IMG/VR virus record: IMGVR_UViG_3300046542_000187
Coordinates: 1 to 41,305 of that record
DNA from: a virus
Reading direction: 5' to 3' (one strand)
DNA length: 41,305 nucleotides
A program made the translations under genes and the position numbers. Positions 1 through 41,305 of the stretch are shown in pieces; positions within the stretch are counted from its first letter, which is position 1, and each line of letters begins with the position of its first letter. Below the pieces are notes generated by a model. The model made no database searches. It was not told where the DNA came from and saw only the letters and a program-made list of their open reading frames with translations.

Positions 1-91
1 CCAAAACAGGTTAGAATAGGCCCCAACTCGGTGGCCTGGCGCCAGTCGGCAATCGCTCAATGGATGCTCGATTTGACCCCCAGCAACGATC
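1..91. repeat. terminal direct repeat, left copy
   Basis: Bases 1-91 are identical to 41215-41305. The repeat begins and ends inside the alpA coding frame, and reading from the right end into base 92 keeps that frame open to a stop at 103-105. This is what a circular molecule gives when an assembler reports one overlap length at both ends. A true short terminal repeat of a linear phage is possible, but less likely inside a gene. Confidence 0.9.
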
Positions 92-105
92 AATCAGTAC
101 ATTGA
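1..105 (+). CDS. alpA: AlpA-family excisionase/regulator, 3' part (gene split by the window ends)
   Basis: This is the C-terminal part of the small regulator that starts at 41104. Position 1 is the first base of a codon (Pro-Lys-Gln-Val-Arg), and the frame ends at TGA 103-105. Joining 41104-41305 to 92-105 gives a 71-residue protein, the usual size for AlpA/Xis-type winged-helix proteins. The residues here (Gly-Pro-Asn-Ser-Val-Ala-Trp, then a helix ending Ile-Ala-Gln-Trp) match the wing and last helix of that family. The first pair of AGTACA repeats of the candidate attP overlaps the last codons and the bases just after. Confidence 0.85.
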   Translation, partial: PKQVRIGPNSVAWRQSAIAQWMLDLTPSNDQSVH

Positions 106-352
106 TCAGTACACCAGAAACCAATCCCCGCTTAAAACCCTCTAAATTCAAGCCCTACAGGTCATACCGTGGAAATTTTCAAAGCTTCCACGGTAGCCTC
201 CCGCCGAAAACCTCCCCGTACCAAAAACCCCTTAAAACCGGCATTCTCAGAGCATCAAACGTATCACCGCGTACCACCGCAAACCTTCCCAGTGGCGCCG
301 AGTTAGTACATCATCCAGTACATTGAAAAATGACCAGCGCGAGGATGTACTA
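106..352. other. candidate attP / integrase control region
   Basis: This is a 247-bp gap between alpA and int with no convincing gene. AGTACA occurs at 96 and 108 (12 bp apart) and again at 305 and 317 (12 bp apart). A reverse copy, TGTACT, lies at 346-351 beside the int start. Between the pairs is a perfect 10-bp inverted repeat (165-174 and 186-195). Family knowledge: tyrosine recombinase attP sites have an inverted core and outer arm repeats, and P4-like integrases bind near their own promoter. That this is attP is inferred; there is no space for att at the 3' end of int, which overlaps Rz. No tRNA 3' end was recognised in it. Confidence 0.6.
165..195. repeat. 10-bp perfect inverted repeat with 11-bp spacer, candidate att core
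   Basis: The left arm TACCGTGGAA (165-174) and right arm TTCCACGGTA (186-195) are perfect complements around an 11-base A/T-leaning spacer (175-185). The size fits a tyrosine-recombinase core with its overlap region. There is no following T tract on either strand, so a terminator is unlikely. A repressor operator is the main alternative. Confidence 0.5.
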
Positions 353-1546
353 GTGGCACTCACGGACACCGCAGCCAAGCAGGCAAAGCCAAAGGACAAG
401 GCATATACCCTCCCCGATGCCCTGGGCCTGTCCCTCTATGTGGCGGCCAGCGGGGTCAAGAGTTGGCACTTTCGGTACACTTGGCTCGGCAAGCAGGTGC
501 GGATCTCATTTGGGACTTACCCTGAAACGGGCCTGAAGGAAGCGCGCGCACGCAGAGACGAGGCGCGAGAGGACGTGGCGAACGGAGTTGACCCGCGCCA
601 TTCGAGGCGTGAGAAGAAGGCCGAGATGATCGAGGCCGGGGGCCGCACTTTCCGTCGTGTCTATGACGAATGGCTGGCTTTCAGGAAGGGAAGTATCTCG
701 TCGGGCACCTACCGGGTGATCAGCAACGCCATGGAACTGGATGTATTGCCAGTCTTTGGCGATCGGCAGATTGACACCATCAAGCGGGCCGACGTCATCG
801 GCTTGATTCGGCGCGTTGAGAAGCGCGGGTCGGTGGGTACGGCCGTGAAAGTGCGCCAGCGCATGGGCCAGGTATTCAGCTATGCGATTGCCACCGGGCT
901 GATCGAGGCGAACCCAACCGCCGAGATGCACGCCGTCACCGAGAAGATGGGCCAGCACAAGCCGCACCCGTTCCTGCTATTTGACCAGATGCCGACCACC
1001 ATGGCGGCGATCAGGGATTGTGCGGCCGGGCATCAACTGAAGACGGCGTTGATGCTGATGATCTACACCGCCTCGCGCCCCGGCGAGGTGCGACATGCTG
1101 AATGGTCGGAAATCGACCTGGACGCCGCGATATGGACGACCCCGGCCGCCAAGATGAAGATGCGCAGGGATCATTCGGTGCCACTGTCGCGCCAAGCGGT
1201 CGAGCTGCTGAAAAGCATGCTGCCGATCACGGGCGGCCAGCGCTACGTGTTCAGGAACCGCAACATTTTGACAGCGCCGATCGGGACCAACTACGCGAAC
1301 AACGTCATGGATTCGTGCGGCCTCACCGGCAAACAGTCGCCACACGGCTTCCGGCACCTGTTCTCGACCGAGATGAACGGCCGCGGGTACAACCGCGATT
1401 GGATCGAACGCCAGTTGGCCCACGCCGACAGCAGCGTCATTCGTGATGTGTACAACCACGCCGCGTACCTAGAGCAGCGCCGGGGAATGATGCAGGAGTG
1501 GGCCGACCTAATTAATCCCGGGTCGGCACACGTTCAGCACGTATGA
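353..1546 (+). CDS. int: P4-type tyrosine integrase
   Basis: This site-specific recombinase inserts and excises the prophage. It has 397 residues from GTG 353, typical for the P4/CP4 group with the N-terminal DUF4102 arm-binding domain. The start Met-Ala-Leu-Thr-Asp-Thr-Ala matches the family's usual N terminus and has a GAGGA element upstream; a TTG at 323 in the same frame would add ten unusual residues. Catalytic residues are visible: Arg242 (Ala-Ser-Arg-Pro-Gly-Glu), His331-X-X-Arg334 (His-Gly-Phe-Arg-His), His357 and the nucleophile Tyr367 (Val-Tyr-Asn-His). It lies next to the AGTACA repeats and downstream of alpA. Its 3' end overlaps Rz on the other strand by 39 bp. It is the only gene of the left 20 kb on the plus strand, apart from one doubtful small ORF. 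Confidence 0.95.
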   Translation: MALTDTAAKQAKPKDKAYTLPDALGLSLYVAASGVKSWHFRYTWLGKQVRISFGTYPETGLKEARARRDEAREDVANGVDPRHSRREKKAEMIEAGGRTFRRVYDEWLAFRKGSISSGTYRVISNAMELDVLPVFGDRQIDTIKRADVIGLIRRVEKRGSVGTAVKVRQRMGQVFSYAIATGLIEANPTAEMHAVTEKMGQHKPHPFLLFDQMPTTMAAIRDCAAGHQLKTALMLMIYTASRPGEVRHAEWSEIDLDAAIWTTPAAKMKMRRDHSVPLSRQAVELLKSMLPITGGQRYVFRNRNILTAPIGTNYANNVMDSCGLTGKQSPHGFRHLFSTEMNGRGYNRDWIERQLAHADSSVIRDVYNHAAYLEQRRGMMQEWADLINPGSAHVQHV

Positions 1547-2017
1547 CTGGAGCGCCTTCAGGGCTGCTTGGTCGGCGATGATTCCGGCGCGAACGTCGAG
1601 AACAGTCCGTCCAGAAGCTGCAGAGAGTTCGATGGTGCCTGCATTGCCCAGGCTGGAGGCGCTGGCGGTACCGGGCACGTCCCCGCTACTGGCACTACAA
1701 CTTCCCGCGATGCGCAGCCGGCGAGCGCCAGCAGCGACAGCAAAACGTAACTTGTCATTTTCAGCGAGCGCATCGGTCTTTTCCTTCTGGGCTTTTTGGT
1801 CGAGGGTGGCAAGCGCCTGCTCGGCGGCCTGCTGCTTTTGGAGCGCCTGACGCGCCTGGGCCGCACCAGCATTGGCGATCGCGGCAAGATCTGCCTGATG
1901 ATTGGCCTCGCTGGTGGCAAGGATTGCCGTGTAGCTGTTGGCCTGCCACATCCAGGCACCGCCCGCGCCGATCAACAGTGCGGCTATATAAGGAAGGAAT
2001 CGGAGCCAGATCGTCAT
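1508..2017 (-). CDS. Rz: Rz-like i-spanin
   Basis: This is the inner-membrane half of the spanin that disrupts the outer membrane at the end of lysis. It has 169 residues: a single N-terminal transmembrane helix (about residues 7-25, rich in Leu/Ile/Ala/Gly), then a charged Gln/Ala/Lys-rich coiled coil to about residue 95, then a periplasmic tail. The start ATG overlaps the endolysin stop (ATGA, 2014-2017), so the two are translationally coupled. A longer open frame to 2176 exists but runs inside the endolysin gene. Rz1 is nested in another frame, the classical arrangement. The last codons overlap the end of int on the opposite strand. Confidence 0.88.
   Translation of the reverse strand: MTIWLRFLPYIAALLIGAGGAWMWQANSYTAILATSEANHQADLAAIANAGAAQARQALQKQQAAEQALATLDQKAQKEKTDALAENDKLRFAVAAGARRLRIAGSCSASSGDVPGTASASSLGNAGTIELSAASGRTVLDVRAGIIADQAALKALQSYVLNVCRPGIN
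1558..1773 (-). CDS. Rz1: Rz1-like o-spanin lipoprotein, nested in Rz
   Basis: A 71-residue frame lies wholly within Rz. It has a basic N terminus (Met-Arg-Ser-Leu-Lys), a hydrophobic stretch and a lipobox Leu-Ala-Leu-Ala-Gly-Cys; the mature part is Pro-rich (PVPPAPPA), as Rz1 proteins are. It should be acylated at the Cys, sit in the inner leaflet of the outer membrane, and pair with Rz across the periplasm. The start at 1773 is preferred over 1758 because AAGGA lies 8 bases before it and it supplies the basic signal-peptide end. Confidence 0.85.
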   Translation of the reverse strand: MRSLKMTSYVLLSLLALAGCASREVVVPVAGTCPVPPAPPAWAMQAPSNSLQLLDGLFSTFAPESSPTKQP

Positions 2018-2565
2018 GCCAGCACCTTCAGCGCGGCGGCATAGAAGGCCTTGCGCTCGGCCATACCATTCAGGCCGCCGTTTATGCGCCGGGTGATGCC
2101 GACAAAATCGCCAGCATCGGCCAGGGCATTCAGGTTGCGCGAGTTCCAGAACCACGCCGCCGACTTGCACGCCCACTCGGCCTGCTCGAGCAATTCTGGT
2201 GTCCGCAGCAGTCGGTCATCGCCGAACAGTGCCTTGCTGCACGCCAGGTAGTTGTCGTGCCCCGTGATCTGGACCAGGCCTCGCCCGCGGTACTTCTGGC
2301 CGTCACCGTCCGCCTCGGGCGTGTTGCCCAGCCGCTTGGCCAACGGACCAGTGTCGTACTTGCTCAGGTACTGGTCACCGCCGAGCTCGCGTACATACCG
2401 GAACTGCCCGGACTCATGCCCGACCTGTGCAATGAACGCAGCCATTCTCAACCGCGTGTTGATCTGATACCGCTCCATGGCCAGGTTCAGCGCAGACGCA
2501 AAAACGCCGGCTTGTTTGCCGGCGTTCGGGAGGATCTGCAGCAACTGCTGCGCGGTGATGGGCAT
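2014..2565 (-). CDS. endolysin, glycoside hydrolase family 19 (chitinase-like muramidase)
   Basis: This 183-residue protein degrades peptidoglycan at lysis. Family GH19 features are clear: the catalytic Glu51 in Gly-His-Glu-Ser-Gly-Gln, a second acidic residue at Glu60, the Lys-Tyr-Arg-Gly-Arg-Gly-Leu-Val-Gln-Ile-Thr-Gly block, and a C-terminal helix pair. No signal peptide or SAR domain is visible, so it should need a holin. The holin candidates lie 18 kb away at 20.4-21.2 kb, upstream in the same transcript. The stop is coupled to the Rz start. Confidence 0.92.
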   Translation of the reverse strand: MPITAQQLLQILPNAGKQAGVFASALNLAMERYQINTRLRMAAFIAQVGHESGQFRYVRELGGDQYLSKYDTGPLAKRLGNTPEADGDGQKYRGRGLVQITGHDNYLACSKALFGDDRLLRTPELLEQAEWACKSAAWFWNSRNLNALADAGDFVGITRRINGGLNGMAERKAFYAAALKVLA

Positions 2566-2580
2566 ACCTTTCTCCAGGGA

Positions 2581-2949
2581 TCAGCTCTGCAGGGTTAAGG
2601 CTGCGTCCGGGTCGGCAGCGATATCGGGAATGGCGGGAGCAACCGGCCAAATCGGCGCGGCGGGCCACGTAGCCTGCTTGGTAACCTTGCCCAAGGCGAA
2701 CTTGTAGGCCTTCCAGGCGGAAAGGCTAACCAGCAGGGCGGCCTGTTCGGCTTCGTCCTCCGGCGTAGCTTCGCCCGCATCAATGCCGTAGCCGATCGTA
2801 TCAATCCGGTCCTGGATTCTGGCAATCTGCAGCACGCACTGTGCGTTACGTGCGGCCAGCTCTGCTTTCATGGCGGCGAGGTGCGCAGTGGCGGCGGCGG
2901 CATCCTTCATGGCCTTGGTAATGAGTTGAGACCAGTCGATATTGCTCAT
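2581..2949 (-). CDS. tail fibre assembly chaperone (Tfa-like)
   Basis: This 122-residue protein has an N-terminal helical part rich in Ala/Lys/Glu, followed by the signature region Leu-Ser-Ala-Trp-Lys-Ala-Tyr-Lys. The C-terminal part, with Trp-Pro-Ala-Ala-Pro, resembles pfam02413-type Caudovirales fibre assembly proteins. These bind the tip of the fibre and help it trimerise. It sits two genes after the fibre and overlaps the preceding gene by ATGA (2946-2949), as expected for a host-range cassette. Confidence 0.8.
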   Translation of the reverse strand: MSNIDWSQLITKAMKDAAAATAHLAAMKAELAARNAQCVLQIARIQDRIDTIGYGIDAGEATPEDEAEQAALLVSLSAWKAYKFALGKVTKQATWPAAPIWPVAPAIPDIAADPDAALTLQS

Positions 2950-3281
2950 GCTTCCACCTCCGGCTCAATTTCCGATACCTGCATCGGCAGTGGGGCAGGA
3001 AAAGCCACCGGCCCATCTGGCACATCGATCAAGTCAGCCGGCACTGGTTGATCAGGGCTTACATTGCTCGGGATTGGCAGGCGCAGAGTGATGATCAACT
3101 GCCCATCTTGCCGATCGACATTTCCCACAAACCAGTCGCCGGAAATTGCCGACCTTGGCAATGTGCTCCCTTCGGTGGCTGGGGAAAAATCGAAGGCCTC
3201 GCCGTTGACCGTCAGCACATCGCCAGCTTTTACTACAACAAGCTCAGCATCAGAGCGTTGCGGAGAAAGAATAATTCTCAT
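2946..3281 (-). CDS. conserved phage protein between tail fibre and its chaperone
   Basis: This 111-residue protein is of unknown function. It is predicted to be mostly beta: an N-terminal Met-Arg-Ile-Ile-Leu-Ser-Pro-Gln, a Gly-Asp-Val-Leu-Thr-Val-Asn-Gly-Glu hairpin-like segment, then Trp-Phe-Val-Gly-Asn-Val and a Pro-rich acidic tail. Small proteins of this type commonly lie between fibre and Tfa genes in Pseudomonas phages. ATG 3281 is preferred: GGGAGGTGG precedes it and it overlaps the fibre stop by one base (TAATG). The GTG at 3290 would fall inside that ribosome site. A role in fibre attachment or assembly is inferred from position only. Confidence 0.75.
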   Translation of the reverse strand: MRIILSPQRSDAELVVVKAGDVLTVNGEAFDFSPATEGSTLPRSAISGDWFVGNVDRQDGQLIITLRLPIPSNVSPDQPVPADLIDVPDGPVAFPAPLPMQVSEIEPEVEA

Positions 3282-4105
3282 TAGAACCACCTCCCAATGG
3301 CGAATACTTTTTCCACGACGGAGATCCCTGCCGGCGTGAGGTAATCAATCACAAAGAAGTTGCAGGCCGATGTGGTCGTGTTCGGATCGCCGCTCAGGCT
3401 ATTGACCCGACCCACCCCTCTGACATCCCCAGCTATAGCCGGAGCCACTGCGAAAACCGCTGGGAATGTCCAACTGCCGAAGTAGTACCAGATATTCCCG
3501 TAGGCCGTGAAATCACCGATTACCAGGCTATATGACCTGTTCCGGGTACAGATCTGTGTACCATCTGCAAACCGCACATACTCACCGTTGCCATTCGAGC
3601 CGCGCTCGATGATTGCGCCGGTTACCGCCCCGCCCGACTGGGTAACGTTACCGACGATCACCCCTGGCTTGACGCTGAAAACCGAATATTTGGTGCAAAT
3701 CCAATTGCCTGATCCGAGGCTTTGAAACTCAGCTGTATCGTTAACGAAAGTGGTGATGTTGAAACCACCAGGCAGGATCAGCGAAGTGGCGTTGTGCGTC
3801 AGGATCAGTGAGCCGGCGAAGCGCAGGGTGCGCGTCACCCCAGCGGCAGCCGTGCCGAGGGAAGTAACAGTCGCCGCACCGCTGATAAAGATGATGTTGG
3901 ACGTGGCCGCGCCAATATCCGTCAACGCAGCCGCCGCGATGGTTTGCGGAGTCGTTTGGTTCTGGTCGCGCAGCAATGCGATGTATGATGCATACGTTCG
4001 CAGGTAGTCATCAATGGTCGACGGCGATTCAGACCCAGCCGGGGAGTTACTACCGGCCGTGGTCGAAAGGTCATTGATCGAAGAAGGAATCGGCATGTTT
4101 TTCAT
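3281..4105 (-). CDS. tail fibre protein, receptor-binding candidate
   Basis: This 274-residue protein has an N-terminal segment (about residues 1-60) with helical Thr/Tyr/Leu content and a long Ala/Thr/Gly/Val beta-rich middle. The C-terminal block contains Gly-Glu-Tyr-Val-Arg-Phe-Ala-Asp-Gly-Thr-Gln-Ile-Cys, a hallmark of phage fibre tips, and the gene ends in Ile-Gly-Arg-Trp-Phe. It should form trimers at the virion tail and recognise the host surface. It is short for a podovirus tailspike and has no visible enzymatic domain. A minus-strand terminator lies directly upstream, so it probably needs antiterminated late transcription. An internal ATG at 4096 is an alternative start. Confidence 0.82.
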   Translation of the reverse strand: MKNMPIPSSINDLSTTAGSNSPAGSESPSTIDDYLRTYASYIALLRDQNQTTPQTIAAAALTDIGAATSNIIFISGAATVTSLGTAAAGVTRTLRFAGSLILTHNATSLILPGGFNITTFVNDTAEFQSLGSGNWICTKYSVFSVKPGVIVGNVTQSGGAVTGAIIERGSNGNGEYVRFADGTQICTRNRSYSLVIGDFTAYGNIWYYFGSWTFPAVFAVAPAIAGDVRGVGRVNSLSGDPNTTTSACNFFVIDYLTPAGISVVEKVFAIGRWF

Positions 4106-4110
4106 CCCAA

Positions 4111-4139
4111 TAAAAAGCCCCGCACTTGGCGGGGCTTAG
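4111..4139 (-). terminator. intrinsic terminator upstream of the tail fibre gene
   Basis: On the minus strand GCCCCGC, a five-base loop and GCGGGGC are followed by TTTTT. It separates the injection-protein gene (stop at 4266) from the fibre gene and would lower fibre expression unless polymerase is antiterminated. Confidence 0.75.
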
Positions 4140-4192
4140 TTGAGTGAGGGCGTTACGCCCTGGAGGTCTGGGTGGATTTTTCGAATGTTACG

Positions 4193-4279
4193 ATGATCGA
4201 CTTTATGATTTGGAAAGGCATAGCCATAGTTATCGGCGCAGCGATCTACGGCTTCTGGCTAGGCATCACTGGTCATTGA
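4193..4279 (+). CDS. possible 28-residue membrane protein on the opposite strand
   Basis: The frame encodes Met-Ile-Asp-Phe-Met-Ile-Trp-Lys, then a hydrophobic run (Ile-Ala-Ile-Val-Ile-Gly-Ala-Ala-Ile-Tyr-Gly-Phe-Trp-Leu) and stops at TGA 4277-4279. That is one clean transmembrane segment with a basic residue before it. It is antisense to its neighbours, overlapping the end of the injection-protein gene tail to tail. No good ribosome site lies close by (GGTGGA ends 17 bases upstream), and no promoter is obvious. Similar tiny membrane ORFs occur in Pseudomonas phage tail regions, so I keep it at moderate confidence. Confidence 0.42.
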   Translation: MIDFMIWKGIAIVIGAAIYGFWLGITGH

Positions 4280-6446
4280 TCAGTTGAGGCATGAGCAGCG
4301 GAAGAACCTTGTTCGCCTTTTCCGCGCCATGTGACAACAATCCTAGGCCTTGGCTTGGTGGCTTCAAGAGCATGCCGCGAACGGCTTTACTATTGAGGGC
4401 CGCATTGGTTCCTCTGCCGCCTGCCAGTATTGTTGCGGCCAAAGCCGGGTTTAGTGTGCCGGCCGCGGCCGCTCCGAGCCAGCCAAGCGCAGTGCGCTGC
4501 ATGGCTCCATGCGGGCTTTCGCGCGTCCTAATAAACTGCGCGCTGATATCGGCCAAATCCTGCAACTCCGGATTGCCGATGTTCTTCATGTTGGCCAGCC
4601 GAGCCACAGAGATGTCACCGTCGGCGCCATTTTGCGCCAATTTTTCAAGGTCAATCATCGTCCCATACTGTCGGCGGACTTTTGCAAAATCCGCCGCCTC
4701 TTCCGGCTTCATTGATCGGTTTAGTGCGCTCATCAATGACTTTTTAAGATCGCCCGCATAGTAGGCTTGTGGCGTGTTATGGCTGCCGATTCGATCAAGC
4801 GTTTTTTTGATGTTGTAGGCAGCCTGGCCGTCGATTTCGCCGTTCTGCACCTTCGCCATGATTTCTTGGATCTGTTTCTGAATAATCGCTGCCTGGCCAC
4901 TTTCTAAGTCATTCGATGCCTGATTCGCATGCTGCGCAAGCTCGTCAACAAACTGCTTATCGACCTTTACCTTATTGTTTTGCAACACACTTTCAAACTT
5001 AGACCCAAGATCTTCCCTTGCATTGCGCAGTGCCATATTCACATCATCTGTGTCCTGGCCAATCGTGCGGCTCAATGCTGTTTTCAGCTGGTCGTTCATT
5101 TTTGACAGCGTGCCAGTTCTGCCGCTCAGGGGGAGATATTCAAGCGACGAAGCAAGGGCATTCATTGGCTTGCTGTTGACAACACGGTCACCAGGTATAT
5201 CAATTCCGTAGACATTTTTTGCCTTGTTAGCCAGTTCAACAACCGCTGGCTTCACCTCTCCGCCGCGCAGTGCTCGACCGATGCCGCGAGTAGTGTTTCC
5301 GACCATGGCGGCTGTACCAGGTACCGCACCGCCGATCATTGCGCCAGAGCCGGCATCCTCGGGATTCACCAGTCCGGCCGATGCGCCGCCAGTGATACCG
5401 CCGCCAGCCACGCGGGTAGCCAGAGCCGGGATACCGGTCATTCCGCCTGCGCGGAAACCGCCGGAACCGATTGATTCAATCAGTGGAGCAATCTTTGCCG
5501 CACCCGGGAGCATCGCGGCACCCTTGGCCAGCGCGCCGCCCATGCCGGCCGTACCCATGATTTCAGTACCCAGCTTGCCACCTTTATATGCCATGGAGTC
5601 TGGATTGGCCCCCAGCTCTCTGAATGCCTGCTCTGTATCAGCTCGGCGCTGACGGTTCGACTCAAGAGTCAGACCTTTGCCGGCCATGGCATCCTTGGCG
5701 ATGTCGTAAGGGGCGACGATGGTTGCGCCAATTGAACTGGCCCCACGCAATGCGCCGGCCACGACGTTGCCCAAATCGCCGACCAGCTCTTTCCCGGCGT
5801 TGGCTGGCAGACGAGACAGTAGATTGCCGAAGCGACCAGCCTGTGGCGCGGCCTGACTGGCTTGCACGGCTTCCATTGGCTGTGCGGCAGGGGTTGCCAT
5901 GGGCTGCTCAGCGGCAATGGCAGGCGCTGTGGCTGGCTGCTGCACTGGCGCATTCTGCGCCGGCTGCATGCTGAACTGCTTGGCAAGCGCACCCCATTCA
6001 TCCTGAGCCTCTGGCGCCTTTGACGGAGCCTGCTGGCTAAATTGCTGCCCAAGCGCTACCCATGGGTCGTCCTGCGATGGCTGCTGAGACATGTTCGAAG
6101 TCACCTTCTGGATGTAGTTGCGCGTCTCGGACGGGGCCGCGTCCATTCCCTTGCGCTGCACATTGCCAATCCCCCAGTTATAGGCAGCCAGAGCGCCCGG
6201 GACGCTCCCTGTCTGCTGCATCATGTCGGAGAGCATGCGCGCGGCGGCGGTGGCCGACTTTTGCAAGTTGTTCGGGTCATCGAGCCCATATTGCGCGGCA
6301 GTCGCCGGCATGAATTGGAAATGACCCTGCGCACCCTTGGGGGATTGCATGTTCTCGCCGCGGCTGGATTCTGCAGACCAGACGGCATCAAGCAGGCCGG
6401 ACGGCAGACCATTTTTCTGCTCAAGTTGCGCGAAGAGTTCGTTCAT
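4266..6446 (-). CDS. internal virion protein with lytic transglycosylase (SLT) domain
   Basis: This 726-residue protein is probably ejected with the DNA to cut peptidoglycan and let the genome cross the envelope. The N terminus holds an SLT fold: catalytic Glu26 in Ser-Ala-Glu-Ser-Ser-Arg-Gly, the Gly-His-Phe-Gln-Phe-Met-Pro-Ala-Thr-Ala block, and Ala-Ala-Tyr-Asn-Trp-Gly near residue 88. A Gln/Pro/Ala-rich linker (about residues 115-205) follows. After that come Gly/Ala-rich segments with membrane-like character, then a long helical region and another Gly/Ala stretch at the C terminus. It overlaps the preceding gene by ATGA. Together with the next two upstream genes it resembles the P22 or T7 ejection-protein set. 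Confidence 0.88.
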   Translation of the reverse strand: MNELFAQLEQKNGLPSGLLDAVWSAESSRGENMQSPKGAQGHFQFMPATAAQYGLDDPNNLQKSATAAARMLSDMMQQTGSVPGALAAYNWGIGNVQRKGMDAAPSETRNYIQKVTSNMSQQPSQDDPWVALGQQFSQQAPSKAPEAQDEWGALAKQFSMQPAQNAPVQQPATAPAIAAEQPMATPAAQPMEAVQASQAAPQAGRFGNLLSRLPANAGKELVGDLGNVVAGALRGASSIGATIVAPYDIAKDAMAGKGLTLESNRQRRADTEQAFRELGANPDSMAYKGGKLGTEIMGTAGMGGALAKGAAMLPGAAKIAPLIESIGSGGFRAGGMTGIPALATRVAGGGITGGASAGLVNPEDAGSGAMIGGAVPGTAAMVGNTTRGIGRALRGGEVKPAVVELANKAKNVYGIDIPGDRVVNSKPMNALASSLEYLPLSGRTGTLSKMNDQLKTALSRTIGQDTDDVNMALRNAREDLGSKFESVLQNNKVKVDKQFVDELAQHANQASNDLESGQAAIIQKQIQEIMAKVQNGEIDGQAAYNIKKTLDRIGSHNTPQAYYAGDLKKSLMSALNRSMKPEEAADFAKVRRQYGTMIDLEKLAQNGADGDISVARLANMKNIGNPELQDLADISAQFIRTRESPHGAMQRTALGWLGAAAAGTLNPALAATILAGGRGTNAALNSKAVRGMLLKPPSQGLGLLSHGAEKANKVLPLLMPQLINDQ

Positions 6447-7798
6447 TGCTGTTTCTGCCAGCGGCCGAGCACCGGATCATTCCAGATGGAGCCCTGGATC
6501 TTCCGCCACTCGCGGTCAACGCGCATGAGGTCACCTTCTTTCTGTGCCAGCGGCAACGCCTGCTCATAAAACTGTGCCTTGCGCGCATCCTGATTCGCTT
6601 TTGCCTCTGCTAAATCGAGGATGAAGGTATTCGCTTCTGGCGTGTTTTTGAGGCTGACGAATGTTTTGCTTGCTCGATCGGCATCGCCTTCGGTTTGTGG
6701 CCCCTTCTGCGAACCGAGCACCGTAAGGAGGCGGTCCATGGCCACGGACTGGAACTTCTGCGCGTTGGATGCGAACAGTTCTGCATTCTTAGGAGCGATG
6801 CCAAGGCTGGTTAACACATTGGCGCCCATAGCCTTGGCTTCAGTCCCGTAGCCTGTGCTGATGTCGATATTCCTGGCCGCCTGGATCGAATTTCTCATGT
6901 CGCCAGCGCTTTTCCCGGCATCCAGGGTTGGCTGGTAGGTGCTGGCGATCCAGTTTTTGTTCAGGTCTTGAGAAGCGGCCTGATTCACCGGGTTGCGGCC
7001 TGCCATAAATCCGCCACCCTGCCCTGGCATTGCACCATTACCACCACCGGCGACATTGAGCCGCGGAGCGTAATACTCATTGCCATCCGGGCCTACGACC
7101 TTCATCGGGTCAAGACCTGCAGCGCCAACCTGCTCAGCGCGCTTCTGTCCTACGGCGTACGGGAATTGAGCGGCCGCCTCAGCGCCGGCCTCTGCCCCTT
7201 TGTATCCGGCATTGGCTTGCGCTGCACCAGGTACAGGCAAGGCCTGACCTTGGCCATTCATCATTACGCCTTCAGCCAGCTTCGGCATGTAGGTCTGCGC
7301 GCCGGTGCGCGGGTCGACGTAGTAATTGCCACCCTTACGTTCCTGCGGGTTGTTGGCCTGCTTGTACAGGTCGAAAATAGTCGATCCGTTTGGCAGGTCG
7401 AGCATGTTGTAGGCGGCAACGTCATTCAGGGCGAGCGGGAAAGATCCTTGCGGCTGCTGACCGGCCTGTCCCTGCGCCATAGAACCAGCGCCAGGCATTG
7501 GCACACCAGGTCCGCCCGGGGCTTGGCCGCCTGGTGCGCCGCCCTGCATGCGCTTCACCATGTCCATAGCCATCTCTTGCTTGCGCAGATTGGCCTGGAT
7601 CTGTTGAGCCTGCATATCCCGGTATTTCTGCGTCGAGTCACGCGATGCTGCGTTGCTGTAGCCCGTCAGTCCAGCAAGCCCGGCAATCCCCAGGGTATTG
7701 ACCGGTGCGCCACGGCGAGCGCCTGCAAGGCCGCCGAACGCCGCCGCCAATAGGCCTTGGCCTTCTGGAGTCGCTGCGAAATCAAGAAGTCCGTCCAT
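6443..7798 (-). CDS. internal virion / DNA injection protein
   Basis: This 451-residue protein lies between two other probable ejection proteins. It begins with a Gly/Ala-rich segment (residues about 1-45, Gly-Leu-Leu-Ala-Ala-Ala-Phe-Gly-Gly), then a helical stretch and a Met/Pro/Gly/Gln-rich low-complexity region (about 75-110). A largely helical C-terminal half follows. No enzymatic motif is visible. Gene order and composition suggest a component of the ejection complex inside the capsid. Its stop is coupled to the transglycosylase start. Confidence 0.72.
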   Translation of the reverse strand: MDGLLDFAATPEGQGLLAAAFGGLAGARRGAPVNTLGIAGLAGLTGYSNAASRDSTQKYRDMQAQQIQANLRKQEMAMDMVKRMQGGAPGGQAPGGPGVPMPGAGSMAQGQAGQQPQGSFPLALNDVAAYNMLDLPNGSTIFDLYKQANNPQERKGGNYYVDPRTGAQTYMPKLAEGVMMNGQGQALPVPGAAQANAGYKGAEAGAEAAAQFPYAVGQKRAEQVGAAGLDPMKVVGPDGNEYYAPRLNVAGGGNGAMPGQGGGFMAGRNPVNQAASQDLNKNWIASTYQPTLDAGKSAGDMRNSIQAARNIDISTGYGTEAKAMGANVLTSLGIAPKNAELFASNAQKFQSVAMDRLLTVLGSQKGPQTEGDADRASKTFVSLKNTPEANTFILDLAEAKANQDARKAQFYEQALPLAQKEGDLMRVDREWRKIQGSIWNDPVLGRWQKQQ

Positions 7799-7799
7799 T

Positions 7800-8354
7800 T
7801 CAACCCCACATGTTCTGACGTTGCGCCATCATCTGCTGACGGCGCGCGATCAGAGGGTTCTGCGCGCCTTGAGCAAGCTGATCCAGTGTTTGAGGTCCGC
7901 CCTGGGCCATGGGAGGCATTGGCGGCGGGGTGGCTTGATCACCCTGAGCCATCTGACCAAGCAGGCCGGCTGTTTGGATGCCGGTATTGGCGGCCGACAT
8001 ATAAGGCTGCGCGGCCTTCATGTACTGGCCAGCTTGAGCGCCATACGCGCCCATTGTGCTGAGTAGACCGCCTGACTGTGCGGCTCCGGCCGTAGTGGCT
8101 GCCGTGCCTGCTCCAGCACCTGCGGCCCCCGCACCTGCCCCGGCAGCGCCGGCCGATGCGGCGCCAGCTCCAGCCGCTCCCGCGCCGGCTGCGCCAGCCC
8201 CGCCGGCAGCAGCAGCCCCGGCCCCCATGCCGAGAAGTCCGCCACCCGTTGCACCTGCGGCAGCACCCAAAGCAGCGCCCTGCAAAGGCTTCTTGCGGTT
8301 CATCATCGCGCCAGCAACAGCACCAATAGCGATTGGAATCAGTAGTGGGAGCAT
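7800..8354 (-). CDS. Ala/Gly-rich injection-type protein
   Basis: This 184-residue protein opens with a hydrophobic helix (Leu-Pro-Leu-Leu-Ile-Pro-Ile-Ala-Ile-Gly-Ala) and a short basic stretch (Asn-Arg-Lys-Lys). It continues with a long Ala-Ala-Gly/Gly-Ala-Gly repeat (about residues 27-92) and a Met/Gln/Pro-rich tail. The repeat makes the DNA locally very GC-rich (about 8090-8280). Such glycine-zipper-like sequences are seen in proteins that insert into membranes during phage DNA ejection. That role is inferred from composition and from the two downstream ejection-type genes. Confidence 0.7.
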   Translation of the reverse strand: MLPLLIPIAIGAVAGAMMNRKKPLQGAALGAAAGATGGGLLGMGAGAAAAGGAGAAGAGAAGAGAASAGAAGAGAGAAGAGAGTAATTAGAAQSGGLLSTMGAYGAQAGQYMKAAQPYMSAANTGIQTAGLLGQMAQGDQATPPPMPPMAQGGPQTLDQLAQGAQNPLIARRQQMMAQRQNMWG

Positions 8355-9400
8355 TATTTGCCGCCTCCAGACGATTTGGTGGCCGACGTTTGCCCGATGC
8401 CAGAACCGAAGACGCCGGACATGGCCGCGAGTTTTTTGTACGGGTCGTTTTGCTGGTCGAGGTAGTTCTGGTACTGGACATCCAGGTTCTGCTGGCTGTT
8501 GTCCTGGTACTGCTGACCTACCTTCATCATCTGCGCCGCATCGGTGTAGGTCTGATTGGCGTAGGTCGGCGCGAGGTTCAGGTATTGCGACTTCATCTGG
8601 TCGTTGCGCGAGGCATAGTCGTTGCCCATGTTCGAGTTGAACTGGTTGTTCTGCTGGAGACGCGCCAACGCCGAATCAGACAACCCGCTGTTGAACTGAC
8701 TGGTCTGCATGTTGCGATTGATCTGGTTTTCCGCCAGGCCTTGCTGCGTGACGTAGTCCTGCATGCGCATGCTGGACGAGGTGTTGGCCAGGTTCTTGGT
8801 CAGGTCGTTGAGCGCATTGGCGGTCGAGGCCTGGGCCCCGGTGTTGCCGAACGAGCCTGAATTGACCATTTGAGTCGTGAGACCTGGTGCTACGGCGTCG
8901 TTGTAGTTGCGCGTGATGTCGCCCATTGCGGCGTTGATGTTCTGTTGCAGGTAGGGGTTTGCGCCCGCGTACTGGTTGGTTCCGCCATTCACAGCAGGAG
9001 TTGCAGAGCCGACAGCGCCGGCATAACCGTAAGGGTTGTTCGTTGCCGCATTACCGCTGGCCAGGGCGTTCTTCATGGTGTCTTGGCCCAGGTTCATCAG
9101 CGGGTTACCGCTCATGGCCCGATCGCCGATCAACTTGGCGCCTGCATCCTGCCACCAGTTGTTGTTGGCCACCTGCGGTCCGTTGTAGCCCTGGTAGCCT
9201 TGGTTCGACAGCTCCATAGCCTTCTGGCTATAAGCGGTAGCCAAAGGCTTGAGCTCGGCCGGGACCTCCTGCGTGGTCGTGCTGCTACCACCGCCACCTT
9301 TGTGCGGGCGGATCACATCACCCGGGAAGGCTGGCAGCGCGCCCAGGGCCGGGCCGCCGAACTCTGCGCTGAGCTGTTCGTGCAAGGCATCAATGTTCAC
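8354..9400 (-). CDS. virion structural protein, Asn/Gln-rich, probable internal or tail component
   Basis: This 348-residue protein starts at GTG 9400, with GGAGG eight bases before it and a GTGA overlap with the stop of the acyltransferase-like gene. An open frame extends upstream to 9484, but only through that gene. The sequence is rich in Asn, Gln, Ser and Gly, with a Gly-rich loop near residue 35 and a Tyr-Gln-Gly-Tyr-Asn-Gly-Pro-Gln motif. A long helical, Gln-rich C-terminal half has periodic Gln-Asn pairs. No enzyme motif is visible. It sits between connector genes and the injection proteins, so a tail or internal role is inferred. Confidence 0.7.
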   Translation of the reverse strand: MNIDALHEQLSAEFGGPALGALPAFPGDVIRPHKGGGGSSTTTQEVPAELKPLATAYSQKAMELSNQGYQGYNGPQVANNNWWQDAGAKLIGDRAMSGNPLMNLGQDTMKNALASGNAATNNPYGYAGAVGSATPAVNGGTNQYAGANPYLQQNINAAMGDITRNYNDAVAPGLTTQMVNSGSFGNTGAQASTANALNDLTKNLANTSSSMRMQDYVTQQGLAENQINRNMQTSQFNSGLSDSALARLQQNNQFNSNMGNDYASRNDQMKSQYLNLAPTYANQTYTDAAQMMKVGQQYQDNSQQNLDVQYQNYLDQQNDPYKKLAAMSGVFGSGIGQTSATKSSGGGK

Positions 9401-9807
9401 AGTTCGACCTCCAGGACTTGGTAGACAGGCGCGAACCCGCAGCGCTGCCGGTAAAGACGGGCTTGAGCTGGCGCAGCCGCACAACGCAGCCGCAAACAGC
9501 CAAAAGACTTGGCCATGCTTTCCAGTTCATTGAAAAAATCTTCGAAGTGACCGTGCGGTGCGTACATCTCGTAGACATACAGCACACGGAAGTTGGGTAA
9601 CTGCTCGACGCCGACCACGCCCCAGCCCACGATCGAGTCGTCACGATCGAGCCTGACCAGCGTTCGTTCGCCGCGACTCAGCATCATCTTGAGCTGATCG
9701 CCTGTAATCTCGCCGCCGGATGTGGCACAGGCTAGGCCGAGATTGTGCGCGCCCTCCTTCCAGGCCACGTCGATATGAGTCGTTGGCACCACGATCAGTC
9801 TGTTCAT
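9397..9807 (-). CDS. GNAT-fold acyltransferase-like phage protein
   Basis: This 136-residue protein has an alpha/beta layout like a small GNAT N-acetyltransferase. An Arg-rich central strand (Arg-Thr-Leu-Val-Arg-Leu-Asp) is followed by Gly-Trp-Gly-Val-Val-Gly, a strand Leu-Tyr-Val-Tyr-Glu-Met-Tyr and helix Phe-Phe-Asn-Glu-Leu. The C terminus is Ala-Arg-Leu-Tyr-Arg-Gln-Arg-Cys-Gly-Phe, as in GNAT ends. The acetyl-CoA loop is not a textbook Q/RxxGxG/A. Proteins of this type are repeatedly found among virion genes of podoviruses; the substrate is unknown. Confidence 0.65.
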   Translation of the reverse strand: MNRLIVVPTTHIDVAWKEGAHNLGLACATSGGEITGDQLKMMLSRGERTLVRLDRDDSIVGWGVVGVEQLPNFRVLYVYEMYAPHGHFEDFFNELESMAKSFGCLRLRCAAAPAQARLYRQRCGFAPVYQVLEVEL

Positions 9808-10100
9808 CAGTTACCTGTCAGGAAGCGACGTTGCACCCAAGTCCCTGGCGTGCCGGAGACAACGCAGGTCCAGCCCTCGATCACGTATTTCGAACTTGCA
9901 GCGCCGAGCTCAGTCGGGGCCGAGTTCAGGACCGAATCGCCCTGCATCCATGAGCCAGTGGTAGGTGCTGCCGTCAATGCGGCGTAAAACCCAGCGATGC
10001 GGCCCTCAGAGATCAGGTTGACCTGAGTTGCGTGCTCGCGCAGTTCCCTCTGCAGGACCGGGTCAGTGGTCCCAACCGTGGGGGTTGTCTTGAGCTTCAT
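9807..10100 (-). CDS. small virion-region protein, unknown function
   Basis: This 97-residue protein has a charged helical N terminus (Gln-Arg-Glu-Leu-Arg-Glu-His-Ala). The C-terminal half, Thr-Gly-Ser-Trp-Met-Gln-Gly-Asp and Trp-Thr-Cys-Val-Val-Ser-Gly-Thr-Pro-Gly-Thr-Trp, resembles the small beta module often found at the ends of phage fibres and spikes. It touches both neighbours by one-base stop/start overlaps. I infer a minor structural part but cannot name it. Confidence 0.65.
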   Translation of the reverse strand: MKLKTTPTVGTTDPVLQRELREHATQVNLISEGRIAGFYAALTAAPTTGSWMQGDSVLNSAPTELGAASSKYVIEGWTCVVSGTPGTWVQRRFLTGN

Positions 10101-11545
10101 TAGCGCCCCCCGGCCGGCGCCAGATCGGCGTCCATGTGCGTCACGCGTACGGGGCCGGTAAAGGTGAATGTCGCCTTGTGCCAGCGCGAGGACTGGCGCA
10201 GGTCAAACTTGCCATCCAGCACAGCGCCATTCGCTCCGGCCGTGAAGCCAGTGCCCGAGTTCTTCTGGACGAATGTCTGCACGGTCGCTGCGGTAGGTGC
10301 TCTGGCATAGCGCAGGCGGATCTTGTTGAGAGCCGAAATACCGTCGTCATCACCCACTTCGCCAGTGGTCATGGAGCTGCCCGTAGAGTCGCCGGTCATG
10401 GCCTGCAACTGGTGCGAGGCATTGAACACGGACAGCGATTTGCCGCCAGACAGCCAGAATTGCGAGTCGAACGAGTAAGGCGCCAGGCCGTCGATGGTGG
10501 ACGAGATGGACGACAGCCCATCAATCGTCACGCCGGTTGATACGTAGTTCAGCGCCGCTTCAATGTTGCGGTTGGCAACGCCCCACTTCTTCGCGTTGAC
10601 GTGATAAACCAGCGCAGAATCAAGTGTTTGTGAGCTGAGCGAGGGGTAGAAAATCCACACCAGGTTTTTCTGCTTGTCGAAGACACACACTGTCCGGTAG
10701 CGGTACGACGGGTTGGAGTTGTCGTAGAAGAACTGCCGGACATACCCATCAGCCACCGGAATTGGTCGGGTGCCGTCGAAAATCCACAGGTTGTCATCGC
10801 CGACGAAGAAGTGCGCCCCGCCGATATCGCAGATCGCCTCCTTGCCGATGCAGCCGGCGTCACCGCCTGGCACTTGCAGCCAGTTCCACACCGTAGGCGC
10901 CCCGACGTACTGGCCCAGGTAGATCGAGCGCTGTTTGTAGGCGATCGCGTACTCACCCAGGCGCATCCCGGCAGTGAGTCGGCCGGCAGTAGCGACCAGA
11001 CGCCCGGCCGTTGCCTGCGTGGCGAGGCTCGGCGTCCAAGAGGTGTCATCAAACGCCGCGCAGCACTGCCAACCATCCGGCTTTTCCGAACCGTCGTTCA
11101 GGTTCAGCGCCATCACAAAGGCCCCGACCGTAAACAGGATTTCGGCCTTGGGGGCTGTGGCCACGTCAGCAAAGGCTGCACCGGTAGAGCGTTGAATCAC
11201 GTCCGACCGGTTCGCGCACAGCGTGGCATCACCGAATTGAGTGATGGACCAGCGAGTATCAACCCCACCGGTATAGGCCGCAGCTCGGCCAATGTCCGCC
11301 CATGTGCCAGCCAGCAGCTCGTAGAGTTTGGTAGTCGTGCCAGCGATGATTCGGCGTGTGTCGTCGAGCTTGGACACCACCGCAGCGCCAATGCAGGCTG
11401 CCGCAAGGACAGGCGTCGACGCAGGTGTTGCGGGCTCTGGCGCCCCTTCCATGCCGTTCAGGTAGGGGATCAGGTTTGTGCAGCTGGTGATCAGTCCGGG
11501 CGTGGTCACGTCCGCATCAGGCGCAAAACCGGTCAGCGGGATCAT
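10100..11545 (-). CDS. tail hub / packaged-DNA stabilisation protein (P22 gp10-like)
   Basis: This 481-residue protein is close in length to P22 gp10. The sequence is a run of short beta segments with repeated aromatic and Gly-Asp turns (Trp-Ile-Phe-Asp-Gly-Thr-Arg-Pro, Val-Trp-Ile-Phe-Tyr-Pro-Ser, Val-Tyr-His-Val-Asn), consistent with a beta-propeller. Gly-Asp-Ala-Gly-Cys-Ile-Gly resembles a loop seen in this group. P22 gp10 plugs the portal-adaptor channel after DNA packaging. The assignment rests on length, fold-like pattern and position directly after the adaptor. Start ATG 11545 overlaps the adaptor stop. Confidence 0.68.
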   Translation of the reverse strand: MIPLTGFAPDADVTTPGLITSCTNLIPYLNGMEGAPEPATPASTPVLAAACIGAAVVSKLDDTRRIIAGTTTKLYELLAGTWADIGRAAAYTGGVDTRWSITQFGDATLCANRSDVIQRSTGAAFADVATAPKAEILFTVGAFVMALNLNDGSEKPDGWQCCAAFDDTSWTPSLATQATAGRLVATAGRLTAGMRLGEYAIAYKQRSIYLGQYVGAPTVWNWLQVPGGDAGCIGKEAICDIGGAHFFVGDDNLWIFDGTRPIPVADGYVRQFFYDNSNPSYRYRTVCVFDKQKNLVWIFYPSLSSQTLDSALVYHVNAKKWGVANRNIEAALNYVSTGVTIDGLSSISSTIDGLAPYSFDSQFWLSGGKSLSVFNASHQLQAMTGDSTGSSMTTGEVGDDDGISALNKIRLRYARAPTAATVQTFVQKNSGTGFTAGANGAVLDGKFDLRQSSRWHKATFTFTGPVRVTHMDADLAPAGGR

Positions 11546-12147
11546 CGCGAGCGCACCTTCATGGTCGAGCCGCTATACCAGTCGACACCGTTGATGCCCT
11601 CAACAGCCTGGCTGTAAAGCTGTGCCCAGGTAGCCAAGCGAGCATCGTTCATGATGAAAGGCATGGCGGCGAGCAATGAGGCGTACAGGTAGGCATTCGG
11701 CCAGTTGGTCAGCAGCCAGTTGGTAGTGTTCAGGTCGGACAGCGCCGGGATACGTTGCTGATAGGTCAGTTCCAGCGAATACACGGCGTCCGGGATCGGC
11801 GCCAGCTCGATATTCCCACCGACGACAGTGAACACGATCGGCTGGGCGGACTGGTTCGAGGCGTAGTCGATGCTCAGTTCATCCGGCGAGCGATAGGACA
11901 GCGGCTGGTTATACGTGCCCACCACCTGCAGCCGGCGCATCTCCAACATGTCAGTCGGCAAGGCGACGGTTTTCGTGCCGGCCACGGTCGCCAGGTTCAC
12001 CTTGGTTTCCATCGAGCGCGTTTTCAAGTCCGTGCTCATCTGTGCTTCGGCCAGGGTGATGAAGTCCGGGATATTCGCCGTCAAGTCACTGCGGTTGAGC
12101 CAGTTCGCCACCGAGGATTGCAGTTCCGCGTAGTTGGTAATGCTCAT
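11542..12147 (-). CDS. head-tail adaptor protein
   Basis: This 201-residue protein is mainly helical at the N terminus: Tyr-Ala-Glu-Leu-Gln-Ser-Ser-Val-Ala-Asn-Trp-Leu-Asn-Arg, then Ile-Pro-Asp-Phe-Ile-Thr-Leu-Ala-Glu-Ala. A central beta part holds Ala-Leu-Pro-Thr-Asp-Met-Leu-Glu-Met-Arg-Arg, and the end is helical. This pattern is typical of the podovirus adaptor family that binds below the portal, like P22 gp4. ATG 12147 is chosen over 12162 because GGAAGG precedes it and it forms an ATGA overlap with the gene before. Confidence 0.8.
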   Translation of the reverse strand: MSITNYAELQSSVANWLNRSDLTANIPDFITLAEAQMSTDLKTRSMETKVNLATVAGTKTVALPTDMLEMRRLQVVGTYNQPLSYRSPDELSIDYASNQSAQPIVFTVVGGNIELAPIPDAVYSLELTYQQRIPALSDLNTTNWLLTNWPNAYLYASLLAAMPFIMNDARLATWAQLYSQAVEGINGVDWYSGSTMKVRSR

Positions 12148-12431
12148 ACCTTGCCCTTCCACACCCGGAACGCGGACAAATCAGGGTCATTCAGCATCCT
12201 GCGCATGTGCTCCTTGTTGCTGATGCACTCATGGAAGGTGATACCGGTCTTGTTGCAGTAGTCCTCGATGATCACGAACGGAATGCTGGCCGCGTGCTTC
12301 ATTTCCGCGCTGCCATGGTGACCGCCGTTGTGCAGCGCCTTGGTGCGCTCGACGATGGTGGTGCAGTCCTGCGTGCGCTCGACAGTCATTTTGCCGTCGT
12401 GGAAATGGAACTTGGTATCGAGGTCGATCAT
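12144..12431 (-). CDS. conserved small protein of the head-completion region
   Basis: This 95-residue protein is of unknown function. It is rich in His and charged residues (Lys-Phe-His-Phe-His-Asp-Gly-Lys, Ala-Leu-His-Asn-Gly-Gly-His-His-Gly) and has a basic C terminus. Related small proteins are common between decoration/coat genes and the adaptor in podoviruses. ATG 12431 has AGGAAGG upstream; the GTG directly before it at 12434 is less likely. It is coupled to the adaptor by ATGA. Confidence 0.7.
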   Translation of the reverse strand: MIDLDTKFHFHDGKMTVERTQDCTTIVERTKALHNGGHHGSAEMKHAASIPFVIIEDYCNKTGITFHECISNKEHMRRMLNDPDLSAFRVWKGKV

Positions 12432-12443
12432 CACGAGGCCTTC

Positions 12444-12752
12444 CTACATGTTTTCGAGCGGGGAAACCTGCACCACGCCTGGGGCAGATACCTGCAGGGC
12501 GGCGATATTCGCCAAGTTGCAGACGGCGATAATTACGGCATCGCCTGGCTGAACCATCATGTCGGTGTTGACCGCCGTCAGCGCGCCGTTACCGATGCGC
12601 ACATAGGCACCAGTACTGGCTGTGATGCGGATATAGCGAGGACGCTCGCCGCTGGACATGCTGGGGATCACTGCACTTGCAGAAGCTGCAGACGTAGTGA
12701 TGTTGACGCCTGTGGCCACAACCATGACCGCGCCTTCAAAAGTGTTGCTCAT
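12444..12752 (-). CDS. small beta-rich capsid-region protein
   Basis: This 102-residue protein is rich in Val, Ala, Ser and Thr, with short strands (Ala-Val-Met-Val-Val-Ala-Thr, Tyr-Ile-Arg-Ile-Thr-Ala-Ser) and Val-Gln-Pro-Gly-Asp-Ala-Val. It looks like a decoration or minor head protein. The start at 12752 has GAGGAA upstream and trims five residues from the longest frame. Function is inferred only from its place between the coat and connector genes. Confidence 0.65.
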   Translation of the reverse strand: MSNTFEGAVMVVATGVNITTSAASASAVIPSMSSGERPRYIRITASTGAYVRIGNGALTAVNTDMMVQPGDAVIIAVCNLANIAALQVSAPGVVQVSPLENM

Positions 12753-12776
12753 TGGGAGCTTCCTCAAAGGAGTACC

Positions 12777-12790
12777 GCCCCCGAAGGGGC
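12777..12790 (-). other. UUCG-loop hairpin between two capsid-region genes
   Basis: On the minus strand GCCCC-TTCG-GGGGC forms a stable 5-bp hairpin between a stop (12797) and the next start (12752). No T tract follows, so it may protect or punctuate mRNA rather than terminate. Confidence 0.45.
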
Positions 12791-12796
12791 AGTGGG

Positions 12797-13219
12797 TTAG
12801 GCAGGGTTGAGGGTCACGCTGATGGAGCCGACGGCCGAAGTCGCAGTACCGGTCAGGTCGTAGCAGAGCGAGTCACCAGCAGCCATCAGAAGGTCAGATG
12901 GAGTGGTCGATAGGGTGAGCGCTTGCTGGGTGGCTGCGGTACCGACGAGGTTGTACGTGCCGGTGTGCAGCGCGGTACCCGAGGTCAGCGCGGTACCACT
13001 TGGCACCTTGCGAATGGTCGCAGTGCAGGCACCACCAGTACCCGCCACGTCAACGCGGCCACGGATGGCTTTGACGACGTAGGGACGGTCAGCGGTGAAC
13101 AGGGTGCAGTCGACGGTGGTAGCGATGTAGTTCAGCGTCACGGGGATAAAACCGCCATCACCGCCCGCCGAGCCTTCAATGCCGAATGAGCCGTCGGCAA
13201 TTTGCTTGGTGTTGGGCAT
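12797..13219 (-). CDS. putative head decoration protein
   Basis: This 140-residue protein is almost entirely beta-like, rich in Thr, Ala, Gly and Val, with no Trp or enzymatic motif. It lies directly after the coat gene, behind a strong terminator. Position and composition fit a capsid decoration or cement protein. The start ATG 13219 follows GAGAAAG on the minus strand. Hairpins with UUCG loops lie on both sides of the gene, suggesting its transcript level is set separately from coat. Confidence 0.62.
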   Translation of the reverse strand: MPNTKQIADGSFGIEGSAGGDGGFIPVTLNYIATTVDCTLFTADRPYVVKAIRGRVDVAGTGGACTATIRKVPSGTALTSGTALHTGTYNLVGTAATQQALTLSTTPSDLLMAAGDSLCYDLTGTATSAVGSISVTLNPA

Positions 13220-13240
13220 GTTGCTTTCTCCAAAATGAGA

Positions 13241-13262
13241 AAGGGGAGCCGAAGCTCCCCTT
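13241..13262 (-). terminator. terminator with UUCG tetraloop after the coat gene
   Basis: On the minus strand AAGGGGAGC-TTCG-GCTCCCCTT is a perfect 9-bp stem with the extra-stable cUUCGg loop, followed by TCTCATTTT. Placed 18 bases after the coat stop, it would make coat mRNA more abundant than downstream genes. Confidence 0.7.
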
Positions 13263-13279
13263 GTTGATCGCCGTCAGGA

Positions 13280-14203
13280 TCAGGCCACGTCGTACACGGC
13301 ACCGTTCGCTTTCGGTGCGCGCGACTCGACGGTCCATTCCACCACCAGCTCACGCTGCATGGCGTCACCGGTCTGAGCCAGTTCGATGGTCTGGAACGGG
13401 CGCAGGTAGCTGATGGCCCACTTGTCCGATTGCAGTACGAACACGTCGTTCGCATCCTGGAAGCGGGACGGGATAGCCTTCAGTTCGCCGAAGTCCGACA
13501 CGTAGACGTCGACCGAGGCGTACAGCTTGGCATCCTCGGACTTGTCGAAGCGGGTGGCGTTACCGGTGAAGGTGGAGAAGGTCTGCTTCGCAGCAGGTGG
13601 CAGGAGGATAGAATCAGCCTCGCCGCCGGCGGTGAAGATCTTCTGCAGCACGGACTTCAGACGCGCCTCGGTGAAGGCGATCGCAGTACCCTTGGTACGA
13701 CCGGTGTTGCCGGTGTACGACGCCAGGGTGCCGCCGTTGCGGTCCACGTTGTCAACGACCCAGCCAACCAGACCACGGGCCTGACGCGGAGCAGTGGCAG
13801 TCACGTCGAGCTGGGTGGCCGAACTTTCCATGTCGCGGCGCAGTTCCAGAGCAGCCAGGCTGAGCTGGTAGGCCAGTTCATCCTTACGGCCGGCAGGGTT
13901 CATCGCCTGCTGGGTGCCGGACACGATCACGGTTTTGGTCGAGATCTGGGTACGGTTGTTCAGGCGAACGGTCGGGGTCACGGTCTTGGCCGAAGCGTTG
14001 TCGCCTTCAACCTGGGCGTTGTTGGTCACCGCGGACGCGAGGTCCTGGGTTTGCCATTCGTGCAGGGTGTTGGTCGCCTTGCCCTTGGCTGCCAGCGAGA
14101 TAAACGGCGTGGCAGTCGGGGAAATGCGGTAGATGGTGTCAGTCAGGTCCTCACGGTTACCGATGGCAGCCGTGGTGAGAAAAGTACCGGTAGGGGCAGT
14201 CAT
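13280..14203 (-). CDS. major capsid (coat) protein, DUF5309/SU10-type
   Basis: This 307-residue protein forms the capsid shell. Family features include the N-terminal Met-Thr-Ala-Pro-Thr-Gly-Thr-Phe, then Arg-Glu-Asp-Leu-Thr-Asp-Thr-Ile-Tyr-Arg-Ile-Ser-Pro. The block His-Glu-Trp-Gln-Thr-Gln-Asp-Leu follows, then Asn-Asn-Arg-Thr-Gln-Ile, and the end is Glu-Trp-Thr-Val-Glu-Ser-Arg, as in DUF5309 coat proteins with an HK97-like fold. The codons are strongly biased to those ending in G or C, as expected for the most abundant late protein. It lies just after the scaffold gene and is followed by a terminator. Confidence 0.9.
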   Translation of the reverse strand: MTAPTGTFLTTAAIGNREDLTDTIYRISPTATPFISLAAKGKATNTLHEWQTQDLASAVTNNAQVEGDNASAKTVTPTVRLNNRTQISTKTVIVSGTQQAMNPAGRKDELAYQLSLAALELRRDMESSATQLDVTATAPRQARGLVGWVVDNVDRNGGTLASYTGNTGRTKGTAIAFTEARLKSVLQKIFTAGGEADSILLPPAAKQTFSTFTGNATRFDKSEDAKLYASVDVYVSDFGELKAIPSRFQDANDVFVLQSDKWAISYLRPFQTIELAQTGDAMQRELVVEWTVESRAPKANGAVYDVA

Positions 14204-14218
14204 GATATAGCTCCGAGA

Positions 14219-15199
14219 TTAAAGGTATTGAGCGAATACACTGGCGGCTGATTCAACGGTCCCATGCTTGGCATGGTTCTTCGCTGCGGCCGTGCGACCG
14301 TCTGCGGTGCCGTTGGATGTGACGCCGGGCTTGACCACCCGCTGGGGCGCTTCCTGGACCTTCTTGGCTTGCACGTTGGCTTTGGCCATCAGTTGGTCGT
14401 AGAGCATCGCCTTGCGCGCTATGAGCACGTGGCGGTGGTCGGCAATGGACGAAATGTCCTCAGCCTCGAACCCCTGCTCTTGCAGGAACTTCGAGATAGC
14501 GGTTTTTTCGGCTGCGGCCTTTGCATCGTCTTTCCAGTCCGGGAGCTTGGCGAGGAGGTCTTCCTGCTGCTGGGCCAGGTAACTTTGGTGGGCTTGTGCC
14601 TGTTCGTTCTGGTACTGCTGGGCGAGTTGTTGGCGTTCCTGCATGTTTTGCTGATACAGCGCTTGTCTCTGTTGAAAGAGTTGCTGCTGCTTCAGGTACT
14701 CCACCGGATCTGACTCGATCAGCGCGGCCCAGTCGATTTGACTTTGTTGTTCCAACACGCCTTCGAGCTGTACGGCCATGCGTTCAAGCTTCGAGTTGTA
14801 CTCGACGCGCTCCTGCTGGGCCTTCTGGGTCTCGGCGTCTGCTGCTTTGCGTTGCTCGGCGGCTTCCATCGTCTTGCGGGTGTAATCCGACTGACGCTGG
14901 TAGCCATTCAACAGCTCGCTGAGTGGAACCTGAACCTCCTTGCCGTCGATCTTGACGGTGAAGGTCTGCGGCTCTTCCTCTGACTCGCTGGATTCTGCTT
15001 CTTGCTCCTGCTCAGCCTCGACTTCAGGCTCAGTGGGTTGTTCTGGGTGTTCTTCGGTACCGGGCTCGGCCGCAACTGGCGGGTCGAGCAATGCAGCGAA
15101 CGCCGCAGCGCCGCCGTCAACAGTGAGTGCGCCGCCGCCATCGCCGACGGATTCGTTCATCAGTACATGGCCCAGTGCGCGGTGAATAAACAAGCTCAT
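14219..15199 (-). CDS. capsid scaffolding protein
   Basis: This 326-residue protein guides coat assembly and then leaves. It has an acidic Glu/Pro-rich segment (about residues 42-80) and a short beta part (Phe-Thr-Val-Lys-Ile-Asp-Gly-Lys-Glu-Val). A long Gln/Glu/Lys/Ala coiled coil (about 105-215) and a basic C terminus follow. This composition and the place between portal and coat are typical of phage scaffolds. ATG 15199 has AGGGGA upstream; the internal ATG at 15160 has no ribosome site. Confidence 0.85.
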   Translation of the reverse strand: MSLFIHRALGHVLMNESVGDGGGALTVDGGAAAFAALLDPPVAAEPGTEEHPEQPTEPEVEAEQEQEAESSESEEEPQTFTVKIDGKEVQVPLSELLNGYQRQSDYTRKTMEAAEQRKAADAETQKAQQERVEYNSKLERMAVQLEGVLEQQSQIDWAALIESDPVEYLKQQQLFQQRQALYQQNMQERQQLAQQYQNEQAQAHQSYLAQQQEDLLAKLPDWKDDAKAAAEKTAISKFLQEQGFEAEDISSIADHRHVLIARKAMLYDQLMAKANVQAKKVQEAPQRVVKPGVTSNGTADGRTAAAKNHAKHGTVESAASVFAQYL

Positions 15200-15259
15200 T
15201 GATTGTCCCCTATGGGATTCATTTGCGAATAATTACGGACTGGCCTGTGAGGAATGCCC

Positions 15260-15550
15260 TCAAAGCCGCAAGCTCTCTTTGGCGCGCTCGAACAGGGACT
15301 GCTGGTAGATCCGCTCCACTTCCGCCAACTTGCCCGTCTCCAGGCTCGACGTGAGCGCTGCCTTCAACCTGCCCAGAAGCTTGAGCGTCATGAAGATTTT
15401 TTCCCTGCCCTCCACGTCCCTTGCCGGTGAGGTTCGCCATGCGTTGGTCAACTCCTGCTCAATGCTTTCGAATGCCCAGTTGAACTGCTCGTTTTCGAGA
15501 CATTCGCGGGCTCTGTTGCCGTCGTAGATGCGTTCTTCAAGCGTTGCCAT
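15260..15550 (-). CDS. small conserved protein between portal and scaffold
   Basis: This 96-residue, mostly helical protein (Leu-Glu-Glu-Arg-Ile-Tyr-Asp-Gly-Asn-Arg-Ala-Arg-Glu; Leu-Leu-Gly-Arg-Leu-Lys) is of unknown function. It overlaps the portal end by 14 bases. ATG 15550 is preferred to the longer frame because AGAGG sits before it. Proteins of this size and position recur in podovirus head modules. No motif identifies its role. Confidence 0.65.
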   Translation of the reverse strand: MATLEERIYDGNRARECLENEQFNWAFESIEQELTNAWRTSPARDVEGREKIFMTLKLLGRLKAALTSSLETGKLAEVERIYQQSLFERAKESLRL

Positions 15551-17810
15551 TCGGCGCCTCTTTGGTGGCTGCACTTGCTTGCGCGTTGCTCATGCTGGTG
15601 TGGGCCTGGATCTGTGCGACGAGGACTTTGGTCTCGTTGTCCTGCATGGTCTTCCACTGGTCGAACTCAATCTGCATGCGCAGTTGCTCGGTCTTCTGCT
15701 GCTCTTTGAGAGCATCCAGTTCGGCCTGCTGCTGACTCATGAGGGTCTTCTGATCGGCCTCGACCTGCTGGCGATTCGCGTCGACCTGGGCCTGCATCTG
15801 CATGCGAGCCGTTTCGAGCTGCAACTCGTGGTCGCGCTTGGCTTGGTCCAGCTGGGCCTGATGCTGCAGCTCCATCTGCTTGATCTGGGCCGTGGATTGG
15901 ATCTTGGCCTGCTCGACCTGCATCTGCGCCTGGGCCTTCATCTGCTCAGGGTCGGGCTTGTCCTTCTGCGGGTTCTTCGCTGGGTCGGTGAAGAACTTGT
16001 CGGCGTTCTTGAACCCGAGCTGCTTCGCCATCTCGGAAGCTGAGTGGTAGATGTTTTCCGGAGTCGCAATGCCGATCTGCATGCCTTGGGCCTGAGCGGC
16101 GCCAAGCAACTGCAGGTGCTGCAGCTTCTGGTCCTTGTTGCCCATGCCAATCCCGACGTTGATGCACACGTCGAACTGGTTGCTCCACTCGCGCGGATCG
16201 ATCGGCACCCAGCCGCCGGTGAGCTTCACCACCTGCTCTTTCTGCTGGTACTGGCAGACAAGCTTGAGGATCTGCTTGAACAGGTCCACGTAGCCTTCGG
16301 AGAAGTTCCGGGCAATCAGGTCAAGGCGCATGTCAGCGCGGTTGGTCAGCACGTTCACACCCGTTGCGGTGTCATTCAGCGCGCCCTGGTCATTGCCTTG
16401 GCTGTAGCGCGTCCAACCGGTCTTGTTCTCCAGGTCCTGCTGCATGTATTCCATCATCTGGAATGCATTACCGATGTCTGGTGCGCCCTGGTCGAGACGG
16501 CCAGCCATCCCGGGCTGTTTGACCCTCACGACGCCACCCGGGCGCGAGGTCAGCAGGTCGTCAAGGTTGACCTGCCCTTCCACCGCGAAGTACCGACCAT
16601 TGACGGCCAGGTACATGTTGTCGAGCTGAGCACGCAGGATGCTAGTCTTGGTGCGCTGGCTTTCCATGGCCAGATCGGCGATGGACAGGCCAAAGAACTG
16701 GTGCGGCAGCGGAACAGGTGTGATCGACACGAACGGGATGCAGTCGACCGGCTCGTTGTCCAGCAGCGTGTTGCCGGCCATGGTGACCTTGCGCAGTTCG
16801 GCAATGCCGTCGCCGTCGTAGTCACAGCGCATGTAGGCCTCAAGCACCCACACGTTGTTCTGGCTGTCATCGTTCGACGCATCGTTGTCGATGTAGGCGT
16901 TCTCGTCGTTCCAGCTGATGCGCTGGATGCGTTCCGAGTTCATCGCCTGGCCCGAGTCTTCAGACCCGAGGTCGTCGACGTTCTTGTAGCCCATGGATTT
17001 CAGTTCGGACTTGGTCCGCTGCACCCGGTGAGCGACAAACTTGGCCGTCTCGATGTCCTTGGCGTTGCGTGCGATCAGGAACTCTTCAGGCGGCACGTTC
17101 TCAATGCACACCTTGCCATCGGTCTTGGTGCGCTTGCAGACGATGTCGTAGACCAGCTTTGGCGGCTGGGCCTCGATCTGCTGGATTTGCTGCATGACCT
17201 GCGGCGCGCTTTGAGGCTGGGCCTGGGCCTGCTGGATCAGTTGAGCGATCGCCTGCTGACGCATTTGAGCGTCTTCCTCGTCTACAGACGTGGAGTGCTC
17301 GGTGATTTCGATCTCGTCGTCTTCCATCAACTGGGCCAGCTCGACTTCAGACATGCCGCGGTATTCCTCGCGGGTCTCTTCGTGCCGGGTGTCCCACCAG
17401 ACCTTGACGATGCCGTTCTTCTGCAGCAGCGCATCCTTCATCCAGGTGTAAGCGATGCGGTGGCCGTTGTTCTTCTTGTAGAACAGGTAGTTAACGTACT
17501 CGGTCGCCTGCTGCGCCTTCTTCTCGTCATCCGGTTTGGTCGGCTCGAACTCGGCCACCGTGTCGGAGCCGACGAAGGTCACCATGAGCTGAGGCAGCAT
17601 GGCCTCAATGGTGTCGCGCACGTCGGTAGAGACCACTGACGAGCGCCCATCAACCTCAGGGGGCGACAGATCACCCACCGGCATGCCGAGGTAGTAGTAC
17701 ATCGACTTCTGGCGCGCCTGGCTCAGCTTGGACGATGAATACCCAAGCGACTGGCGCATCTCGGCCCCGACCAGGGCTTTGAGTTCGTCCTCGGTCAGAC
17801 CCTTAGTCAT
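15537..17810 (-). CDS. portal protein, P22-like
   Basis: This 757-residue protein is close in size to P22 portal (725). It forms the dodecameric DNA channel at one capsid vertex. Its N terminus (Tyr-Tyr-Tyr-Leu-Gly followed by Ser-Val-Val-Ser-Thr-Asp-Val-Arg-Asp) and the Thr-Arg-Tyr-Ser-Gln-Gly-Asn segment near residue 460 are typical. The last 160 residues are a Gln/Met/Lys/Glu-rich coiled coil, comparable to the barrel helix of P22 portal. It lies 9 bases after terL. The window's longest shadow frame (16044-17639, plus strand) is antisense to it. Confidence 0.92.
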   Translation of the reverse strand: MTKGLTEDELKALVGAEMRQSLGYSSSKLSQARQKSMYYYLGMPVGDLSPPEVDGRSSVVSTDVRDTIEAMLPQLMVTFVGSDTVAEFEPTKPDDEKKAQQATEYVNYLFYKKNNGHRIAYTWMKDALLQKNGIVKVWWDTRHEETREEYRGMSEVELAQLMEDDEIEITEHSTSVDEEDAQMRQQAIAQLIQQAQAQPQSAPQVMQQIQQIEAQPPKLVYDIVCKRTKTDGKVCIENVPPEEFLIARNAKDIETAKFVAHRVQRTKSELKSMGYKNVDDLGSEDSGQAMNSERIQRISWNDENAYIDNDASNDDSQNNVWVLEAYMRCDYDGDGIAELRKVTMAGNTLLDNEPVDCIPFVSITPVPLPHQFFGLSIADLAMESQRTKTSILRAQLDNMYLAVNGRYFAVEGQVNLDDLLTSRPGGVVRVKQPGMAGRLDQGAPDIGNAFQMMEYMQQDLENKTGWTRYSQGNDQGALNDTATGVNVLTNRADMRLDLIARNFSEGYVDLFKQILKLVCQYQQKEQVVKLTGGWVPIDPREWSNQFDVCINVGIGMGNKDQKLQHLQLLGAAQAQGMQIGIATPENIYHSASEMAKQLGFKNADKFFTDPAKNPQKDKPDPEQMKAQAQMQVEQAKIQSTAQIKQMELQHQAQLDQAKRDHELQLETARMQMQAQVDANRQQVEADQKTLMSQQQAELDALKEQQKTEQLRMQIEFDQWKTMQDNETKVLVAQIQAHTSMSNAQASAATKEAPNGNA

Positions 17811-17819
17811 TTCGTGCCC

Positions 17820-19079
17820 TTATGCGTTGTTGAGCTTGCGATAGTTGAGCTGGCCGCCCCACTCATCGTTGCTGAGCTGGTCGGCGACAATGGCGAGGTA
17901 GCGCATCACGTCAGCCCCGTGGCTGTACTCGTCATGCAGCGGTGCGCCTGGCTCGTTGGTCTGCTGATTGATCTGCCGGCGGTAGCGCTTCAAGCACTCC
18001 ACCAGACGGCCCGTGCGGTCACGGTTGAAATAGGTGCGAGGGAAGACCTCGCGGACTCGGTTGATACCGGTCTCGACGTGCATGTTCGGCACTGGCATGA
18101 CAGTCCAGCCCAGCTGACCCATCACTTCGGCGTCCGACTTGCCGCTCTGGTGCCGCTTGGCGTACCCGTCGTGAGGCAGGTAGACGTTGCCCCAGTTGAT
18201 CGGCTGCCCGTCCAGCGTCAGGCCCTTGAGCTCGGCGCTGTACTCGGCCAGCGTGCGCTGATGGCCTTCGATGTAGTGAACGATGCGGATCTCACCGGCC
18301 ATCTTCTGCGCCAGGATGATCGTCATCGCGTCATTCCAGCCCAGGTCGAAGATGACGTGTGTCTTCAGTAGACCGTCGTGCGGCACATTGGCAATGCGCG
18401 ACTCAGCCTGGCTCATCTGCTCGAAGTAGATGGCGCCTTCAACTGCTGGCATGCATTTGCCTTCCCAGATGTGAGCGTATTGCTCGGGCTTCATAGTTGC
18501 CTGTGCGTGCTGGCGTTCTTGCTCAAGCACTGCCGGGAACCATGGGTTGTCGTTGTAGTTCATCAGCACTGACACGCAGTCAGGCGGCGGATGAATCACG
18601 AAACGCTGGTGCGTCTCGTCGGATTCAAGCTGTGGGTTGTACGTTGCCCAGATCTCAGATCCAGGCTTACGAATGGTTGGGAGCAATACGTCCCAACTCT
18701 TCTTGACTACTGCGTGCGCCTCTTCAACCCACACGATGTCGACGCCCTCATAGGACTTGATCGAATCAACTGTGTGTTGTTGCAGGCCGGCGAAACTGAA
18801 CTCTGTGCCGTTCCTGCCCTTGATGTAGGCCTGCTGGACGTCGTAGAACGAACTCAGGCCCAAGGCAGCGATCTGGTCGGAAAGCAGCTTGTGCACCGAA
18901 TCAGCGATGCTCTTCTGGATCTCCCGTGCGCAAAGGATACGCATCGGCTTCTGAGCGCCTTGGAGCAACAGGCCGCGCCCATAACCCCACGACTTACCAC
19001 TCCCCCGGCCCCCGTATGCCACCTTGTGCCGGTGCGGCTCGAACAGGAACGCGAGCTTGTCGGGGAACTCAATTGCCAT
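17820..19079 (-). CDS. terL: terminase large subunit
   Basis: This 419-residue packaging motor and nuclease is of the PBSX/Terminase_3 type. The ATPase has Walker A Gly-Gly-Arg-Gly-Ser-Gly-Lys-Ser (23-30), Walker B Ile-Val-Trp-Val-Glu-Glu (115-120) and a coupling motif Ala-Thr-Tyr-Asn-Pro (145-149). The RNase H-like nuclease has Asp245 and Asp250 (Phe-Asp-Leu-Gly-Trp-Asn-Asp), Asp304 (Leu-Pro-His-Asp-Gly) and a late Asp in Ser-His-Gly-Ala-Asp. It overlaps terS by 11 bases. With a P22-like portal, headful packaging is likely, consistent with a circular assembly. Confidence 0.95.
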   Translation of the reverse strand: MAIEFPDKLAFLFEPHRHKVAYGGRGSGKSWGYGRGLLLQGAQKPMRILCAREIQKSIADSVHKLLSDQIAALGLSSFYDVQQAYIKGRNGTEFSFAGLQQHTVDSIKSYEGVDIVWVEEAHAVVKKSWDVLLPTIRKPGSEIWATYNPQLESDETHQRFVIHPPPDCVSVLMNYNDNPWFPAVLEQERQHAQATMKPEQYAHIWEGKCMPAVEGAIYFEQMSQAESRIANVPHDGLLKTHVIFDLGWNDAMTIILAQKMAGEIRIVHYIEGHQRTLAEYSAELKGLTLDGQPINWGNVYLPHDGYAKRHQSGKSDAEVMGQLGWTVMPVPNMHVETGINRVREVFPRTYFNRDRTGRLVECLKRYRRQINQQTNEPGAPLHDEYSHGADVMRYLAIVADQLSNDEWGGQLNYRKLNNA

Positions 19080-19701
19080 TGGATGGCTTGACGAAGCTGA
19101 CGGTCAGGCTGGCGGCGGCAGGATCGACGTCACCAGCGCTCTCCAAGTCGTAGGCTTGCCGCTCAAGGAGGACCAAAGTCTTCAGCGTCTCAGAGAGCTC
19201 TTTCATTGTCTTGGTTCGGCCAGACAGACTGATCACCTTGCCGTACAGCTCATTGCGGCGATCAAAACCCTTGTCATCTGGGTCACGCATCAACTCTCCG
19301 AGCTCTTCAAACAGCTCGCGGTTGTCGGTCAGTCCTTCCAGTTCATCCAACAGCTTGTTGGCCAGGCGCCGTGAGCGCCCAATGTCAGACCGGTGGGCCA
19401 TTCGCACATTGGCTACGATCAGCGCGCTGTCTAGAACAATCTCCGCATCGCGTTTTGTGGTTACGGCTGAAACCTTGCCTGTAACCATGGCTTCCATAAC
19501 CATGGAATCGGCCTTGGCTTTGACCTTCGCGCCAAGATCTCGTGGCACACCAAGCTTCTTGAAATGCTTGATGATGGCGGCGTGAGAAACCTTTACACCG
19601 GTTTCTGCTGTGTACTCGAACGCAAGCTGCGATGGGCTTTTAATACCTGCCCGCCAGGCCGGTTCAATGCGCTCGTAGTCAATCTTCTTAGGCGCGGCCA
19701 T
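19069..19701 (-). CDS. terS: terminase small subunit
   Basis: This 210-residue protein should recognise the packaging site and load TerL. The N terminus is a helix-turn-helix-like region: Arg-Ala-Gly-Ile-Lys-Ser-Pro-Ser-Gln-Leu-Ala, and Val-Ser-His-Ala-Ala-Ile-Ile-Lys-His-Phe-Lys-Lys-Leu-Gly-Val. The middle and end are helical and charged for oligomerisation. Overlap with terL and size support the call. A pac site would be expected in or near this gene but cannot be read from one genome. Confidence 0.88.
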   Translation of the reverse strand: MAAPKKIDYERIEPAWRAGIKSPSQLAFEYTAETGVKVSHAAIIKHFKKLGVPRDLGAKVKAKADSMVMEAMVTGKVSAVTTKRDAEIVLDSALIVANVRMAHRSDIGRSRRLANKLLDELEGLTDNRELFEELGELMRDPDDKGFDRRNELYGKVISLSGRTKTMKELSETLKTLVLLERQAYDLESAGDVDPAAASLTVSFVKPSNGN

Positions 19702-20212
19702 CTTGCACCTCGCCCCTCATGACTCTCCGCACAGCTTCACTGTTTGCCATCAGCAGGCCTAGCTCTGGCCATGGTAGGGCAATGACCCCAGCAGCCTCGC
19801 AGGCTGATTCAATCACAGCATCGGTCTCAAGTGATCCTGGCGACGTCCAGAGCAGGCATTTCCTGACCTTTGTCAGCGTGCCCTTCGCCATAGCCAGCTG
19901 ACAGGCATACAACGCAACCTGGCCTATCCCTGCAACGACATGGCCATAGCCCTTGGTGCCATCCTTTACCTCGATGACGCTGGCAGACCCGTCTACGTGA
20001 AAAACAACTAGGTCGGCCCTACCATACCTAAATACGAACTCGCAAATAATGGTGTCATGCACGCCCATAGGAATGCGGTCTTCGTAGTTTCCCGTCTGAA
20101 ACGACTCGACAAATAGGCGGACTACGTCACTCTCCAAGCCGTGAATCGGTTCTGACTCCATGATCCTGGTACGCTCTTGACGCATCAGCTCCTGAGCGGA
20201 TTCAGTCAGCAT
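19688..20212 (-). CDS. PD-(D/E)XK nuclease-like protein upstream of terminase
   Basis: This 174-residue protein has the core of the restriction-endonuclease-like fold: Gly-Arg-Ala-Asp67-Leu-Val-Val, then Ser-Val-Ile-Glu81-Val-Lys83, and helix motif Gly-Gln98-X-X-Leu-Tyr-Ala. These match the D-(E)XK metal site and the Q-X-X-X-Y helix seen in many nucleases and resolvases. Glu27 in the first helix could be the extra acidic residue. GAAGGAAG precedes ATG 20212. It is the first gene of the packaging block and overlaps terS by 14 bases. A role in processing replicated DNA for packaging or degrading host DNA is inference; a defence or counter-defence nuclease is also possible. Confidence 0.7.
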   Translation of the reverse strand: MLTESAQELMRQERTRIMESEPIHGLESDVVRLFVESFQTGNYEDRIPMGVHDTIICEFVFRYGRADLVVFHVDGSASVIEVKDGTKGYGHVVAGIGQVALYACQLAMAKGTLTKVRKCLLWTSPGSLETDAVIESACEAAGVIALPWPELGLLMANSEAVRRVMRGEVQDGRA

Positions 20213-20227
20213 GTGGACTTCCTTCAG

Positions 20228-20386
20228 TTATTCGATCTCGCGGTAGCGAGTGGCTTGCTTGACCTGGGCGCGGATGACGTCTTGGTCAACCTCAAGGCCT
20301 GCCATGTAGGCGAATGCGTAGACTGCTCGAACGTAGGTGCGGAACCACCAGGGGAGGTAAGCGCGCACCTTGATCTGGCGAGTCAT
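20228..20386 (-). CDS. 52-residue basic/aromatic phage protein
   Basis: A short frame encodes Met-Thr-Arg-Gln-Ile-Lys-Val-Arg, then an aromatic helix (Leu-Pro-Trp-Trp-Phe-Arg-Thr-Tyr-Val-Arg) and Ala-Tyr-Met-Ala-Gly-Leu-Glu, and ends at TAA 20228-20230. Codons look like those of neighbours and GAGG precedes the start. The preceding gene stops 6 bases before. The central segment may lie on or in the membrane, and it follows the two holin-like genes, so a lysis accessory role is possible. Confidence 0.65.
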   Translation of the reverse strand: MTRQIKVRAYLPWWFRTYVRAVYAFAYMAGLEVDQDVIRAQVKQATRYREIE

Positions 20387-20391
20387 GTCAT

Positions 20392-20760
20392 TCAGGCCTC
20401 ATCATTGCGCCATGCCTGCATAGCCTTGATGACATCTTGTATTGGCTTGTCGACATAATCGTCGTAGCTACCATCTGGCTTCGCCCCAGGCACTGCATTC
20501 AGAGCAGTAATAACTGAGTCAATCTGTTCCGAGGTCACAATTTGACCGCTGGCGGCTGGTAGGCCGGAAGGCTGTTGAATGATGCGGCCGAGGATCACGG
20601 CAGCGCCCAGCAGGGAGTTGACTGTGGCGAACACGCCAGGAGACACGACACCTTGCAGCGCCGGCCAGTAGGTGGCGGCAGCATTCAACACAACCAGGAT
20701 GGCGGCGATCTGTACGCTGTACAGCTTCCAGAGCTGAGTCCACTGGGGAATGAGGTTCAT
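20392..20760 (-). CDS. holin-like membrane protein
   Basis: This 122-residue protein has a short basic/aromatic lead (Pro-Gln-Trp-Thr-Gln-Leu-Trp-Lys). Two predicted membrane helices follow (about residues 15-34, and 43-61 ending Gly-Arg-Ile-Ile), then a soluble acidic tail from residue 62. Pseudomonas phages carry similar proteins (DUF7940-type) thought to be holins. It would form the inner-membrane hole that releases the GH19 endolysin encoded 18 kb downstream in the same transcript. The adjacent gene is a second holin candidate; which one acts as holin or antiholin cannot be told here. Confidence 0.72.
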   Translation of the reverse strand: MNLIPQWTQLWKLYSVQIAAILVVLNAAATYWPALQGVVSPGVFATVNSLLGAAVILGRIIQQPSGLPAASGQIVTSEQIDSVITALNAVPGAKPDGSYDDYVDKPIQDVIKAMQAWRNDEA

Positions 20761-20772
20761 GTGCGCTCCGAA

Positions 20773-21186
20773 TTACTGCGAGTTGATGGTGCCGGTGATC
20801 GTCTTCTTCAGATCCGTCAGCTCTGTGGCGAGCTCGGCAAGATCCTTGTCTTTGCGCTTCTCGGCCCACTTGAACCATGCGCGGACCAATACCCATGCAG
20901 GAAGGCCACAGACGAAGATGATGCCGCCGATCGCAATCAGTCCGATGTCGTCATGAGCCCAGACGCCCAGATCGAACCAGCGCACCACGAAGGCGCCGCC
21001 GCAGATGCTGGAGACTGTAGTGCTGATCATTGCGACGACGAACTCACGCACGGTCTTGGGCAGCGTCATAGCCATCACGACGATTGCCGCGAGGACAGCC
21101 ACGAATCCAAAGGCCCCGAGCTTGTAGAGCGCGATACCACCAAATGCGGTCAACGGTCCGGGCTCTGACATGGCTTGCGATCTCAT
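20773..21186 (-). CDS. second holin-like membrane protein (LydA-type candidate)
   Basis: This 137-residue protein has three likely membrane segments: Ala-Phe-Gly-Phe-Val-Ala-Val-Leu-Ala-Ala-Ile-Val; the Ile-Ser-Thr-Thr-Val-Ser-Ser-Ile-Cys-Gly-Gly stretch; and Ile-Gly-Leu-Ile-Ala-Ile-Gly-Gly-Ile-Ile-Phe-Val. A highly charged Lys/Glu/Asp C-terminal tail follows. This topology and the charged end fit phage holins. ATG 21186 has CGAGG six bases before it; the longer frame to 21279 has no support and crosses a terminator. It is the first gene after the terminator at 21219-21246, so it should be expressed only with Q. Confidence 0.7.
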   Translation of the reverse strand: MRSQAMSEPGPLTAFGGIALYKLGAFGFVAVLAAIVVMAMTLPKTVREFVVAMISTTVSSICGGAFVVRWFDLGVWAHDDIGLIAIGGIIFVCGLPAWVLVRAWFKWAEKRKDKDLAELATELTDLKKTITGTINSQ

Positions 21187-21218
21187 AAGCGCCTCGTTGG
21201 TCTCGGCGGTTGGGGAAT

Positions 21219-21246
21219 TAAAAAGGCGCCAGTGTGAGGCGCCAAA
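21219..21246 (-). terminator. intrinsic terminator before the holin genes
   Basis: On the minus strand GGCGCC, a seven-base loop and GGCGCC are followed by TTTTTAA. It is the second strong terminator between the late promoter and the lysis/packaging genes. Confidence 0.78.
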
Positions 21247-21275
21247 ACCGCTGGGGAGCGGTATCAGGGGGGAAA

Positions 21276-21446
21276 TCAAACGAACTTGACGGTTTCGGAG
21301 CTCTTGACCGCCTGGGCGAGCAGGTTCTCGGCGGCCTTGGCGAACTTCATAGCCAAGTCATCCAGGCTGCCACCCTGCAACTGCGCGGCCGTATCAGCCA
21401 GGCAGCGCGACAGCTCAAGCAGCTTTTCGTCGACGGTGATGGTCAT
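21276..21446 (-). CDS. 56-residue helical protein, first gene of the late transcript
   Basis: The frame from ATG 21446 (TGGAG seven bases upstream) encodes a short amphipathic helical protein: Val-Asp-Glu-Lys-Leu-Leu-Glu-Leu-Ser-Arg-Cys-Leu, then Leu-Ala-Met-Lys-Phe-Ala-Lys-Ala-Ala. The longer open frame to 21539 includes the terminator hairpin and is not favoured. It lies between two terminators, in the place of lambda's first late genes. Function unknown. Confidence 0.6.
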   Translation of the reverse strand: MTITVDEKLLELSRCLADTAAQLQGGSLDDLAMKFAKAAENLLAQAVKSSETVKFV

Positions 21447-21462
21447 CGGGACTCCAGAAACG

Positions 21463-21513
21463 AAAAAGCCCCGCACGATGGCGAGGCTTTGGAATTTGTC
21501 CCGCATGTGCGGG
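21463..21513 (-). terminator. tR'-like terminator with a preceding hairpin
   Basis: On the minus strand a first hairpin (CCCGC-ACAT-GCGGG, 21513-21500) is followed by a terminator (GCCTCGC, six-base loop, GCGGGGC, then TTTTT; 21487-21463). The segment 21517-21507 can also pair with the 3' arm of the terminator, with one bulged base, so two exclusive folds are possible. It lies about 240 nt after a likely late promoter, like lambda tR'. Confidence 0.75.
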
Positions 21514-21751
21514 CTTTCGGCGTTGGTTGATCGTGCCACTTAGCTGCTCGTGGCTACCAAACGTCCGCTTACGGCGGCGAGTCAAAGAGCTGGCGCAGAT
21601 GGCTGCTACGTGCGACTTAGTCCGGGCCCTCCTGGAAGGTTCAGTACCGGATACCCATTACCAAGACCAGTTTCGTCTGCTTCGAAGCGGTAAAACCGCA
21701 TCTTTTGGCAATATGCCAGACCTGAGTTAACACGTCAAGCTGGTTGACCTA
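21514..21751 (-). promoter_or_regulatory. late promoter (pR'-like) and untranslated late leader
   Basis: This gap has no convincing gene. On the minus strand TTGACG (21738-21733), 17 bases, then CATATT (21715-21710) forms a sigma-70-type promoter directly downstream of Q. The transcript would run about 240 nt to the terminator at 21463, comparable with lambda 6S RNA. A plus-strand frame at 21527-21730 lacks support. The Q-binding site is not recognisable by eye. Confidence 0.6.
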
Positions 21752-22111
21752 TTACGCTGCCAAACTTATTTCAAGGCATCCCTCGATGTAGGCGTGGCCA
21801 GAAATAATCAGCTCGCGCACCTTCAGCCTGGCCAGCCCCAGCTCCTTTCCTACATCAGCCATGGTCTTGTCAAAGCCGCGGTAATAGGAGCAGATGCAGC
21901 TGGCCATGTCCGGATTCTTCCGAGCCATGCGCGCTACGAACCGGTCAACCATCATTGCTTCCTCGTCGGTGATGTTCGCCGCCGGGCAACTGTCCATCTG
22001 CTCCACGTTATCGCGCATCAGCACGTACGACGGCGAGGTGCAGCGTGGAACCCCCACTTGTTGACGGCTCCATCTTCCCCATTGCGTCAACAGATCTTCG
22101 GCGTCTCTCAT
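21752..22111 (-). CDS. Q: antitermination protein Q-like
   Basis: This 119-residue protein resembles the Phage_antitermQ group. An N-terminal Leu-Leu-Thr-Gln-Trp-Gly-Arg-Trp-Ser-Arg and Ser-Pro-Ser-Tyr-Val-Leu-Met-Arg-Asp-Asn segment is followed by Ile-Thr-Asp-Glu-Glu-Ala. A sigma-region-4-like helix-turn-helix comes next (Thr-Met-Ala-Asp-Val-Gly-Lys-Glu-Leu-Gly-Leu-Ala-Arg). It should load on RNA polymerase at the adjacent late promoter and let it pass terminators at 21463, 21219, 13241 and 4111. It is the last gene of the early leftward operon and overlaps the metallophosphoesterase stop by ATGA. Confidence 0.82.
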   Translation of the reverse strand: MRDAEDLLTQWGRWSRQQVGVPRCTSPSYVLMRDNVEQMDSCPAANITDEEAMMVDRFVARMARKNPDMASCICSYYRGFDKTMADVGKELGLARLKVRELIISGHAYIEGCLEISLAA

Positions 22112-23247
22112 GCTGCCCCCGCTTTCAACATGTCGGAATTGATGGTTAGGCGCCCTACCTCGCCGTACAGTTTGTGGTAGGTGATGACCTTGGCGTCACG
22201 GCCACTGATCCATCCGCCGCGGCTTGCATAGGCATCAGGAGCTGCCAGGGTGCGGTGCTGCTCGACGATCATCAGGTTGTTTTCCTTGATGTCGACGTGG
22301 TGCAGGTGGCCCAGGTGCGCGTAGCTGTGTTGGGTGCGGCCGAAGACATCACGGAACTTGGCCACGAAGACATCCGACACCGCCGCCGGCTTCTTCTTGT
22401 GCCCGTGGTGGAAGAACAGGCTGGTCTGGCCGTGCTCGACGCAGTAGTACGGGTCAGGGCTGCGGTCGACGGTGATGCGTGGCTCGTTCTCGTAAATTGC
22501 CGAGAACCATTCGCGCAGCCAGATCGAGCTGGCAGTGTCGTGGTTACCCTCGGCCATCAGGACGTGCACGCGCTGGTGCTTGGTGAGCAGCATCTCGACG
22601 ACACGGCGGGTTACCCGGATCGCCACACGCACCAGCTTCTGGAATCGGGTGTCAGCGTCGAGCAGGTGCTTGCTGGCCGGGGTTACGGCGTCGAGGCCAT
22701 CCCAATGCAGATAGTCCCCGAGTTGCGCAAACACGCCGATCTCGGCGTCAGGCGCCATCCGGATTGCCGCGGCGAACCAGGCAACCAACTGCTGCTCAGC
22801 AATGGACAGGTCGTAGTCGGCTCCCGTTTCCTCATGCCAGGACAATAGGCCAAGGTGGTAATCCGTGACGACGTAGCAGTTCAGCAGGTCGCTGTTACAG
22901 GCCGCCGGCGCCGGAGTAAAGGCCATACGCGGCAGGTCCTCGCCCATGGCCTCGATCGCAGCCTGCATCAGCTCGCGCTGTCGCTCATGGTCGATGCTGG
23001 ATTTCACCCACTGCAGCACCGGAGCCGCCACGCCTTCCTTGTACAGGCTCGAGGTGCCGCGCAGGCGGAACCCGTCCGGTACCAGGTGCGTCATGTCGTG
23101 CTCTGGGCTCCAGCCTTTGCGGATCATGCGGGCCTTGCGCTTCTGGAGGCTTCGAAGGTGCACGCCGAGATACTTGGCTGCCTCCGTCATGGTCATCGTC
23201 TTGAGTGCTTCGACGACCTGCTCGTCCGTGACTTTGCGTTCGGCCAT
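22108..23247 (-). CDS. metallophosphoesterase with N-terminal helix-turn-helix
   Basis: This 379-residue protein has two parts. Residues about 1-45 form a DNA-binding helix-turn-helix (Met-Thr-Glu-Ala-Ala-Lys-Tyr-Leu-Gly-Val-His-Leu-Arg-Ser-Leu-Gln). Residues about 120-340 carry the calcineurin-like metal site: Asp129-X-His131, Gly-Asp178, Gly-Asn-His-Asp (234-237), His-Gly-His (281-283) and Gly-His-Leu-His-His (313-317). The motif set looks complete, so it should be an active two-metal phosphoesterase or nuclease. Similar proteins occur in early operons of Pseudomonas and other temperate phages. The substrate is unknown; the DNA-binding domain suggests a nucleic acid. Confidence 0.85.
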   Translation of the reverse strand: MAERKVTDEQVVEALKTMTMTEAAKYLGVHLRSLQKRKARMIRKGWSPEHDMTHLVPDGFRLRGTSSLYKEGVAAPVLQWVKSSIDHERQRELMQAAIEAMGEDLPRMAFTPAPAACNSDLLNCYVVTDYHLGLLSWHEETGADYDLSIAEQQLVAWFAAAIRMAPDAEIGVFAQLGDYLHWDGLDAVTPASKHLLDADTRFQKLVRVAIRVTRRVVEMLLTKHQRVHVLMAEGNHDTASSIWLREWFSAIYENEPRITVDRSPDPYYCVEHGQTSLFFHHGHKKKPAAVSDVFVAKFRDVFGRTQHSYAHLGHLHHVDIKENNLMIVEQHRTLAAPDAYASRGGWISGRDAKVITYHKLYGEVGRLTINSDMLKAGAA

Positions 23248-23432
23248 TACTTGTCTCCCGCGAGCACTTCGGCCTTTGAGGGCTCGATTACAGGCTGCGC
23301 CTTGTCCAGATCAATCATTGCGAAAGCCTCTTCGATAGTCGGCAGCATGAACGCTGGGAATTTCTCGCCTGGGCGGTAGACGTGGAAGCGATTGGTCTCG
23401 CCTGCAGTGTTTTTGATCAGGTATCCGCTCAT
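23247..23432 (-). CDS. 61-residue early protein, unknown
   Basis: This short acidic protein has Tyr-Arg-Pro-Gly-Glu-Lys-Phe-Pro-Ala-Phe-Met and a helical Glu-Glu-Ala-Phe-Ala-Met-Ile-Asp segment. It shares a TAATG junction with the metallophosphoesterase and an ATGA junction with the previous gene, so it is translated as part of the chain. No function can be assigned. Confidence 0.65.
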   Translation of the reverse strand: MSGYLIKNTAGETNRFHVYRPGEKFPAFMLPTIEEAFAMIDLDKAQPVIEPSKAEVLAGDK

Positions 23433-23626
23433 GCCGCCATCCCCTGTTTCGATTCAAAATGGTCAATGCATGCCGCCTTGGCCTTGGCCAGGTCCTTGCC
23501 CGAATGCAGGATCTTCCCGGCTGGCGTCCTGGCCACGTACGCTGCCCCGTCCTGCATGGCGTACTTGCTCAGCAGATAGCCTTCCTCGCTGGTCATGCAG
23601 TTCTTGCTGATGGCTTTCCAGTTCAT
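23429..23626 (-). CDS. 65-residue early protein, unknown
   Basis: The frame starts Met-Asn-Trp-Lys-Ala-Ile-Ser-Lys-Asn-Cys and contains Arg-Thr-Pro-Ala-Gly-Lys-Ile-Leu and a C-terminal Lys/Ala helix. The start at 23626 forms an ATGA overlap with the small membrane gene before it; the longer frame to 23791 runs through that gene. It resembles small hypothetical proteins of Pseudomonas phage nin-like regions. Function unknown. Confidence 0.65.
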   Translation of the reverse strand: MNWKAISKNCMTSEEGYLLSKYAMQDGAAYVARTPAGKILHSGKDLAKAKAACIDHFESKQGMAA

Positions 23627-23733
23627 GGCCGAATCCCCCGCGCGATCCGCTCCCGACGCAGCAAGTGGCGAATGCCCGCAATCAACCCGAGGCCGAGCAG
23701 AAACATGAAGCCGACGTAGAGATGGATGATCAT
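23623..23733 (-). CDS. 36-residue membrane protein
   Basis: A tiny frame starts at ATG 23733 within an ATGA overlap with the HNH gene stop and ends in an ATGA overlap with the next gene. It encodes one hydrophobic helix (Gly-Phe-Met-Phe-Leu-Leu-Gly-Leu-Gly-Leu-Ile-Ala-Gly) followed by a very basic tail (Arg-His-Leu-Leu-Arg-Arg-Glu-Arg). Coupling on both sides supports it as real. It is probably an inner-membrane peptide with the basic tail inside the cell. Confidence 0.7.
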   Translation of the reverse strand: MIIHLYVGFMFLLGLGLIAGIRHLLRRERIARGIRP

Positions 23734-24593
23734 GCAGCAGCTCTCCTGAGTTCGCGGGTCTTGGCGCGGTATTCGGCTCGCTCACTTTCACTCAAGCCGG
23801 ACCGACTGCGGGGCGGAGTGAATAAGGCGTCTATCGGGTCCCATCCAGAATTAACTCTGTTCGCCACTGCTCGCTCAGTAACCGCTACGCCTGGCATCCT
23901 CGACCACTCTGCAAGCGTGTCCGCTATGCCATCGATCGTGATCACGAACGCATTGCTTCTCTCGCGCTTGTGGCTTGTTTTAGGCGGGGGCGCTACTCGC
24001 TGGCGGCCGTTATGGGTGATCTTCGGCGCAAAGACCGCATCGAAATCACTCATCCCGGCTTGTTTTCTGAGGATGATCGTCCGGCCCGCGACATTTACTC
24101 GCGGGTCTCTACTCCATTCCTGAGGAGTTTTTGAAACTCCCTCGATGGTTATTTTGTGATTTTTTGGGAGCTCACATTGCTCTGGGTAGTCGCGCCAGGT
24201 ATTGCAGCGCGCACAAAGAGGGCGAAGGTTGTCCTCTGCGTTGTTCTTCACATCTCGATCTTTGTGATCGATGTGGCATGTACTCCAATGGAGATCAATC
24301 CCGCACAGCTCACAGTCAGGAAGCGTCTCTCCGTATTTTGCAAACATGACAGCCCGATGCTCGGCCACATAGCCCTGGCTATCTCTAAGCGGGTGAGTCG
24401 GCTCGTAAAGACGCTGATATCCCTTGCCGGGCATCGTCACTCGATAAACTCTGGAATAGCCAAGTTTCTTCCGCTTTTTCTCGACTACCAGATCAAAATC
24501 GCCATTCCGGCGCTTGCGGTGATAGTGCATCTGGCAAAGCTGAGGCCCTTTGTACATAACCGAGCGCCCGCACTCTTCTACGCTGCATTGCAT
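23730..24593 (-). CDS. HNH endonuclease with helix-turn-helix-like C terminus
   Basis: This 287-residue protein begins with a Cys/His cluster (Cys-Ser-Val-Glu-Glu-Cys, Cys-Gln-Met-His-Tyr) and holds an HNH nuclease centre: Cys-Glu-Leu-Cys-Gly, Cys-His-Ile-Asp-His-Lys-Asp, Asn-Leu-Arg-Pro-Leu-Cys-Ala-Arg-Cys-Asn. The C-terminal half has two Thr-Ile-Asp-Gly-Ile/Glu-Gly-Val-X-Ala/Thr-Leu-X-Glu-Trp repeats, typical of DNA-recognition modules in free-standing homing nucleases. It overlaps ninG by 16 bases. It may be a selfish insertion in the nin region or a recruited recombination enzyme. Confidence 0.82.
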   Translation of the reverse strand: MQCSVEECGRSVMYKGPQLCQMHYHRKRRNGDFDLVVEKKRKKLGYSRVYRVTMPGKGYQRLYEPTHPLRDSQGYVAEHRAVMFAKYGETLPDCELCGIDLHWSTCHIDHKDRDVKNNAEDNLRPLCARCNTWRDYPEQCELPKNHKITIEGVSKTPQEWSRDPRVNVAGRTIILRKQAGMSDFDAVFAPKITHNGRQRVAPPPKTSHKRERSNAFVITIDGIADTLAEWSRMPGVAVTERAVANRVNSGWDPIDALFTPPRSRSGLSESERAEYRAKTRELRRAAA

Positions 24594-25177
24594 GACAGTC
24601 GCCCCTCTAAAATCCGGCACTTTTTGGAGAAGATCCGTTTCAGTCGCTTGAGATATTCGATGTCATGCCCGGCGCGGGCGTGATGCGACTCCAGCCAATC
24701 AACCTTGTCCTGACCAATCTTCTTGATGAGCGCCGGCTTGTATGCACCGATATTTCCGCTCAAATGGTTGTTACAAACTGAGCAGGAACGGTTCATGTTC
24801 CAAAGGTTGAAGCGGAGGTGCGGTGCGGCACCGACGCTGCGGAAGTGAGAGCAGTGCCATTGCCCTGGCCAGCTGGCAGGCTTCCCGCAACTGATGCATC
24901 CAAGATGAGAATCGCGTAGACGCACATAGCGATTGATTACGGACTGGGCCTCACGCATGTACTGACCCTTCGGCTTAACGCGCTCCTTGGCCGCTCTCAG
25001 CTCCTTGCGGCCTATATCGGCAAGGGCCTTGCGCGCCTTGTCAGCGTTTGCGTCCTTGGTTGCCAGCCCACAGGCTGGACTGCATACCTTCTGCCCCAGT
25101 CGCGCAGGCTCGAATGAGGCCCTGCACTCTTCGTTGGCGCAGGTCTTTGGCTTGCGGGGTTTGCGCTCGATGCTCAT
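24578..25177 (-). CDS. ninG: NinG-like recombination protein
   Basis: This 199-residue protein, matching the lambda NinG size, is thought to aid Red-type recombination (Rap/NinG family). Features are an N-terminal zinc finger (Cys-Ala-Asn-Glu-Glu-Cys, Cys-Ser-Pro-Ala-Cys) and a Lys/Arg-rich linker. The family core follows: Cys-Ile-Ser-Cys-Gly-Lys, Trp-His-Cys-Ser-His-Phe, Asn-Leu-Trp-Asn-Met-Asn-Arg-Ser-Cys-Ser-Val-Cys-Asn. It follows ninB with an ATGA overlap, and both match the lambda nin order. In this phage the partner annealing system is ERF, encoded on the other early arm. Confidence 0.92.
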   Translation of the reverse strand: MSIERKPRKPKTCANEECRASFEPARLGQKVCSPACGLATKDANADKARKALADIGRKELRAAKERVKPKGQYMREAQSVINRYVRLRDSHLGCISCGKPASWPGQWHCSHFRSVGAAPHLRFNLWNMNRSCSVCNNHLSGNIGAYKPALIKKIGQDKVDWLESHHARAGHDIEYLKRLKRIFSKKCRILEGRLSCNAA

Positions 25178-25644
25178 GCCGCCACCTCGCCCATCAGGTC
25201 ACCGAAGAACACGCCCTTGGCCGTGAACTCGTCCACGATGCGATCGGTGTAAGCGATGCCCTGCGCACGGTTGAACAGGCGAGTCACCGGGAATCCGTCA
25301 GGGCCGAAGATTGGGCAAGCCCCCATCAGCTCAAGCTTCTGCTCGTAGGGCAGATTCAGGAAAATGCGGTTCCAGCCGTCGCGGAAGTCGGCATCGTCGG
25401 CGCGCATGATCGGCACGCCCAGGTGCAGCTTGCAGTAGCGACGGGCATCCTCCACGTCGCCGATCTGGGTCATCTGGGCGATTCGATCGTACAGGGCAAA
25501 CCACAGTGCGTTTTGGTCAAGGGTGCGATCCTTGCCGGGGCGCAGCGACATCACCACAAACTTCTTCTCGCGGAACATGGCGGTAAGCATTCCGATGGCT
25601 TCGGTGAGCTTGCTGGAGCTGTTCACGCTGATTTTGTCAGTCAT
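25174..25644 (-). CDS. ninB: NinB-like recombination protein
   Basis: This 156-residue protein resembles lambda NinB (Orf), which binds single-stranded DNA and SSB and loads annealing proteins. Matching segments are Arg-Thr-Leu-Asp-Gln-Asn-Ala-Leu-Trp-Phe-Ala-Leu-Tyr near residue 45 and the Arg-Tyr-Cys-Lys-Leu-His-Leu-Gly block. The C-terminal part contains Tyr-Thr-Asp-Arg-Ile-Val-Asp-Glu-Phe. It is chained by ATGA to ninG and to the zinc-finger gene before it. Confidence 0.87.
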   Translation of the reverse strand: MTDKISVNSSSKLTEAIGMLTAMFREKKFVVMSLRPGKDRTLDQNALWFALYDRIAQMTQIGDVEDARRYCKLHLGVPIMRADDADFRDGWNRIFLNLPYEQKLELMGACPIFGPDGFPVTRLFNRAQGIAYTDRIVDEFTAKGVFFGDLMGEVAA

Positions 25645-25856
25645 AGCCGCCGCACTCCATGCTTCACCAGCGCCTTACGCTCAGCACACCCCACGCACAG
25701 CTTCACCCCCGGAATAGCCAGACGACGGCCTTCCGGGATCTCTTCGCCGCACTCGCATTCAGTGGCGCTGATGCCGGTGTAACGGGGAATCTGAGCAAGG
25801 GCGGTTTCGAGTGTTTGCTCGATCACGTCGCCAGCGATATCTGCTTCATCGGCCAT
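25641..25856 (-). CDS. DksA/TraR-type zinc finger protein
   Basis: This 71-residue protein has a helical N terminus and a C4 zinc finger: Cys-Glu-Cys-Gly-Glu-Glu-Ile-Pro, Arg-Arg-Leu-Ala-Ile-Pro-Gly-Val, Cys-Val-Gly-Cys. This is the pattern of short TraR-like relatives of DksA that bind the RNA polymerase secondary channel and mimic ppGpp effects. It could shift host transcription during early infection; that effect is inferred from the family. It lies directly after the helicase gene with a one-base stop/start overlap. Confidence 0.85.
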   Translation of the reverse strand: MADEADIAGDVIEQTLETALAQIPRYTGISATECECGEEIPEGRRLAIPGVKLCVGCAERKALVKHGVRRL

Positions 25857-27232
25857 CAGTAGCGCTCCTTGTTGGCGTAACGACTGGACAACGGCGCTGC
25901 CTTTGGCGGGGCCTCCACCAAAACGGGCTTCCAGCCAGCGGCCAGGTTTTCAAATCGGTTGAACTGCCCGAGGAAGGCTGCCTTGACGGTTCCTGTTTCG
26001 ACGTCCCGCCCCTTCCCAACGATGATTTCGGCCACACCCTTCTGGTCGCTGTGCTCGTTGTAGATCTCGTCCCGATAAACAAACAGGATCACGTCGGCAT
26101 CCTGCTCAATGGCGCCGGATTCACGCAGGTCGGATGGGATCGGGCGTTTGTTTGGACGTTCCTCGCATTTGCGCGAGAGCTGGCTCAGCAGCACGACAGG
26201 GATGCCGAGCTCACGGGCAAGCAGCTTGCAGCCGCGGCTGATGCTGCTGATCTGCTCGGTGCGGTTGCCGCCCTCGCCGTCCATGAGCTGTAGGTAGTCG
26301 ATGACGAGCAGGTCCAAGCCATACCGCATCTTGTGCCGGCGGGCCAGGGAACGAATGCGGCCCACGGTGGCGCCAGAACGGTCAGCGAAAAACAGGTTGG
26401 ACTTGCGCACAAGGCCGGACGCAGCTACCTGCTGCGGTCCGTGGCTCTGGCAGGCTGAACCATTCTTCAGCAGGCCGAGTGGGATACGACCTTCTGAGGC
26501 GATGACACGGTCCAGCAGTTGGCCCTTGCTCATTTCCAGACTGACAACCAGACAGGCCTTATTCGCATGAATCGCGTTGTGCGCGGCGAAGCCCATGGCA
26601 AGCGTGGTTTTCCCCATGGCTGGGCGTCCGGCGACGATGATCAGTTGCTCTGGCAGCAGGCCGCCAAGTTTTTCGTCAAGGTCAGCAAGGCCGGTTGACA
26701 AACCCATCAGCGTTTGGCCGCTCAGAAGCCGGTCGTGGCGGTCCTGCCATACCTCGACCTGCTCGATCAGGACGTCTGAGGCCTTCACGACCTCGTCCGC
26801 CGAACCGCTATCGATGGCCATGGCCGCCGATTGGATCGCTGAGATTTTGGACTGGACGTCTTGGTCGCTCTGGGAAATCTCCATGGCCTCCATGCCAAGG
26901 TCGTACAGCGCGCGCTCTATGGCCCGCTCCCGAACGATTGAGGCGTAGGTCGCGGCGTTGGCAGCGCTTGGGGTGTTCCGGACGATCTCGGCGCAGTAGG
27001 CGAAGGCTGGTGAGCCATCCACCAAGGAGCCGATGTGATTGCCAACCGTGAGGAAGTCGACTGCCTTGCCGGAGGATCGAACGGCCATGATCCCGCGGTA
27101 CACGTCTGCGTTTTCCGGAAGGTAGAACGCCTCGGCGGTCAGGTCTTCGGACAGGGTGTCGATCAACTCAGGGCGCTGCATCATCGCGCCCAGCAGGCCA
27201 TGTTCGGCCTCGATGCTGTAGGGATCACGCAT
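25856..27232 (-). CDS. DnaB-type replicative helicase
   Basis: This 458-residue ring helicase unwinds phage DNA. It has an N-terminal DnaB domain (Glu-Ala-Glu-His-Gly-Leu-Leu-Gly-Ala-Met-Met) and Walker A Ala-Gly-Arg-Pro-Ala-Met-Gly-Lys-Thr-Thr (201-210). Walker B is Leu-Leu-Val-Ile-Asp-Tyr-Leu-Gln-Leu-Met near residue 305, and the C-terminal motif is Ser-Gly-Ala-Ile-Glu-Gln-Asp-Ala-Asp. A phage-borne DnaB next to an O-like initiator is the P22 gp18/gp12 arrangement, so no lambda P-like loader is needed. ATG 27232 has GGAGGG upstream and overlaps the initiator end by 8 bases. Confidence 0.94.
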   Translation of the reverse strand: MRDPYSIEAEHGLLGAMMQRPELIDTLSEDLTAEAFYLPENADVYRGIMAVRSSGKAVDFLTVGNHIGSLVDGSPAFAYCAEIVRNTPSAANAATYASIVRERAIERALYDLGMEAMEISQSDQDVQSKISAIQSAAMAIDSGSADEVVKASDVLIEQVEVWQDRHDRLLSGQTLMGLSTGLADLDEKLGGLLPEQLIIVAGRPAMGKTTLAMGFAAHNAIHANKACLVVSLEMSKGQLLDRVIASEGRIPLGLLKNGSACQSHGPQQVAASGLVRKSNLFFADRSGATVGRIRSLARRHKMRYGLDLLVIDYLQLMDGEGGNRTEQISSISRGCKLLARELGIPVVLLSQLSRKCEERPNKRPIPSDLRESGAIEQDADVILFVYRDEIYNEHSDQKGVAEIIVGKGRDVETGTVKAAFLGQFNRFENLAAGWKPVLVEAPPKAAPLSSRYANKERY

Positions 27233-28019
27233 TGTAATTGCCCTCCACAACCTTCACGAAGTTGCTCGGGGCAATCAGCCAGTCGAACGAGGCGCGGAAC
27301 GACTTGCCGCCATTGCGGCCAGGGACACGGCCCATCAGGAAGTCAGAGGTCTTGACCTGGAAGAAATAATCGGCCCAGAACTCAAGGTCACGGTGAACAG
27401 CGCTTTCGCGCCACCGAGCTTGCAGCGAACGCTTGCGGGTGTCGTTGAGCATTGCAACAGCTGGCAGCTCAGGAAGAGCTTGGTGATACAGGTTGACGAT
27501 TGCCTGATACGGGCAAGATTCCATTGCTGGAGTCTGCCGGGAAATTTTCTCGGGTTGCTCAGGTTGACGCTCGGCGTCGACGACTACTCCGTTAGGAGTA
27601 GTATTTGTATTTCTTTCTTTATTGTGTGGTAGAAACGCCACAGTGGACGTGGTAGAAACGCCACACTGTGGCACTTCTTTTGGCTTGTTCTGGTGAGTGT
27701 TTTTCTTGTCGATTGCCCACTCATTGATCGGTGAAAAACCGATTGGGCTACGACTGCCTCCAGTGCGATATACGACGCGCTGACGGATAAGCTCACAGAT
27801 GGCCCGGGAAACGTCTTCGCGATGAATGCCGGACATCTGGGCGATGTAGGAGGCGGCAATGCGCGCGTTCTCGAGGTTGTATCCGGCAGTCTGGCGATGG
27901 ATAGCCAGCGCGACACGCAACTCGCGGCCAGAAAGATCAGCCCCAATGAGGGCCTCATACAGATCATTGTCCATCCGGGTAAAGCCCCCGGCTGATTTCA
28001 GTTGGATGACATTGCTCAT
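27225..28019 (-). CDS. replication initiator, O-like with winged helix
   Basis: This 264-residue protein has an N-terminal DNA-binding domain like phage O proteins: Phe-Thr-Arg-Met-Asp-Asn-Asp-Leu-Tyr-Glu-Ala, Ser-Gly-Arg-Glu-Leu-Arg-Val-Ala-Leu-Ala-Ile-His-Arg. It continues with a recognition helix in Met-Ser-Gly-Ile-His-Arg-Glu-Asp-Val-Ser-Arg-Ala-Ile. A disordered middle (about 110-165) is encoded by an origin-like repeat cluster. The C terminus has Trp-Ala-Asp-Tyr-Phe-Phe and Ser-Phe-Arg-Ala-Ser-Phe-Asp-Trp-Leu, typical of the part that contacts the helicase. The start at 28019 has an ATGA overlap with the preceding gene. Confidence 0.87.
   Translation of the reverse strand: MSNVIQLKSAGGFTRMDNDLYEALIGADLSGRELRVALAIHRQTAGYNLENARIAASYIAQMSGIHREDVSRAICELIRQRVVYRTGGSRSPIGFSPINEWAIDKKNTHQNKPKEVPQCGVSTTSTVAFLPHNKERNTNTTPNGVVVDAERQPEQPEKISRQTPAMESCPYQAIVNLYHQALPELPAVAMLNDTRKRSLQARWRESAVHRDLEFWADYFFQVKTSDFLMGRVPGRNGGKSFRASFDWLIAPSNFVKVVEGNYNA
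27583..27674 (-). other. candidate replication origin inside the initiator gene
   Basis: Read on the minus strand, the order is: two copies of TGTGGCGTTTCTACCAC (27665-27649 and 27642-27626, period 23), with an extra GTGCCACAG partial site before them. An A-rich stretch (27625 to about 27597) follows, then a perfect 8-bp inverted repeat ACTACTCC-TAAC-GGAGTAGT (27602-27583). The two copies fall in different reading frames, so the repetition is not due to the protein. Lambda ori has the same order in its O gene: iterons, AT-rich tract, palindrome. Confidence 0.65.
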
Positions 28020-28204
28020 GCCGATTCCCCTCCGTGCGACAGAGAGGCCTTCAAGTGCTCCAGGCACTCACGGCGGCATTTCGCTTTGGATTCTTTGGTG
28101 TATTGGAAGCGGATCATGTTTGCCGCATACATGGCGGCTGCCTGGTGGTAGCTCAGCGCATGCGATACGAATTTGGGGTTGACGCTACTGACGGTCTGTT
28201 CCAT
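28016..28204 (-). CDS. 62-residue early protein, unknown
   Basis: The frame starts at 28204 (TGGAG upstream) and overlaps the initiator by ATGA. The protein is helical and basic, with His-Ala-Leu-Ser-Tyr-His-Gln-Ala-Ala-Ala-Met-Tyr-Ala and Lys-Glu-Ser-Lys-Ala-Lys-Cys-Arg-Arg-Glu-Cys. Its place between the cro-side regulators and the initiator is that of lambda cII, but no clear CII helix-turn-helix is seen. Function unknown. Confidence 0.62.
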   Translation of the reverse strand: MEQTVSSVNPKFVSHALSYHQAAAMYAANMIRFQYTKESKAKCRRECLEHLKASLSHGGESA

Positions 28205-28241
28205 TATTCGCTCCAGAGTGTTACGCAAATGGTTGTTGAAG

Positions 28242-28267
28242 AACCCGCCCGGCCAGGCGGGTTTTTT
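28242..28267. terminator. hairpin with T tract in the early leftward operon (tR1-like or antisense)
   Basis: AACCCGCC-CGGCCA-GGCGGGTT followed by TTTT reads as a strong terminator on the plus strand. On the minus strand, the direction of the genes, the same 8-bp stem is followed by CTTCAAC, with only a weak T tract. It lies between early genes, where lambda has tR1. The stronger direction opposes the operon. Confidence 0.55.
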
Positions 28268-28278
28268 GTGCCTGCGAT

Positions 28279-28524
28279 TTACTTGTCTTCACTTTTCAGG
28301 CCCTCATCAGGCTTGGCTTTCGCTGGTGAGTACGGTCGCCGGAATGGTTGAACTGCTCCCGACATCGTCTTCGGCCTGGTACGTGCCACGATGTGTCTCT
28401 CGATTTTTTCCTTCACTAACTGCTCAACTGAAATTCCGAGTGCGGCAGCGGCCTCCCTCAGGAAATGGATATCTTTCTCGTCCGCGATCTGCTCAAGAAG
28501 CAGGTCGCTTTGGTTCTCAGCCAT
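28279..28524 (-). CDS. 81-residue early protein, possible regulator
   Basis: An N-terminal helical part (Leu-Leu-Leu-Glu-Gln-Ile-Ala-Asp-Glu-Lys-Asp) is followed by Ala-Ala-Ala-Leu-Gly-Ile-Ser-Val-Glu-Gln-Leu-Val, a segment that could be a short DNA-binding helix pair. The tail is basic and Pro/Lys-rich. Its position two genes after cro suggests a regulator such as a CII replacement, but no family is recognised. Confidence 0.6.
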   Translation of the reverse strand: MAENQSDLLLEQIADEKDIHFLREAAAALGISVEQLVKEKIERHIVARTRPKTMSGAVQPFRRPYSPAKAKPDEGLKSEDK

Positions 28525-28544
28525 AGAGCCTCCATTGCGGGCCT

Positions 28545-28733
28545 TCAGGCCATGTCTTGGGTACGGGTAAGCTCTTCCCTCATCTGCTGGATTGCAGCCT
28601 TAAGAATTTCCCGTGCCAACACGGCCTTCTGCGTCCCATGGATCTTTGCCAGGGAGCGCAGGTACTCGTCGTACTCGTCGCTCAGGCGCACCTTTGTTTC
28701 GTTGTGGTTCAGATGTTTGGGGTCTTCGTACAT
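28545..28733 (-). CDS. ribbon-helix-helix (Arc-like) DNA-binding protein
   Basis: In this 62-residue protein, Thr-Lys-Val-Arg-Leu-Ser-Asp-Glu is the beta ribbon. Two helices follow (Tyr-Asp-Glu-Tyr-Leu-Arg-Ser-Leu-Ala-Lys and Lys-Ala-Val-Leu-Ala-Arg-Glu-Ile-Leu-Lys-Ala-Ala-Ile). This is the Arc/MetJ/CopG plan, expected to bind DNA as paired dimers. It sits directly after cro and probably adjusts early transcription. Its operators are not identifiable here. Confidence 0.75.
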   Translation of the reverse strand: MYEDPKHLNHNETKVRLSDEYDEYLRSLAKIHGTQKAVLAREILKAAIQQMREELTRTQDMA

Positions 28734-28761
28734 ATGCAGCTCCTTGCGGATAGGGAATTGT

Positions 28762-28941
28762 TTAAGCGGCGGTGTTCTTTTCGGAGGCCTTGAGCTTGCC
28801 TTTGGTGAGTACCTGGATCTGGTACTGACGGGACTCAGGAACGTATTCGCCCCATTGCGTTACCGCGCTCGGGTTGATGAGCAACGCATCGGCAAGCTTC
28901 TTTTTCGAGCCGAAGAAGGCGGCAGCATCAGTGGTCTTCAT
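28762..28941 (-). CDS. cro: Cro-like repressor
   Basis: This 59-residue protein is divergent from the CI gene. The helix-turn-helix reads Ser-Lys-Lys-Lys-Leu-Ala-Asp-Ala-Leu-Leu, then Asn-Pro-Ser-Ala-Val-Thr-Gln-Trp-Gly. The core then runs Tyr-Val-Pro-Glu-Ser-Arg-Gln-Tyr-Gln-Ile-Gln-Val-Leu-Thr, as in P22-type Cro. It should bind the same TTAAGC-NN-GCTTAA operators as CI and commit the phage to lytic growth. AAAGGAG precedes the ATG. The first pR operator lies 29 bases upstream, over the pR -10 element. Confidence 0.88.
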   Translation of the reverse strand: MKTTDAAAFFGSKKKLADALLINPSAVTQWGEYVPESRQYQIQVLTKGKLKASEKNTAA

Positions 28942-29049
28942 TGGTTCGCTCCTTTAGCGATAACTGTATTTAAGCATGCTAATTTTTTAACAGCAAGTCG
29001 AGCCAAGCAGCAAGGCCATACTAAAGTTAAGCGGGCTTAATATTTGCGA
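28942..29049. promoter_or_regulatory. right operator region, pR and repressor promoter
   Basis: The divergent region between cro and cI holds two operator-like palindromes: TTAAGC-AT-GCTAAT (28970-28983) and the perfect TTAAGC-GG-GCTTAA (29027-29040). On the minus strand TTGCTG (28996-28991), 17 bases and TTAAAT (28973-28968) form pR, with the first operator covering the -10 end. The second site is 9 bases before the cI start codon, so cI mRNA has a very short leader and this site is suited to autoregulation. The exact repressor promoter is not clear. Confidence 0.75.
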
Positions 29050-29727
29050 ATGAACAGACCAGAACGAATCGCTGCGGCGATCAAACACAGCAAGAAGCTC
29101 AAGAAGGTGATCGCCAACGAATGCGGCGTCACCGGATCGGCCGTAACCCAGTGGGTTACCGGCGACAGCAAGAGCATGAAGCCAGAGAATCTCTTTGCTC
29201 TTGCGGCTGCTACCGGCGTGAGCGCCGAGTGGTTAGCTAATGGAACCGAACCGATGATCGAGGTATCCGCCAAGGAATCTTTTGGCTCACCAAGCGAGAA
29301 GGATTACGCATTGATCCCCCAATACAAGGCGCACGGGGCGTGCGGCGATGGCTACCTGAATGATCACGTAGAGGTCTCAGAAGGCCTCGTCTTCAAGCGC
29401 GATTGGTTGGCCAGGATGAAGGCTAAGCCGGAGAACCTACGCATCATCTATGCGGAGGGCGACAGCATGGAGCCATACGTATTTGAGGGTGATGTGGTGC
29501 TGTTTGATGGCTCGAAGACCGAGCCTAAGGATCGGCAAGCCTACGTCCTCAGGCGCCCAGACGGAGGTATCAGCATCAAGCGGCTGATCCAGCAGATTAC
29601 CGGAGGCTGGTTGATTCGTAGCGACAACGCAGACAAAACGAAATATCCGGACGAACCTGTTTCCGAAGATGCGCTCCATGAAGTGCCTATCCTGGGGCGT
29701 GTTATTTGGCGCGGCGGCGAGATGTGA
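29050..29727 (+). CDS. cI: CI-like prophage repressor with LexA/S24 self-cleaving domain
   Basis: This 225-residue protein has an N-terminal helix-turn-helix ([18 protein letters not shown], about residues 18-35). The S24 domain has the catalytic Ser139 in Glu-Gly-Asp-Ser-Met-Glu-Pro, Lys177 in Ile-Ser-Ile-Lys-Arg-Leu, and a scissile Cys98-Gly99 within Gly-Ala-Cys-Gly-Asp-Gly, as in UmuD rather than lambda's Ala-Gly. RecA after DNA damage should trigger cleavage and induction. ATG 29050 is chosen over TTG 29044. It binds operators on both sides (28970-29040 and 30145-30203). Confidence 0.93.
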
Positions 29728-29751
29728 TTTTCCTTATTCCAAGGAGGTGAT

Positions 29752-30078
29752 ATGAATAGATTGAGATTTTTGATCGCTGCGCCAATGTTTCTTATGCCGC
29801 TTACTGCGCTGGCTGTTACTGGCAACACGCTGCATGAGTCCGGGAAAGCCTACAACAGCAGCGGCTCCTCATTCGATGGGGGCTTCTACAAGGGATACAT
29901 CTCCTCCTTGGCTGAGGTTTTTCTCGAAACAGAATATTGCCCACCAGAAAAATTCACAGACAACCAGGCCGCAGCCATAGTCTGGAAATGGCTGAAGGCT
30001 AACCCCGAGCGCTGGGCAGAGCCTGGAGCAAACGTGGTTCTTGCAGCCCTAAAAACCGCATTCCCTTGCAAGAAATAG
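29752..30078 (+). CDS. periplasmic Rap1a/Tai-like protein in the rex position
   Basis: This 108-residue protein has a signal peptide of about 21 residues (Asn-Arg-Leu-Arg, hydrophobic core, Ala-Leu-Ala cleavage site). The mature domain matches the Rap1a/Tai immunity fold: Gly-Gly-Phe-Tyr-Lys-Gly-Tyr-Ile-Ser, Glu-Tyr-Cys-Pro-Pro, Val-Trp-Lys-Trp-Leu-Lys-Ala-Asn-Pro-Glu-Arg-Trp, and a C-terminal Ala-Phe-Pro-Cys. The two Cys probably form a disulphide. The ribosome site AAGGAGGTGAT is close to perfect. It follows cI and precedes a terminator, so it should be made in the lysogen. In type VI secretion such proteins neutralise peptidoglycan amidases. Here protection of the lysogen, or exclusion of other phages, is inferred. 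Confidence 0.82.
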   Translation: MNRLRFLIAAPMFLMPLTALAVTGNTLHESGKAYNSSGSSFDGGFYKGYISSLAEVFLETEYCPPEKFTDNQAAAIVWKWLKANPERWAEPGANVVLAALKTAFPCKK

Positions 30079-30107
30079 CTGACTAACAGTAGCGACAATC
30101 CTTGCAG

Positions 30108-30131
30108 GCCCGGCACTGATCGGGCTTTTTT
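30108..30131 (+). terminator. terminator of the repressor transcript
   Basis: GCCCG, an eight-base loop and CGGGC are followed by six T. It closes the cI-Rap1a unit and isolates it from the pL promoter that starts 50 bases further on. Confidence 0.8.
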
Positions 30132-30144
30132 ACCCCCTATCAAA

Positions 30145-30205
30145 TTAAGCATTCTAAATTTATTTATTCAGGATGCTTGACTCTGGAGGTTTAGCTTGCT
30201 TAAAT
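30145..30205 (+). promoter_or_regulatory. left operators and plus-strand early promoter (pL-like)
   Basis: There are three evenly spaced 14-bp sites: TTAAGC-AT-TCTAAA (30145-30158), TTCAGG-AT-GCTTGA (30167-30180) and TTTAGC-TT-GCTTAA (30190-30203). Start-to-start distances are 22 and 23 bp, about two helical turns. TTGACT (30177-30182), 17 bases and TTAAAT (30200-30205) make a promoter whose -35 and -10 are covered by the second and third sites. The -10 TTAAAT and its position in the operator match pR. Confidence 0.75.
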
Positions 30206-30577
30206 TCAATCAACGCCACAGAACACCGAGGCGCCAGGGCCTAACAGGACCCGCCACACGACTGGTGAAGCCGCCAGATAGCCCGGGATCAGCGAAGTGA
30301 TCTCCCGACCCCCGACAGGGGACCGACCGGACACAAGTTCTTTGACATAGAGATTCAAACCGGTGACTGCGCCAGTAGCGGGTAACGGTGGAAAGCATCA
30401 CTGAAGCACCTAGGGGACTGGGTGCTTTGGGATGCGGATGACCAAGCAACCTCCGCGCAACGCGGCCCCTGCATCACCTAAGATGGCATCTGGCTGTTTC
30501 CGGATCGCCATCTGGCTTTACGACTGCCTCTCAAACCCCGGGAGGCATTCGAAAGCCCACTGAATGGAGTAACCGCG
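30206..30577 (+). ncRNA. structured untranslated leader of the left early transcript
   Basis: This is 372 bases without a gene. Hairpins follow one another: 30284-30307 (CGGGATCA with TGATC-TCCCG), 30310-30321 (CCCC-GACA-GGGG), 30366-30376 (ACTG-CGC-CAGT) within ACCG/CGGT, 30404-30427 (AAGCACC/GGTGCTT) and 30453-30465 (CCGCG-CAA-CGCGG). Two adjoining two-step stems complete the series: 30481-30513 and 30514-30557. GTTCTTTGA at 30337-30345 looks like a boxA. A role in antitermination, either nut-like with a protein or RNA-based like HK022 put, is inferred. Confidence 0.5.
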
Positions 30578-30778
30578 ATGGTCTGGATCATCGACGAGAA
30601 GATCAACAAGGTTCGCCAAGTAGGCCTTGGCAGCCAAGCAATGATGGACGCCAAGAACGTTTATCTGGACGAGAACGAGGCCAAGGATGTGTTCAGGGCG
30701 ACCTGTAAGCATCCGACACGCCTCGCAAACAGCAAAACCAGACGAGTCAGCTGCGCCGATTGCAACGCTGCCCTGTAA
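30578..30778 (+). CDS. 66-residue protein with a possible zinc site, first gene of the left operon
   Basis: The frame from ATG 30578 has TGGAG 8 bases upstream and codons mostly ending in G or C, like real genes here. The protein has Val-Trp-Ile-Ile-Asp-Glu-Lys at its start and a C-terminal Cys-Lys-His and Cys-Ala-Asp-Cys group that could bind zinc. It lies between the two structured RNA blocks. Position suggests an early regulator or antiterminator, but no family is recognised. Confidence 0.55.
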   Translation: MVWIIDEKINKVRQVGLGSQAMMDAKNVYLDENEAKDVFRATCKHPTRLANSKTRRVSCADCNAAL

Positions 30779-30791
30779 CCCTCTCCGTACA

Positions 30792-31162
30792 CGTCTTGCC
30801 AGACGCAAATGGCCCGATATCTCCATGGTGATGGAGAGTGCCTGTATCGGTGGGGACACTGAAATAAGCTCCGATTCAGTTCGTGAGCCTTGTCAGCAAT
30901 AGCGGTAGGCCGAGTGGCCATGAAGCCTACCTGCGCTGGAGCTTAGCCATGATGCCGGGAGTCATGACCACGGAGAAAGCTAAGCCTCGCCTTCGGGCGG
31001 ATAGAAAAACAGTGTCCCCTCCAATGCAGGTACAGCTGCAGCGCAAATGGTTGCGCACGACTCTGTACGACCAAGCGGAGGATTTGCAGCCATGTAACAG
31101 ACAGTCAAAGCCCTCCAGCAGGAGGCGAATCACCCCGCGTAGGGAGGTCTATGCGAGGTAGT
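30792..31162 (+). ncRNA. large structured RNA candidate in the left early transcript
   Basis: This gap of about 370 bases has no convincing gene. Helices are CGTCT/AGACG (30792-30805), CCGATA/TATCGG (30814-30819, 30845-30850) enclosing CTCCAT/ATGGAG, and a long-range perfect 10-bp GGGGACACTG/CAGTGTCCCC (30852-30861, 31010-31019). Inside it are TAAGCTCC/GGAGCTTA (30865-30872, 30938-30945), an AGCG-GTAGGC stem (30901-30937), CATGA/TCATG and CGCC-TTCG-GGCG. Beyond it are GTACAG/CTGTAC (31030-31068) enclosing GCGCAA/TTGCGC, and CCTCC/GGAGG (31112-31125). A terminator follows. No known RNA class is recognised. Confidence 0.55.
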
Positions 31163-31190
31163 AAAGCCGGCTTTCGAGTCGGCTTTTTTA
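31163..31190 (+). terminator. intrinsic terminator at the end of the structured RNA
   Basis: AAAGCCGGCT-TTCG-AGTCGGCTTT followed by further T makes a 10-bp stem (one G-T pair) with a TTCG loop. A reading frame starting at ATG 31151, which has GGAGG before it, runs through this hairpin into the next gene, so ribosomes could affect termination. Confidence 0.8.
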
Positions 31191-31213
31191 TTGGGCGATT
31201 GGAGGTGAGTGTG

Positions 31214-31384
31214 ATGCGCACCGTTCAAGAGGTTGAGAAAGAAGTTGGCTGGACTGAGGAAGAAGCTTCTCAGTGTGGCTGCTACATGCGTGAGGAGCCA
31301 TGCGAGCGCTGCTGGTCATTGGGCTGGGCGCTGGGTGGCGAAGACATCATCAGGCCAGAACAACCAGTTGAGCAGCAGCCATGA
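31214..31384 (+). CDS. 56-residue Cys-rich early protein
   Basis: From ATG 31214 (GGAGGTG six bases upstream) the protein begins Arg-Thr-Val-Gln-Glu-Val-Glu-Lys-Glu-Val-Gly-Trp. It has four Cys in Cys-Gly-Cys-Tyr, Pro-Cys-Glu-Arg-Cys, a likely metal site. An in-frame upstream start at 31151 would give 77 residues and cross the terminator. Function unknown; it opens a run of ATGA-coupled small genes. Confidence 0.65.
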   Translation: MRTVQEVEKEVGWTEEEASQCGCYMREEPCERCWSLGWALGGEDIIRPEQPVEQQP

Positions 31385-31506
31385 AACGCACAACCCCACC
31401 CCTCCCCCGCAAGCCCCGCCCCGACGTCCACGACTGCGCCAAAGGCCGGATGCATGACGCGCCTCGGAAGGTCATTACCACTATGCCGGGCGGGTACATC
31501 GCCTGA
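31381..31506 (+). CDS. 41-residue basic peptide
   Basis: A short frame in ATGA overlap with the preceding stop encodes a Pro/Arg/Lys-rich peptide (Arg-Thr-Thr-Pro-Pro-Leu-Pro-Arg-Lys-Pro-Arg-Pro) and ends Pro-Gly-Gly-Tyr-Ile-Ala. Coupling supports translation. Function unknown. Confidence 0.5.
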   Translation: MKRTTPPLPRKPRPDVHDCAKGRMHDAPRKVITTMPGGYIA

Positions 31507-31518
31507 TTGGAGATTGAG

Positions 31519-31908
31519 ATGAGCTCGATAGTTGAGGTTGCCTGCGCCTGGTGCAAGGAGACGTTCAAGGCCAAAACTGCTGATCGGGCGCGTGGATGGG
31601 CCAAGTGCTGCAACAAGTCGTGCGCTGCAAAGCTGCGTGAGTTCGGCGGCGCTGCTCATCGTAGCGCTCCCGTAGCGAAGCGAACACCAAACATCGTCCG
31701 CTACTCACAGCGGCTTGGGCTTCTTCCGTCGATGCCCCTGATAAACCCAAGTGGGAAAAAGAAAAAGAAGCCGCCCAAATGGATTCGTGGCGTTCTGTCT
31801 GGGGCGATGTTTCAGCCTAGCAAGCGCGACCAGTACGAGCACGACGACCCGGAAGAATTTTCAAATGCTCATCAGTTCAGCAATGAAGAGCATGACTGCA
31901 ACAAGTAA
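31519..31908 (+). CDS. zinc-ribbon early protein, 129 residues
   Basis: The N terminus carries Cys-Ala-Trp-Cys-Lys-Glu-Thr-Phe, Arg-Ala-Arg-Gly-Trp-Ala-Lys-Cys-Cys-Asn-Lys-Ser-Cys-Ala-Ala-Lys, a zinc-binding fold. A very basic middle (Gly followed by five Lys) and an acidic His/Asp/Glu-rich end follow. ATG 31519 has GGAG six bases before it; the TTG at 31507 is unlikely. Such proteins occur in Pseudomonas phage early regions; nucleic-acid binding is a reasonable guess. Confidence 0.68.
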   Translation: MSSIVEVACAWCKETFKAKTADRARGWAKCCNKSCAAKLREFGGAAHRSAPVAKRTPNIVRYSQRLGLLPSMPLINPSGKKKKKPPKWIRGVLSGAMFQPSKRDQYEHDDPEEFSNAHQFSNEEHDCNK

Positions 31909-31930
31909 CCCCGCGACTCTGGAGGCGACC

Positions 31931-32356
31931 ATGAACGCAATAGCACTTGCTCAACGTGAATTCGACAACCGCCTACCGCCTCCAGTGAGTGATAGCCAGC
32001 AGGAGATTGCACGGACCGAGTGGATTTATGGCGCCGCCGAGATGCTGGTCAGGTTTGGCTACGACGTGAAATTCCAGCGCCGTATGCGCGCGCCGCAGGG
32101 TGTGACCTTCCACCAATTCGGCTTAGCGGTAGACGAATTCGTTAACAAACGGCTTGCCGACTGCGAAATCCCTACCCCCTCCCTTGGCTACCTGGTCATC
32201 GCGGCACTGAGCGGGCACGCCGATAGGGTGGCAAGTGCCGAGCTGCTGGGCAACTCCCAGCACCCCATGGGCAAGCTATGGGAGATCGCCGAATCCCTGC
32301 TCGAACCACTCGCCGACGACGCGCTCAAGGCCCAGGCCGAGGACGCTGAGTTATGA
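31931..32356 (+). CDS. 141-residue early protein, unknown
   Basis: The start at 31931 follows GGAGG by six bases. The protein is helical, with Ile-Tyr-Gly-Ala-Ala-Glu-Met-Leu-Val-Arg-Phe-Gly-Tyr, Phe-Gln-Arg-Arg-Met-Arg and a C-terminal acidic Ala/Glu/Leu helix. A longer frame to 31751 lies inside the previous gene. It is coupled by ATGA to the next gene. Function unknown. Confidence 0.65.
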   Translation: MNAIALAQREFDNRLPPPVSDSQQEIARTEWIYGAAEMLVRFGYDVKFQRRMRAPQGVTFHQFGLAVDEFVNKRLADCEIPTPSLGYLVIAALSGHADRVASAELLGNSQHPMGKLWEIAESLLEPLADDALKAQAEDAEL

Positions 32357-32553
32357 AGATCAGCGCCCATATCCTGATCGACGAAGACCTCGACGAACTC
32401 TCACACGCTGGCTGTCCAGAAGGCTACGAAGTGCTGGTGCTGCGACACATCACCAACTGCATGCAGGCCGAGCAGATTACTGCTGAAGAGTTCAACCACT
32501 ACTGCAAAAGGCTGAACGCGATCGTCGCGCATCGGCCAAGGAGCGCGGCATGA
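32353..32553 (+). CDS. 66-residue early protein, unknown
   Basis: It starts in an ATGA overlap. It encodes an acidic N terminus (Ile-Asp-Glu-Asp-Leu-Asp-Glu-Leu) and Glu-Gln-Ile-Thr-Ala-Glu-Glu-Phe-Asn-His-Tyr-Cys, and ends in a basic tail. Both ends are translationally coupled to neighbours. No family recognised. Confidence 0.62.
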   Translation: MKISAHILIDEDLDELSHAGCPEGYEVLVLRHITNCMQAEQITAEEFNHYCKRLNAIVAHRPRSAA

Positions 32554-32684
32554 CCATCATCGCGAGAACCCACGAAGCGTTAACGAAAGCCTTGCTGAAG
32601 CAGGGCTTTTTTCTGGTCGCTGATCTGCCTCAGCGCATCAAGGTTCAGACCCGGCGCGGCATGCTGGTTGTGAGGATCAAATGA
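32550..32684 (+). CDS. 44-residue basic peptide
   Basis: The frame from ATG 32550 (ATGA overlap before) to TGA 32682-32684 (overlap with the next start) encodes a basic peptide with Ala-Leu-Leu-Lys-Gln-Gly-Phe-Phe-Leu-Val and Gln-Thr-Arg-Arg-Gly-Met-Leu-Val-Val-Arg. An intrinsic-terminator-like hairpin lies within it at 32586-32612. Confidence 0.58.
   Translation: MTIIARTHEALTKALLKQGFFLVADLPQRIKVQTRRGMLVVRIK
32586..32612 (+). terminator. terminator-like hairpin inside a coding region
   Basis: AAAGCCTTGC-TGAA-GCAGGGCTTT is a 10-bp stem (one G-T pair) running into six T, on the coding strand of the 44-residue gene. It would stop part of the transcription in the left operon unless ribosomes or an antiterminator prevent it. 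Confidence 0.6.
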
Positions 32685-33229
32685 GTATTGATTGGAGCAA
32701 GGCGCCGGAATGGGCGAACGCCGTCATCTCTTCAAAGGACGGACAAGAGTTTTACGTCTCTCAGTTTGGCGGGATATCTGCCCGTCAGCGGGTCGGCTAT
32801 TGCGAAGTTGACAGCGATCACCGCGCCGACATGATCGCCCCGCACGACTGGAGCCTTGTCGCGACTCGTCGAGCGCCTTGGACCGGCGAAGGCCTGCCGA
32901 CAGTTGGGACGGTGTGTGAATACCGCGTCGGTGACGGTCCGTGGTTTGAATGTGAGATCCGCTACGTCACCAAGCCATATCAGGATTGCCCTATCGAGGT
33001 GGTCATGTTTCCACCGCACCTGAAAGGCGAGCAGACTGCGGTTGTTGGGACGAGTTGCGGAGAGGTGTCATTCCGCCCAATACGCACGCCAGAGCAGGTC
33101 GCGGCAGAAGATCGCCGAAAGGCATGCGAGGAATTGCTTTCAGATTGCTACCAAGACGCCAATGCATTTGCGCTTGTTCAGGCAGGCCGACTCTACGACG
33201 CCGGCTGGCGTAAGCAGGTGACGCCATGA
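32681..33229 (+). CDS. 182-residue early protein typical of Pseudomonas phages
   Basis: The N terminus is Ser-Ile-Asp-Trp-Ser-Lys-Ala-Pro-Glu-Trp-Ala. The middle has Trp-Thr-Gly-Glu-Gly-Leu-Pro-Thr-Val-Gly-Thr-Val-Cys-Glu-Tyr and the end Phe-Arg-Pro-Ile-Arg-Thr-Pro-Glu-Gln-Val-Ala followed by Leu-Tyr-Asp-Ala-Gly-Trp-Arg. These segments are often seen in Pseudomonas and related phage accessory proteins of unknown function. It starts in an ATGA overlap and ends the same way. Confidence 0.72.
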   Translation: MSIDWSKAPEWANAVISSKDGQEFYVSQFGGISARQRVGYCEVDSDHRADMIAPHDWSLVATRRAPWTGEGLPTVGTVCEYRVGDGPWFECEIRYVTKPYQDCPIEVVMFPPHLKGEQTAVVGTSCGEVSFRPIRTPEQVAAEDRRKACEELLSDCYQDANAFALVQAGRLYDAGWRKQVTP

Positions 33230-33360
33230 AGCCAAAGCTCGGAACCCGCGTCTACACCTTCCAGGAACTGATGAACCGACTCGACATGGAGTACTGGCGC
33301 GTCCACCACCACGGCCGCGAGCACTACACCTTCGTTCCGGTTCAGTACAAGGGGAAATGA
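33226..33360 (+). CDS. 44-residue basic/aromatic peptide
   Basis: An ATGA-coupled frame encodes Lys-Pro-Lys-Leu-Gly-Thr-Arg-Val-Tyr-Thr-Phe-Gln-Glu-Leu and then Tyr-Trp-Arg-Val-His-His-His-Gly-Arg. Coding-like codons and coupling support it. Function unknown. Confidence 0.58.
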   Translation: MKPKLGTRVYTFQELMNRLDMEYWRVHHHGREHYTFVPVQYKGK

Positions 33361-33361
33361 G

Positions 33362-33484
33362 ATGAAGCCACTCTTCTGGATTCTCGCATTCGGCATGACC
33401 GTACTTCTCTTCCAATACAGCCTGTTCAAAGAGAACGGTGAGCCTCGCAGCATTCCTTCGGCAATCGCACAAGTCACCAAATAA
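33362..33484 (+). CDS. 40-residue membrane peptide
   Basis: The frame starts one base after the previous stop. It has a hydrophobic helix (Leu-Phe-Trp-Ile-Leu-Ala-Phe-Gly-Met-Thr-Val-Leu-Leu-Phe) and a short soluble tail. It is probably an inner-membrane peptide. Function unknown. Confidence 0.58.
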   Translation: MKPLFWILAFGMTVLLFQYSLFKENGEPRSIPSAIAQVTK

Positions 33485-33527
33485 CTCGAACCTACCAGCG
33501 CTGCCAACATGGCGGCAAGGACTCCCC

Positions 33528-34631
33528 ATGTCTGCGAATCAACTAGCCGTCACCATCGACGACATCAGCGAAGCCAATGCCCCGGCCATCTACGTGAAGG
33601 ATGGCCTGAAGCCCTTCCTGCAAGCGGTACAGGAGGAAGTCAGCTCCCAGGTGCCGGACCTGTCTACCGCCAAGGGCCGCGACCGCATAGCCTCACTGGC
33701 CGCCAAGGTCAGCAAGTCCAAGGTGGCCGTCGAGAAGCCGGGCCGGGAGTACCTGAAACGCCTGAAAGAACAGCCGAAGGTAGTTGAGGCCGAGCTGAAG
33801 GCGTTCGTGGACGCCATGGACGCGCTGCGGGACGAGACGCGCAAGCCGCTGACTGAGTGGGAGGCGGCCGAGACGGCGCGCAAGGATGCGCATGTTGACG
33901 CCATCCAGCGCATGCGAGACCTGGCGGTTGACCTTCCGCTTTGCGATTCGGTCGAGCTCAAGGCTCGCATCGACGAGATGAGCCGGTTCGTGCTGGGAGA
34001 TGAGTGGGAAGAGTTCGAAGCAGAAGCAGCCAGGACGAAAGAAACCTGCATGGCTCAGCTCGCTGCCGCCCTCACCGCCCGCCAGCAGTACGAAGCCGAG
34101 CAGGCCGAACTGGTTCGCTTGCGCGCCGAGGCTGAAGCACAGGCCCAGCGTGACCGTGAGGCGCAGATTGCCCGGGAAGCCGAGGAACGCGCCCGCCGCG
34201 AAGCCGAAGAGCGTGCACAGGCCGAGCGCGATGCTGTGATCAAGCGCGAAGCAGACGCCAAAGCTGCCGCAGACCGACGCGAGCTGGAGCTGAAGCTCCA
34301 GGCCGAACAAGCCGAACGCCAAGCAGCACAGGCGAAGGCCGACCAGTTGGCGGCCGAGCAGCGTGCCGAGCAGGAGCGAATTGCCGCGGTGCAGCGTCAG
34401 GAACAGGCCGTCGAGCAGGCGCGCCAGAACGAACTGGCCCGGCAAGCCGCGGCCGTAGCGTTTGAGCTGGAGCAGGCGCAGGCCCGCGAAGCAGATCTTG
34501 AGCACAAGAAGAAGATAAACCGCGCAGCGCTGGAAGCATTCGTTGCTGGCGGGATGACGGAGGAATGCGCCAAGCAGGCCGTCACCTTGATCGCCCAGCG
34601 CAAGATCCCAGCCGTTTCCATCACTTACTGA
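33528..34631 (+). CDS. long coiled-coil protein preceding the annealing protein
   Basis: This 367-residue protein starts at ATG 33528 with AAGGA six bases upstream; the longer frame to 33438 has no support. Residues about 1-170 are helical with Arg-Pro/Lys-Pro breaks. Residues about 180-330 are an extended Ala/Glu/Gln/Arg coiled coil. The last 40 contain Ala-Leu-Glu-Ala-Phe-Val-Ala-Gly-Gly-Met-Thr-Glu-Glu-Cys-Ala, a small helical domain seen at the ends of phage proteins next to recombination genes. It probably works with the ERF/YqaJ pair that follows. Role inferred. Confidence 0.75.
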   Translation: MSANQLAVTIDDISEANAPAIYVKDGLKPFLQAVQEEVSSQVPDLSTAKGRDRIASLAAKVSKSKVAVEKPGREYLKRLKEQPKVVEAELKAFVDAMDALRDETRKPLTEWEAAETARKDAHVDAIQRMRDLAVDLPLCDSVELKARIDEMSRFVLGDEWEEFEAEAARTKETCMAQLAAALTARQQYEAEQAELVRLRAEAEAQAQRDREAQIAREAEERARREAEERAQAERDAVIKREADAKAAADRRELELKLQAEQAERQAAQAKADQLAAEQRAEQERIAAVQRQEQAVEQARQNELARQAAAVAFELEQAQAREADLEHKKKINRAALEAFVAGGMTEECAKQAVTLIAQRKIPAVSITY

Positions 34632-34641
34632 GGCTTTCAAC

Positions 34642-35391
34642 ATGGGCACCGAAATCATCATGCCGGAACAGCGCCGTCAGGCTGTTGCGCCAATCTCCAA
34701 CGACACCAACATCATGGCGGTGATCAGTCGAGCAGCCGCCGATCCAGCATGCGACATCGACAAGCTTGAGCGGTTGATGGCGATGCACGAACGCATGCAG
34801 GCCCGTGACGCCCAGGCTGAGTTTAACGCCGCAATGGCCGCCATGCAGAGCGACATTCCAAGCATTGCGGAGCGAGGCGCCATCGTGGTCAACGGCCAGA
34901 AGCGCAGCGACTACGCCACTTTCGAAGACATCAACGACGTGATCAAGCCAATCATGCAGACCCACGGCTTCGCCATAACCTTCAAGGTGGAGAACGTCGC
35001 AGCAGGCCTGAGCGTCACCGGCATTCTGATGCACCGCGCCGGTCACCGTGAAGAGACGACCATGCTTCTGCCGCTCGATACCAGCGGTAGCAAAAACGCG
35101 GTGCAGGCAGTCGGGTCATCCACCAGCTACGGAAAGCGCTATGTCATGTCAGCGCTCCTGAACCTGACCACTCGTGGTGAGGACGACGACGGGCACGCCG
35201 CCGTGCCGACGGCCAATGTGACTTCGGTCCAAGCGGCCGGAATTACCGCGCTGCTGGGTCGCTGCACGGAGAAGACCCGTGAGTGGTTCATTGGCGAGTA
35301 TGGCTCAGTCGAGTGCGTTCCGAAGGGTCGTCACGACATCCTGGTTGCGCAACTCAACAAAGCAATCATTGCTGCGGAGGCCGCAAAATGA
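34642..35391 (+). CDS. erf: ERF-family single-strand annealing protein
   Basis: In this 249-residue protein the ERF core is seen in Ala-Glu-Phe-Asn-Ala-Ala-Met-Ala-Ala-Met-Gln-Ser-Asp and Lys-Arg-Ser-Asp-Tyr-Ala-Thr-Phe-Glu-Asp-Ile-Asn, then Gly-Phe-Ala-Ile-Thr-Phe and Ser-Ser-Thr-Ser-Tyr-Gly-Lys-Arg-Tyr-Val-Met. The C-terminal part is smaller and variable. It anneals complementary single strands, and in P22-like phages it recircularises terminally redundant headful DNA after entry. It overlaps the exonuclease gene by ATGA. Confidence 0.92.
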   Translation: MGTEIIMPEQRRQAVAPISNDTNIMAVISRAAADPACDIDKLERLMAMHERMQARDAQAEFNAAMAAMQSDIPSIAERGAIVVNGQKRSDYATFEDINDVIKPIMQTHGFAITFKVENVAAGLSVTGILMHRAGHREETTMLLPLDTSGSKNAVQAVGSSTSYGKRYVMSALLNLTTRGEDDDGHAAVPTANVTSVQAAGITALLGRCTEKTREWFIGEYGSVECVPKGRHDILVAQLNKAIIAAEAAK

Positions 35392-36005
35392 AAATCGTCA
35401 CTGATATTGAGCAGGGCACGCCTGAATGGCTGGCTCTGCGCCTGGGCATCGCGACCTGTTCCGAACTGGATTGCCTGTTAGTAAGTGGCAAGGGTGAGTC
35501 TGGTTTCGGTGTCGCAGCATTCACCTACATGGACCAATTGATCGGCGAGCGCATCACGGAGGAAGCCGCCGAACTGCCATTTCAGACCCGCGCAACTATC
35601 CGCGGCCATGAGCTGGAAAGTGTTGCCCGCGGCTTGTATGAGAGTCGCGAGGGTGTACAGACAAGCCAAGTCGGCATCATCCTCAACCACGGAGTCGGCT
35701 ATTCGCCAGACTCGCTGGTCGGCGAGGATGGGCTGACCGAGATCAAGACCAAACTACCAAAGTTTCAGGTCGGCGTGATCCTCTCAAACGAAGTGCCTAA
35801 AGAACACATGACCCAGTGTCAAGGAGGACTCTGGGTTTCAGAACGCGAATGGATTGACTTCATCAGCTACTGGCCGGGCATGCCGCTATTCGTGAAGCGG
35901 GTTTATCGCGACGAAGCAATGATCCGCAAGATCAGTGAGCGCGTGAAGACCTTCTACGAGCTGCTGGACGAGCGCATGAACCGGGTTCTGGGGATCGCAG
36001 CATGA
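35388..36005 (+). CDS. YqaJ-type exonuclease (PD-(D/E)XK)
   Basis: This 205-residue protein starts Met-Lys-Ile-Val-Thr-Asp-Ile-Glu-Gln-Gly-Thr-Pro-Glu-Trp-Leu, the usual YqaJ N terminus. The metal site is Asp108 in Tyr-Ser-Pro-Asp-Ser-Leu-Val-Gly and Glu118-Ile-Lys120. Gln145 in Thr-Gln-Cys-Gln-Gly is the conserved helix residue, and Glu76/Glu78 lie in the first helix. Like lambda Exo, it should resect double-stranded ends to supply single strands for ERF. ATG 35388 is chosen for the ATGA overlap. Confidence 0.92.
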   Translation: MKIVTDIEQGTPEWLALRLGIATCSELDCLLVSGKGESGFGVAAFTYMDQLIGERITEEAAELPFQTRATIRGHELESVARGLYESREGVQTSQVGIILNHGVGYSPDSLVGEDGLTEIKTKLPKFQVGVILSNEVPKEHMTQCQGGLWVSEREWIDFISYWPGMPLFVKRVYRDEAMIRKISERVKTFYELLDERMNRVLGIAA

Positions 36006-36661
36006 GCGCATACATCAGCAACGACCTGAACATGGTCAAGGAGCTCGACCCGCAACGCCATGAACTAGCCCTGCTTCAGGAGGCCTTCTTGAGTAAAGGA
36101 GGGACTATTGAGGTATTGCGGGGGCCGAGCTTTGTGCCTCCACCGGCAAGGCATGAGCCGCCGCGGCGCAAGAAGACGCCGATCAAGGCAGCGGTCAGTC
36201 CAGAACCAAAGCCGATCACCGCTGCCGCAGCCAGGCAGAAGACCAAACGGCAAAAGGAACGGGATGAGCGCGCCATCGCTCGAGCGGCTGAGCGCGAGCA
36301 GCAGATTAATCGCGCCCGGAAGCTCGCAGAAACCATGAACTACGCGCAGGCATCCGAGGCTTCAGGCTTGTCTCGAAAGCTTCTATACACGCTTGCCAAA
36401 GAAGGTGGCTTCAACTTCCAGCCATCGGCGCACATCGGCCTTCAAAACCTCCGCAGCAAAACAATCGACGAGGCACAGGACGCGAAAGACTGCGAACGCA
36501 TCAAGGCATTTATGGAGATCGGCCTATCTCGCACTCAGGCCATGCTCCAGATGGGCGTCCGCTTCGAGCGCTTCAATCGTCTGCTAACCAAGTTCGCCAT
36601 CGACTATCCGAAACTTCGAAAAGGGCCTCATCCGGCCTTCTTTCCAAAGCCTCAGCACTGA
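36002..36661 (+). CDS. protein with two helix-turn-helix-like segments, recombination operon
   Basis: This 219-residue protein has a Pro/Arg/Lys-rich disordered part (about residues 45-100). One helix pair follows in Met-Asn-Tyr-Ala-Gln-Ala-Ser-Glu-Ala-Ser-Gly-Leu-Ser-Arg-Lys-Leu-Leu. A second lies in Ile-Gly-Leu-Ser-Arg-Thr-Gln-Ala-Met-Leu-Gln-Met-Gly-Val. It is coupled to the exonuclease by ATGA. DNA binding and involvement with recombination or replication are inferred; the family is unknown to me. Confidence 0.68.
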   Translation: MSAYISNDLNMVKELDPQRHELALLQEAFLSKGGTIEVLRGPSFVPPPARHEPPRRKKTPIKAAVSPEPKPITAAAARQKTKRQKERDERAIARAAEREQQINRARKLAETMNYAQASEASGLSRKLLYTLAKEGGFNFQPSAHIGLQNLRSKTIDEAQDAKDCERIKAFMEIGLSRTQAMLQMGVRFERFNRLLTKFAIDYPKLRKGPHPAFFPKPQH

Positions 36662-36699
36662 CCCCTTCCCACTCAATTCACCCGCCACCGGGAGGCCCT

Positions 36700-36843
36700 A
36701 TGTCATCCAAAGGAAAGCTCGCCGCGGGCTACTTAGAGCTCCATTTCGAGTGTGAGATCTGCCACCGACCGCGCACAAAAGGCAACCACGACAAATGCAG
36801 CAAAGCCCGGCAACGGGAACACGCAAAGAGGAATGAGCCATGA
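36700..36843 (+). CDS. 47-residue zinc-finger-like peptide
   Basis: From ATG 36700 (GGAGG upstream) the peptide carries Glu-Cys-Glu-Ile-Cys-His-Arg-Pro-Arg-Thr-Lys-Gly-Asn-His-Asp-Lys-Cys, a compact Cys/His cluster, then a very basic tail. It ends in an ATGA overlap with the next gene. It may bind metal and nucleic acid. Confidence 0.65.
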   Translation: MSSKGKLAAGYLELHFECEICHRPRTKGNHDKCSKARQREHAKRNEP

Positions 36844-37145
36844 CAGCCAAGTTATCGCCTGACTCGATCGGGCTGATTTTCACGATGCACGCGGCCGGGC
36901 ACCAGGTAGACCACATCGCTGACGCGGCGGGCTGCTCGTACCCCACCGTCGTGCGCTACCTGAACAACGCCGGGATCGTGCTCGGCAACAAGGGTCGCAG
37001 GCGCGAGCTCACCGACGAGTACCTGAACATGGCGCTGGACATGCGCGCCAAGGGTACGAAGTGGGACGACATCGAGAAACGCATCGGTTTCTGTCGGCAG
37101 ACCTTCCAGACCTGGATCAGGGCAACGAGGGCTCAATCATGCTGA
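36840..37145 (+). CDS. small DNA-binding protein with two helix-turn-helix motifs
   Basis: In this 101-residue protein, motif one is Val-Asp-His-Ile-Ala-Asp-Ala-Ala-Gly-Cys-Ser-Tyr-Pro-Thr-Val-Val-Arg-Tyr-Leu. Motif two is Lys-Trp-Asp-Asp-Ile-Glu-Lys-Arg-Ile-Gly-Phe-Cys-Arg-Gln-Thr-Phe. The two resemble resolvase-type or transposase-type recognition helices. It is coupled on both sides. A regulatory role in the left operon is inferred. Confidence 0.7.
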   Translation: MTAKLSPDSIGLIFTMHAAGHQVDHIADAAGCSYPTVVRYLNNAGIVLGNKGRRRELTDEYLNMALDMRAKGTKWDDIEKRIGFCRQTFQTWIRATRAQSC

Positions 37146-37234
37146 TGAATTTCATCGCCGCCTGGGCATTGCTGTCAGTCCTCGCCGTCATTGCCGCGTG
37201 CTGCCTGTTTCATAACGGGCTCTCGGAAAGCTGA
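37139..37234 (+). CDS. 31-residue membrane peptide
   Basis: The frame overlaps the previous stop and encodes Leu-Met-Asn-Phe-Ile-Ala-Ala-Trp-Ala-Leu-Leu-Ser-Val-Leu-Ala-Val-Ile-Ala-Ala-Cys-Cys, one membrane segment with a possible lipobox-like end, then a short tail. Coupling supports it. Function unknown. Confidence 0.52.
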   Translation: MLMNFIAAWALLSVLAVIAACCLFHNGLSES

Positions 37235-37266
37235 GGCACACCTCATAAACGGCAAGGAGTTTTTGA

Positions 37267-37569
37267 ATGAGTGAAGTAATTTTTAATGCGTGCGACCTGA
37301 GAGCATCTCAGAAAGTTGTTCAGCTTGAAGACTGGAATGCAGCCCAGTCCGAGCTGGCTGCTTTGCGGGAAGAGCTGGCCAAGGTCAACCGCGAGAAAAA
37401 CGATGTGGCGTATCGAGCCAACGAAACTTTCGAGCGGTTGAACTCCATGACCATTTCCAAGGCGGCCATGCGAAACAAGTTGAAGCAGTGCCTAACCGAC
37501 GCCGAGCGCCGACAGAAAGCGTTCGATGACTTTGACCCGCCAGATAACGATTTTGGAGAGCCGCTGTGA
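37267..37569 (+). CDS. 100-residue coiled-coil protein
   Basis: The start has AAGGAG upstream. It has a heptad-rich middle (Glu-Leu-Ala-Ala-Leu-Arg-Glu-Glu-Leu-Ala-Lys-Val) and an acidic C terminus. Proteins of this kind are common in accessory runs of Pseudomonas phages next to Ea22-like genes. It is coupled by ATGA to the methyltransferase-like gene. Confidence 0.65.
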   Translation: MSEVIFNACDLRASQKVVQLEDWNAAQSELAALREELAKVNREKNDVAYRANETFERLNSMTISKAAMRNKLKQCLTDAERRQKAFDDFDPPDNDFGEPL

Positions 37570-38288
37570 AGCCAGTCGCAATTTTTCTCTATGACTACAC
37601 CGGCCTGATGGCTCAGCCATGGCTCGATGCTGGTTACGAGTGCTGGCTGTTCGACGGCCAGCACAAGGAAGGCATCACAAGGGAAGGCAATCTGTTCAAG
37701 GTCGGCATGTGGTTCTACCACGATCAGATCGACAAGCATGCAGCGGATATCGCGCGAATGGTCGGGGGTCGGGCTGACTTCATTTTCAGCTTCCCGGAAT
37801 GCACGGACATGACCAATGCAGGCTCAAAGCACTGGGCCAAGAAACGCCTAGAGAATCCGAACTTCTTGGATGAGGCAGTTGCACTGGCAAAGCTGGCTCC
37901 CGCCGTAGCCAAGGCGTGCAACTGTGACTGCTGGGGCGCTGAGAACCCAGTCGGCAAGCTGTCGACGCTTTGGAGGAAGCCAGACTTCAAGTTCCATCCG
38001 TGCGAATACGGCGACTATCTGCCTGAGGACGACTGTCATCCGCTGTACCCGGAGGTCTATCCACCTCGTGATGCTTACAACAAGAACACCTGCATCTGGA
38101 AGGGCCCAGGCTTCGTAGAGCCTGAGCGCAAACCGATCCCGGCGCTTCACAAGGACAACCCTGGATGGAAGAAGTGCGGCGGAAAGTCGACGCGCACAAA
38201 GAACATTCGCAGCGCCACGCCAAGGGGCTGGGTAATTGCTGCATTCCAGGCAAACCACAAACCCACCGAATCGGGAGCAAGCGAATGA
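37566..38288 (+). CDS. DNA C5-methyltransferase-like protein with altered motif IV
   Basis: This 240-residue protein has the outline of a C5-cytosine methyltransferase. Motif I-like Phe-Leu-Tyr-Asp-Tyr-Thr-Gly-Leu-Met is followed by a motif II acidic residue in Leu-Phe-Asp-Gly-Gln-His. Motif IV reads Phe-Ser-Phe-Pro-Glu-Cys-Thr-Asp-Met where the family has Pro-Pro-Cys-Gln, and a motif VI-like Ala-Glu-Asn-Pro-Val-Gly-Lys-Leu is present. The Cys is kept, but the preceding Pro is Glu and the target-recognition region is very short. It may modify phage DNA against restriction, act on another substrate, or be a non-catalytic relative. ATGA-coupled on both sides. Confidence 0.65.
   Translation: MKPVAIFLYDYTGLMAQPWLDAGYECWLFDGQHKEGITREGNLFKVGMWFYHDQIDKHAADIARMVGGRADFIFSFPECTDMTNAGSKHWAKKRLENPNFLDEAVALAKLAPAVAKACNCDCWGAENPVGKLSTLWRKPDFKFHPCEYGDYLPEDDCHPLYPEVYPPRDAYNKNTCIWKGPGFVEPERKPIPALHKDNPGWKKCGGKSTRTKNIRSATPRGWVIAAFQANHKPTESGASE
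38274..38288 (+). repeat. 15-bp repeat at a gene start, copy 1 (copy 2 at 38437-38451)
   Basis: GGAGCAAGCGAATGA occurs exactly at the ribosome site and start codon of the gene at 38285 and again at 38437-38451 before the gene at 38448. The repeat may mark a past exchange or duplication junction. Confidence 0.7.
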
Positions 38289-38437
38289 AAGGGCTGATCT
38301 GGAAGTTGCGAGCCTACCGCTACATGCGCAGTCGTATCGGTTGGGCTCGATGGGAAATGGTCGCCTCGCTATACGAATCCTTTCCAGGTTGGTCGCCGGA
38401 AGAGGCTATCAACGAAGACTTGAGCTATTGGAATTAG
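38285..38437 (+). CDS. 50-residue basic/aromatic peptide
   Basis: An ATGA-coupled frame has Leu-Ile-Trp-Lys-Leu-Arg-Ala-Tyr-Arg-Tyr-Met-Arg-Ser-Arg-Ile-Gly-Trp-Ala-Arg-Trp, then an acidic end with Ser-Pro-Glu-Glu-Ala. It resembles small hypothetical proteins of Pseudomonas phages. Function unknown. Confidence 0.6.
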   Translation: MKGLIWKLRAYRYMRSRIGWARWEMVASLYESFPGWSPEEAINEDLSYWN

Positions 38438-38447
38438 GAGCAAGCGA

Positions 38448-39320
38448 ATGAGCAGTAAAATTGAAGTGTCGCGAGAACTGGCAGACCGACTGACCAGCAA
38501 GGCGAGCTGTATTCGCCGAGAGGCAATGAAAGAACTCCGCATCCTACTCGCCGCCCATGTCGTCGAGCGCCAGCCGGTGGAGACGGAAGAGTGGGTAAAC
38601 CCAAGGCCGATATGTGATTCCATAAGCGATGAACTGGCGCTTGAGGTTTTCCAAAAACGAATGATCTTGAAAATGGAGAAATCATCCAGAAATGGAAGGC
38701 ACGGCTGGCAGTCCTTCACACAAGATCAGCTGAACAAAATGCTTCACACACATCTGGCAAAAGGTGATCCCGTTGATGTGGCAAATTTTTGCATGATGCT
38801 TGATGCGCTCGGGATGCGAACGTTCGCCGCCCCGGCCGAACTCGCCGAACTGCAAGCCACCATTGACCATTTGCGTAATGACCTTGAAGGTACGCGGCTG
38901 CTGGCCGCTGATCAGCTTCTGAAAATCAACCGGCTGACGGCGGAGAACGAGCGTATACAACGAGTCGCCGACAATTATAGCGCTCTACTGATGGATGCTA
39001 ATGCCGAAATCGAGCGGCTGAAGGCTGGGCACGGTGAGCCGGTGTATCAAGTTCGGACGCATGGCTCTGACTGCTGGGAGGATATCTCCGGTGAGTCACT
39101 GGAAATGTGTAAGTGCCAGCCCGAAGAGTACGAAGTCCGCAAGCTCTACACCTCGCAGCCCGCGCCGGTATCGGTGGTGCTGCCAATCGCATCAGACTTC
39201 TACGTTGAAGTTTTCAAGATGTACGGGTTTGGCCCTCAGAATCTGTGCATGCTGAATGGAAAGGATCTTGAGCGAATTTGGAACGCCTGCCTCGACAAGG
39301 TCAAGGAGCTGAATCAATGA
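38448..39320 (+). CDS. Ea22-like accessory protein, 290 residues
   Basis: This looks like a mosaic protein. An N-terminal helical part is followed by a central coiled coil (about residues 130-190, Glu-Leu-Gln-Ala-Thr-Ile-Asp-His-Leu). The block Tyr-Gln-Val-Arg-Thr-His-Gly-Ser-Asp-Cys-Trp-Glu-Asp-Ile with Glu-Val-Arg-Lys-Leu-Tyr-Thr-Ser-Gln-Pro comes next, as in Ead/Ea22-like phage proteins. The start has the 15-bp repeated ribosome site. Such genes lie in the early left arm of many lambdoid phages and are not essential; function unknown. Confidence 0.7.
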   Translation: MSSKIEVSRELADRLTSKASCIRREAMKELRILLAAHVVERQPVETEEWVNPRPICDSISDELALEVFQKRMILKMEKSSRNGRHGWQSFTQDQLNKMLHTHLAKGDPVDVANFCMMLDALGMRTFAAPAELAELQATIDHLRNDLEGTRLLAADQLLKINRLTAENERIQRVADNYSALLMDANAEIERLKAGHGEPVYQVRTHGSDCWEDISGESLEMCKCQPEEYEVRKLYTSQPAPVSVVLPIASDFYVEVFKMYGFGPQNLCMLNGKDLERIWNACLDKVKELNQ

Positions 39321-39345
39321 TCGCCATTTTGGAGGGTGGTTCAAA

Positions 39346-39762
39346 ATGAACATCAAATCGATAATAGTCGGAGCGCTAGCTCCAGAACTTATGGCTGAAA
39401 ACGAGAAGCTTCAGCATAAGAACGTCAGCCTACGCGGCACCCTTCGCAAGCGTCACAAACAGCACGAATCACGCGCCGGCACCATTAAAAGCCTTAACGC
39501 TACCATCTTGAAAATGGAGGCGCGCATTGCTGAGCTGGAAGGAAACCCACTTCCAACAATATTGGATATAAAGGCCGCTGCGAGGCAGGTAGATCCAAGC
39601 AAGGTACAAAAATATCGCGATTACATAGAGGCCCGGCGACAGAAAGGAATAATCAACGCGTTGCGCGAATTGATTTCGGAAGAAGAATTTCTCGAGATCT
39701 GCGCCAAATTCAACACAATGAGCGACGAAGAATTGGATGATGGATGGGGGCTAACGAAATGA
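39346..39762 (+). CDS. 138-residue coiled-coil accessory protein
   Basis: The N terminus is Asn-Ile-Lys-Ser-Ile-Ile-Val-Gly-Ala-Leu-Ala-Pro-Glu. Residues about 15-70 form a coiled coil, and the C-terminal part is helical with Ile-Ser-Glu-Glu-Glu-Phe-Leu-Glu-Ile-Cys. The base composition is slightly more AT-rich than its neighbours (ATA, AAA and AAT codons), a hint of recent transfer. Function unknown. Confidence 0.62.
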   Translation: MNIKSIIVGALAPELMAENEKLQHKNVSLRGTLRKRHKQHESRAGTIKSLNATILKMEARIAELEGNPLPTILDIKAAARQVDPSKVQKYRDYIEARRQKGIINALRELISEEEFLEICAKFNTMSDEELDDGWGLTK

Positions 39763-39800
39763 TCGCCCTCGCCTGGTTCTACTGCGTGTACTGCCGCTGA
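39759..39800 (+). CDS. possible 13-residue hydrophobic leader peptide
   Basis: An ATGA overlap with the preceding stop begins Met-Ile-Ala-Leu-Ala-Trp-Phe-Tyr-Cys and ends at TGA 39798-39800. It is too short to judge alone; coupling is the only support. It may be the remnant of a longer membrane peptide. The next 70 bases hold no gene. Confidence 0.25.
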   Translation: MIALAWFYCVYCR

Positions 39801-39873
39801 GCTTCATCCCTCCAGTTGTAACCCCGAATTGACTACTCCCCTGCTTGCCGCCCCGCGCGGCCGGAGCATCCCC

Positions 39874-40080
39874 ATGTCTCAACTTGAAATCCGAGAAGGC
39901 GCCCGGTTCGCGGCGCAGATGCTGTTCGACGCCAGTCGCACGCCACGCAGCGCATACGACGAGCGCGGGCCCATTGAAACCGTCTCCTGCACCCTGGAAC
40001 AACGGCTCGACACTTGGCCGGTGGACTACGCACGCGGGATCAAAATGAAGATCGACGAGGTGCGCCATGGCCGCATATGA
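39874..40080 (+). CDS. 68-residue accessory protein, unknown
   Basis: ATG 39874 has GGAG eight bases before it; the open frame to 39829 lacks a ribosome site. The protein has Glu-Gly-Ala-Arg-Phe-Ala-Ala-Gln-Met-Leu-Phe-Asp and Leu-Asp-Thr-Trp-Pro-Val-Asp-Tyr-Ala. It overlaps the next gene by 14 bases. Function unknown. Confidence 0.62.
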   Translation: MSQLEIREGARFAAQMLFDASRTPRSAYDERGPIETVSCTLEQRLDTWPVDYARGIKMKIDEVRHGRI

Positions 40081-40279
40081 CATTCACGAACGGCGCGAGG
40101 ATGGTGGAGTCGGCAAGCTGCTCGACGTCATCGACCGCCAGCCAGAACACCGCAAGACCGACCAGTTCGTCGAGTTCGACGGCGAGATGCACAAGGTCAT
40201 GACCGGCATCCGCAACTTCATCATCGTCACCCAAGAGCGCTGGGCGCGGGTGTCGGCTGCGGCTTGGAGGAAGATATGA
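40067..40279 (+). CDS. 70-residue accessory protein, unknown
   Basis: This small charged protein has Tyr-Asp-Ile-His-Glu-Arg-Arg-Glu-Asp and Phe-Val-Glu-Phe-Asp-Gly-Glu-Met-His-Lys-Val, then a hydrophobic strand Phe-Ile-Ile-Val-Thr. It overlaps both neighbours. Function unknown. Confidence 0.6.
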   Translation: MAAYDIHERREDGGVGKLLDVIDRQPEHRKTDQFVEFDGEMHKVMTGIRNFIIVTQERWARVSAAAWRKI

Positions 40280-40611
40280 GCACTGCTCACGATTGGAAGA
40301 GAATCGATATTGACTGGTACAAATGCGCGGCCTGTGGAAGTCAGATCTCTGCGCTGGCTGATTATGCCGCGACGAAATTTGGTTGCGCTGGCGCCGCGCC
40401 AAAAGCCGAATACACCGCCGTCGACATGGCCAACGCCGCGGCTGACGGGTTCAGGGATGGGGCGGCGAGCAAGGAAAAGATCATCGACGCCCTACTCAAC
40501 CACTGCGAAGACGGCGAGTGCCACGTCTGCAGCCAGATCATTTGCCCGCACGGCGACGGCATGCACTTTCACCATGACGGCTGCCCGTCTTGCGCGCAGG
40601 AGCCAACATGA
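40276..40611 (+). CDS. 111-residue Cys/His-rich protein
   Basis: From ATG 40276 (ATGA overlap) it has Tyr-Lys-Cys-Ala-Ala-Cys-Gly-Ser near the start. A dense C-terminal group contains Cys-His-Val-Cys, Cys-Pro-His-Gly-Asp, His-Phe-His-His-Asp-Gly-Cys-Pro-Ser-Cys. At least two metal sites are likely. Function unknown; a nucleic-acid or host-protein binding role is possible. Confidence 0.65.
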   Translation: MSTAHDWKRIDIDWYKCAACGSQISALADYAATKFGCAGAAPKAEYTAVDMANAAADGFRDGAASKEKIIDALLNHCEDGECHVCSQIICPHGDGMHFHHDGCPSCAQEPT

Positions 40612-41102
40612 CCGACTACAGCGACCTTAAACGAATGGCCGAATGTGCGACCGGGTTCACTGATATGAGTTTGGCGCCGGATGTAGTGCTTGGGCTGATA
40701 GCCGAGAATGAGCGCCTTGCATCCATGGCAAGGATGTCGCGCATATGGGCAGAGATGGCGGTGCATGAACAGGTAGGGCGCGCCACCACCAATGCGCTGC
40801 TGGTGATGTGGGATAGAGACCAGCTCAAGGCAGAGAATACAAAACTGCTATGTCATGTCCAGACGATGATCGACCAGACGACTCCGCTTGTGCCTGTACC
40901 TGGCGATCCAATGTGGAGCCGGCGCATAACCATTAACGAGCTAAGAGCCGCTCTGGCCGAATGCACTGCATCGCTCGAAGGCGAAATACTGCAGAAATAC
41001 CACGGACAGAAGCCAGAAGACATGCATCCGGTCACGCGCCGCGATTATGACCGCGACATGGCAGAGATCAACGGCTACAAGGCACTGAGCAAGGAGGGTT
41101 GA
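40608..41102 (+). CDS. Ea22-like accessory protein, 164 residues
   Basis: It starts Met-Thr-Asp-Tyr-Ser-Asp-Leu-Lys-Arg-Met-Ala-Glu. It carries Val-Leu-Gly-Leu-Ile-Ala-Glu-Asn-Glu-Arg-Leu and a second Leu-Lys-Ala-Glu-Asn helix, the repeated pattern of Ead/Ea22-like phage proteins. It lies just before alpA and overlaps the preceding gene by ATGA. Function unknown. Confidence 0.68.
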   Translation: MTDYSDLKRMAECATGFTDMSLAPDVVLGLIAENERLASMARMSRIWAEMAVHEQVGRATTNALLVMWDRDQLKAENTKLLCHVQTMIDQTTPLVPVPGDPMWSRRITINELRAALAECTASLEGEILQKYHGQKPEDMHPVTRRDYDRDMAEINGYKALSKEG

Positions 41103-41103
41103 G

Positions 41104-41305
41104 ATGAAGACAACCATCGAAAGCATTGATCGTTTCCTGCGCCTCGACGAGGTGCTGCACACCACCGGCCTGGGCCGTAACACGGTTTATCGTCGCATCC
41201 GGGAGGGAACCTTCCCAAAACAGGTTAGAATAGGCCCCAACTCGGTGGCCTGGCGCCAGTCGGCAATCGCTCAATGGATGCTCGATTTGACCCCCAGCAA
41301 CGATC
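41104..41305 (+). CDS. alpA: AlpA-family excisionase/regulator, 5' part
   Basis: This is a winged-helix protein of the AlpA/Xis type. It starts at 41104 after AAGGAGG and continues across the window end to base 105 (71 residues in all). The recognition region is Phe-Leu-Arg-Leu-Asp-Glu-Val, then Thr-Gly-Leu-Gly-Arg-Asn-Thr-Val-Tyr-Arg-Arg-Ile-Arg-Glu-Gly-Thr-Phe-Pro. It is the last gene of the left early operon and lies next to the candidate attP and int. It probably directs excision with the integrase and may regulate int. Confidence 0.88.
   Translation, partial: MKTTIESIDRFLRLDEVLHTTGLGRNTVYRRIREGTFPKQVRIGPNSVAWRQSAIAQWMLDLTPSND
41215..41305. repeat. terminal direct repeat, right copy
   Basis: Identical to bases 1-91; see the left copy. 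It starts at a codon boundary inside alpA. Confidence 0.9.

Follow-up and report, generated by a model that had tools for sequence, protein, structure and literature searches.

A candidate exchange site for structured RNAs in early left operons of Pseudomonas phages

In a temperate phage genome, a gene-free stretch of the early left operon almost certainly encodes a structured RNA, judging by its predicted fold and its covariation. We are also highly confident, from comparison with related loci, that a conserved scaffold (30780-30850 and 31021-31190) encloses an exchangeable, closed RNA, the cargo (30852-31019), and we call this site the slot. Positions are those of the window, the whole 41,305-nt stretch of DNA that was analysed (IMG/VR record IMGVR_UViG_3300046542_000187). 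What the sequences themselves demonstrate is RNA structure, cargo exchange, operon position, tRNA-like parts in some cargos and a conserved minigene. Our main reading, to which we assign a probability of about 0.4, is that the early left operon of lambdoid Pseudomonas phages has here a cassette site for structured RNAs, the cargo of which acts in trans on a host factor.

The element lies on the + strand and begins directly after the stop codon of the upstream ORF (30778), a gene for which our search for relatives found none. There is no plausible gene between that stop and the next ORF (31214), leaving 30780-31190 gene-free. The order in the window is cI, a Rap1a-like ORF (Table 1), a terminator and then a series of small ORFs up to Erf and a RecE-like exonuclease, which is the lambda left-operon layout. 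A same-strand cI was found upstream of the slot in 20/20 hits at loci where position could be checked, and the slot lay 1-3 kb behind it. In all hits phrog_4801 and the Erf and exonuclease genes were 3' of the slot, with replication genes on the opposite strand. Many relatives also carry, between their early genes, two further conserved structured modules (30431-30477 and 30482-30558 in the window; motifs GATGCGGATGA..CCTGCATC and ATGGCATCTGGCTG..CCATCTGGCTTTAC). At the other end, a frame at 31151-31384 opens within the last hairpin, at an ATG next to GGGAGGT, and continues in frame across the terminator into the gene at 31214.

Table 1. Coordinates of the slot components and of two genes upstream of them in the window
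Feature	Position	Strand	Remarks
CI-type repressor	29044-29727		PHROG repressor, E 6e-49; Peptidase_S24
Rap1a-type immunity-like ORF	29752-30078		Directly behind cI repressor; Pfam PF18602, E 5e-18
Scaffold hairpin a (CGTCT-TGCC-AGACG)	30792-30805	+	Position kept in most of ~50 distinct 5' scaffolds
Scaffold strand 0 (CCCGATA; conserved CCCGA)	30813-30819	+	Can pair with TATCGG 30845-30850
Scaffold hairpin b (TCTCCAT-GGTG-ATGGAGA)	30820-30837	+	Other hairpins take its place in relatives
Scaffold helix P1, 5' strand (GCCTGTATCGG)	30840-30850	+	
Exchangeable cargo RNA	30852-31019	+	Closing helix P2 30852-30861/31010-31019; inner helix 30941-30947/30979-30985
Scaffold helix P1, 3' strand (CCAATGCAGG)	31021-31030	+	
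3' flank hairpin (GTACAG..CTGTAC, inner GCGCAA..TTGCGC)	31030-31068	+	Common to L050, L075, L077, L087, L094, L097
Minigene: Shine-Dalgarno GGAGG, ATG 31092-31094, TAA 31095-31097	31076-31097	+	
Two hairpins, minigene to terminator (GCCCTCC-AGCA-GGAGGC; CCGCGTAGGGAGGTCTATGCGAGG)	31110-31158	+	
Intrinsic terminator (AAAGCCGGCT-TTCG-AGTCGGCTTT + T run)	31163-31189	+	Sequence and fold

The region folded at -177 kcal/mol, compared with a mean of -143 kcal/mol for shuffled sequences (z -5.93; 0/100 shuffles), and the core 30852-31019 folded alone gave z -3.96. One contig, IMGVR_UViG_2645727858 (records L001 and L009), carries a 95%-identical core that aligns without gaps and differs by 10 substitutions. 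Three compensatory pairs (30853/31018 and 30855/31016, both G-C to A-U, and 30944/30982, U-A to A-U) account for six of them; two more keep their pair through G-U, and two are unpaired. The consensus fold keeps every one of its pairs; on the minimum-energy fold of the window itself, L001 loses one pair against 5.1 expected. Three compensatory pairs were reached by 0/20,000 random sets of 10 substitutions. The sole long reading frame in the core (GTG at 30883) has acquired two stops in L001, and we rejected a protein-coding core for that reason. Together, the compensatory pairs and the stops in the only long frame are why we consider the element to be RNA. Compensatory changes with no conserved reading frame were found both between the window and L001 and in the cargo group described below as class 0.

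The first-pass annotation, made from the window's letters alone, had placed a large structured RNA candidate in the early left transcript, within a stretch free of genes that folds by eye into roughly ten helices. These proposals agree with the fold (z -5.9), the absence of any plausible gene and the comparison with L001, which does the reverse of keeping a frame without its pairings. The 10-bp helix that it had singled out (now P2) is perfect and holds two of the compensatory changes. Its 8-bp inner helix (30865-30872/30938-30945) can form in the window but loses one pair in L001; the third compensatory change, at 30944, falls in an alternative, 30941-30947/30979-30985, which the covariation supports over it. 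Its five tetraloop hairpins (TGCC, GGTG, TTCG, ATGG, AGCA) are all in the sequence, and its terminator appears in both sequence and fold. It had recognised no known RNA class, and we likewise saw no match in Rfam and no tRNA in the window with ARAGORN. No Rfam 15 family scored above its gathering threshold at the window or at the slot of relatives.

The first-pass annotation had also treated about 370 nt as a single RNA. The stretch is structured RNA, but it is modular, a scaffold around an exchangeable insert. The 5' flank (30780-30851) was present in 19 fetched loci and the 3' module in 111, compared with only two records of one contig for the core; the scaffold modules are common to more than 100 Pseudomonas phage contigs. 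Locus L040 matches the window at 70/72 positions of the 5' flank and 113/117 of the 3' module, and its cargo is an unrelated RNA of 55 nt. MD8 and phi2, phages of P. aeruginosa, are another such pair, with the same flanks around different cargos. Across fetched loci the insert is bounded by GYATCGG and CCRATGC, and the scaffold consensus reads hairpin a (CGNC-AGCC-type), CCCGA, a replaceable hairpin b, GCATCGG, cargo, CCGATGC and a further hairpin. Hairpin a itself shows both-side changes among 5' scaffolds (CGTC..GACG and CGAC..GTCG).

The first and last 8-16 bases of a cargo pair together. In 18 scaffold-defined elements, a set chosen blind to pairing, the closing arms made a mean of 9.1 contiguous bp with their own partner versus 3.0 between phages. 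Clustering by sequence gave about 28 cargo classes of 33-198 nt, unrelated in sequence and fold, a count made under an orientation rule by which L091 (293 nt) is probably spurious and the known cargos L040, L062, L081 and L002 slot 1 are missed. Inside the classes there are both-side pair changes, with few broken cells in most. Four loci (L002, L010, L049, L144) have two slots in a single operon. A second scaffold (AATGCGCAGGCTGATGCGC..CCGGAGATCAGCACCGG) occurs in L061, L105, L111, L130 and L144 (slot 1); it is found 3' of the slot and also inside the slot, where it forms a cargo whose interior is itself variable, making nested slots. Between the terminator and the next ORF, a hairpin module (CGTCAGCACTC..GAGTGCTGACGAAT) is conserved in many relatives, e.g. 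L012, L013 and L014.

Among named phages, scaffold matches lie in or beside unannotated gaps of MD8, phi1, phi2, zjk6 and vB_PaeS-D14E (P. aeruginosa), of phiPSA1, psageB2, psageK9, Medea1 and Aurca01 (P. syringae) and of PseuP_224 (P. protegens). We read the slot directly in MD8, phi2, phiPSA1, SC_8_H2H8_2017, PseuP_224, Medea1 and Aurca01. A genus-wide pattern search gave at least 29/299 genomes with a real scaffold hairpin as judged by eye, which is a rough lower bound as the pattern is mixed with chance matches in genes. With the whole element as query, a first BLAST search of phages and plasmids found nothing. The window's own cargo is rare, because exact patterns from it match only L009 and its matches in Pseudomonas genomes are at chance level. 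The end of an early-operon ORF beside the slot in L010 (1004-1479) resembles the variable region of a diversity-generating retroelement target. Rfam RT-15 RNA was found in L055 (6488-6679), where a template-like repeat and an apparent reverse transcriptase gene follow, and in L065 (6730-6918); we rejected it as a slot RNA, since this diversity-generating-retroelement-like region is elsewhere on the contig.

Strong mosaicism at the flanks would also be expected if the palindromic boundaries were DNA-level recombination linkers that promote exchange of early-gene cassettes and have no RNA function. Compensatory changes inside cargos and the tRNA parts described below are RNA signals, however, and an ATG-stop implies a translated RNA. 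Because of the covariation in particular, we regard such linkers as a very improbable explanation.

One cargo, the 146-nt class 0, was found outside Pseudomonas. Copies with 72-78% identity are present in Citrobacter phage phiNP and on plasmids (44-94 kb) of Salmonella, Leclercia and Serratia, and some of these plasmids have phage-type genes near the copy. In phiNP the RNA again lies in a gap without genes, 3' of an HTH regulator, and the enterobacterial copies do not have the Pseudomonas GCATCGG frame. Among 13 sequences, both-side changes occurred in 18/37 pairs and 96% of cells pair; 0/500 shuffles reached its both-side changes. Slid structures gave 32-45%, a control that is flattering since the structure was derived from the same alignment, and the both-side changes are nonetheless many. 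Because class 0, with its covariation, occurs without the Pseudomonas scaffold in enterobacterial phages and plasmids, we infer that the cargos are autonomous RNA families. Just upstream of class 0 in phiNP (L239, ~3380-3480), a hairpin resembling a T arm, GTCCG-TTCAATT-CGGAC (0.008 expected by chance), stands together with another look-alike.

We compared cargos with 22 Pseudomonas tRNAs. Against a small shuffle control of 12 per cargo, the L018 cargo contains a D-arm stretch in the correct place behind the closing stem (score 22.5; shuffle maximum 10.5), the L006 cargo has a T-arm that abuts the closing stem directly (15; maximum 11), and the L099 cargo has the exact anticodon arm of tRNA-Thr(UGU) (15; maximum 10.5). 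Similarity in the L002 and L081 cargos was borderline, and that of the window's cargo was not above chance (9.5; maximum 11.5). A tRNA-Thr-type anticodon hairpin with the loop CTCGTAA or CTTGTAA and a varying stem is present in L004, L010, L099 and Medea1. The Rfam tRNA model did not match the L006 or L002 cargos. A complete tRNA in the slot was rejected, as neither ARAGORN nor the Rfam tRNA model found a cloverleaf in the window or the relatives tested. Phage Medea1 (L208, 3584-3661) has a tRNA-Met(CAT) gene beside the slot, not in it, and this gene shares its gene-free block with the cargo that bears the tRNA-Thr-type anticodon arm.

Phage tRNAs are established as a means of defeating tRNA-cleaving defence, as with retron-associated effectors (PMC11555353). 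Like such tRNAs and tRNA decoys, some cargos have canonical D-, T- or anticodon arms, properly placed by the closing stem in L018 and L006. Unlike them, the slot arms are grafted onto foreign folds that form no complete tRNA by ARAGORN or, where it was applied, the Rfam tRNA model, and the window's cargo has no tRNA part.

All of the 3' module lies downstream of the cargo. It opens with CGGAGGATTKGCAGCC-ATG, a Shine-Dalgarno/ATG-stop minigene, followed by two hairpins and the terminator. ATG is directly followed by a stop in 122/139 distinct sites (82 TAA, 38 TGA, 2 TAG), a share that is inflated because the first search required ATG-TRA. Of the 17 remaining sites, 15 stop after one or two extra codons (MK, MHQ, MQQ, MGN and others), and in new sites from a relaxed scan the frame was almost always three codons or fewer. 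The minigene was found on 118 viral contigs and agrees in PseuP_224 (ATGAAATAG), Aurca01 (ATGAAGTAA) and phiPSA1 (ATGTAA). That the stop codon varies while its position stays fixed argues for genuine translation. A wider-order sample contained it in 0/391 genomes, few of them Pseudomonas, which is weak evidence that the module is restricted to the genus. The bar minigenes of lambda read ATG-ATA-TAA, and their toxicity is relieved by peptidyl-tRNA hydrolase. The slot minigene shares with them a very short frame, a strong ribosome-binding site and the left operon, but it is mostly ATG-stop, stands right before hairpins and a terminator, and is kept in more than 100 phage contigs.

This arrangement bears on the main rival, in which the RNA, minigene and terminator are a cis-acting attenuator or antitermination leader with the cargo as its sensor domain. 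Read-through into the downstream early genes would be set by ribosome loading at the ATG-stop and by alternative scaffold pairing, CCCGAT with ATCGG or GCATCGG with CCGATGC. The terminator is directly behind the conserved ATG-stop, the operon is the same every time, and in the window the alternative pairing is only 7 kcal/mol above the best and leaves the cargo fold intact. A sensor or polymerase-binding RNA should retain a common core, however, and the cargos are unrelated in sequence and fold; one class is also found in other genera without the scaffold. We consider cis-acting control unlikely, although it is the strongest of the alternatives. Antitermination, one of the roles floated in the first-pass annotation, is disfavoured for the cargo because the cargos have no common core. 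The put antiterminator RNA of HK022 is short, conserved and promoter-proximal, and makes RNA polymerase terminator-resistant in cis. Like put, the slot provides a lambdoid phage with structured RNA within its early left transcript; unlike put, it is 1-3 kb behind cI and has a variable core. A leader at 30189-30313, just past the PL-like region, is highly conserved (90% in L001, with matches in 30 fetched loci) and would be a better put-like antiterminator candidate than the slot.

Rapid cargo turnover and the intrinsic terminator at the end would both suit base-pairing small RNAs, whose cargo loops would anneal to messages of the host or of competitor phages, while the scaffold would stabilise the RNA and the terminator supply an Hfq tail. 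The cargos, though, are compact, multi-helix RNAs closed by 8-16 bp helices, and it is the whole fold that is conserved, not an unpaired seed; we find this explanation improbable. We give a little less weight again to the idea that a cargo expressed in the lysogen keeps out competing phages or controls immunity in the manner of the C4 antisense RNA of P1/P7. The slot does adjoin the immunity region and cargo diversity would fit immunity types, but it is on the early lytic (PL-like) side, behind the terminator that follows cI, and it matches no Rfam family, hence not the C4 model if included.

Unrelated conserved folds are exchanged at a fixed early-operon site, some with tRNA mimicry, so the simplest reading is a store of RNA effectors under diversifying selection. 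The scaffold (two hairpins and a flanking helix, then a ribosome-binding site with its ATG-stop minigene and a terminator) would carry one folded RNA closed by its own helix. The cargo would be transcribed early together with the operon, and partial termination or processing may free it. It could then act in trans on a host factor as a decoy or inhibitor, most likely on a defence or tRNA-acting enzyme, and changing host defences would drive cargo swapping. Action in trans on host factors is tentative, a little short of an even chance, and a possible counter-defence role is favoured. Slightly more doubtful is the fuller joint claim of a landing site for interchangeable RNA effectors, an RNA counterpart of protein anti-defence islands, in which each cargo neutralises a different host enzyme, tRNA-arm mimics are among the cargos, and cargos move between phages of Pseudomonas and enterobacteria. 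Several observations count against action in trans: the window's cargo is no more tRNA-like than chance and has only one relative, tRNA parts were seen in only about five cargo classes, and searches of PHROGs and Pfam identified no known anti-defence protein among the tested neighbours.

Searches of open-access papers found no description of such a slot, and a term search of the MD8 genome paper gave no mention of non-coding RNA. Within that literature and Rfam the swappable slot appears new, and phage RNAs, tRNA decoys and minigenes are known kinds. GOLLD, a large phage RNA, can contain tRNA. Like it and the other large phage RNAs in Rfam, the slot RNA is structured and phage-borne, but it is modular with interchangeable cores and has no Rfam match. 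Membership of a large phage RNA class, another suggestion of the first-pass annotation, thus fits only the shared scaffold; the folded core is swapped among about 28 unrelated ones.

To our knowledge, phage counter-defence has been sought almost entirely among proteins. One conserved, searchable scaffold before about 28 unrelated folded RNAs would allow RNA effectors to be listed systematically, and at least one of them, the 146-nt class common to enterobacterial phages, is ready to be described as a new RNA family. Function can be tested directly in pairs with the same flanks and different cargos, MD8 and phi2 among them. Even with cargos that act in cis, the site would represent a novel type of operon switch that includes a conserved ATG-stop minigene.
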